Shown: positions 1-36,717 of the stretch, piece after piece
Numbering within the stretch: position 1 is the stretch's first letter
How the letters are laid out: each line of letters opens with the position of its first letter
NCBI GenBank assembly: GCA_905235525.1
Contig: CAJOLW010000028.1
Span: 1 to 36,717, forward strand
Direction: 5' to 3'
Origin: an uncultured Bacteroidaceae bacterium
GTDB taxonomy: Bacteria > Bacteroidota > Bacteroidia > Bacteroidales > Bacteroidaceae
DNA: 36,717 nt
Translations under genes and position numbers: made by a program
The notes under the pieces: generated by a model
What the model saw: only the letters and a program-made list of their open reading frames with translations
Database searches by the model: none
Told to the model about the DNA's origin: nothing

Positions 1-3000
1 ACAGCCTTCCCGTCAACCACTTCCCAGTTGCTGCTGCCCAGATCCCGTACCATATCGCTTGCCGACTTGTTAGACCAATCGCTGGCTGGATTATTATATC
101 CCATGGTGGCATGGCTGTTGACAAGGGTATAGGATCGAGCCCCCACGCGTGCCCACGTATCACAATTGTCTGATCTGGTCATGATGCGGTCGGGCGCAAA
201 GAGACTGTTCTCGATGTTCAGGACAGAGTTGTTAATGCCAACGAAGCCACCGTTAGAGTGGCAACTTGATCCTGTGAAACTGCCATCGAACTTACAGTTG
301 CGGAACGTGATACTGGTATTGTGAACGGCATCTGCCACGAATCCACCGTTGGTGGCATCGCCATTCACACCGCTGGCGAGCGTCACAGATGTACGACAGT
401 TCTCAATGACTACCGACCCCCGGTCGTTAACTTGTGCGATAAGACCACCTGCAAACTTCGCAGTGGTATTGATAGTGCCTGTCACACGCAGGTTCTTGAT
501 GGTGACATCGCTTACATAGCGGAAGGGAGCGATGTATTCTGAATTTGAGTTTAAGTTTATAGTCAGCGTATGGCCGTTACCTTCGAAGGTGCCGCGCCAG
601 CGGTTACTATAGCCGACAGGGGCAGTAATACTGATGTCTGCCATAAGGCTGGCATCAACCCAGACACCCCCAGATTCCTCTGTCATGTTACGGAACGTTT
701 CCCAGTCATTGGCGTTGCGGATGGTGATAAACTTCCACGTCATTCCTTTGGTGGCATAACTGTTGTTGTTAACGTTCACCTTACTACTGTTGTCCTTACG
801 TGCCCACGTGTCGTTATTGTCTGTTTTGGTGCTGATGCGGTCGGGCGCGAAGAGGCAGTTAGTGATATTGACTTCACCATTGAGATCGGTATAGCCAACG
901 ATTCCACCGTTATTGTAGCAATTTGAACCTGTGAAACTGCCGTCGAACTTACAGTTCCTTAATGTAGCGGAAGCGCCATGAGCGTAAGCCACAAAGCCAC
1001 CCATTGTAGCATCGCCGTTCACTGTGGAGTTGAGCGTCACCGATGAATGGCAGCTCTCAATGACTACCGACCCTCCCATGATGACTTGTGAGACAAGACC
1101 ACCTGCAAGCTTCGAAGAGGTATTGATAGTGCCTGTCACATGCAGTTCCTTGATGGTGGCATTGCTTACATAGCGGAAGGGAGCGATGCATTCTGAAGTT
1201 GAGCTTAAGTTTACAGTCAGCGTATGACCGTTGCCGTCGAAGATGCCACGGAATGGTGCAGTCTCGCTATCTCCGCACATGTTACCGACCGTGATGTCGG
1301 CATCAAGGAGAGCGTTCACGTCGTACTGGTTCTTGCTATCTTCCACCGCCTTAACGAACGTGTTCCAGTCATCATTGTCGTGCAGCACCATGTACGTCCT
1401 GCCTTCGATTTCTATATCGCCTTTAGAAATATACTCCGTGGTGGCATAGCTGTTGACGAGCGTACAAGAGCCCGAACCGCCGGTACGTGCCCAAGTAGCA
1501 CAATTTTGGAATTTTGTCGTGAGGTGGTTGGGCTCAAAAACACTGTTTTCAATAGTCACGGGAGAAACGGTATAGCCCACGAAGCCACCGTTGCTGTGGC
1601 AATTGGCACCTTCGAGACTGCCGTCGAACTTACAGTTGCGGATCGCGACATTGTCACCAGGATAATATGCAATTGCCATGAGACCACCGTTAGTAGCATC
1701 GCCATTCACACTGCTGTTGAGCGTCATAGACGAGCGGCAGCCCTCGAATACTACTGTCGAGTTGGTGTTTGACTTGTAGAAACCGCCAACAATGCCGGCA
1801 ATAAACTTCCTGCTGCTCCGAATGGTACCAGTCGTGTGCAGGTTGCGGAAAGTGGCATTGCCTACATAGCGGAAAGGAGCGGCGTATTCATTGCTGGTAT
1901 TGATGTTGAAGGTCAGCGTATGACCGTTGCCATCGAAAGTGCCGCGATAGTAGTTTTCTGTTTCCGAACCGACCATGACTGAGCCGGCATTCACGTCGGC
2001 ATACAGGCGGGCATTCACGTCATACTTGCCATTGGCTGCTTTCACCCTGTCGCGGAACGCTGTCCAGTCGGCTTCCGTGCGGATGGGGAAGAAGTACGGC
2101 TCCACGTTCTCCAAATAATTGATGGGCGACTTGTCGCGCTCCACATACATCTCTATATCATAGGTGACGCAGGAACGCGTCATGTTCACCACCTTGTAGC
2201 GCTGCTGACGGTCGTCGCTGTTGAGTTCGATTTTCCTGTCATCAACCACCTTGCCGCTGCGGTTCTTCGCCGTGACGTGCAGAATCATCTTGGCACGGTC
2301 GTCCCACACGCCGTTGTAGTCGTCGGCATACTTCCACGTTACGCGGACGGTATGGGCTCGCTCGTCTTCCCACTCGGCACTGTAGTCGGCAATGCGCAGC
2401 AGGTGCAGGTTGTCCACGACGCACTTGGTGCTGCTGGCACAGTTGTTCGCCTTATCCCAGCCCCATATCTGGCTGACGGTGCGGCGCACGCGGTAGGTCA
2501 GGTTGTCTAAGGTACCGCCGTTGACCAGCATACCCTCCTTGATCGACTCGATAATGGTGCTGTCAACGAAGGTGTAGTTGGCACTCTTCGACGCCTGCGT
2601 AAACGTCTGCTGACCGATGGTCACGAAGTCTTCATCCTTGCCGGTCAGCGAGCGCTGAATCTCGAAGAAGTCGGTGATGGCAAGGTCCTCATCGCTGAGG
2701 TTGCCTACGTTCCACTTCACCTCTACCTTCGGCTTGGCGCCGCCGATCACGGAGGCGCGTAGTCCCAGTGGCGCATGAATCATGGTCAGGTCCTCCTTCG
2801 GCGACTCGACGCCCTCGATTTCATAGAACGAGGTGCCCTCTCCTTTCAGCCTGTAGTTTGCCACAATGCGGAAATCCCTATGAGGCACGGTAGCATCCAA
2901 GAGAATGACACCATTGTTCTGGGTGGTATCCATTTCTACCCTGACCAGATTGTCGTTGTAATCCGTATATTGGTACTCAATCTTGTAGATGTTATCGGAA

Positions 3001-3683
3001 GCCAGGAACCAGGGTACTTCTATCTTACCTTTGTTCTTGGACGACAGCATGGCGCCGGACGTGACGGGCCGCAGCGTCTGACCGGCCGAGGGCACCGTGA
3101 TGTCGCTGGGGTTGGGAATCGTCAGCGTAGCATCAGAGCGGTTGTTACCATTACGTCTCACATCCCATTTGAAGGACAGTTTCTTGCCCAGCAAATGATA
3201 GGGCACATACCAGATGGCGGTGACATCGTAGGTCTCGGCATCGTCGTTGTTGCGAACCACGTCACCGCTTATCTGACTGCTTGCATTCACCTTGACACTG
3301 TTGCTCGTGTTGCCAAGCGTCACGTCGATATAGCCGCCGGCTTGGGTGGAGAAAGTAGTCCAACACTTCGTGGCAGAGCCGGAGATGTCCTCGGAGGCCT
3401 GCCAGCGGAAGAGCGTGATCTCGTCCTGGCCTTCCCACGACACTTTTAACTTACCGTCCTTAATCCAGCAGTCGGCACCCTCCTGAACATATACAGGAAC
3501 ATGGATCTTGATGGTGTTGGCACCGTCGAGCGACACACCGTAGTTGTACGACATATCGACGTACGTGGTGTACGAACCATCTGCCAATGCCTGTTGAGGC
3601 ACCAGCCATGCAAGAATCGCCAGCAGCATCAGCCACGGCCGCCCTCGCAGAATGTTGGAAGTTTTTTTCATAATAGATTTCAT
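1..3683 (-). CDS. Large secreted GLUG-repeat surface protein, 3' end outside the window
   Basis: The minus frame is open from ATG at 3683 (second in-frame ATG at 3671) to the window edge, giving 1,227 residues with no stop. The N-terminus is a signal peptide (MKKTSN, a hydrophobic run, then QQALAD). Around residues 295-390 there is a fibronectin-III-like stretch (PKVEVKWNVGN, FEIQRSL). From about residue 535 three tandem units of roughly 220-235 residues follow. Each has a W-x-x-F opening, a GNGHTLT turn, APFRYV, a CKFDGS turn, NGGFVGY (the GLUG motif) and a WAR...SYAT close. GLUG proteins are known as extracellular, adhesin-like beta-helical proteins; the ligand is unknown. The end before the edge (NWEVVDGKA) looks like the close of a GLUG block. 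A type IX or other C-terminal sorting domain would lie outside the window. Plus-strand open frames here are shadows. Confidence 0.85.
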   Translation of the reverse strand, partial: MKSIMKKTSNILRGRPWLMLLAILAWLVPQQALADGSYTTYVDMSYNYGVSLDGANTIKIHVPVYVQEGADCWIKDGKLKVSWEGQDEITLFRWQASEDISGSATKCWTTFSTQAGGYIDVTLGNTSNSVKVNASSQISGDVVRNNDDAETYDVTAIWYVPYHLLGKKLSFKWDVRRNGNNRSDATLTIPNPSDITVPSAGQTLRPVTSGAMLSSKNKGKIEVPWFLASDNIYKIEYQYTDYNDNLVRVEMDTTQNNGVILLDATVPHRDFRIVANYRLKGEGTSFYEIEGVESPKEDLTMIHAPLGLRASVIGGAKPKVEVKWNVGNLSDEDLAITDFFEIQRSLTGKDEDFVTIGQQTFTQASKSANYTFVDSTIIESIKEGMLVNGGTLDNLTYRVRRTVSQIWGWDKANNCASSTKCVVDNLHLLRIADYSAEWEDERAHTVRVTWKYADDYNGVWDDRAKMILHVTAKNRSGKVVDDRKIELNSDDRQQRYKVVNMTRSCVTYDIEMYVERDKSPINYLENVEPYFFPIRTEADWTAFRDRVKAANGKYDVNARLYADVNAGSVMVGSETENYYRGTFDGNGHTLTFNINTSNEYAAPFRYVGNATFRNLHTTGTIRSSRKFIAGIVGGFYKSNTNSTVVFEGCRSSMTLNSSVNGDATNGGLMAIAYYPGDNVAIRNCKFDGSLEGANCHSNGGFVGYTVSPVTIENSVFEPNHLTTKFQNCATWARTGGSGSCTLVNSYATTEYISKGDIEIEGRTYMVLHDNDDWNTFVKAVEDSKNQYDVNALLDADITVGNMCGDSETAPFRGIFDGNGHTLTVNLSSTSECIAPFRYVSNATIKELHVTGTINTSSKLAGGLVSQVIMGGSVVIESCHSSVTLNSTVNGDATMGGFVAYAHGASATLRNCKFDGSFTGSNCYNNGGIVGYTDLNGEVNITNCLFAPDRISTKTDNNDTWARKDNSSKVNVNNNSYATKGMTWKFITIRNANDWETFRNMTEESGGVWVDASLMADISITAPVGYSNRWRGTFEGNGHTLTINLNSNSEYIAPFRYVSDVTIKNLRVTGTINTTAKFAGGLIAQVNDRGSVVIENCRTSVTLASGVNGDATNGGFVADAVHNTSITFRNCKFDGSFTGSSCHSNGGFVGINNSVLNIENSLFAPDRIMTRSDNCDTWARVGARSYTLVNSHATMGYNNPASDWSNKSASDMVRDLGSSNWEVVDGKA

Positions 3684-3776
3684 AATAGATAATGATTAAA
3701 GGTCTATAATGTTGTATATATTGTTAACGTGAGTTCGACAAAGTCAAACTTAAGTACAGATTGTTTTAAGGTTTTG

Positions 3777-3803
3777 CAAATATATGGATTATACTCTTTC
3801 AAA
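3777..3803 (-). promoter_or_regulatory. Candidate Bacteroidetes promoter for the GLUG-repeat gene
   Basis: On the minus strand TATATTTG (3784-3777) fits the -7 consensus TAnnTTTG, about 94 bases upstream of the ATG at 3683. A TTTG lies at 3803-3800, but its 15-base spacing is shorter than the usual 19-21, so the -33 assignment is weak. Confidence 0.35.
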
Positions 3804-3867
3804 ATAATACCCTAAATACCTACAACATCAAATTTTGTATATTTTGAAACAGAAATTGTTAATTTTG

Positions 3868-3888
3868 AAAGTCCTCGCAGCGGACTTT
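3868..3888 (-). terminator. Hairpin downstream of the AraC-type regulator
   Basis: AAAGTCC (3868-3874) and GGACTTT (3882-3888) form a perfect 7-bp stem with a 7-base loop, 57 bases beyond the regulator's stop. There is only a weak T-rich tail, so termination is plausible but not certain. A second small inverted repeat (TGGCA/TGCCA) lies at about 3909-3927. Nothing else is seen in the 3684-3944 gap. Confidence 0.35.
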
Positions 3889-3944
3889 GAACCTTTTCTT
3901 CGCTCGGGATGGCACAAAAACAATGCCAAAACTCCTTTCAGAGT

Positions 3945-5126
3945 CTAGCCCTCCGTATTGCGCATCCACGCCGTCACACTTAGGCCTGTGCGCTGCTTGA
4001 AGGCAAGGCTGAAGGTGCTATAACTACGGTAGCCACTTTCGCTGGCAAGTTGCTGGGCGGTGACAGGCTGACCGACAATAGCAGCCGCTTGGTAGCGGTT
4101 GATAAAGTGGTTGATACGCAAGTTATTGATATAAGTATTGTAGGTGATGCCCCGAGAGGAGAAATACTGGCTGAGATAGGAGCGATTGGTGCCAATCGCC
4201 AGAGCCAATTGATGGAGGGACAGGTCGTGCTGCAGGTAAAGTTGTGTGTCCACACAGTGCTCTGCCAAGAGTTGCTCGATTTGGACAAGGGCAATATTGA
4301 CGGGGCTTGCCGACAGCGACTGTGGACGAACCTCCGACGCGTCAACCGCCTCCGAGATACCTTGTGCCTCTGCCACCGATGCAGTGCATGTTTTTTCTGA
4401 TGAAATACCGTCTAACTGCGGCAGCGTTTCCACACGCCACAGCAGGAGTACGAACAGCAAGAGGTAACTGAGATGCAGAAAGTAGAACAAGATGTCGCTG
4501 TCAACTTCAACAAATGTATAGAGGAAGAACAGCAGTATGAAAAAGAACACCGCCACATGGGTCTGCCACACCTCCTTGCGTTCCAGGTCGGCATAGTTGT
4601 CGCGAAGCCACCGACCGTATTGCCTGACGGAAAATACCATATAAATAGTGAAGACCAAACAAGAGCAACAGGTGTAGGCAATGACTATCAGCATGAGTTG
4701 TTCGCTGGGATTGACCATGAACACTCCTCCGAGTGCCGCGAATGGTAACGTAGCCACAAAGACAGGCCAGACGGGACGCTTGCGGTCTTGGAGCATGGCA
4801 AGCAGCGTGCCGGCGATAGCGGTAAACTGCGTCACGTAGTCGAGTATGACAATCACTACATAGCCCGCTGAATGGAGGTAATCATCCACGGAGTGAAGAT
4901 CGTGGGAATAGAGATAGAACAACAACCACCACACATGCCCCAATGCTGCCATGACAAAGAACGATGCTGCCCAGCGGCGCAACAGCAACGGTGGCGTGAC
5001 GTCTGGTGCGAAGGCATTGCCCTTGCGCAACAGCAGGTAGAGGGCAGCGATGAACGGCACCACTCCCGTTACACCGTAGAGGATGAAAAACAATATTCCA
5101 TCAGCAGATATGGGCTCGAAAAACAT
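3945..5126 (-). CDS. AraC-family regulator with an N-terminal multi-pass membrane domain
   Basis: 393 residues. The first ~235 residues contain about seven hydrophobic segments (starting near residues 10, 52, 85, 118, 145, 190 and 215). A variable linker follows. The last ~110 residues are an AraC DNA-binding domain with two helix-turn-helix units: LSLHQLALAIGTNRSYLSQYF, then QQLASESGYRSYSTFSLAFK followed by a TGLSVTAW ending typical of the family. The protein should sit in the inner membrane with its DNA-binding end in the cytoplasm, so it could sense a membrane or periplasmic signal without a partner kinase. A -7 box (TAACTTTG, minus strand, 5168-5161) lies 35 bases upstream of the ATG. The target is unknown; the GLUG-repeat gene directly downstream is a reasonable candidate by position only. 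Confidence 0.85.
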   Translation of the reverse strand: MFFEPISADGILFFILYGVTGVVPFIAALYLLLRKGNAFAPDVTPPLLLRRWAASFFVMAALGHVWWLLFYLYSHDLHSVDDYLHSAGYVVIVILDYVTQFTAIAGTLLAMLQDRKRPVWPVFVATLPFAALGGVFMVNPSEQLMLIVIAYTCCSCLVFTIYMVFSVRQYGRWLRDNYADLERKEVWQTHVAVFFFILLFFLYTFVEVDSDILFYFLHLSYLLLFVLLLWRVETLPQLDGISSEKTCTASVAEAQGISEAVDASEVRPQSLSASPVNIALVQIEQLLAEHCVDTQLYLQHDLSLHQLALAIGTNRSYLSQYFSSRGITYNTYINNLRINHFINRYQAAAIVGQPVTAQQLASESGYRSYSTFSLAFKQRTGLSVTAWMRNTEG

Positions 5127-5160
5127 CGTCTTAAAATTAAAACCTGTCGTGATTCAAGCA

Positions 5161-5168
5161 CAAAGTTA
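5161..5168 (-). promoter_or_regulatory. -7 promoter box for the membrane AraC regulator
   Basis: TAACTTTG on the minus strand matches TAnnTTTG and lies 35 bases upstream of the start codon at 5126. No clear -33 TTTG is seen at normal spacing. Confidence 0.45.
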
Positions 5169-5315
5169 CAGAAAATTTTGAATAAACGTGCTGATTGGGA
5201 AGAAAAAATTGGGCGATTATATATTTTTCGTCCCCATAAGGTCGGAATAAGGAACATGCACACGGTGCGCAACTATGGGAAAAATGGGGATAAAAGAGTT
5301 AAGAAGGAAGTTAGA

Positions 5316-5421
5316 GAAGTTATCGCTTCGCTCAGAGTTAGCGACATTTGTCATGCTGATGGTTTTCTCACTATCAGGTATCGTCGTTAACTTCGACAAC
5401 TTCGAGCGAAGCGATAACTTC
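5316..5421. repeat. Nested palindromic intergenic element, copy 1
   Basis: Outer arms 5316-5333 and 5404-5421 are perfect 18-base inverted repeats (GAAGTTATCGCTTCGCTC). Inside them AGTTAGCGAC (5336-5345) pairs with GTCGTTAACT (5383-5392) at nine of ten positions plus one G-U. The core contains ATGCTGATG and TCAGGTATCG, also found in the element at 28,674-28,720. The element lies between the stop of the OmpA-family gene and the promoter of the AraC-type gene, so on RNA it would fall in the 3' region of the OmpA transcript. No protein-like frame is convincing in the 5127-5429 gap. Confidence 0.7.
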
Positions 5422-5429
5422 AGAAAATA

Positions 5430-6575
5430 TTACTTGCTCTGCTCAATGAATACTGCCACACGATTCCAGTCGTTTTCATCGAAGAGTTCGTCGGTCACAC
5501 CAAGACCCTTGTGAGTGAGGCGGTCTGGAGAAATCTTGTAAGTGTTGACAAGCATATCATAAACAGCCTTTGCACGAGCATCGGAAAGTTTCTGATTCAG
5601 TTCAGCATTACCCTCTGGTGAAGCATAGCCGTTGATGAGCACCTTGCTGGTTGGATGATTCTGCATGTACTTAGCAATCATTGCCACAGATGGCTTCTGA
5701 GAAGCATCAATAGTGCTCTTACCCAACTGGAAGATAACAACTGGTGCCAACTGAGTCTCCTTCACAATGGTCTTCTCTACTACTTTCTCAACCGGCTTCT
5801 CAACAATCTTCTCAACAGGAACTTCCTTGATCACCTCCTTTGGCTTCTTGGCAAGTTCTGCATTGAGACGTGCAATCTCAGCCTGCATAGCAGCAACATC
5901 GTAAGTCTTGAAGTGATGAGTACCATTAGAAGTCTTGAAGTGGTAAACATATTTCACGTCAATGCCCAGTTGCGCACCATCACGGTTAAAGGCAAGGTTT
6001 CCATATTTATTGCCCGGGTTCTTCAGATCCCAAAGCACATAAGGTTCCACACGGATGGTGCTGGCCTTTGCCTGTCCGAGGTTGAAGTCGAAAGCAAAAC
6101 CTGTCTTGGCTGCGATGAAGTTATCTGGTTTATTAGACACTCCTGGGGTGAAAGTGTGCTCCCATCCCATACCAGCCACGAGATTGGCTTCAAAAGGACG
6201 TGGTTCACCTTTGTAATCACCGAAGACATTGCTCAAGTTTAAAACACCGTCCATGCCCAGCCACAAACCACGAAAAGCATTAAAGTTACCATTTGCATTC
6301 TGCCCCCAGCGGGTGTTATAAGCCCCATGTGAGCCAAAAAAGGCGGCCGCGTCCACTTCGAGTGCAAAAATAGGTGAGAATTCTTTTCCTACACTGATGT
6401 TAGCCGTAGGATTGAGCGGGAACATCTTGTTGAAGTCGAGCGGAGTGGTCACGCCACCACCAACACCAACATACCAGTTGTCAAAAAACTTGCTGTTTTC
6501 AATGGCTGTCTGTGCATTTGCCAAAACACTTGATGCAGCCACGGCCATCACAAAAAGAATTTTTTTCATAATCAT
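5430..6575 (-). CDS. OmpA-family outer membrane porin with peptidoglycan-binding domain
   Basis: 381 residues. The start is MIMKKILF (second ATG at 6569), followed by a signal peptide ending VLANAQ. Residues ~30-220 look like the N-terminal eight-stranded barrel (NWYVGVGGGVTTPLDF, EVDAAAFFG). A short coiled segment (~225-245) and a charged linker of repeated V-E-K-x-V-E-K units (~245-270) lead to the OmpA C-terminal domain (~275-381). There GYASPEGNAELNQKLSDARA and the closing NDWNRVAVF hold the Asp and Arg expected to bind meso-diaminopimelate. The protein likely tethers the outer membrane to the cell wall. No TAnnTTTG box is seen in the 64 bases upstream, so it may be read from the cysS direction or from a promoter I cannot recognise. 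Confidence 0.9.
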   Translation of the reverse strand: MIMKKILFVMAVAASSVLANAQTAIENSKFFDNWYVGVGGGVTTPLDFNKMFPLNPTANISVGKEFSPIFALEVDAAAFFGSHGAYNTRWGQNANGNFNAFRGLWLGMDGVLNLSNVFGDYKGEPRPFEANLVAGMGWEHTFTPGVSNKPDNFIAAKTGFAFDFNLGQAKASTIRVEPYVLWDLKNPGNKYGNLAFNRDGAQLGIDVKYVYHFKTSNGTHHFKTYDVAAMQAEIARLNAELAKKPKEVIKEVPVEKIVEKPVEKVVEKTIVKETQLAPVVIFQLGKSTIDASQKPSVAMIAKYMQNHPTSKVLINGYASPEGNAELNQKLSDARAKAVYDMLVNTYKISPDRLTHKGLGVTDELFDENDWNRVAVFIEQSK

Positions 6576-6639
6576 AATGATTTAGATGTTAATAAAAAAG
6601 AAAAGAAATCACTTATCAATTAGGCTATTACTAAAAGAT

Positions 6640-6840
6640 TCAATCATCTTTCTTGGTCAGCATATTCTTCACATTGAAGCCATACCATACCAATGCAATG
6701 AAAAACACTGACATCAGCACGATAGAGGTGGTGTCCTTCAATACTATATAGAGCCAAACACTTGCAGCGAAACCGATGAGGATGAACACAAGCGACAGCA
6801 CCATAAATATCTTTTTTAGTTTCTCCATAACCTTCTCCAT
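6640..6840 (-). CDS. Small two-helix membrane protein of unknown function
   Basis: 66 residues (or 61 from the second ATG at 6825). A short basic N-terminus (MEKVMEKLKK) is followed by two hydrophobic helices (about residues 11-31 and 38-56) and a basic/acidic tail ending KKDD. Both ends should face the cytoplasm. It begins 9 bases after the cysS stop, so it is probably co-transcribed. I do not recognise a family; proteins of this size next to cysS could be coding relics, but the hydrophobic pattern argues for a real gene. Confidence 0.6.
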   Translation of the reverse strand: MEKVMEKLKKIFMVLSLVFILIGFAASVWLYIVLKDTTSIVLMSVFFIALVWYGFNVKNMLTKKDD

Positions 6841-6849
6841 GAAGACTTT

Positions 6850-8355
6850 CTATTTGTTCAGTTTCCAAGTGCATCCATCCTTCGTGTCCTTCACTTCGAA
6901 CCCGAGGGCAGCAAGGTTGTCACGAATCAGGTCGCTGGTTGCCCAATCCTTGTTCGCCTTTGCCCTGGCGCGCTGTTCGAGAAGCATGTCAACCACCTTG
7001 CCGAACGCCTCTTCGCGAGCATCGCTCATGCTACCACCGGCAGCAGCGGCTGATGCTGAAGGCTTGAGCCCGAGCAGGTCGAAAGCGAAGAGGGAGAAAG
7101 CCTCCTTGAGGGCTTCGAGTGCATCGGGGGTGATGGTGTCCTTCTTGTCCACAATGGAGTTGACAGTCTTGGCGGCTTCGAAGAGATGGGAGATGACGAT
7201 GGGAGTGTTAAAGTCGTCGTAGAGAGCATCGTAGCAGTTCTGCTTCAGTGTCTCCACGAAATCGAGGTGCACACTTCCTTCGGCAGTCGGGGTGATGGAC
7301 TGGAGGGCTTTCCAGGCATCGAGAAGTCGTTCGAGTCCCTTTTCGGCTGCTTGGAGGGCTTCGTTGCTGAAATCGACGGTGGAGCGGTAGTGCGCTTGCA
7401 GGATGAAGAAGCGGATGGTCATGGGTGAGTATGCCCGGTCGAGTTTCGGGTGATTGCCACTGAAGAACTCAGGCAGGGTAATGAAGTTGCCAAACGATTT
7501 GCCCATCTTTTGTCCCTCGATAGTAATCATATTGTTATGAATCCAGTAGGAGACCATCTGGTCGCCCTGACTTGCCACGGCTTGAGCGATTTCACATTCG
7601 TGATGAGGGAAGACGAGGTCCATGCCACCACCGTGGATGTCGAAATGGCTGCCGAGGTATTTGCGCCCCATGGCTGTACATTCGCAGTGCCATCCAGGGA
7701 ATCCGTCGCTCCAAGGAGAGGGCCAACGCATGATGTGTTCGGGCTGTGCGGCTTTCCAAAGAGCAAAGTCGGCTTGATTCTTCTTCTCCCCCACTCCTGC
7801 AAGGTCACGACTGGCGTCTTTCACGTTCTCAAGACTTCTGCCCGAGAGGATGCCGTACTTGTGCACCTTGTTGTACTTCTCCACATCGAAGTAAATAGAG
7901 CCATTGCTCTCGTAGGCAAAGCCATTATCAAGAATCTGTTGCACCAACTGCTGCTGTTCGATGATATGTCCTGTGGCATGAGGTTCGATGCTGGGTGGGA
8001 GGCAGTTGAGGGCTGCCATTGCCTCATGGAAACGGTTGGTGTAATATTGCGCCACCTCCATGGGCTCCAATTGCTCCAAACGTGCCTTTTTGGCAATCTT
8101 GTCTTCGCCGTCGTCGGCATCGTGCTCCAAGTGTCCCACATCAGTGATATTGCGCACATAGCGCACCTTATAACCTATATGCTGAAGGAATCGGAAAACA
8201 ATGTCAAAGGTGATAGCCGGACGTGCATGTCCAAGATGTGCGTCACCATATACTGTAGGTCCGCAGACATACATGCCCACGTGTGGCGCATGCAGTGGGC
8301 GGAACACCTCCTTCTTTCTGGTCAGGGTGTTATAAACATAAAGTGCCTGTTCCAT
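6850..8355 (-). CDS. cysS: Cysteinyl-tRNA synthetase
   Basis: 501 residues from ATG at 8355 ([11 protein letters not shown]). It attaches cysteine to tRNA-Cys in the cytoplasm. The class I signature appears as GDAHLGHAR (HIGH region) near the N-terminus and KMGKS (KMSKS loop) after GQ. Zinc-site residues are visible in YVCGPTVY and in the WHCEC and HHECEIAQ stretches. A longer frame opens at ATG 8412, but that codon lies inside or beyond the promoter (TTTG-19-TACCTTTG at 8418-8388), so I use 8355. Length is normal for the family. The gene is divergent from the iron-sulfur/Tat unit and is followed at 9 bases by a small membrane protein. Confidence 0.96.
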
Positions 8356-8387
8356 TTTTCTTTTACTTATACTTACTAAAAACCGTA

Positions 8388-8418
8388 CAAAGGTACAAAA
8401 AAATAGGCACAAAACAAA
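8388..8418 (-). promoter_or_regulatory. Promoter of cysS
   Basis: Minus strand TTTG (8418-8415), 19 bases, TACCTTTG (8395-8388). This is a full match to the Bacteroidetes housekeeping promoter. It lies 33 bases upstream of the ATG at 8355, which decides the cysS start. Confidence 0.7.
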
Positions 8419-8444
8419 AAGATTAAGAAAAAAAGGTCATGTTT

Positions 8445-8478
8445 TTTGTTTTTCTTTGAAAAATAATTCCTACTTTTG
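8445..8478 (+). promoter_or_regulatory. Promoter of the iron-sulfur/Tat operon
   Basis: TTTG (8445-8448), 22 bases, TACTTTTG (8471-8478). The -7 box fits TAnnTTTG and lies 42 bases upstream of the ATG at 8521. It is divergent from the cysS promoter. Confidence 0.5.
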
Positions 8479-8520
8479 TAGCGTAAACATTTTATAAGAC
8501 GTAATTCAAAAATAATACCG

Positions 8521-10107
8521 ATGCTGAAACTAACCCGTCGAATTCTCGCCATTGTGTTTTGGCTGGGAATCACACTTTTATTTCTCGACTTCACGGGAAC
8601 TGTACAACCTTTCCTCGGTTGGATGGCAAAAATGCAGTTCCTGCCCAGTGTGATGGCGATGAATCTCATCACTATTGCCATTGTGGTGATTGCCACCCTC
8701 ATCATGGGGCGACTCTACTGCTCCATCGTCTGTCCCCTCGGCGTCATGCAGGACTTTTTTGCATGGATTGGGCGATGGAAAGTATTCCGCAAGAACAAGA
8801 AAGCAAAGTTCGCCAACAAGTACAGTTATTCGGAAGAGAAGAAGTGGCTGCGACTCACAGTGCTCGTCCTTTTCATCATCATGCTGTTGGCAGGATTCAA
8901 TGCAGGCATGGTGCTTCTGGCACCTTACAGTGCCTATGGACGCATTGTCGCCTCACTGCTACAACCTATCTATATAGGCATCAACAATCTGCTTGCCCAA
9001 TGGTCGGAAGCGCATGACAACTTCCTCTTCTATCAGGTGGAGCCGCATGAGAACCCCACCCTTCTCATCATCGTGGCTGCGGTGACAGCCATTGTGCTCT
9101 TTGTGCTTGCTTTCATGCATGGACGCACTTACTGCAACACTATCTGCCCCGTGGGCACTACGCTGGGGTATCTTGCCAAGTTCTCATGGCTGAAAATGCA
9201 GGTTCAAGAAGACAAGTGCATCAAATGCGGGCTCTGCGAGAAGAACTGCAAGGCGGCTTGCATCAAGGTGGAGAAGGGGCAACCCGTCAAATTTGACTAT
9301 ACACGATGCGTGGCATGTGGTGATTGTCAAGCGGTATGTGGCAAGAGTGCGCTGCATCTGGTTCCAACCAAGAAAAGAAGCAAAGCCTCCAGCCATGCTG
9401 ATGCCGCATCCGACCTTTCGCGCCGCTCCTTCCTTGCCGTCACGGGCACGGCTGTTGCGGCTGCCACCCTCAAGGCACAGGAGAAAACGACAGATGGTGG
9501 ACTCGCAACTATCGAAGACAAGGTCATTCCTGAACGCAAGACACCACTCACCCCTCCCGGCTCACTCTCGGCTGCCAATCTGCAACAGCATTGCACCGCT
9601 TGTCAACTCTGTATTGCCAACTGCCCCAACGGGGTGTTGCGTCCATCCACCAACATGGAGCATTTTTTGCAGCCCGAAATGCAATATGACAAAGGCTATT
9701 GCCGTCCTGAATGCACACGTTGTGCCGATGTTTGTCCGGCTGGAGCCATCCGCCCCATCTCAAAAGAAGAAAAGACGGCTATACAAATCGGTCATGCCGT
9801 GTGGGTGAAGGAGAATTGTCTGCCCATTGCCGACGAACAGAGGTGTGGCAGTTGTGCTCGCCATTGCCCTGCTCAAGCCATCCAGATGGTGCCCATTGAC
9901 ACAAGCATCAAGCAGAACCCCGATGACCAACAGTGGTATGATGGTGAGGGCAACAAGTTGGATTGGCGCGCCGTGAACGACCTGCTGATGATACCTGTGG
10001 TCAACAATGAGAAATGTATTGGCTGTGGCAAGTGCGAGTACCTCTGTCCTGCTCGCCCATTCAGTGCCATCTATGTAGAAGGACACGAAAAACATCGCGA
10101 GATATGA
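8521..10107 (+). CDS. NapH-like membrane polyferredoxin with an internal Tat motif
   Basis: 528 residues. Four hydrophobic helices (about 5-25, 45-63, 112-137, 180-200) carry two NapH/NosR-type CxxxCP motifs on the cytoplasmic side (C67/C71 and C205/C209). Two [4Fe-4S] motifs follow (C233-C236-C239-C243 and C263-C266-C269-C273). Then comes SRRSFLAVTGTAVAAATL, with the twin arginines at 301-302 and a hydrophobic stretch after it. This looks like a Tat signal in the middle of the protein. Beyond it are four more cluster motifs (from C358, about C394, about C415 and C499). The positive-inside rule puts residues 210-300 in the cytoplasm. If the Tat motif works, residues ~325-528 face the periplasm. 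I infer electron transfer from a quinol or cytoplasmic donor to a periplasmic partner. The stop overlaps the next start (ATGA). Confidence 0.85.
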   Translation: MLKLTRRILAIVFWLGITLLFLDFTGTVQPFLGWMAKMQFLPSVMAMNLITIAIVVIATLIMGRLYCSIVCPLGVMQDFFAWIGRWKVFRKNKKAKFANKYSYSEEKKWLRLTVLVLFIIMLLAGFNAGMVLLAPYSAYGRIVASLLQPIYIGINNLLAQWSEAHDNFLFYQVEPHENPTLLIIVAAVTAIVLFVLAFMHGRTYCNTICPVGTTLGYLAKFSWLKMQVQEDKCIKCGLCEKNCKAACIKVEKGQPVKFDYTRCVACGDCQAVCGKSALHLVPTKKRSKASSHADAASDLSRRSFLAVTGTAVAAATLKAQEKTTDGGLATIEDKVIPERKTPLTPPGSLSAANLQQHCTACQLCIANCPNGVLRPSTNMEHFLQPEMQYDKGYCRPECTRCADVCPAGAIRPISKEEKTAIQIGHAVWVKENCLPIADEQRCGSCARHCPAQAIQMVPIDTSIKQNPDDQQWYDGEGNKLDWRAVNDLLMIPVVNNEKCIGCGKCEYLCPARPFSAIYVEGHEKHREI

Positions 10108-11519
10108 AAGACCTGAACAGAAGAGATTTCCTCAAGATAGCGGGGGCTGCCACAGCCACCGCAGCCATTGCCTCATGCGGAGGTAGTACAAACGGAGAAT
10201 TGGGTGACCTTGACCCTGCCGGACACCACACTGGAGCCATTCCTACGGATAAAATGACCTATCGCACCAATCCCAATACGGGCGACAAGGTGTCAATTCT
10301 CGGCTATGGTATGATGCGTTTGCCAAACAAGCCTGCCAGTCCCACCAGCGATCCCAGCGCACCAACTCCCGAAGAGATTGACCAGGAGCAGGTGAACAAA
10401 CTGGTGAAGTTCGCCCTCGACCATGGCGTGAACTATTTCGACACCAGCCCTGCCTACTGCCAAGGGCACTCGGAGGAGAGCACAGGCATTGCACTCAAGG
10501 CTTCTGGTTACGACCGTTCCAAGTTCTACATCGCCACTAAGTTGAGTAACTTTGCCCCCCAACAGCAAACCTACGAGGAGGGAGTAAAGATGTTCCAGAA
10601 CTCACTCAAATACTTGCAGACCGACTACATTGATTATCTGCTGCTGCACGCTGTGGGAGGAGGAGGTTTGGAGAATCTTCACCAACGCTTCCTCGACAAT
10701 GGCGTACTCGATTACCTGATGGAACAACGTGAAAAGGGGGTTATCCGCAACCTTGGATTCTCTTTTCATGGAGACGTGGAAGTGTTTGATTACCTACTCG
10801 CCAACCACGACAAATACCATTGGGACTTTGTACAGATTCAAATGAATTATGTGGATTGGAGACTTGCCAACGAGACTAACCCAAGCAATGTAGATGATTT
10901 GTATGGAGAGTTGGAGAAGCGAGGCATTCCTGCAGTCATCATGGAACCACTGCTTGGTGGACGTCTCTCGAAAATGCCCGATCACATCGTCGCCACCCTC
11001 AAGCAGCAACGTCCCGAGGATAGCGTGGCATCGTGGGCATTCCGATATGTAGGCAGCAAACCTAATGTGCTCACCGCCCTAAGTGGTATGACCTACATGG
11101 AACATTTGGAGGATAACCTGCGCACTTACAGCCCACTCACACCTCTCAACGAGCAGGAACAGAACTGGCTTGAGACAGAGATTGCAGACCTCTATGTATC
11201 CTACCCTATCATCCCTTGCAATGACTGCAAATACTGCATGCCTTGTCCCTTCGGACTTGACATTCCTGCCATTTTCGTTCACTACAACAAGTGCGTCAAC
11301 AAAGGAAATGTGCCAGAAAATCAGCAAGCGGCAAACTATCAGCAAGCACGACGAGCCTTCCTTGTCGGCTACGACCGCTCTGTGCCCAAACTCCGTCAGG
11401 CAAACCACTGCATCGGGTGCAACCGCTGTTCTCCTCATTGTCCGCAGAACATTCGTATTCCGCAGGAACTACAACGCATTGATGACTTTGTGGAGAAACT
11501 GAAACAAAACACTCTATAA
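10104..11519 (+). CDS. Tat-exported lipoprotein: aldo/keto reductase with C-terminal 2[4Fe-4S] domain
   Basis: 471 residues from ATG at 10104, which overlaps the previous stop by ATGA. A longer frame from 10014 has no support. The N-terminus is a Tat signal (NRRDFLKIAG, R6-R7) ending in a lipobox (IASC, C25), so the mature protein should be a lipid-anchored Tat substrate. The aldo/keto reductase barrel follows (GYGMMRLP, YFDTSPAY, ATKLS, DYLLLHAVG), with the Asp, Tyr, Lys and His of the catalytic tetrad all present. Near the C-terminus CNDCKYCMPCP and CIGCNRCSPHCP form a two-cluster ferredoxin domain. The family is known as iron-sulfur aldo/keto reductases, and the substrate is unknown. Close coupling to the upstream polyferredoxin suggests that it receives or delivers electrons there. 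Confidence 0.9.
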   Translation: MKDLNRRDFLKIAGAATATAAIASCGGSTNGELGDLDPAGHHTGAIPTDKMTYRTNPNTGDKVSILGYGMMRLPNKPASPTSDPSAPTPEEIDQEQVNKLVKFALDHGVNYFDTSPAYCQGHSEESTGIALKASGYDRSKFYIATKLSNFAPQQQTYEEGVKMFQNSLKYLQTDYIDYLLLHAVGGGGLENLHQRFLDNGVLDYLMEQREKGVIRNLGFSFHGDVEVFDYLLANHDKYHWDFVQIQMNYVDWRLANETNPSNVDDLYGELEKRGIPAVIMEPLLGGRLSKMPDHIVATLKQQRPEDSVASWAFRYVGSKPNVLTALSGMTYMEHLEDNLRTYSPLTPLNEQEQNWLETEIADLYVSYPIIPCNDCKYCMPCPFGLDIPAIFVHYNKCVNKGNVPENQQAANYQQARRAFLVGYDRSVPKLRQANHCIGCNRCSPHCPQNIRIPQELQRIDDFVEKLKQNTL

Positions 11520-11542
11520 CCCAACTCTAAAACCCAAACAAA

Positions 11543-11758
11543 ATGATACAGCCCTTAATCCTCGGTCTCGGATTGCAAGAGATTATCGTTATTCTTGTCA
11601 TCGTACTCCTCCTCTTCGGCGGAAAGAAAATCCCCGAACTCATGCGTGGTGCAGGCAAGGGTGTCCGTGCATTCAAGGACGGCATGAAAGAACCCACCAT
11701 GGATGATGAAGTGAAAAATGATGGCACGACAAGCGATGAGGTAAAAGATGAAAAGTGA
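11543..11758 (+). CDS. tatA: Sec-independent protein translocase subunit TatA
   Basis: 71 residues. A single N-terminal membrane helix (LQEIIVILVIVLLLFGGKK) is followed by the amphipathic helix IPELMRGAGKGVRAFKDGM, with the FG hinge and conserved Pro and Gly residues of TatA/E. An acidic, charged tail ends the protein. TatA forms the pore that lets folded proteins cross the inner membrane. It starts 23 bases after the reductase stop. Its stop (TGA, 11756-11758) is in the same reading frame as tatC. Confidence 0.93.
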   Translation: MIQPLILGLGLQEIIVILVIVLLLFGGKKIPELMRGAGKGVRAFKDGMKEPTMDDEVKNDGTTSDEVKDEK

Positions 11759-11773
11759 AAATTTGCCATTGCC

Positions 11774-12502
11774 TTGACTTTCTGGGACCATCTTGAAGAA
11801 CTGCGTCATGTGCTACTGCGATGTATCATTGTCATAGCACTTTTCGCCATCCTCGCCTTTGTGTTCAAAGACGAGGTTTTTGCCATTATCTTCGCCCCTA
11901 AGAGCCCCGACTTCCTGCCATGTCTTTTCGGTTCATCTCCTGACATACAACTCATTAACACAGAACTGACCCGTCAGTTCATTATCCACATGATGACTAG
12001 TTTTTATGTCGGTCTAATCGTGGCAGCACCTTACATCATCTATGAACTATACCGCTTTATTTCCCCTGCCTTATACGAAAACGAGCGGCGCTATTCTACG
12101 CCTCTCGTCGTCTCTGCCTATGTGATGTTCATGGTAGGCACACTTTTCAGTTATTTCATTGTTTTCCCCATCACATTCCGCTTCCTGGGCAACTACCAAG
12201 TGGAAAAATCGGTGGAAAACCTCATCTCACTGGAAAGTTACATCGACACCCTCGTATTCCTTTCTCTCGCCATGGGACTCGTTTTCGAAATTCCCATCCT
12301 TTCATGGTTATTGGGACGACTCGGCATCCTCCACAAAGGACAGATGCAACAATATCGTCGTCATGCCATCATCATCATCTTGGTCATTGCCGCCATCATC
12401 ACCCCCACTTCCGATGCTTTCACGCTCGCCATCGTATCAGTGCCCATGTACATCCTCTATGAGGTGAGCATTCTGCTCGTTCCGCGTTCACAATGCCGCT
12501 AA
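11774..12502 (+). CDS. tatC: Sec-independent protein translocase subunit TatC (start uncertain)
   Basis: 242 residues from a TTG at 11774. It is the Tat signal receptor. TFWDHLEELRHVLLRC matches the conserved N-terminal cytoplasmic motif with its key Glu, and FISPALYENERR carries the conserved periplasmic-loop Glu. Six membrane helices can be traced. No ATG lies in frame between the tatA stop and this point. An ATG at 11748 opens a nine-codon frame that stops across the TTG (11775-11777), so one missing base may have cut off the original start. The 3' end overlaps the convergent coaX by 15 bases. The C-terminus is short but normal for the family. Confidence 0.85.
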   Translation: MTFWDHLEELRHVLLRCIIVIALFAILAFVFKDEVFAIIFAPKSPDFLPCLFGSSPDIQLINTELTRQFIIHMMTSFYVGLIVAAPYIIYELYRFISPALYENERRYSTPLVVSAYVMFMVGTLFSYFIVFPITFRFLGNYQVEKSVENLISLESYIDTLVFLSLAMGLVFEIPILSWLLGRLGILHKGQMQQYRRHAIIIILVIAAIITPTSDAFTLAIVSVPMYILYEVSILLVPRSQCR

Positions 12503-13192
12503 ACCCTTAAATACCAAGTAAGGGTCGTGTGTGACAGGGCAGGTGATGTCTGCCGAGAAGTCGAAGGTGTTACCACCTGTGATAAAGACATGTAAATCAG
12601 GATATGTGGACAAGAGTTGGCGGATGTAACCCTCCATCTCGAAACGAGCACCATTGACTGCGGCTGAAAGCATGTGGGTACGGGTGTCATAGCCCAACAA
12701 CACCGCTTCTTTCTCCGCTTCAATCTGCGGAAGCAATGCCGTATGCTCATGCATGGCATTGAGCCTCAACTGCACACCAGGAGAGATGGCACCACCCAAC
12801 AAACAACCATCAGCAGAGAAAAGATCGTATGTAATACAAGTGCCTGCATCTATAATCAGCAAGGTATGCTCAGGATCTTGGGCAATGGCACCGATATCTG
12901 CTGCCCAACGGTCGGCGCCATAAGCGGCAGACACCCCCTTGACGGGTTTGACAGGACAAGGCACCGAAGGGGTGAGCCATAGCACGGGGACATCTAATTG
13001 TGCCAATGCTTCTTGCAGTTCCCAATCCTCACCCGCCACCGTGGAGAGGCGCACGTCCGCAATGGGGAATGTTCTCATGAGCCGAACAAAGGTTTCCTTC
13101 CACGACTCATTCCGACGCTCGAAATGTACGATGTCTGTTTCCATCACCGCTAACTTGGCAGATGTATTTCCTATGTCTATCAATAACTTCAT
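12488..13192 (-). CDS. coaX: Type III pantothenate kinase
   Basis: 234 residues. It phosphorylates pantothenate, the first step of coenzyme A synthesis, in the cytoplasm. The ASKHA-fold motifs are present: DIGNTSAK at residues 6-13 (phosphate 1), GADRWA (substrate site), IDAGTCITYD (phosphate 2) and the TGGN loop near the C-terminus. Type III kinases are typical of bacteria without a canonical CoaA. It starts 28 bases after the ispG stop, at the end of the rpoN-to-coaX run, and converges on tatC with a 15-base overlap. Confidence 0.95.
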   Translation of the reverse strand: MKLLIDIGNTSAKLAVMETDIVHFERRNESWKETFVRLMRTFPIADVRLSTVAGEDWELQEALAQLDVPVLWLTPSVPCPVKPVKGVSAAYGADRWAADIGAIAQDPEHTLLIIDAGTCITYDLFSADGCLLGGAISPGVQLRLNAMHEHTALLPQIEAEKEAVLLGYDTRTHMLSAAVNGARFEMEGYIRQLLSTYPDLHVFITGGNTFDFSADITCPVTHDPYLVFKGLAAL

Positions 13193-13220
13193 GCCGTATG
13201 TCTTCAGACTGCATTCTTCT

Positions 13221-14621
13221 TTATGATTCCAAATCCTTCTCTATAAACCGCATCAGCCGTTCTACTGCGTCAGCCTCTGGAATGTTTTTCTCAATGCACT
13301 GCTTCTGTTTGTAGAGCGACACCTTGCCCACGCCGGCCCCTACATAACCATAATCGGCATCAGCCATTTCACCAGGTCCATTCACGATGCAGCCCATAAT
13401 GCCGATTTTCAAGGTGGCAAAGCGTTTGTCGGTCTTGGCACGTTGACTCACAGCCGCACGAATCTTGGCAATCGTCTCTTCCAAGTTGTAGAGTGTGCGT
13501 CCGCAACCCGGGCAACTGATATATTCGGTCTTCGTGAACTTGATACGGGCGGCTTGCAAAATGGCATCTGCCAATTCCGTCAGTTTTTCCTCGGTGAAAC
13601 CGCTATTTTTGATTACTAATTGATGTGCCAATTGGTCGATGAAAAGGGCACCAACGGTCATGGAAGCCTTCAACTGCAAGTCTTCCCAATTCTTCTCATG
13701 GAATTCAACCGCGACAGTGTCGTTGGCTATCGTTTCTTTCGTTTTTTCACGAAGAGCAGCACATTCCTCGATAGAATCGACTAATTTTTTCGCCACAGGA
13801 ATCTCTCTTTCAGGTGCTTCCGACAAAGAAACACGAATAGTGTCACCTATGCCTTCACAGAGCAAGGCACCGATACCAACGGCACTTTTAATGCGTCCGT
13901 CTTCCCCTTCGCCTGCCTCCGTCACACCCAAATGCAGAGGAAAGGCCATTCCCTCCTTCTCCATTTGCTTCACCAACAAACGTACCGTACGTACCATCAC
14001 CACCGTGTTACTGGCTTTGATGGAGATGACCACATCTTTGAACTGCTCTCGCACACAGATACGCAAAAACTCCATGCACGATTCCACCATCCCTTCTGGC
14101 GTGTCGCCATAACGGGACATGATGCGATCACTCAGGGAACCGTGATTCACACCAATGCGAATGGCTGTGTGATGTTCCTTGCAGATGTTGAGGAACGGCA
14201 CGAAACGCTCATCTATCTTTTTGATTTCATCGGCATATTCAGCATCCGTATATTCCAACTTCTTGAAAGTTCTGGCAGGGTCCACATAGTTACCGGGATT
14301 GACACGAACTTTCTCGCAGATGGTGGCAGCCGTATCTGCCACAGCAGCATTGAAATGAACGTCAGCCACCAATGGCACATTATAGCCATCGGCTCGAAGT
14401 GCCTCACTGATATTACGCATATTCTGCGCCTCACGCTGCCCCTGTGTGGTGAAACGAACAATTTCGCCACCAGCATCAACGATGCGTTTCGCCTGAGCCA
14501 CAGACCCCTCCGTATCCATTGTCGATGTATTTGCCATTGACTGCACACGGATAGGATAGGCACTACCTATCATCACTCCACCCACATTTACGGCGGTTGT
14601 TGTTCTTCTCTGATAACTCAT
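13221..14621 (-). CDS. ispG: 4-hydroxy-3-methylbut-2-en-1-yl diphosphate synthase, short-insert form
   Basis: 466 residues from ATG at 14621 (MSYQRRTTTAVNVGG). A longer frame from 14669 would run into purE and adds residues unlike the family. The enzyme makes HMBPP from the cyclic diphosphate in the non-mevalonate isoprenoid pathway. The TIM-barrel part is closely Bacteroidetes-like (RVQSMANTSTMDTE, VADVHFN, VRINPGN-type, GVNHGSLSDRIMSRYGDTPE). The cluster domain has SCPGCGRTL and GCIVNGPGEMADADYGY, with the three Cys and one Glu that hold the [4Fe-4S] cluster. The insert between barrel and cluster domain is only ~85 residues. From memory the long Bacteroides form has about 130 more. Confidence 0.95.
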   Translation of the reverse strand: MSYQRRTTTAVNVGGVMIGSAYPIRVQSMANTSTMDTEGSVAQAKRIVDAGGEIVRFTTQGQREAQNMRNISEALRADGYNVPLVADVHFNAAVADTAATICEKVRVNPGNYVDPARTFKKLEYTDAEYADEIKKIDERFVPFLNICKEHHTAIRIGVNHGSLSDRIMSRYGDTPEGMVESCMEFLRICVREQFKDVVISIKASNTVVMVRTVRLLVKQMEKEGMAFPLHLGVTEAGEGEDGRIKSAVGIGALLCEGIGDTIRVSLSEAPEREIPVAKKLVDSIEECAALREKTKETIANDTVAVEFHEKNWEDLQLKASMTVGALFIDQLAHQLVIKNSGFTEEKLTELADAILQAARIKFTKTEYISCPGCGRTLYNLEETIAKIRAAVSQRAKTDKRFATLKIGIMGCIVNGPGEMADADYGYVGAGVGKVSLYKQKQCIEKNIPEADAVERLMRFIEKDLES

Positions 14622-14649
14622 AAGCATGGATAAAAGATGTGCTATATGT

Positions 14650-15159
14650 TCAGTTACATTTATAGGCAAACTTCACCTCTTTCAGTTCCGCGTTTGCCTT
14701 CTCAATTTTCTGACGAAGTCCATTTTTATAGGCAGCAAATTTCTCCGCCAAAGCCTCATCTGAGAGTGCCAACATCTGCACGGCAAGAATGCCCGCATTG
14801 AGTGCCCCATTGATTGCCACTGTGGCAACAGGAATGCCCGGAGGCATCTGGAGCATAGAATAAACAGCGTCGATTCCATCGAGCACACTACCCTTCACGG
14901 GGACACCGATGACAGGTAGCGTAGTGCTGGCAGCAATCACGCCAGGCAGTGCTGCAGCCATACCGGCACCAGCAATGATGACTTTGATACCACGCTCCTT
15001 CGCCCCCTTAGCGAACTCCTCGACAGCATCGGGAGTGCGATGAGCAGAAAGGGCGTTGATTTCAAATGGAATTTCCATTTCATCGAAGAACTTGGCAGCC
15101 TTCTCCATCACTGGGAGGTCTGACGTGCTGCCCATAATGATTGACACAATTGGTTTCAT
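14650..15159 (-). CDS. purE: N5-carboxyaminoimidazole ribonucleotide mutase
   Basis: 169 residues. It converts N5-CAIR to CAIR in purine synthesis. GSTSD at residues 10-14 and SAHRTP with catalytic His40 are the class I PurE signatures. GAGMAAALPGV and PVIGVPV follow as expected, and the length is normal. A shorter frame inside (14682-14888) is a shadow. It is 39 bases from the upstream membrane-protein gene and 28 bases before ispG, so an operon is likely. Confidence 0.97.
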   Translation of the reverse strand: MKPIVSIIMGSTSDLPVMEKAAKFFDEMEIPFEINALSAHRTPDAVEEFAKGAKERGIKVIIAGAGMAAALPGVIAASTTLPVIGVPVKGSVLDGIDAVYSMLQMPPGIPVATVAINGALNAGILAVQMLALSDEALAEKFAAYKNGLRQKIEKANAELKEVKFAYKCN

Positions 15160-15198
15160 TTTCTATCTTATTTTACATTTAACATATTCCATCGTCAA

Positions 15199-15822
15199 CT
15201 ACATCCAACTAATCAATATAAACACCATTGTGCATAGATAACCTATGCCAAAACCCACCAGCACTTGTGCAAGACTGTGCTGCCGCAAAACAATACGGCT
15301 GGTGCCTAACACCCCCGAAATCAGGAGCAACGCACAAAACGGCCATACAGGATTATACAAGAACAAAATGCTAAAAGCATTAAGTGCTCCGACCAAACCG
15401 CCCATACCTACCATGTGTGTACTCACCTTCCACCAGGCATTGATCACAACACAAACAATTTGACATATCAGTGCCGACATCACCACGCCACGAAAAAACA
15501 TCGCCATATTCATTTTCGTCATAATGACCAGACATGCGCCATAACTCAGCAATGTCACAAGATAAGGCATATGGCGATGTTCTCGATGACTCAATTCAAG
15601 ATGCGTCCACTTCTTGAATAACCGAAATGTCGTAATACCCATTGTAGGAATAAAGACTGTGAAGAAAGACACCAAACAGATAACAAAAATTTTGTAACCC
15701 CATGGAAGCATCCTCATATAACTGAACAAGAACAGCGCAAAGAACACCCATAAAGGTGCGTACAGCGGCATGAAAAGTGTTGAAACCACTTTCGCAATCT
15801 TAATCAGTTTCTTATTATCCAT
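15199..15822 (-). CDS. PAP2-like multi-pass membrane protein with altered catalytic motifs
   Basis: 207 residues from ATG at 15822; a GTG at 15852 would overlap rpoN by 8 bases. About six hydrophobic helices are present. The order of motifs recalls PAP2 lipid phosphatases: a His/Arg-rich patch (SHREHRHMPY) where the first motif should be, STHMVG in place of PSGH, and SRIVLRQHSLAQV in place of SRxxxxxHxxxD. The third motif keeps Ser-Arg and the nucleophilic His, but the Asp partner is Gln. It may therefore be inactive or act differently. It likely works on lipid or undecaprenyl phosphates in the inner membrane, by family only. Confidence 0.7.
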   Translation of the reverse strand: MDNKKLIKIAKVVSTLFMPLYAPLWVFFALFLFSYMRMLPWGYKIFVICLVSFFTVFIPTMGITTFRLFKKWTHLELSHREHRHMPYLVTLLSYGACLVIMTKMNMAMFFRGVVMSALICQIVCVVINAWWKVSTHMVGMGGLVGALNAFSILFLYNPVWPFCALLLISGVLGTSRIVLRQHSLAQVLVGFGIGYLCTMVFILISWM

Positions 15823-15844
15823 ACAATTCCGAATTCTTCCATTA

Positions 15845-17350
15845 CTATCCACGACGGCTATTTACTGCAGGAATGCCCATGTCCATACGATACTTTGCAA
15901 TCGTCCGACGAGCCAATGCCACCCCTCGCTGCTTCATCAACTCTACAATTTTGTCATCTGAATAAGGATTCATTTTATCTTCACCATTCACAATCTCCCT
16001 TAACATCTCTTGAACCTTTCTCCCGTCTATCTCTTCTCCCACCGCATTTTTGCGCGTCAACTTGAAGAAATCGGACAATGGGTAAATACGTCCATCCAAC
16101 AGAGCGCATTTGGAATTGCAGACCCGAGATACCGTCGAGATATCATACCCCGATTTCTTGGCAACATCTTCCAACACAAGACGGACCTTGTCATCCTCGT
16201 CTTTCGTCAAGATAAATGTATGTTGCAACTCTATGATTGCCTTCATCGTCTCATAAAGTGTACGACGACGTTGCTTCACTGACTCTATGAACATTTGAGC
16301 AGCCTCAATCTTCTGGCGTGTATAGGCCAACCCATCTTTTTCGCTACGAGTTAACTTGGATGGATGAGACTGATATTTTTTTAATTGGTTGATATAATCA
16401 CCACTCACATGAAGCCTCGGAATCTCGCCACTATTCAATTGCATCTCAATATTACCTTCTGGGTCTGTTTCCACGATGAAATCGGGAATTTGAGTCTGCA
16501 CACGATCGGAAGAAGACTCGCCAAGCGCAAATCCCGGATTCACATTCAACTTCTTAATATCTTCAAACAAGGCATCTATTTGTATAGAAGAAATATTCAA
16601 TTTATTTTTGAGCCTTTCCTTATTCTTATTGAGAAACAAATCATAATGATTGGCTATAATCTTCCTTTCCAAATGAAGAATCTTCTCCTTCACTTCAGAG
16701 TTGTTCTCTTTCAATTGCCTGTCTATTTGCAGCAGCAAGCACTCTTGCGTAGAACGAGCCCCAATACCAGCGGGGTCGAATGTTTGCAAAATCTGCAGAA
16801 TCCTTTCCACCTCACGTTCCGACACATAAATATACTCCTTGAATGCCAATTCATCGGTCAATGTTGCCATCGACCGATCTATAAAGCCTCTACTATCCAA
16901 TGACCCTATCAGATACTTCAATATCTTCTCCTCCTCTTCTGTCAAATTGTAGTTCATCATCTGTTCCTCCAGATACTCAATGAAGGAACCGCTATCTCCT
17001 AACGGCAAATCATTATGTTCCACAGAATTTCCAGAAGATACATATACAGGAAGATCATCACTACTATATGCCTCCACGCCTGAGAGTCCGTCATTCTCCA
17101 CATCACCATAAAGATCCACCCCTGTATCATTCACATCCATCTGATCAGAAGAATCCTCCAGATTGTCAGCAGTCTGTTCCTCCGATGCACCTTCTTCCAA
17201 TGCTGGATTATCCATCAATTCTTTCTTCACCTGCTGCTCAAATTCGGCAATAGGCATCTCCAGCAACCTGACCAACTGAAGTTGCTGTTGCGACAATCGA
17301 AGTTGCTGTTCCGTCCTTTGAGCCTGTATTTGAGTCAACCTCTGTGACAT
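15845..17350 (-). CDS. rpoN: RNA polymerase sigma-54 factor
   Basis: 501 residues from ATG at 17350 (MSQRLTQIQAQRTEQQ). The frame extends to 17401, but the promoter (-7 box at 17376-17369) lies inside that extension. Region I is Gln-rich (RLSQQQLQLVRLLEMP). An acidic region II follows (many Asp/Glu, residues ~50-110). The core-binding and DNA-binding domains follow, and the C-terminus has the RpoN box ARRTIAKYR. Sigma-54 needs an enhancer-binding ATPase to open promoters; none is encoded in this window. It heads the minus-strand run of PAP2-like gene, purE, ispG and coaX. Confidence 0.96.
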   Translation of the reverse strand: MSQRLTQIQAQRTEQQLRLSQQQLQLVRLLEMPIAEFEQQVKKELMDNPALEEGASEEQTADNLEDSSDQMDVNDTGVDLYGDVENDGLSGVEAYSSDDLPVYVSSGNSVEHNDLPLGDSGSFIEYLEEQMMNYNLTEEEEKILKYLIGSLDSRGFIDRSMATLTDELAFKEYIYVSEREVERILQILQTFDPAGIGARSTQECLLLQIDRQLKENNSEVKEKILHLERKIIANHYDLFLNKNKERLKNKLNISSIQIDALFEDIKKLNVNPGFALGESSSDRVQTQIPDFIVETDPEGNIEMQLNSGEIPRLHVSGDYINQLKKYQSHPSKLTRSEKDGLAYTRQKIEAAQMFIESVKQRRRTLYETMKAIIELQHTFILTKDEDDKVRLVLEDVAKKSGYDISTVSRVCNSKCALLDGRIYPLSDFFKLTRKNAVGEEIDGRKVQEMLREIVNGEDKMNPYSDDKIVELMKQRGVALARRTIAKYRMDMGIPAVNSRRG

Positions 17351-17368
17351 CCAAATGTTATTTTTTTG

Positions 17369-17398
17369 CAAAGTTAGATAAAAACAAGCATTATACAA
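17369..17398 (-). promoter_or_regulatory. Promoter of rpoN
   Basis: Minus strand TTG (17398-17396), 19 bases, TAACTTTG (17376-17369). It lies 18 bases upstream of the ATG at 17350 and excludes the upstream ATG at 17401 as the start. Confidence 0.6.
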
Positions 17399-17420
17399 CA
17401 AAAGGAATGAAAAAAATGAT

Positions 17421-17428
17421 TATCTTTG
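17421..17428 (+). promoter_or_regulatory. -7 promoter box of dnaE
   Basis: TATCTTTG fits TAnnTTTG and lies 17 bases upstream of the dnaE ATG at 17446. No clear -33 TTTG is visible. It is divergent from the rpoN promoter. Confidence 0.55.
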
Positions 17429-17445
17429 CACGAAAATAAAAACAC

Positions 17446-18132
17446 ATGGAAGATTTCGTCCATCTACACGTACACACCCAATATAGCATCCTTGACGGAC
17501 AGGCAGCCATTCCGAAGTTAGTGGATAAGGCAATCAACAATGGAATGCGAGGCATGGCCATAACCGACCACGGCAACATGTTCGGCATCAAGGAGTTTTT
17601 CAATTATTGCAATAAGGTGAACAAGGGTAAATCCGAAGAGGAGAAATTCAAACCCATCTTCGGATGCGAAGTGTACTGTGCCCGTCGGGATCTTCATTCA
17701 AAAGAAAACAATGCCCTCGACAAGAGCGGATGGCATCTCATTCTGTTAGCCAAAAACGAAGTTGGTTACCACAATTTGGTCAAGATTGTGAGTGAAGCAT
17801 GGGTGGACGGCTATTACCACCGCCCCCGCACCGACCACAAAGCCATCGAGAAGCACCACGAAGGACTGATAGCCTCATCTGCATGCTTGGCTGGCGAAAT
17901 TCCACGCTACATCAAAAATGGGCAGATTGAAGAAGCCGAGAAGTCCATCCAGTGGTTCAAAAGTATCTTTGGCGATGACTTCTATATTGAGTTGATGCGC
18001 CATGAGGTGAAAGACCCCATGCAGCGCGCCAACAGAGACACCTACAAAGAACAGAAAGCGATAGAGCCCACCTTGATTGAGTTGGCACACAAATACAATG
18101 TGAAACTCATCTGCACCAACGATCGTGGATGA
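17446..18132 (+). CDS. dnaE: DNA polymerase III alpha subunit, N-terminal (PHP) part of a split dnaE
   Basis: 228 residues covering the PHP domain. VHLHVHTQYSILDG and AITDHGNMFGI carry the metal-site His residues. GCEVYCA, WHLILLAKN and SSACLAGE follow as in intact Bacteroidetes DnaE. The frame ends at NDRG-stop, exactly where intact proteins read TNDVHFVDEENAEAHDR. The sequence fits loss of 8 bases (equivalent to GTGCATTT) after GAT at 18121-18123. Full-length DnaE is about 1,230 residues, and the two parts here sum to that. Transcription starts from a -7 box at 17421-17428. Confidence 0.9.
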   Translation: MEDFVHLHVHTQYSILDGQAAIPKLVDKAINNGMRGMAITDHGNMFGIKEFFNYCNKVNKGKSEEEKFKPIFGCEVYCARRDLHSKENNALDKSGWHLILLAKNEVGYHNLVKIVSEAWVDGYYHRPRTDHKAIEKHHEGLIASSACLAGEIPRYIKNGQIEEAEKSIQWFKSIFGDDFYIELMRHEVKDPMQRANRDTYKEQKAIEPTLIELAHKYNVKLICTNDRG

Positions 18133-21100
18133 GGAGAATGCCGAAGCACATGACAGACTTCTCTGTCTCTCCACAGGTAAAGACTTGGATGACTCCAACC
18201 GTATGCTCTACAGCAAGCAGGAATGGTTCAAGACACGTGAAGAGATGAACGATGTTTTCAAAGACATTCCCGAGGCACTAAGCAACACGATAGAGATTCT
18301 TAACAAAGTCGAGACATACAGCATTGATCATGCCCCCATCATGCCCTTCTTCGCCATCCCCGAAGAGTTTGGCACCGAGAAGGAATGGCGTGAGAAATTC
18401 ACTGACGAGGACATCTTCAACGAGTTCACCCGCGATGAAAACGGGAATGTTGTGCTGTCACAGGAAGAGGCTGAGAAAAAGATTAAGAAACTCGGTGGAA
18501 TCGACAAGTTGTACCGTATCAAGTTCGAGGCAGACTACCTCAAGAAGATTACCTATGACGGTGCCAAACGACTCTACGGCGACCCAGTTCCCGACCATGT
18601 GAAGACTCTGCTGGACTTTGAGTTGCATGTAATGAAAACAATGGGCTTTCCTGGGTACTTCCTCATTGTGCAGGACTTCATCAACTCTGCTCGAAAAGAG
18701 TTAGGTGTATGGGTGGGACCCGGACGTGGCTCTGCTGCGGGAAGTGCTGTGGCATATTGTTTGGGCATCACCAAGATAGACCCTATCAAATACGACCTGC
18801 TGTTTGAACGTTTCTTGAATCCAGACCGTATTTCTTTGCCTGATATTGATACCGACTTCGATGACGACGGACGTGGCAAGGTGTTACAATGGGTAACCGA
18901 GAAATACGGAGCCGAGAAAGTGGCGCATATCATCACCTATGGCACCATGGCAACGAAACTTGCCATCAAGGACGTGGCGCGTGTACAAAAAGTGCCACTG
19001 GCAACCGTGAATGCCTTGTGTAAAGCCATTCCAGACCGACTGCCTAATGGAAAGAAGATGAATCTGGCAAACGCCATCGAATGCGTACCAGAACTGAAGG
19101 ATGCTGCTACTTCACCCGACCCGCTGTTGCGTGACACCATGCGCTTTGCACAGATGTTAGAAAACAATGTGCGCAACACTGGTGTACATGCTTGTGGCAC
19201 CATCATCTGCCGCGATGCCATCGACGACTGGGTTCCCGTAAGCACTGCTGATGATAAGGAAACGGGAGAGAAACTGAGATGCACACAATATGATGGGCAT
19301 GTGATTGAAGAGACCGGACTTATCAAGATGGACTTTCTCGGTCTGAAAACGTTATCACAGTTAAAAGAAGCCGTAGCAAATGTCAAAGAAAGTCTGGGTA
19401 TCACCATTGATGTTGACCAATTCAACATTCAAGACCCTGCCACCTACCAGCTCTACTGCGATGGAAGAACCGTAGGAACCTTTCAGTTTGAATCAGCAGG
19501 TATGCAGAAGTACCTTCGCGAATTGCAACCCAATGTCTTTGAGGATCTGATTGCCATGAACGCCCTCTATCGACCGGGACCTATGGACTATATTCCCGAT
19601 TTCATCGATAGAAAACAGGGGAGAAAACCCATTGAATACGACATTCCTTGCATGGAGAAATATCTGAAGGACACTTATGGAATCACCGTTTACCAAGAGC
19701 AGGTGATGCTCCTGTCCCGACAATTGGCAGACTTCACCCGTGGTGAAAGTGATGCCCTCCGTAAGGCGATGGGTAAGAAGAAAAAGGACATCGTTGATGC
19801 GATGAAACCAAAGTTCATAGAGGGGGGTAAAAAGAACGGGCACGACCCCAAGATTCTCGATAAGATATGGAGTGACTGGGAGAAATTCGCTTCCTATGCC
19901 TTCAACAAGTCGCATGCCACCTGCTACTCGTGGGTGGCTTACCAAACCGCATTCCTCAAGGCCAACTTCCCATCTCAATTCATGGCTGCTGTCATGAGCC
20001 GTTCGCTCGACAACATCACTGAGATCCGCAAACTGATGGATGAGTGCAAATCCATGGGCATCAACACATTGGGACCAGATGTCAACGAGTCCCGCCATAA
20101 GTTCTCCGTCAACTTCGAAAGCGATATACGTTTCGGTATGGCAGCCATCAAGGGAGTGGGTGAATCTGCCGTACAAGCCATCATCGAAGAACGTGAAAAG
20201 AATGGTCCTTACACATCCTTCTTCGACTTCTTCGAACGTGTGAATCTTTCACAATGCAACAAGAAAAACATTGAAAATCTGATTCTTGCCGGTGCATTTG
20301 ACTGTTTCACCGACATCAGCCGAGAAACATTTTTCGCTCCAGGACCACGCCAAGGAGAGAACTTCCTTGATGTGATGGTGCGTTATGGCAACAATTTCCA
20401 ACAAGACAAGTTCCAAGCACAAACTTCCTTATTTGGGGGTATGGACGTCTCTGTCGCCCATCCGCCCATTCCCAAGAATGTGCCTGCATGGAGCAACATT
20501 GAACGACTCAACAAAGAACGCGATTTGGTGGGCATTTACCTTTCAGCACACCCACTTGACGAATACGCTATCATCCTCGACTATGTATGCAATACGAAGA
20601 TGAATCAATTGGAAGAGCAGAAAGAAGAACTCTCCAAGATGGAAGAAGTCACCGTTGGCGGTATTGTCACAAACGTCCGAACCGGAGAAAGCAAAACTGG
20701 CAGTCCCTACGGGATTGTCAAGATAGAAGACTTTGTGGGCAGTGGCGAATTACCACTCTTCGGCACCGATTGGGTCACCTACCGAAACTTCTTCATGGAA
20801 GGTGCTTCCCTGTTCATCCGAATCAAGGTGGAACCTCACAGATTCCGTCCTGGCATTTTCAACATCAATGTCAAATCTGTTGAACTGATGTCAGAAGTGA
20901 AAGACAAAGTAATCAAAAAAATCACCTTTGATGTACCCCTCGACAAACTCACCTCAACGATGGTGGAAGACTTGGCAGAAATTGTGAAGGAGAACCCAGG
21001 CGAAGCAGACCTTGTCTTCAACATTCATTCCTCCGACAGCAACAAAGTGTCCCTCATGTCACGCAAAGTAAAAGTGAGGGTGGAGAAACACCTCGTTCAA

Positions 21101-21142
21101 TATATCAAAGAACATAATGAGATTGGCATAAAAGTGAATTAA
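18125..21142 (+). CDS. dnaE: DNA polymerase III alpha subunit, polymerase part of a split dnaE
   Basis: 1,005 residues from a GTG at 18125 that overlaps the upstream stop by 8 bases; the GTG is the natural Val of the intact protein. The palm is intact: GPGRGSAAGSAVAY, then PDIDTDFDDDGRG with the catalytic Asp residues (about 18840-18866). Fingers (MDYIPDFIDRKQGR, FTRGESDALRKAMGKKKK), a helix-hairpin-helix region, a beta-clamp motif (QTSLFG, near 20420) and an OB domain (VTVGGIVTNVRTGESKTG) follow. The frame is open for 3 kb, so no further decay is seen. Whether it is made by reinitiation, or the break is an error or a variant, cannot be told here. dnaE is normally essential. Confidence 0.92.
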   Translation: MDEENAEAHDRLLCLSTGKDLDDSNRMLYSKQEWFKTREEMNDVFKDIPEALSNTIEILNKVETYSIDHAPIMPFFAIPEEFGTEKEWREKFTDEDIFNEFTRDENGNVVLSQEEAEKKIKKLGGIDKLYRIKFEADYLKKITYDGAKRLYGDPVPDHVKTLLDFELHVMKTMGFPGYFLIVQDFINSARKELGVWVGPGRGSAAGSAVAYCLGITKIDPIKYDLLFERFLNPDRISLPDIDTDFDDDGRGKVLQWVTEKYGAEKVAHIITYGTMATKLAIKDVARVQKVPLATVNALCKAIPDRLPNGKKMNLANAIECVPELKDAATSPDPLLRDTMRFAQMLENNVRNTGVHACGTIICRDAIDDWVPVSTADDKETGEKLRCTQYDGHVIEETGLIKMDFLGLKTLSQLKEAVANVKESLGITIDVDQFNIQDPATYQLYCDGRTVGTFQFESAGMQKYLRELQPNVFEDLIAMNALYRPGPMDYIPDFIDRKQGRKPIEYDIPCMEKYLKDTYGITVYQEQVMLLSRQLADFTRGESDALRKAMGKKKKDIVDAMKPKFIEGGKKNGHDPKILDKIWSDWEKFASYAFNKSHATCYSWVAYQTAFLKANFPSQFMAAVMSRSLDNITEIRKLMDECKSMGINTLGPDVNESRHKFSVNFESDIRFGMAAIKGVGESAVQAIIEEREKNGPYTSFFDFFERVNLSQCNKKNIENLILAGAFDCFTDISRETFFAPGPRQGENFLDVMVRYGNNFQQDKFQAQTSLFGGMDVSVAHPPIPKNVPAWSNIERLNKERDLVGIYLSAHPLDEYAIILDYVCNTKMNQLEEQKEELSKMEEVTVGGIVTNVRTGESKTGSPYGIVKIEDFVGSGELPLFGTDWVTYRNFFMEGASLFIRIKVEPHRFRPGIFNINVKSVELMSEVKDKVIKKITFDVPLDKLTSTMVEDLAEIVKENPGEADLVFNIHSSDSNKVSLMSRKVKVRVEKHLVQYIKEHNEIGIKVN

Positions 21143-21175
21143 ACATAGTTATTAACCCTAAAAAACAAGAATGAC

Positions 21176-21487
21176 ATGGTAATCAACGATTCTAATTACA
21201 GCGAAGTATTGGCACAGAACAAGCCTATGGTGCTTGACTTCTGGGCAACATGGTGTGGTCCTTGCCGAATGGTAGGTCCCGCCATTCAGGAATTGGCAGA
21301 CAAGTACGAAGGTCAGGTCATTGTCGGGAAAGTGAACATCGAAGAAGATGCAGACGACCTTGTGGCACAGTTCGGCATCCGCAACATCCCCACCATCATC
21401 TACATGAAAAATGGTGAAATCGTGGACAAGGTCGTCGGTGCCGCCCCCAAAACTACGCTCGAAGAGAAACTCAAGGCACTTCTGTAA
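21176..21487 (+). CDS. trxA: Thioredoxin
   Basis: 103 residues with no signal peptide. The active site WCGPC is at residues 26-30 (redox Cys 27 and 30), with the conserved FWATWC context and the cis-proline loop RNIPTI. It is a cytoplasmic disulfide reductant. An ATG six bases upstream is out of frame and stops at once. It starts 33 bases after dnaE, and the next gene follows 4 bases after its stop. Confidence 0.95.
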   Translation: MVINDSNYSEVLAQNKPMVLDFWATWCGPCRMVGPAIQELADKYEGQVIVGKVNIEEDADDLVAQFGIRNIPTIIYMKNGEIVDKVVGAAPKTTLEEKLKALL

Positions 21488-21491
21488 ACCT

Positions 21492-21818
21492 ATGGGAGCC
21501 ATCGACGATGAAATCCTCCGTGGAGCAGAGGAAGATGCCAAGGAGGTTGCCTTCATCCAGAACTACATGGGCGTGGAAAATCGCGAATTGTTCTCGGAAG
21601 AAGACATCTATTATTGCCTTGATGTTCTGCTCGAATATCTTGACAAACTCAACGAAAATGCCGATGCTGACGGATTCATCGATATCGACACTGAAGAGAT
21701 TGCCAAGCATATCCAGAAGAAAGCAAAAAAAGAAGGCATGGGTCCTTACGAACTCGATGCCCTCATTCTTCTGATTGACGCAGAACTGGAATACAATGAG
21801 CAACTCTTGGACGAGTGA
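21492..21818 (+). CDS. Small acidic protein of unknown function, downstream of trxA
   Basis: 108 residues from ATG at 21492 (MGAIDDEILRGAEED). The frame opens further upstream but inside trxA. The protein is highly acidic and helical, with no membrane segment and no motif I recognise. Repeated Asp/Glu-Leu-Leu patches (YCLDVLLEYLDKLNE, LDALILLIDAELEYNEQLL) suggest a helical bundle. The 4-base gap to trxA points to translational coupling. The final codons form part of the large palindrome at 21814-21910. Confidence 0.75.
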   Translation: MGAIDDEILRGAEEDAKEVAFIQNYMGVENRELFSEEDIYYCLDVLLEYLDKLNENADADGFIDIDTEEIAKHIQKKAKKEGMGPYELDALILLIDAELEYNEQLLDE

Positions 21819-21910
21819 AAAGTGAAGAGTGAAAAATCTAAGTTACCTGCCATTCGGATTGTTTATCATTGGCAAAAGTAACTTAGTTTTTTCACTCTTC
21901 ACTTTTCACT
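21814..21910. repeat. Long palindrome with 33-base arms between convergent genes
   Basis: Arms 21814-21846 and 21878-21910 are inverted repeats matching at 32 of 33 positions. Each contains AGTGAAAAGTGAAGAGTG followed by an A-run and CTAAGTTAC. A small inner stem (TGCCA 21848-21852, TGGCA 21870-21874) sits in the 31-base loop. Either strand's transcript would fold into a strong hairpin with U-rich stretches. It could therefore end both the dnaE-trxA transcript and the aroA-tsaE transcript. The left arm starts inside the last codons of the upstream gene. No flanking duplication is seen. Confidence 0.85.
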
Positions 21911-21936
21911 TAAATGTGTCAGCAAATCTCCGCTCT

Positions 21937-22353
21937 TCACACTCCTCTCACAACCCTCTCCCCTTCACATTCCTCAATGGTGACTTTCACTGCATCGTCG
22001 GGGAGGAGATTTTCTATCAGTTCTGGCCATTCCATGAAACACACGTTGCCCGAATACACATAATCCTCATAGCCAAGATCCATCACCTCCTGCAAGTTCT
22101 TGATGCGATAAAAGTCAAAGTGATAGATGGGTTCACCTTTGCCATCCACATATTCATTCACGATGGCAAATGTGGGTGAGTTAATCACATCCTCCACCCC
22201 TAATTCCTCGCACACAGCCTTGATGAAGGTTGTTTTTCCTGCCCCCATTTTGCCATAGAAGGCAAACACCTTCTTGTCACCCATCGCTGCCACAAACTCC
22301 TTGGCAGCCATGGCAATCTCTTCTATTGACTTGATTCTGATTTCCATATTCAT
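21937..22353 (-). CDS. tsaE: tRNA threonylcarbamoyladenosine biosynthesis ATPase TsaE
   Basis: 138 residues. It powers the TsaB-TsaD complex that makes the t6A base in tRNAs reading ANN codons. The Walker A motif is GKMGAGKTT (residues 34-42), followed by [16 protein letters not shown] and MEWPE, all typical of the family. The ATG at 22353 overlaps the porX stop by ATGA, and a second ATG two codons later is possible. It is the last gene of the aroA-to-tsaE run and ends before the palindrome. Confidence 0.95.
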
Positions 22354-23903
22354 TTTCTTCTTTTACTTTGCATAATCACCAACGGCACGAGCATCTCTTC
22401 CATCGAGATGCCTCCGTGCTGGAAGGTGTTTTTATAGTAGTTGACGTAATAGTTATAGTTGTTGGGATAGGCGAAGAAATCGTCGTTCTGGGCAAAGATG
22501 TAGGTGGTGCTGATGTTGGGCGACGGCAGAAGGGCCGCCTTGGGTGCTTTCAACTCAAAGACCTGTTTGGGGTTGTAACTGAGGTTTTTGCCCAGTTTGT
22601 AACGGAGATTGGTATTGGTGTTCTTGTCGCCGATGACCTTGATGGGGTTGTTCACACGGATGGAGCCATGATCGGTGGTGATGATGATACGGGCATCAGT
22701 CTTGGCAAGTTCCTTGAAGAGTTCTCGCACAGGCGAGTTGTGGAACCACGAAGCGGTGATACTGCGGTAAGCACGTTCGTCACTGGCAAGTTCGCGTACC
22801 ATGCGTGACTCTGTGCGAGCATGACTGAGCATGTCGATAAAATTAATGACCAACACATTGAGGTCGTTACCCATCAGGTTTCTGAAACGTTCCACCAATT
22901 TCTCCGACTCCGATGAGTTATTCAACTTGAAGTAGGAAAAAGTATTCTTGCGACGATAGCGGTCGAATTGAGTTTTGATGAGGGACTCTTCATTCAGATT
23001 CTTCCCTTCTTCCTCATCTTCATCCACCCAAAGGTCAGGAAACATCTCGGCAATCTGATTGGGCATCAAGCCCGAGAAGATGGCATTACGCGCATATTGG
23101 GTCGCTGTAGGGAGAATACTGAGAGATAGTTGCTCATCGAACGTGAAGTCATCTGCGAGTTCCTTTGAAATCTCACGCCACTGATCATAACGGAAATTGT
23201 CAAACACAACAAGAAAAACTTTCTCACCTTCATTGAGTAAAGGGAAGATGGTCTTTTTGAAAATGTCGGGTGACATGATAGGCCTGTCTTCACCATTCTG
23301 TACCCAACTCAGATAGTTCTTCCGAATGAACTTGGCAAATTCATTGTTGGCTTCGGCTTTCTGCATCTTAAGCATATCGGACATCTCACTACCAGTATCA
23401 GACAATTCCAGTTCCCAATACACAAGACGCTTGTACACCTCTTTCCAATCCTCAAGTGTATAGGAATCATTAATTTGCATACCAATTTTGGAAAAATTCT
23501 GCTGATAACCCGTATTCGTCACCTCCGCCTCTATCTCTCGCTTATGGAGATGTTTTTTCAGCGTCAGAAATATCTGGTTGGGATTGACAGGCTTAATCAA
23601 ATAATCCGCAATCTTCGAACCAATGGCTTGGTTCATAATGTTTTCTTCTTCGCTCTTCGTTACCATCACAACAGGTGTGGTAGAACTGATTTCCTTGATA
23701 CGTGACAAGGTTTCCAGACCACTCAGACCTGGCATATTTTCGTCAAGAAAGATGAGATCGAATGCGCGTTCCCGACAAAGATCGAGTGCATCTTGACCAT
23801 TTGTTGCGGTAACAACCTCATAATCCTTTTTTTCAAGGAAGATGACGTATGCCTTCAGCAATTCAATTTCATCATCCACCCACAAAAGTGTTCCATTCAC
23901 CAT
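22350..23903 (-). CDS. porX: PorX: response regulator with PglZ/alkaline-phosphatase-like output domain
   Basis: 517 residues. Residues 1-120 are a receiver domain: Asp10/Asp11, phosphoacceptor Asp54 in FLDENMPG, Thr82 and Lys104 (LIKP). A linker leads to a PglZ-type domain with [33 protein letters not shown] and TTDHGS, the metal and nucleophile sites of the alkaline phosphatase superfamily. PorX is known to control the type IX secretion system and to act as a zinc phosphodiesterase. Its usual kinase, PorY, is not in this window. It starts 21 bases after the porW-like gene and overlaps tsaE by four. Confidence 0.95.
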
Positions 23904-23924
23904 CTTATTTCCCGTTTAGGTTTT

Positions 23925-26855
23925 TTAGAAGATATAATTATCGTCCTCCCATTCCTCATCATCCTGTTCCTCTTCATCCACAGGTTCTGGCAGTTCGCTT
24001 GGTTCGTCAAGACTGGCGGCTTCATCTTCACTGATACGAAGTGAACCCACACGGTCAAAATGTTCATCGTAGAAGTCGAAGTAATCGGCAAAACTCAACC
24101 CTCTCATCAGTTTCTCCAAGTTTTCCTCACTTACAATAAAGCATTTGAGTCCCTGTAACTTATATGCCATATCGTCATTGTTAAGCAGTCGATGCAGATA
24201 GATATATGCCTCATCGTAGTTGAGGAAAGAACGCACTTGCATCATGTCAATGCCATCACCTTTTTCTATCGATATGTCAAAGTTGCGAACAGTAAATGCC
24301 GTGAAATTGTATCTTGCCATCTCGTAGAGGAGTTGATTCTCGTCGATGGCGTCACGCTCGTAGGCAATGACGAAGACAAAGTTGGCATTCTTCTCAAGAC
24401 TGAATGTCGAGTCGTTTGCCAAAGAATCAGCCTCGTCGAAGAGTCCTCGCCGGCGTTCCCAAATGCTGCCCATCTCAAACTTCCCACCCTGAAGCAAACG
24501 TCCTTCTTTCAGTCCCTTCACATAGAGACCCGCCAACTCGCTCACACTCGACTGCGGATACTTCTCCACAATCGTCCTCAAGTCTGCCATGAAATGCTCG
24601 CGGTCACCCAGTTCCAATTTGCTCAGTGCCTCCAAGAACATGAAACGTGCCCGATTTGCTCCCTCTGGATACTCCTCCGCCATCTCCTGGCTGTTGCGGA
24701 TGACGGTGTGGTAATCGTTCAACTTAAAGGCATCGTAAGTATCCTGATAGACCGAATCCTCCACTTGCTTGCCATATCTGCCCTTGTATTCGAAATTCGG
24801 GTCAGCAATCAATTTTCCATGCTCATTGTCTGGGTATTCTGCAATGAGCCGTTGCTTGTAGTCTTCCGCATCCTCACGCCGTTCCATCCTCGAATAGAGT
24901 TGGAACATGTTGTAATAGACCTCATCCATCTGTTGGAAATCGGGGAAATTGAGCAAGATGCGCTGGAACGTCCTTTCCGCCAACGGGAAGTTGTCCATCC
25001 GATCCTTATAGATGACAGCAGACCCATACAGCCCTTCCACCAATGCCGCATTCGATGCTGCCATCTGTTCCTCTGTGAAAGGAATGTCCTTCAGATAATA
25101 TTCTGGTCGGTGAGGGTCATTGGCATACTCCTCAGCCTTGATGGAATCCTTCTCTGCTCTCGTCTGCTTCTTACCTTTATTGGCTTGAGAGATACTATCT
25201 TCCACTGCCGCAATGCTGTCCTGCAAGACTTCCAGACTATCCGACAATTCCTCCTCATTAAAATCGTTAAGCACAGTCCTGTTATTGCGTCGCCAATCAT
25301 CAACCAACTGACGTTTTCCCCACTTTTTTTCAAATTCACTCTTACCCGCAGCCACTGCCGTTGGATTATAGAAATACCACAATGCCGTCTGCTGCGCTCC
25401 ACGATTACCAGCCCCTTGCCGCGCATTAGAGGCATCAGATTGTTGACCTCGATTGGCTTGAGCATTAGCAACCTCTGCCACCTTCTTCTCCTCCTCTTTT
25501 TCCTTCTTCTTCAACTCATCAATCATTTTCTTGATCTTTTCCATACGAGTGACAGAATCAAGTCTTGCCATCATCTGAAGGCTGTCCTGCAATTCCACCG
25601 CTGAGGCATACGGTAACAATTCATCCAAAATCTTACTACGTTCATCCACCTCTTGATAATTATCATGGTCTTTGTCAAGCAGACCAAAAGCCTGCGAATA
25701 ACACTGCTGGGCATCCACAAACTTTTCTCGATTCCAATATAACTGCCCCAAATGCAACAGCACCACACCCTTCTCGATGCCATTGCGCGTACTCTTCTCT
25801 ACACCCTCCTTATACGCCCCAATGGCAAGAGTCGTGTCCTTTTTCGACAAATAGATGTTGCCAATGGCATAATACACTTGATCAAGATACTCTTTGTTCT
25901 TCGGATTCTTCGCCATCGTCTTCAACTTCCGAATCATCTGCTTTGACTGATTTTTCGACATGGCTTCTGTCATCTGAATACGAGCATTGAACTCCAGTTC
26001 ATAAGGGGGATTCATCCGAATGACTTTCTTGAAGTACCGATATGCCTCAGGGTCATGCCCTATCCTATGATAAAGTTGTCCTAAAAGCAGATAGATTCGT
26101 GCCCTGGGCAAACGGCGATGCTCCGCTTTTAGTGCCTTTTCAATACTCAAAATGGCTTCAGGATATTGCTTCTGCTTCAATTGAATATCACCTTGTACTG
26201 AGGCTTTCAATGGTTCCAATGAGGAGGGGAAACTGTCACGCTGGGCACGCGATATTAAGTCCTCGGCATCATAGAACCACTCCATCTCAGCATAGCACCT
26301 TGCCTCCAGCAGTCGGGCACGAGCCACGAGGTTCGGTTTCGAAAAATACAAACGCTGAATATAAGCGAATGTGGACGCCGCTTCCATATACTCCCCTTTC
26401 CGAAATTGTGCCTCGCCCATCAAGAACCATGCCCGCCACAAGAACGGGTTGTATTCTTTCTGGCTCAACCAAATCCTATCCTTCGCCGTTTTCGGACGAC
26501 TTTTGTTCCATTCGGGACGCTTTGTAATACTATGGAGTTTGATCGTCTTTTGGCTCTTTTCCACAGCACGATTAAAATTACTCGTCCCAATCTTCACCGT
26601 TGCCTTGTTGCCCGTCACATATAAGGGAATCAGTTCTGTGAAATTGTCCTTGTTACCCTCTTCTTGAAGTTGCAAACCCTCTTTATATGCCTCGTGTCCA
26701 TTAAAATAAGTGTTATACCTTGCCTTAAAAGCCTGTACACTACGCGACATAGGCGTGTTCTTATCGGTAGAACACGCCACCAGCAGCACAAGCAATGCCG
26801 CACAACTGCACCATATGTAATTCAAACGCTTCAAGAAGAACAGAAGGGGGTGCAT
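23925..26855 (-). CDS. porW: PorW/SprE-like TPR lipoprotein of the type IX secretion system
   Basis: 976 residues. The N-terminal hydrophobic helix ends in a lipobox (LVAC, C28), so this is a lipoprotein. The sequence after it (RSVQAFKARYNTYFNGHEAYKEGL) is the family's opening signature. Many TPR-type helix pairs follow (residues ~130-420 and ~620-760). A Gln/Asn-rich stretch and a charged coiled segment (EKIKKMIDELKKKEKEEEKK) sit in the middle, and the end is very acidic (EEEQDDEEWEDD). PorW/SprE is known to be needed for type IX secretion and gliding. The family call is from pattern memory, but the adjacent porX supports it. A hairpin covers the start codon. Confidence 0.82.
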   Translation of the reverse strand: MHPLLFFLKRLNYIWCSCAALLVLLVACSTDKNTPMSRSVQAFKARYNTYFNGHEAYKEGLQLQEEGNKDNFTELIPLYVTGNKATVKIGTSNFNRAVEKSQKTIKLHSITKRPEWNKSRPKTAKDRIWLSQKEYNPFLWRAWFLMGEAQFRKGEYMEAASTFAYIQRLYFSKPNLVARARLLEARCYAEMEWFYDAEDLISRAQRDSFPSSLEPLKASVQGDIQLKQKQYPEAILSIEKALKAEHRRLPRARIYLLLGQLYHRIGHDPEAYRYFKKVIRMNPPYELEFNARIQMTEAMSKNQSKQMIRKLKTMAKNPKNKEYLDQVYYAIGNIYLSKKDTTLAIGAYKEGVEKSTRNGIEKGVVLLHLGQLYWNREKFVDAQQCYSQAFGLLDKDHDNYQEVDERSKILDELLPYASAVELQDSLQMMARLDSVTRMEKIKKMIDELKKKEKEEEKKVAEVANAQANRGQQSDASNARQGAGNRGAQQTALWYFYNPTAVAAGKSEFEKKWGKRQLVDDWRRNNRTVLNDFNEEELSDSLEVLQDSIAAVEDSISQANKGKKQTRAEKDSIKAEEYANDPHRPEYYLKDIPFTEEQMAASNAALVEGLYGSAVIYKDRMDNFPLAERTFQRILLNFPDFQQMDEVYYNMFQLYSRMERREDAEDYKQRLIAEYPDNEHGKLIADPNFEYKGRYGKQVEDSVYQDTYDAFKLNDYHTVIRNSQEMAEEYPEGANRARFMFLEALSKLELGDREHFMADLRTIVEKYPQSSVSELAGLYVKGLKEGRLLQGGKFEMGSIWERRRGLFDEADSLANDSTFSLEKNANFVFVIAYERDAIDENQLLYEMARYNFTAFTVRNFDISIEKGDGIDMMQVRSFLNYDEAYIYLHRLLNNDDMAYKLQGLKCFIVSEENLEKLMRGLSFADYFDFYDEHFDRVGSLRISEDEAASLDEPSELPEPVDEEEQDDEEWEDDNYIF

Positions 26856-26895
26856 TTCCCCTTATATTTATAATATAACGAAAATTCACCCCCTT
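26844..26895 (-). promoter_or_regulatory. Possible start-codon hairpin of the porW-like mRNA
   Basis: On the minus strand AAGGGGGTG (26895-26887) can pair over 9 bp with CACCCCCTT (26852-26844), which begins just after the ATG at 26855. A second AAGGGG (26863-26858), placed as a Shine-Dalgarno site, can pair with the same CCCCTT and would then enclose the start codon. The two pairings exclude each other. No TAnnTTTG box is seen nearby. Confidence 0.4.
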
Positions 26896-26931
26896 TATTG
26901 TACCTTAAACTCTCTACCCATAAGTTTGGTC

Positions 26932-26966
26932 TCCATCGTCCATTGTCCGTTGTCCATTGTCTGTTG
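26932..26966. repeat. Five-unit heptanucleotide tandem repeat
   Basis: Five units of 7 bases (TCCATCG, TCCATTG, TCCGTTG, TCCATTG, TCTGTTG) end directly at the stop codon of the upstream small gene (26967-26969). The gap 26856-26966 has no other gene. The repeat may vary in copy number. Confidence 0.7.
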
Positions 26967-27386
26967 TCACCCCCTCCTCTCCCCCACTATCATGAAAACT
27001 TCATCTTTCATGCAATCGGGTAATTCAACCGCACGCAGTTGCAGAGAGCGCACCCAGCCCGCCACTTCATCATCACGCATCGTGTAAAGAACTTCACGAA
27101 ATTCCTCGATTTCATCGGTGGAGTAAGCATTACTGTCCTTACCCCGAAAACGGTCAAGTTCTTCATCATTATAGTATTCTATCTGCTTGCTCACCGCTAC
27201 CAAAAGACTCTCTTTCTCACAGATCTCATGCTGGCCACAGCACTCCATGTCCTGCACCTGTTTGATATTGGGAAGAGTTGTGATTTCGCCTCTTTCCAAC
27301 TGCCGTTTCAGTTTCTTCTCACGCAAGAAACTCACTACAAAAGCAACACAGCCCAAAAGAACCAATCCAATAATCAAGTAAATCAT
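26967..27386 (-). CDS. Small membrane-anchored protein of unknown function
   Basis: 139 residues. One N-terminal membrane helix (MIYLIIGLVLLGCVAFVVSFL) is followed by a basic patch (REKKLKRQ) and a soluble, acidic cytoplasmic part. CCGQHEICEKE holds three Cys and one His close together and could bind a metal or form a disulfide. The rest is helical with no known motif. The ATG overlaps the aroA stop by ATGA, so translation is coupled to aroA. The porW-like gene follows after 111 bases. The conserved-looking gene order suggests a role outside aromatic synthesis, but none can be assigned. Confidence 0.75.
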   Translation of the reverse strand: MIYLIIGLVLLGCVAFVVSFLREKKLKRQLERGEITTLPNIKQVQDMECCGQHEICEKESLLVAVSKQIEYYNDEELDRFRGKDSNAYSTDEIEEFREVLYTMRDDEVAGWVRSLQLRAVELPDCMKDEVFMIVGERRG

Positions 27387-28627
27387 AACTCCCCTATTTC
27401 AAATCCAACAGATTTCAAGTCCTTCCAATAGCGAGGATAGGATTTCGACACCACTTGAGGATTATTGATTGAGATGCTTCCATCCCTAAATGCCACAGGA
27501 GCAAATGCCATCGCCATACGATGATCTTCATAAGTATCAATGGCGATTTCATCGACGGAAAGTGCCACATCCATTCTCACGCCATTCCACAACAATTCGC
27601 TGTTATTCCTATCTTCTAACTCAAACCCAAGTTTCGCCAACTCTTTCTTCAACGCCTCAATGCGATCCGTCTCTTTTATTTTCAGACTCTGCAAACCAGT
27701 GAAATGGAACGGAACACCCAACAGACAACAGGTCACCACAAAGGTCTGTGCCAAGTCAGGCATCTCTACAAAATCCACATCCAATCGCTCCACCCGTTTG
27801 TCGTTCTTTCGCAATACCACCTCGTCACCCCGATACTCAGTACCGACACCCAACTGCTCAAAAACTGTCGCACCACGACTGTCACCTTGCAAACTCTGAG
27901 CAAACAATCCTGGCAACAAAATCTCAGCATCAGCATCAGAACTCAAAGCCATCATCTCATACCAATAACTTGCAGCACTCCAATCACTTTCCACCATATA
28001 AGGGGTCGAATGGTAGGGTACTGGTTCTACGACAATTGTAGTGGCATTTTTCCACCCCACTTTTGCCCCATAACTTTGCATTACTGCTATAGTCATATCA
28101 ATATAAGGACGACTGATGATATCATCTATTAAGTTCAGTATCAGACCATTTTGAAACATAGGACCTATCATTAGCAAGGCTGAGATATACTGAGAACTAA
28201 CTCCACCAGACAATTGAACATTTCCACCCCACAAATGAGTATTGCCTACAATGTTCAGAGGTGGAAAATTTTCCTTCTCCACATACGTAATTTGTGCCCC
28301 CAAGTTTCGTAAGGCTTCCACCAAAACACCTATGGGACGGTTCTTCATACGTTCACTTCCTGTAATGACATGAGTACCCTCTGTCACTGCCAACAAGGCG
28401 GTCGAAAAGCGCATGGCGGTACCTGCTGCTCCCACATTGATCGTGTCAGGACGTTCCCTCAACCATGCCTGCATCACCCGTGTGTCATCGCAATTACTCA
28501 CGTTCTCCACATCCATGCCACTACCAGCCAACGCACTGATGGCCAATGCGCGGTTGCTGATGCTTTTTGACGAGGGGAGCACAACACGCCCTCTCAAATT
28601 CTTTGGTGCTGCTATTTTTATCTGCAT
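27383..28627 (-). CDS. aroA: 3-phosphoshikimate 1-carboxyvinyltransferase (EPSP synthase)
   Basis: 414 residues. It joins shikimate-3-phosphate and PEP in aromatic amino acid synthesis. PSSKSISNRAL holds the catalytic Lys and Arg near the N-terminus. GAAGTAMRF is the PEP-loop counterpart of NAGTAMRP-type motifs. SSQYISALL, KIKETDRIEAL and YEDHRMAMAFAP complete the active site. It is slightly shorter than the usual ~427 residues, as often in Bacteroidetes. A -7 box (minus strand TATCTTTG, 28812-28805) implies a leader of about 170 bases that contains the palindromic element at 28,674-28,720. Confidence 0.96.
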   Translation of the reverse strand: MQIKIAAPKNLRGRVVLPSSKSISNRALAISALAGSGMDVENVSNCDDTRVMQAWLRERPDTINVGAAGTAMRFSTALLAVTEGTHVITGSERMKNRPIGVLVEALRNLGAQITYVEKENFPPLNIVGNTHLWGGNVQLSGGVSSQYISALLMIGPMFQNGLILNLIDDIISRPYIDMTIAVMQSYGAKVGWKNATTIVVEPVPYHSTPYMVESDWSAASYWYEMMALSSDADAEILLPGLFAQSLQGDSRGATVFEQLGVGTEYRGDEVVLRKNDKRVERLDVDFVEMPDLAQTFVVTCCLLGVPFHFTGLQSLKIKETDRIEALKKELAKLGFELEDRNNSELLWNGVRMDVALSVDEIAIDTYEDHRMAMAFAPVAFRDGSISINNPQVVSKSYPRYWKDLKSVGFEIGEL

Positions 28628-28628
28628 A

Positions 28629-28794
28629 TATCTGATTCAAGTTTCGTAAGTACAACTTCTTTGGAGTTAAAGTAGTTAAAGCCAAATGTGATGCTGGTGT
28701 CAGAGTATCGGCTTTTAACTCCTAAACGAAGCGATAACTCCTATAACTCCTTTAACTCCCCTAAATTCAACTTGCAAAAGTTGAGTATCTGATT
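28629..28794. repeat. Palindromic intergenic element, copy 2, flanked by a 9-base direct repeat
   Basis: AGTTAAAGCC (28674-28683) pairs with GGCTTTTAACT (28710-28720) with one bulge. The core ATGCTGGTGTCAGAGTATCG matches the core of the element at 5316-5421 (ATGCTGATG, TCAGGTATCG). CGAAGCGATAAC at 28727-28738 matches the outer arm there. TATCTGATT occurs at 28629-28637 and again at 28786-28794, which could be a target duplication. A hairpin CAACTT/AAGTTG lies just inside the right copy. The element would be in the aroA 5' leader. Confidence 0.6.
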
Positions 28795-28804
28795 AAATCC
28801 GCTG

Positions 28805-28812
28805 CAAAGATA
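28805..28812 (-). promoter_or_regulatory. -7 promoter box of aroA
   Basis: TATCTTTG on the minus strand fits TAnnTTTG. It lies 178 bases upstream of the aroA ATG, beyond the palindromic element. No -33 box is clear. Confidence 0.4.
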
Positions 28813-28855
28813 CGAAAAACTCCCAACTCCTAACTCTTAACTCCTAACTTTTTCC

Positions 28856-28863
28856 TACCTTTG
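28856..28863 (+). promoter_or_regulatory. -7 promoter box of the DUF6359-like lipoprotein gene
   Basis: TACCTTTG fits TAnnTTTG and lies 31 bases upstream of the ATG at 28895. The stretch just before it is made of short AACTCCTAACTC-type words. Confidence 0.5.
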
Positions 28864-28894
28864 TCGACAAATTGACAGAAAGATAGAGACAGAT

Positions 28895-29521
28895 ATGTAT
28901 ATGAGAGGGAAAAATATGTATGGATGGCTTTGCTTGACAATGCTGATGATAGCCATTACATCATGTGAGAAACTGGATGTGCCAACAGGAGAAAACATTC
29001 AATCCGCCCATGTCGAGGAAGATACAACATCCGTTGCTGTTCTACCACCAGAAAGCCCCGACTCTCTTTCCACAGAAGATCTAATTGAATATGTGGAATA
29101 TTATGGTTCCACTGAAGAAACAGCCTATTCAATCCACGATGTCCTGCACTTCGTACCGCAATACCTCAATTTCTACGATGCCATCGGCTATCCCGACTGC
29201 TATATAGGCGGTTTCATCGTGGGTTTCATCCCCACCAATAACATCTCCCGCACCACTTTCTCCTCTGGTGACGTTGAAACCAACATCGTCCTCGCCGATT
29301 CTATCGGTGAAACCGACTATCACAACTGCATTGCCGTCCAACTCTCCACCAGTAGTAAGAACAAAAAAGCAATCAGAGAAGCCCTCAACCTCTCCACACA
29401 TCCCGAAAACATCGGTGTATATGTCATCCTTCACGGAGAAATCACCAAATACATGGGCTCCTTCGGTTTGAAGAATGTTGACGACGCCATTATCTACGCA
29501 GAATTCGCCTCCCAATCATAA
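28895..29521 (+). CDS. Lipoprotein with a DUF6359-like domain
   Basis: 208 residues (ATG at 28895; 28901 and 28916 are also possible). The N-terminal helix ends in a lipobox (ITSC, C24). A Pro/Ser/acidic linker runs to about residue 70. The C-terminal ~130 residues follow the pattern I associate with DUF6359: IGGFIVGF, then TNIVLADS, DYHNCIAVQLS, REALNLSTHPENIGVYVILHGEI and KYMGSFGLKNV. This is a small beta-barrel (OB-like) fold found in Bacteroidales surface proteins with no known function. It is a single gene, convergent with the hydrolase block. The following 184 bases hold no convincing gene. Confidence 0.75.
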   Translation: MYMRGKNMYGWLCLTMLMIAITSCEKLDVPTGENIQSAHVEEDTTSVAVLPPESPDSLSTEDLIEYVEYYGSTEETAYSIHDVLHFVPQYLNFYDAIGYPDCYIGGFIVGFIPTNNISRTTFSSGDVETNIVLADSIGETDYHNCIAVQLSTSSKNKKAIREALNLSTHPENIGVYVILHGEITKYMGSFGLKNVDDAIIYAEFASQS

Positions 29522-29705
29522 ACCCAAAACGCCAATAACCAATTTCGGGAAAGCATCCCAACAGTGCCTTTATCTAAACAACTGATGTAATAATTTTTCG
29601 GAATGCTCTATCTACATGTGGCTGCTATCTCGGTCACTATGCTTAGAAATTCTTCTTCACTTTGGGATTCTTCATTTTCGCCAGTGGCATAACCATATTA
29701 GTCCT

Positions 29706-31460
29706 TCATTTCAGTACCCCAATTTGCAGGTAACTCTGGTATTGTCCACCGCAATGTATAATGTGCTTGCCGTGATTATCCTTTGACATGTAGGCGGGCA
29801 CACCAGGATGTACGTTGCCAGTGATGTTCTGCGAGGTCACCATGAAGCGTAGCGTCTCACCTGGATGGAAGAGCATACCCATGGGAGCCAGTGATACTTC
29901 TATCTCAACAATATCGCCCTTCTCAAGTTTCTCATCGCGGTCGAAACTCTGCACGGGAATGATATCGGTGCTGAGTTTCTCGTCTAAATGGCGGCGGCTG
30001 ACGCGCAGACGACCGTAGGCTCCGCTGTATTTGGCCACGCCTCCGTGGTTCTCTAACAAATCGTGGGTGCGAGGAGAAGTCGAAGGAATGGTGAACTGGC
30101 GTAGCACGTTGTAGTGCTCATCGAGTTTCTGCACGATGAGAAAGAGGTCCATGTCATCCGAGCCGTCAGCCTCTACATAAAGATGAGCCTTGGGATAGCC
30201 GATGAAACTCGATTCTTCCGTTATCGGCAGATAGAATGAGACCTTGGGAGCATCGCTCTCACAGATGTAGAAAGCAGGAACATCAGCCGTAGGCACCTCT
30301 TCCTGGAGTTGGCGGGTCAGACCGTTCAGATAGTATTTCTTATATTCCGTATTAGTTGGTGGAAAGGATGTGGCAGGCTCGTCAATTTTGTTGCCACCCT
30401 TCATGTCGTGCAGACAGTAGCGCACGGTCGGGGTGTCCTGCCAACCATTGTCTATACCTTTCATAAAATAGTCGAAGAAACGCAGACGTTCCTCTACATA
30501 CTTGGGCTCGTAGTAGTCCTGCCACTCCAGGTTGTCGTGGATGCGAAGCCATTTTTCTTTCGAACCCAACTGTCGCCAAGCACGGAAGGTGCCATCGGTG
30601 TGGAGCACGTTCGAATAGCTGGCCACCACCAATGCAGGTACTTCGATGCGGTCCACACGGGCGCACTTGTCATTCCACAATGGATGGTTGCGGAAGGGGT
30701 ACAGATGACTCTCCTCAGCCACATCTTCGCGCTGCTGAAAACCCTCGTGGTTGGCCTGAATGAGTTCAGTGAAGGCATAGTCGGGCATACCGCCTACGAG
30801 GCACATATCGCGATAGCCGTCGGTCAGTCCCTCGGTCACCTGCATACACACCAAATGTTCTGGACGCTCGGCAGCGGTGAACCACTGTGAAAAACTCAAA
30901 TAACTCGTGCCGCTCAGGGCCACCTTTCCGTTACACCATGGCTGCCGGGCAACCCATTCCACGAGGTCGGCACCATCCTGTCCCTCCTGTGTGCCAAGCA
31001 TGGTGCTGTCACCCTCAGAGCGGCCAATGCCACGCGGGTCTGGGTGAACGATAGCATAGCCCTTAACGCACCAAAAATCGGGGTCGGGGCCTTCAAACTT
31101 CTGCAGCCCGCTCATGCGTTTCTGATCAAGGCCCAACAGTCCGAAAAGCGCCTTATAGCGGTCAGCATTGCCCGAGTTCTTGCCGTAAGGACTCCAGGCA
31201 ACGATGGCGGGCAGTGGCTCGTCTATGTCGGCAGGCAAATACACATCCGTCAGAATTTTCACCCCATCGCGCAACGTCACCTGCTCATCCTTGATGAAGC
31301 GAATATCATGCTCCAGCGGATGGAACATCTCATCGACCACCATACCCTCCTGCAACAGGTGCTCACCGCCCTCCCAGTCATAGAACTTTCCTTCATACTC
31401 GCGCACGTTGCGATATTTTAGCGACTCCTTGCGAATCATCATCTCTTTTACGTTTGCCAT
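29706..31460 (-). CDS. CocE/NonD-family serine hydrolase (X-Pro dipeptidyl-peptidase S15 type)
   Basis: 584 residues with no signal peptide. The N-terminal alpha/beta-hydrolase part has VTLRDGVKILTDVYLP, HPDPRGIGRSEG and the nucleophile elbow GTSYLS (Ser186). The C-terminal jelly-roll domain (residues ~380-584) has SDDMDLFLIVQKLD, the typical PepX_C look. The family includes cocaine esterase, glutaryl-7-ACA acylase and X-Pro peptidases, so an ester or amide of a small acid is likely; the substrate is not known. It has its own -7 box (TATCTTTG, minus strand, 31504-31497) and lies 110 bases after the aldo/keto reductase gene. Confidence 0.88.
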   Translation of the reverse strand: MANVKEMMIRKESLKYRNVREYEGKFYDWEGGEHLLQEGMVVDEMFHPLEHDIRFIKDEQVTLRDGVKILTDVYLPADIDEPLPAIVAWSPYGKNSGNADRYKALFGLLGLDQKRMSGLQKFEGPDPDFWCVKGYAIVHPDPRGIGRSEGDSTMLGTQEGQDGADLVEWVARQPWCNGKVALSGTSYLSFSQWFTAAERPEHLVCMQVTEGLTDGYRDMCLVGGMPDYAFTELIQANHEGFQQREDVAEESHLYPFRNHPLWNDKCARVDRIEVPALVVASYSNVLHTDGTFRAWRQLGSKEKWLRIHDNLEWQDYYEPKYVEERLRFFDYFMKGIDNGWQDTPTVRYCLHDMKGGNKIDEPATSFPPTNTEYKKYYLNGLTRQLQEEVPTADVPAFYICESDAPKVSFYLPITEESSFIGYPKAHLYVEADGSDDMDLFLIVQKLDEHYNVLRQFTIPSTSPRTHDLLENHGGVAKYSGAYGRLRVSRRHLDEKLSTDIIPVQSFDRDEKLEKGDIVEIEVSLAPMGMLFHPGETLRFMVTSQNITGNVHPGVPAYMSKDNHGKHIIHCGGQYQSYLQIGVLK

Positions 31461-31496
31461 AATCGTCTTTATTTTAAGTTATTACTTTTAATATTG

Positions 31497-31569
31497 CAAA
31501 GATACAACGATTTTTTCAAACCCACGTTACCCGATAAACGGCAAAAATGTCCAGATACAACGATTTTTT
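31497..31569 (-). promoter_or_regulatory. Promoter region of the CocE-like gene with a 17-base direct repeat
   Basis: The minus strand has TATCTTTG (31504-31497), 36 bases upstream of the ATG at 31460. The 17-mer AGATACAACGATTTTTT occurs at 31500-31516 and 31553-31569 on the plus strand, 53 bases apart. The first copy overlaps the -7 box; the second abuts the stop of the upstream gene. It may be an operator pair or a duplicated promoter remnant. Confidence 0.45.
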
Positions 31570-31570
31570 T

Positions 31571-32512
31571 CTATTTTTTGAAACCGACAAACCGTCCGTT
31601 GCTGTAATGCATCTTCGGCAGCACACCGCCACGCACATGGCCTGGGGCGAAGAGTTCGCCGATGGTCTGCATCTCCTCGTCGGTGAGGGTGATGTCGAGG
31701 GCACGCAGCGAGTCGGTGAGGTGGTCGGGATGGGTGGTACCGATAATGGCGAGCATGTCGGGGTTCTTCTGCAGCACCCAGGCGATGGCGAGGTTGCTGG
31801 TGGAGCAGCCCTTGTCGTCGGCCATCTCCTTCAACAGGCGCACGATGGCGCGGTTGGGTTCGATGTCCTCTGGCTTATACAAGAACGGCAGGATGCTTGG
31901 CGTGCGCTCGCCCGTGGCAAAGCCGTCGGTCAGCAGTCCGTGACCCAGCAAGCCGTAGGCGATGACTGGGATGCCCAGTTCACGGCAGGTGGGCAAATCC
32001 TCGACCTCCATCTGTCGGCTGAGCAGCGAATATTCCTTCTCGAAGTATTTGATGGGGCACACTGCGTTGCCACGTTTCAGTTCGTCGGCAGTGGTTTCCG
32101 TCATACCCACGTGGCGCACAAGACCCTCTTTCACCAGTTCCTGTACGGCACCGATGACCTCCTCCACGGGGTAGGCATCGTCCATGCGCGACGGCTCGTA
32201 GAGGTCGATGTAATCCAGTCCTAAGCGACTGAGACTGTACATCAGATGTGCTCTAACGTTGAACGGGTTGACATCCAGCCCATACAGCGAACCCTTAGTG
32301 GGCAGCGAGCCGAATTTCACACTGACGAAATACTTGTCGCGCGGATGCTGGCGCAAGGCGTTTCCCAGGACAATCTCGCTCTCGCCGTTCTGATAAAACT
32401 CTGCCACGTTAAACATCGTCACTCCGTGGTCAAGTGCCGCATCAACGGTGCGGATACTGCTCTCTTCATTTCTGCGGGCCATACCACTACAGCCCAGTCC
32501 GATTCTATTCAT
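31571..32512 (-). CDS. Aldo/keto reductase with an altered catalytic tetrad
   Basis: 313 residues, cytoplasmic. The fold is clear: IGLGCSGM, TMFNVAEFYQNGESE, SVKFG, DYIDLYEPSR, VIAYGLLGHG and LAIAWVLQ. The active-site Tyr (Y40) and Lys (K66) are present. The usual Asp is Asn35, and the His position reads YEPSR, as in AKR13-like enzymes that carry Y-x-P-x-R. It is NADPH-dependent by family, substrate unknown. It starts 18 bases after the lipoprotein gene upstream and is likely part of the same transcript. Confidence 0.9.
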   Translation of the reverse strand: MNRIGLGCSGMARRNEESSIRTVDAALDHGVTMFNVAEFYQNGESEIVLGNALRQHPRDKYFVSVKFGSLPTKGSLYGLDVNPFNVRAHLMYSLSRLGLDYIDLYEPSRMDDAYPVEEVIGAVQELVKEGLVRHVGMTETTADELKRGNAVCPIKYFEKEYSLLSRQMEVEDLPTCRELGIPVIAYGLLGHGLLTDGFATGERTPSILPFLYKPEDIEPNRAIVRLLKEMADDKGCSTSNLAIAWVLQKNPDMLAIIGTTHPDHLTDSLRALDITLTDEEMQTIGELFAPGHVRGGVLPKMHYSNGRFVGFKK

Positions 32513-32530
32513 ATCAACAATATTTCTAAA

Positions 32531-33607
32531 TTACATGGTTACAGGTTTGATGCCTGTCGTATCATCGTCCGTTCCCTCAACAGGCAGGAGGAAGAGACCG
32601 ACACGGAAGCAGACGTTGGGATGGTGGTTGTTGCCAGGCAGCGGGTCGCGGATGGCGGCGGGATAGAGGCTTCCAGGACAGGCCCCGCCCATGAGGTTGT
32701 AGCCACCGCTTCGCATCACGTAGTTCTGTCCGTAGCGCTCCTGTGTCCACTCCCAGTTGTTGCCCGCCAGGTCGTAAATGTTGTTGGCCTTGGCCTCTTC
32801 CCAGGCTCCGGTGTAGTTGCCGCGAGCGTTGGGCGAAAAGGCGTCATCGGAGTAGTTGCCCCACGAGGTGCTGTTCGAGGCCACCTCGTCGTAGGTCTTG
32901 CAGCCCGTATCGACGAGCCACTGCAGCGTGGTGTCCCAGTTGGCGCCCCAGAGGAAGAAGCCCTGCACGGTGGTATTGTCGCGGTAGAGGTTCTCGCAAG
33001 CCACGGTGGCATCCTGAGGTGAGAACTGTATCCAGATACTACCCGACTGGCTCGCCGTGACAGGTTTGCTGGCAGGTACACCGCCACTGCCATAACTTGC
33101 CTCGTAACGGCCTACGTAGAAGCCACCGTAGGTAGCCACGCTCTGAGCCATCGACTGATAGGCAGGCAGCGTGGTCTCGTCGCTGTAGCCGTTGAGCGAA
33201 CTGCCTCCGCTGTAGAAGCTGCCGAAGTTGCGCATCTGCAGCGGGGTGTTCTTCGTAGATACCCAGACATATTCGCTGCCGTCGGGGGCAATGACTACCA
33301 GACCTGTGCGGATGGTCTGTTCGTCAATCTTGTCCGATACAGAGAACTGCGCCGGGATGTAGGCCTCGTCGCCATAGTTGTCAGTGTACTTCGTCATCGT
33401 CGTGCTGATGCCGCTGTAGTCGCCAACATTCACATTGCCGTTCACAGGAGCATTGTCGCCAGTGCCGTTATCTCCATCTGTCGTGGCACCTTCAGTGCTC
33501 CTTACTTCGTTTGTCGGTTTCGGCACAGGGTTGAGAAAATCATCGTCGTCCGACGAGCAGGAAACGATGCAGAATGCGAAGATAAGCATCAAAATAGTCT
33601 GTTTCAT
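32531..33607 (-). CDS. Surface lipoprotein with formylglycine-generating-enzyme (SUMF1-like) fold
   Basis: 358 residues. The lipobox is IVSC (C17), followed by SSDDDD, an acidic signal known to send Bacteroidetes lipoproteins to the cell surface. A low-complexity linker runs to about residue 60. The C-terminal part has the FGE/C-type-lectin-like marks GGFYVGRYEAS, IYDLAGNNWEWTQE, MRSGGYN and CFRVGLF. Bacteroidetes members of this fold are often binding proteins rather than sulfatase activators, and I do not see the redox Cys pair of true FGE. It sits between enzyme genes (23 bases after the alpha/beta hydrolase gene), so it might capture a substrate at the surface. Confidence 0.8.
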   Translation of the reverse strand: MKQTILMLIFAFCIVSCSSDDDDFLNPVPKPTNEVRSTEGATTDGDNGTGDNAPVNGNVNVGDYSGISTTMTKYTDNYGDEAYIPAQFSVSDKIDEQTIRTGLVVIAPDGSEYVWVSTKNTPLQMRNFGSFYSGGSSLNGYSDETTLPAYQSMAQSVATYGGFYVGRYEASYGSGGVPASKPVTASQSGSIWIQFSPQDATVACENLYRDNTTVQGFFLWGANWDTTLQWLVDTGCKTYDEVASNSTSWGNYSDDAFSPNARGNYTGAWEEAKANNIYDLAGNNWEWTQERYGQNYVMRSGGYNLMGGACPGSLYPAAIRDPLPGNNHHPNVCFRVGLFLLPVEGTDDDTTGIKPVTM

Positions 33608-33630
33608 ACCGATATTCTTTTATTGGGTTA

Positions 33631-35112
33631 TTATTTTACTGTGATTTGTCGCAAGAATTCGTCGACCTGCTGCAGGAACTCCGCCTGCTGCTCCTCGGTG
33701 AGGAACACGTGGCCAGCACCGTGGATGGTGTGCAGACGAGCATTATTGAAAACGCTGACGGCACGCTCGGAACCAGCGATGGGCACCGTCTTATCTTGGT
33801 CACCGTGAACAATGAGCACAGAGCCGTCGTAGCCTTGCATATCCTTGTCATAATCGTGATCGTACATATCGAGGATATACTTACGGCCGATGGTGATCAT
33901 GCCGTTGCGCCCGTCGGTCTCAGGCAAATTATTGAGGTCGGGATAACGCTCATGCAGGTTGGCGGGCAGGTGGAAGGCGGGATAGAGCAGCACCTGTGCG
34001 GCAATCTCCTGGGGATGGCGCGCTGCCACGATGGCTGACACTCCTCCACCCTGGCTACCCCCGACGAGCACGATGCGGCTCTGGTCGATGAAGCCCCATG
34101 TGCGGACCTCGCCAAGCATCGCCTCTAAGTCGCTCACCTCCGTCAGCACCGACATGTCCGTCGTCTTGCCCTCGCTGCGGCTGCGCTGTCCACCGCCAGC
34201 GAAGTCGAAGGTCAGCACTGCATAGCCCTGTTCAGCCCAGTGGCGTGCGTAGTTTACCCACCAGGGCCGCTGCGAGTCGCTACCCAGTTCGTGCGCCGTG
34301 ATGATGAGAGGCTTCTTGCCGTCCCCATTGGGCAGATACAGCGTACCGCGTAGTATCATGCCCGACTCGTCGTTCCGGAGTTCAATGTCTTTTGTCGTTA
34401 TCATATTCATTGCGTTTAACCATTGATATTCCTGATCGTAGAACTTGTTCAGTTCATTCGGAAGGTCGGTGCCGAGTTCGTCGTTGCTGACGGTTCCGCC
34501 AGCCTTCTGACGGGTATAGGCCAGCCAGCGGTACGACGGACGCAGGCCTTCCACGTCCTTCACCCGTATCTTCAGGTCCTGACCTGGTATGGCGGGGGAT
34601 AACTCATCGTATTCATTGACGGAGGTCATCGCTGTAATTTTCCATTCATTGCTACGCTTCTCCACGCGGTATATCAGCCGCATGTAGGAGGTGAGCACCG
34701 CCTCCACGCCGTTCACCATCACCACGCGTGTGGTGGTCGAGGGGTATTCCACGAGTACCCTGCTGGGCGATGTCTTCGAGAAATGGATGAGCGGAGGATT
34801 GCAGCGGTTGACGTTAGCGAGCATCGTCGCCTGCTCTGTCGGATTTGCCGTCTGACTACCAGTCGCCTGTGCTTCCTTGGGAGCCTGTCCCACAAACGAC
34901 GACACACCGCCCTGCTGCCACGACGTGTGTATCTGAGCATCCTCGGCATAACACTGCGCCAGTTCCGCATTGCGGTGGCTCACGCGGTAGAGCCGTTCGC
35001 TCACTATCAAGTTCTGCACGGCCTCATAGTCAGTCATTTGCTGCTGTGCGAAGCCCGACAGCGTTGTCAGACCATATAAAATAGTGGTTAGAAGAAGATT
35101 TTTCATATTCAT
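33631..35112 (-). CDS. Exported fusion of a SnoaL-like domain and an alpha/beta hydrolase
   Basis: 493 residues. A signal peptide ends near GFAQ (residues 20-23). Residues ~25-165 look like a SnoaL/NTF2-type domain (DYEAVQNLIVSERLYRVSHR, ELAQCYAEDAQIH, MRLIYRV, WKITAMTS). From ~240 an alpha/beta hydrolase follows with nucleophile Ser353 in GGSQGGG, acid Asp440 in HGDQDKTVP and His468 in GAGHVF. All three triad residues are present. It is probably periplasmic. The fusion of two small-molecule domains suggests sequential or cooperative action on one substrate. Its ATG overlaps the amidohydrolase stop by four bases (ATGA). Confidence 0.87.
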   Translation of the reverse strand: MNMKNLLLTTILYGLTTLSGFAQQQMTDYEAVQNLIVSERLYRVSHRNAELAQCYAEDAQIHTSWQQGGVSSFVGQAPKEAQATGSQTANPTEQATMLANVNRCNPPLIHFSKTSPSRVLVEYPSTTTRVVMVNGVEAVLTSYMRLIYRVEKRSNEWKITAMTSVNEYDELSPAIPGQDLKIRVKDVEGLRPSYRWLAYTRQKAGGTVSNDELGTDLPNELNKFYDQEYQWLNAMNMITTKDIELRNDESGMILRGTLYLPNGDGKKPLIITAHELGSDSQRPWWVNYARHWAEQGYAVLTFDFAGGGQRSRSEGKTTDMSVLTEVSDLEAMLGEVRTWGFIDQSRIVLVGGSQGGGVSAIVAARHPQEIAAQVLLYPAFHLPANLHERYPDLNNLPETDGRNGMITIGRKYILDMYDHDYDKDMQGYDGSVLIVHGDQDKTVPIAGSERAVSVFNNARLHTIHGAGHVFLTEEQQAEFLQQVDEFLRQITVK

Positions 35113-36200
35113 TTCAAATGATAAAGTTGTTCAGCGTTCTTATGAGCGATGAGCTGCTTCTGCTCGTCGGTGAGTGAGGAGCGCATCAGGAAGTCGTAGA
35201 AGTCAGAGGGCTGCTCGTAGGGGTAGTCCTCGGCATAGAGGATGTGGTCGGCACCCATCAGTTCCACCATCGTGCGGAGGTTGATGTCGCTCATGATGCC
35301 GCTCGGTGTGAGGTAGATATTGCGCTTGTAATAGTAGGCAAAGTCGTGCTGTAGACCGGTCATGTCGGGAGTAAGCTGGTGGTTCATGCGGTCGATGAAC
35401 ATGGGAATGCCCTCGCCCCAGTGTCCGCTGATGACCTTCAGCGTGGGCAACTTGTCGAAGAGTCCAGCGAGGATGAGGCGCACGGCCTGTATGCCCACGT
35501 CATAGTGCCAACCAATGGCGGCGGACGACAGTTCGGCACCCGTCACTGCGGAATAGGCGGGCGACATGTACACCAACTGCTGCACCTGCGGATTGATGAG
35601 GGCGGGATGCAGATAGACAGGCACGTCCAATTCGGCAGCCTTCTTGAAGATGGGTAGGAACTGCGGTTCGTCGAGCCAATGACCCTTGTGCTGTCCATAG
35701 AGCAGCACACCCACGAAGCCCAGTTCTTTGACGCACCGCTCCAATTCCTTGACGGCAGCCTCAGGGTCGGCCAGCGGAAGCGTCGCCATTGCACGGAAGC
35801 GGTCGGGATGTTCTTTTATGCGCTGTGCCAACAGGTCATTTGCCTCGCAGGCTATCTTCACGGCCTCCTCGGCCGGCACATAGTCACCGATGAGCGAGGT
35901 ATATGACAGTATCTGCATCCTGATGCCCTGGCTGTCCATGTGTGGGATGCGCTTCTCGGAGAGGTCGCCGAGTTGTTCCGTCAGGTTCATGCGAGAAGCG
36001 AAGAATGCCATCACCTCGCGCTGCTCGTCGGTCAGTTCGGTCTTCGGTCTCCACCTTGCATCGGCCTCCGCTATCCGTGGATTGGCGAAGTGCTCTTCGA
36101 TTGTTATCAACGTCAATTCTTGTTTCATACTCCTGTCTGTCTGTGCGCTCAAAGCCGTCGCCCACAGCGTGGCGACAAGCAGCATCGCTGTTTTCGTCAT
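35109..36200 (-). CDS. Exported amidohydrolase-2 family protein (ACMSD-like)
   Basis: 363 residues. The N-terminal signal peptide (MTKTAMLLVATLWATALSAQ) marks it as periplasmic, which is unusual for this mostly cytoplasmic family. Metal-site motifs are seen: EEHF (an E-x-H in place of H-x-H), YLHPAL, SGHWGEG and YAEDYPY with the last Asp. Relatives include aminocarboxymuconate-semialdehyde decarboxylase and gamma-resorcylate decarboxylase, so removal of a carboxyl group from an aromatic or related acid is a fair guess. A -7 box (minus strand TAACTTTG, 36233-36226) is 26 bases upstream. It heads the hydrolase operon. Confidence 0.88.
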   Translation of the reverse strand: MTKTAMLLVATLWATALSAQTDRSMKQELTLITIEEHFANPRIAEADARWRPKTELTDEQREVMAFFASRMNLTEQLGDLSEKRIPHMDSQGIRMQILSYTSLIGDYVPAEEAVKIACEANDLLAQRIKEHPDRFRAMATLPLADPEAAVKELERCVKELGFVGVLLYGQHKGHWLDEPQFLPIFKKAAELDVPVYLHPALINPQVQQLVYMSPAYSAVTGAELSSAAIGWHYDVGIQAVRLILAGLFDKLPTLKVISGHWGEGIPMFIDRMNHQLTPDMTGLQHDFAYYYKRNIYLTPSGIMSDINLRTMVELMGADHILYAEDYPYEQPSDFYDFLMRSSLTDEQKQLIAHKNAEQLYHLK

Positions 36201-36225
36201 TGTTCTTTATTAATTATTCCGTATG

Positions 36226-36233
36226 CAAAGTTA
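36226..36233 (-). promoter_or_regulatory. -7 promoter box of the amidohydrolase operon
   Basis: TAACTTTG on the minus strand fits TAnnTTTG, 26 bases upstream of the ATG at 36200. The -33 region has no clear TTTG. Confidence 0.45.
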
Positions 36234-36381
36234 CGGTGATTTTCCATTACTACCATTACCAGTATTTTGGAAATAATGTTCAAAATAAAGGTTTTTCAAG
36301 AGAATATAACTCGGGGTGGCAGATTTCTATTTCCCTTGTATCATAAAATAAGATGTTATGGCATAGAAAGATGTACAGAGA

Positions 36382-36576
36382 GTGACAAGACGTTTCATGC
36401 AGGACTTGTATGAGAAGCAGGAAGACGGACAATGGGCTGGCGACGGACTCCTCATAATTCGCCGTCTGGGTGAACGGTTCTCGCAGGTGTTCGGTAGCGG
36501 AGAACCATCCCTGTTGCCATACATGCTATACATTCTCAGATTCTTAACCACCGGCAAAGGTACACAATACATTTAA
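36382..36576 (+). CDS. Possible small protein or gene remnant next to the rRNA operon
   Basis: 64 residues from a GTG (MTRRFMQDLYEKQEDGQW...). The composition looks protein-like, with a hydrophobic segment near the end (LPYMLYILRFL). An in-frame stop lies 18 bases upstream. A second frame starting at ATG 36353 reads into it with a shift, so a longer gene may be broken. I do not recognise a family. No promoter on the plus strand is clear, and a minus-strand frame covers the same bases. The region 36201-36616 otherwise holds only the promoter boxes and the rRNA terminator. Confidence 0.3.
   Translation: MTRRFMQDLYEKQEDGQWAGDGLLIIRRLGERFSQVFGSGEPSLLPYMLYILRFLTTGKGTQYI
36555..36562 (-). promoter_or_regulatory. 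Orphan -7 box just downstream of the rRNA terminator
   Basis: TACCTTTG on the minus strand fits TAnnTTTG. It points away from the rRNA operon into the ~350 bases before the amidohydrolase gene. A short minus frame (from about 36539) or a non-coding RNA could be its product; neither is shown. Confidence 0.35.
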
Positions 36577-36615
36577 AACAAAAAAGGAGTCCCCTGCATT
36601 TCTGCACGAGACTCC
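36576..36615 (-). terminator. Intrinsic terminator of the rRNA operon
   Basis: On the minus strand GGAGTC (36615-36610) pairs with GACTCC (36591-36586), with an inner TGCA/TGCA pairing and a small internal loop. A T-run follows at once (36585-36576). It lies 5 bases beyond the 5S 3' end. Confidence 0.85.
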
Positions 36616-36620
36616 CTTAA

Positions 36621-36717
36621 GAAGGCGGCGACCTACTCTCCCGCATTGCGGTGCAGTACCATCGGCGCGCCCGGGCTTAACTTCTCTGTTCGGGATGGGA
36701 AGAGGTGGAACACCGGG
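36621..36717 (-). rRNA. rrf: 5S ribosomal RNA, 5' end outside the window
   Basis: The minus strand reads GGTGTTCCACCTCTTCCCAT, CCGAACAGAGAAGTTAAGCC and, near the end, GGGAGAGTAGGTCGCCGCC. These are the conserved 5S rRNA blocks. About 97 bases of the usual ~110-115 are present; the first ~15-20 are beyond the window. The rest of the rRNA operon should lie to the right. Confidence 0.97.

Follow-up and report, generated by a model that had tools for sequence, protein, structure and literature searches.

Gene organisation

Four open reading frames, all on the + strand, lie at positions 8521-12502 of the window (the whole stretch of DNA analysed, 36,717 nucleotides), as the list of reading frames and their translations gives them. 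In order, they encode a polyferredoxin (PFD), an aldo/keto reductase with a ferredoxin domain (AKR-Fd), TatA and TatC. The ATG of AKR-Fd at 10104 overlaps the TGA of PFD at 10105-10107, an ATGA coupling, and gaps of 23 and 15 bases precede tatA and tatC. The initial annotation had placed the four genes, the coupling and the gaps in this way, and its coordinates are borne out, as are its twin arginines (residues 301-302 of PFD and 6-7 of AKR-Fd). Upstream of the operon lies cysS, which is divergent; downstream, the convergent coaX (type III pantothenate kinase gene) overlaps the end of tatC by 15 bases. PFD is preceded by a promoter-like pair of Bacteroidota type, TTTG at 8445-8448 and TAnnTTTG at 8471-8478 (8445-8478, + strand, spacer 22), which we take to be the Bacteroidota promoter consensus. 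Among 14 genus operons, whose sequences are related, 12 have a TAnnTTTG box within 120 bases upstream of PFD and five have the complete pair. The evidence for this promoter is weak, because the sequences are related and there is no chance control.

TatA (71 residues, 11543-11758) matches PF02416 with 64.3 bits (above its cut-off) and TIGR01411 with 69.8 bits (cut-off 53.9); the TatB model, scored on the window TatA alone, gives 29.8 bits against a cut-off of 56.5. TatC (242 residues, 11774-12502) matches PF00902 with 227.8 bits (likewise above its cut-off) and TIGR00945 with 191.2 bits (cut-off 132.7), and its gene starts with TTG. A frame break at this start was considered, as no in-frame ATG follows tatA, and was ruled out by the NTG start that matching relatives share. 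In a search of 29 sources, (S/T)FWDHLE is preceded directly by TTG, GTG or ATG in all 16 matching tatC rows (three of them, L207-L209, appear to repeat L122, L121 and L128), and the TTG start is credible because every one of these rows carries NTG at the same place.

The polyferredoxin and the reductase

PFD (528 residues, 8521-10107) is a fusion of a NapH-like membrane part with clusters and a NapG-like ferredoxin part. Fer4 domains exceed their Pfam cut-offs (Fer4_5, with 53.2 bits, among them), and partial matches to NapH TIGR02163 (71.2 bits, cut-off 213.05), NapG NF007012 (58.5 bits, cut-off 269) and TIGR00397 (48.2 bits, cut-off 178.85) fall far short of theirs. There are enough cysteines to hold six [4Fe-4S] clusters and, in addition, two CX3CP motifs, and nearly all of them are invariant in a 35-row alignment; the C-terminal domain has four cluster sets, whose 16 cysteines are all invariant there. 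Four hydrophobic segments (8-26, 44-62, 114-132 and 181-199; 19-residue hydropathy above 2) precede the twin arginine, and K/R-rich stretches are found at 64-108 and 200-300. Judged by hydropathy alone, the number of spans before RR is even (N-in), as in dual Sec-Tat polyferredoxins. The structure model of PFD is poor (pLDDT 68.9), and Foldseek returned no match to it with E < 0.001.

The predicted internal Tat signal of PFD extends from R301 to A319 (RRSFLAVTGTAVAAATLKA, followed by Q; 9421-9477, + strand) and has a signal-peptidase-I-like end. It scores 18.2 bits with TIGR01409, above the cut-off of 16.7, and in the 35-row alignment (A4) R302 is invariant and R301 at least 90% conserved. The stretch that follows RR, in which the best 19-residue hydropathy is 0.97 and some 14 residues are hydrophobic, is nearer to a signal peptide than to a span. 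We compared 77 PFDs, namely the window protein and 76 from a set of 80 named loci (the best 80 of at least 585). Within this set, RR or KR with a hydrophobic region is present in 75 and a loose cleavage-like site after RR in 69, the window PFD having the loose form only; a strict AxAQ occurs in the signal region of 26, compared with none in 32,205 other residues of the same proteins. The signal script missed two of the 77, L218 and L223; the signal window of L218 is shifted because the start of its reading frame had been extended upstream.

AKR-Fd (471 residues from the ATG at 10104; 10104-11519) joins an aldo/keto reductase to a C-terminal two-[4Fe-4S] ferredoxin domain. Aldo_ket_red (PF00248) matches with 131.8 bits (cut-off 24), and Fer4_9 (29.3 bits) and TAT_signal (28.8 bits) are also above their Pfam cut-offs. 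Its predicted Tat lipoprotein signal (NRRDFLKIAG...AIAS followed by C25; 10104-10178, + strand) has both an RRxFLK-type signal and a lipobox cysteine and scores 25.8 bits with TIGR01409 (cut-off 16.7); R6 and R7 are invariant and C25 is at least 90% conserved in a 42-row alignment (A3). Also invariant in a 42-row alignment are D113, Y118, K146 and H182, presumably the aldo/keto reductase catalytic tetrad. The nearest folds to the barrel are L-galactose dehydrogenases (7smi, 8usu; 21-27% identity), and the sequence around the catalytic residues can be aligned with theirs, as can, at insignificant per-domain scores (6.9 and 9.2 bits), a later GM-x8-N segment. The tail segment aligns weakly by sequence with NAD-binding relatives.

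Conservation and distribution

PFD and strong AKR matches coincide in the same 16 of 25 genomes of the genus, and 14 of these 16 keep the order PFD-AKR-TatA-TatC; in one genome of the set, G008, tatC is interrupted by a contig end. In G003 and G014, PFD-AKR is separate from tatAC; in G005 and G016, tatAC adjoins cysS and the pair is absent. TatC is found in all 16 genomes with the pair and in three of the nine without (Fisher p = 0.0005), the six that lack it being only 55-88% complete. A PFD that appeared as two split genes in G025 was discarded, as both halves run off contig ends. Homology between the window and G002 ends just past cysS and, after some 212 unaligned bases, restarts 28 bases before the end of tatA; the tatC that comes next is open and as long as that of the window. 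By this alignment gap, G002 lacks PFD, AKR and almost the whole of tatA together. The cysS tree (12 rows) makes G002 the partner of this species (support 89/86); with seven of its nine inner branches open, its resolution is otherwise too low to place gain and loss in sequence.

AKR adjoins PFD in 76 of the best 80 of at least 585 loci. Of the same best 80, 24 have tatC upstream of PFD, 20 have it downstream, and at 36 none was found in the stretch examined; where flanks were ample (64 of these 80 loci), tatC was absent nearby at 27. Four genomes that are more distant have, in place of AKR, a DUF362-type protein beside PFD whose start is Tat-like (Pfam was run on one). Among 198 genomes of the order at least 90% complete, TatC (E up to 0.001) was detected in 89 of 90 with PFD and 79 of 108 without (p = 1e-7), a count that scored PFD and not AKR and whose 90 include the distant DUF362-type PFDs; because the counted genomes are related, such p-values overstate the evidence. 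TatC exceeds the Pfam cut-off in 77 of the 108, and the sole PFD genome in which no TatC was found is G115 (93% complete).

Other Tat genes and candidate clients

The same genome has a second TatAC, inside a CXXX-peptide operon, with a different probable client. TIGR01409, which misses other likely Tat signals, has two matches above its cut-off (16.7 bits) in the whole genome, PFD and AKR-Fd. The degenerate DNA pattern RRxF(L/F)xxx(G/A) is not in itself enriched, because it gives 50 matches in the genome against 58 for a reversed control pattern. On translation of all 50, six proteins have a plausible Tat signal as judged by eye: PFD, AKR-Fd, two CXXX-repeat peptides (contigs C29 and C59), and a ferredoxin and an NHL-like protein (C35); as this is a single-pattern scan, Tat signals of other shapes would escape it. 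The idea that the window TatAC has no other clients fails on these four further signals.

Discussion

With a probability of roughly 0.6, we read the operon as a minimal translocase together with a two-protein electron-transfer pair that this translocase makes periplasmic. The reading builds on the domains, motifs, gene order, conservation and co-occurrence established above by computation, from which we infer Tat dependence in this organism, the topology of PFD and the cleavage of its signal. Sec would insert PFD with four spans, and its four-cluster C-terminal domain would fold in the cytoplasm and cross through TatAC by means of the internal Tat signal, which signal peptidase I may then cut. 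The same TatAC would export folded AKR-Fd, with lipoprotein anchoring to follow. We suggest that the clusters of PFD carry electrons between the menaquinone pool and the ferredoxin tail of AKR-Fd, whose barrel would reduce (or oxidise) a carbonyl or alcohol group of a periplasmic small molecule; electron flow and its direction, cofactor and substrate are all conjectural here. The initial annotation had put forward a trans-membrane route for electrons that ends in a lipoprotein of the periplasm, and at the level of sequence its parts fit, both proteins having conserved predicted Tat signals.

Aldo/keto reductases normally need NAD(P)H, a cofactor that does not occur free in the periplasm, and we are aware of no way for electrons to pass from [4Fe-4S] clusters to an aldo/keto reductase site. 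We count both points against our explanation, together with the poor structure model of PFD, the genomes in which the pair and tatAC are separate, and the loci with no tatC nearby. The kinship of the barrel with L-galactose dehydrogenases would suit a reverse flow, in which AKR-Fd is a periplasmic dehydrogenase and electrons pass through PFD into the menaquinone pool; we hold this to be improbable. It is also on the unlikely side that TatAC is a general Tat system merely standing beside two of its clients, with an operon that means nothing beyond history. Such a system would accord with the TatC of 79 of the 108 genomes of the order without PFD, with tatAC beside cysS and no pair in G005 and G016, and with the further Tat-like proteins of this genome. 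It is opposed by the linkage of PFD and tatC in both orientations at 44 of the best 80 of at least 585 loci, the TatC of 89 of 90 PFD genomes, the fact that G002 has lost the pair together with tatA, and a genome with only four other Tat-like signals by one pattern. Returning to the translocase and its pair, we conclude that PFD and AKR-Fd are probably exported by the window translocase, which presumably serves them chiefly; we do not claim exclusivity. The initial description of the two as the translocase's own substrates and the label self-contained are not supported as worded, given the second TatAC, with its different probable client, the four additional signals, the 36 of the best 80 of at least 585 PFD loci with no tatC in the stretch and the DUF362-type replacement of AKR in four genomes.

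Some relatives also have DUF1893, an ECF-S-like protein, a TonB receptor or DUF362, a hint that a molecule is imported and processed in the periplasm. A TonB receptor would import the molecule, PFD/AKR-Fd would reduce it with electrons from quinol, the ECF-S-like protein would import it further and DUF1893 would act inside. This reading, which we consider rather unlikely, widens our explanation and does not oppose it. Same-strand companions within flanks of up to 6 kb at the best 80 of at least 585 PFD loci include ECF-S-like genes (19, on either side of PFD), DUF1893 (17), TonB (10) and DUF362 (5), and this genome has an ECF-S-like gene on contig C29. Across the genus, the occurrence of the ECF-S-like gene follows that of the pair (14 genomes with both, two with the pair only, two with ECF-S only and seven with neither; p = 0.002), yet the gene was not found adjoining the pair. 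Against the uptake route, the two ECF-S-like proteins tested score 22.2 and 30.1 bits, below the Pfam cut-off of 30.7; DUF1893 was found in none of the 25 genus genomes; tracking of the pair by DUF362 is not significant (11/16 versus 3/9, p = 0.12); and the companions occur in a minority of loci, in related genomes. The ECF-S-like protein had no match among PDB sequences at E up to 10. A fuller version strikes us as quite improbable: a TonB-imported micronutrient would be reduced through PFD/AKR-Fd before ECF-S-like uptake, the translocase would be part of the operon, and PFD would be a polyprotein cut after export at its internal Tat signal into separate NapH-like and NapG-like proteins.

PFD has both modules and the probable topology of NapGH, the quinol dehydrogenase of nitrate respiration; there NapG and NapH are separate genes and the partner is nitrate reductase, whereas here they are fused and the partner is AKR-Fd. 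AKR-Fd shares its barrel fold with L-galactose dehydrogenase but differs in its Tat lipoprotein signal and in the extra ferredoxin domain. According to Tooke et al. (2017, PMC5449189), polyferredoxins of other phyla are dual Sec/Tat candidates, and reporter fusions to the spans of one from the delta-proteobacterium MLMS-1, Q1NSB0, are Tat dependent; the AmiA fusions of that study had a cleavage site built into them. PFD is like Q1NSB0 in being a NapH-NapG fusion with spans before an internal twin-arginine signal and four clusters after it. It differs in having six classical cluster sets and two CX3CP motifs, compared with the seven clusters reported for the Q1NSB0 type, in a short, weakly hydrophobic segment after RR with a cleavage-like end (69 of the 77 PFDs from the best 80 of at least 585 loci and the window), and in the AKR-Fd and tatAC genes downstream. 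PFD may be a case of a cleaved internal Tat signal. PMC3827258 describes Bacilli in which phoD is encoded with tatCd and efeB with tatCy; the window operon likewise sets Tat genes beside exported proteins (candidates in our case), but here these are a redox pair, the order is Gram-negative and there are two gene layouts.

The initial annotation knew of no described system of this composition. That holds for the combination, as no paper on PFD, AKR-Fd and tatAC together was found in the literature searched, which mostly excludes subscription journals; it does not hold for the parts, since PFD resembles known polyferredoxins (PMC5449189) and there are precedents for tat operons that encode substrates of their own (PMC3827258). 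Little on Bacteroidales Tat clients turned up in that literature, and the operon offers one testable role for Tat in this order. Records titled Bacteroides, Phocaeicola, Parabacteroides, Prevotella, Alistipes and Muribaculaceae carry AKR directly after PFD, and an unassigned periplasmic oxidoreductase, probably linked to quinone, is therefore widespread in these bacteria. The system is open to testing because cultured carriers of PFD-AKR exist, such as Bacteroides xylanisolvens XB1A (L241) and B. finegoldii DSM 17565 (L269), in both of which tatC is not adjacent to the pair.

Operon organisation and conservation

The operon lies between cysS and coaX (type III pantothenate kinase gene) and consists of four forward-strand genes: PFD, a NapH-NapG-type polyferredoxin fusion (8521-10107); AKR-Fd, a Tat-lipoprotein-type aldo/keto reductase with a two-cluster ferredoxin tail (10104-11519); tatA (11543-11758); and tatC (11774-12502). 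The window sequence confirmed the coordinates, motifs and gaps assigned to all four in the initial annotation, and the order that it singled out proved to be conserved. Strong AKR matches occur in 16 of 25 genus genomes (own plus 24), PFD occurs in the same 16, and PFD-AKR-TatA-TatC is contiguous in 14 of these, counting G008, whose tatC is cut by a contig end; the exceptions are G003 and G014, where the pair and tatAC lie apart. TatC accompanies the pair in 16 of 16 genomes versus three of the nine without it (p = 0.0005, which overstates the evidence as the genomes are akin to one another; the six genomes lacking TatC are 55-88% complete). The pairless tatC, joined by tatA in G005 and G016, sits between cysS and coaX in G002 and G016 and beside cysS in G005. 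G002 is a close relative of the window species (cysS tree support 89/86); its homology to the window ends just past cysS, is followed by about 212 unaligned bases and resumes at 11731, within the final 28 bases of tatA. At this site, then, G002 lacks the pair together with almost the whole of tatA.

Across the order, 198 genomes of at least 90% completeness were searched for PFD (E ≤1e-60) and TatC (E ≤0.001). PFD was found in 90 and TatC in 168 (166 above the cut-off), the latter in 89 of the 90 PFD genomes versus 79 of the 108 others. A scan of named genomes gave at least 585 PFD-like loci, of which the best 80, all titled with Bacteroidales names, were retained; several may duplicate genus-set genomes. 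Among these best 80, no AKR adjoins PFD in four (L226, L257, L261 and L273), and a same-strand tatC lies upstream in 24, downstream in 20 and is absent nearby in 36 (27 of them among the 64 amply flanked loci). In four distant genomes inspected (G026, G030, G037 and G038), the PFD neighbour is, in place of AKR, a DUF362-like protein with a Tat-like start, Pfam-confirmed in G038.

Probable Tat clients and a proposed electron route

Judged from sequence, PFD and AKR-Fd are probably the chief clients of the TatAC encoded with them. The initial annotation had called them the translocase's own predicted substrates, which is too strong because the same genome holds a second TatAC and four Tat-like signals outside the window operon. 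The second TatAC, on contig C29, ends a reverse-strand CXXX-repeat peptide operon (L006:4617-9075, C29:14616-19074) that also encodes a 343-residue, Tat-lipoprotein-like CXXX peptide (TIGR04117 score 30.7, under the cut-off of 50), a radical SAM maturase (TIGR04115, 638 bits) and TIGR04119 and TIGR04116 proteins above their cut-offs. Such a gene set suggests that a cross-linked ribosomal peptide is exported by Tat.

Contig C59 encodes another CXXX-repeat peptide (L203:605-1054; 149 residues, SRRDFFKKAA signal, lipobox-like cysteine), followed by a 313-residue ORF resembling the C29 maturase partner; no tat genes were noticed on this 3981-base contig. A further redox cluster, on contig C35 (L206:6123-13383), includes two Tat-like signals and encodes an NHL-like 342-residue protein, a 193-residue ferredoxin, a NapH-like 436-residue protein, then NuoE- and NuoF-like proteins. 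ORFs of comparable size, with weak Tat-signal matches, occur in G011 and G021, where TatC was not found.

Every part of the operon is already known, and so is the principle that a tat operon can encode its own clients (PMC5449189; PMC3827258); TatA and TatC homologues are recorded in seven Bacteroides strains (PMC6281302). The initial annotation knew of no described system of this composition, and the literature searched likewise gave no description of PFD, AKR-Fd and TatAC combined, passages of PMC10924467, PMC9397113, PMC10434189, PMC6281302 and PMC13185528 included. PMC5449189 describes a dual Sec-Tat "polyferredoxin" of MLMS-1 that shares the architecture of PFD, and names homologues from Chloroflexi, Nitrospirae and Euryarchaeota.

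In PFD, four segments are strongly hydrophobic, and the cysteines form two CX3CP motifs (C67/C71 and C205/C209) and ferredoxin-type sets, two before and four after the RR of the internal Tat signal (residues 301-302); the protein resembles NapH, then NapG, along its length, with scores far under both family cut-offs. About 14 hydrophobic residues follow the RR, and then a signal peptidase I-like site. Because of this site, the sequence suggests that Bacteroidales PFD may be cut in two after export. Among 77 PFD proteins (the window's and those from the 76 of the best 80 of at least 585 loci with an ORF in the PFD cluster), 69 have the loose form, as in the window, and 26 the strict AxAQ, which has no occurrence in the other 32,205 residues of these proteins.

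The best reading is that electrons from quinol would cross the membrane via PFD to AKR-Fd, which would act in the periplasm on a small carbonyl compound. The weak step is the route from the clusters to the AKR site, where NAD(P) that stays tightly bound while the reductase is exported in folded form, as in glucose-fructose oxidoreductase, could serve. Flow in the opposite direction, from AKR-Fd to PFD, is the less likely alternative, with an appreciable probability.

Companion and other genes

Same-strand companions of PFD among the best 80 of at least 585 loci are an ECF-S-like protein (19), DUF1893 (17), a TonB receptor (10) and a DUF362 protein (5); two ECF-S-like proteins run against Pfam both scored slightly under the cut-off. 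The order DUF362-TonB-PFD-AKR-TatA-TatC is seen in L211 and L214, both near relatives. In the window's own genome, C29 carries the ECF-S-like gene and C2 encodes a DUF362-like protein; no DUF1893 was found in that genome. Within the genus, presence of the ECF-S-like gene follows that of the pair (both 14, pair only 2, ECF-S only 2, neither 7; p = 0.002), and the co-occurrence of DUF362 with the pair is not significant (p = 0.12). DUF1893 (TM1506) has a deaminase-like fold and auto-ADP-ribosylation, according to PMC8946771.

AKR-Fd paralogues at L144:5518-6909 and L146:4835-6208 (55% and 49% identical) have Tat-like signals without a lipobox; the former has a TonB-receptor-like ORF, recognised by eye, just upstream and an ECF-S-like gene just downstream. 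The window also encodes a 313-residue aldo/keto reductase (PF00248; 31571-32512), for which the domain search reported no ferredoxin domain. For DNA polymerase III alpha (17446-21142) there are two overlapping frames, one with the PHP domain (17446-18132) and one with the polymerase (18125-21142), owing to either a frame break or a true split.
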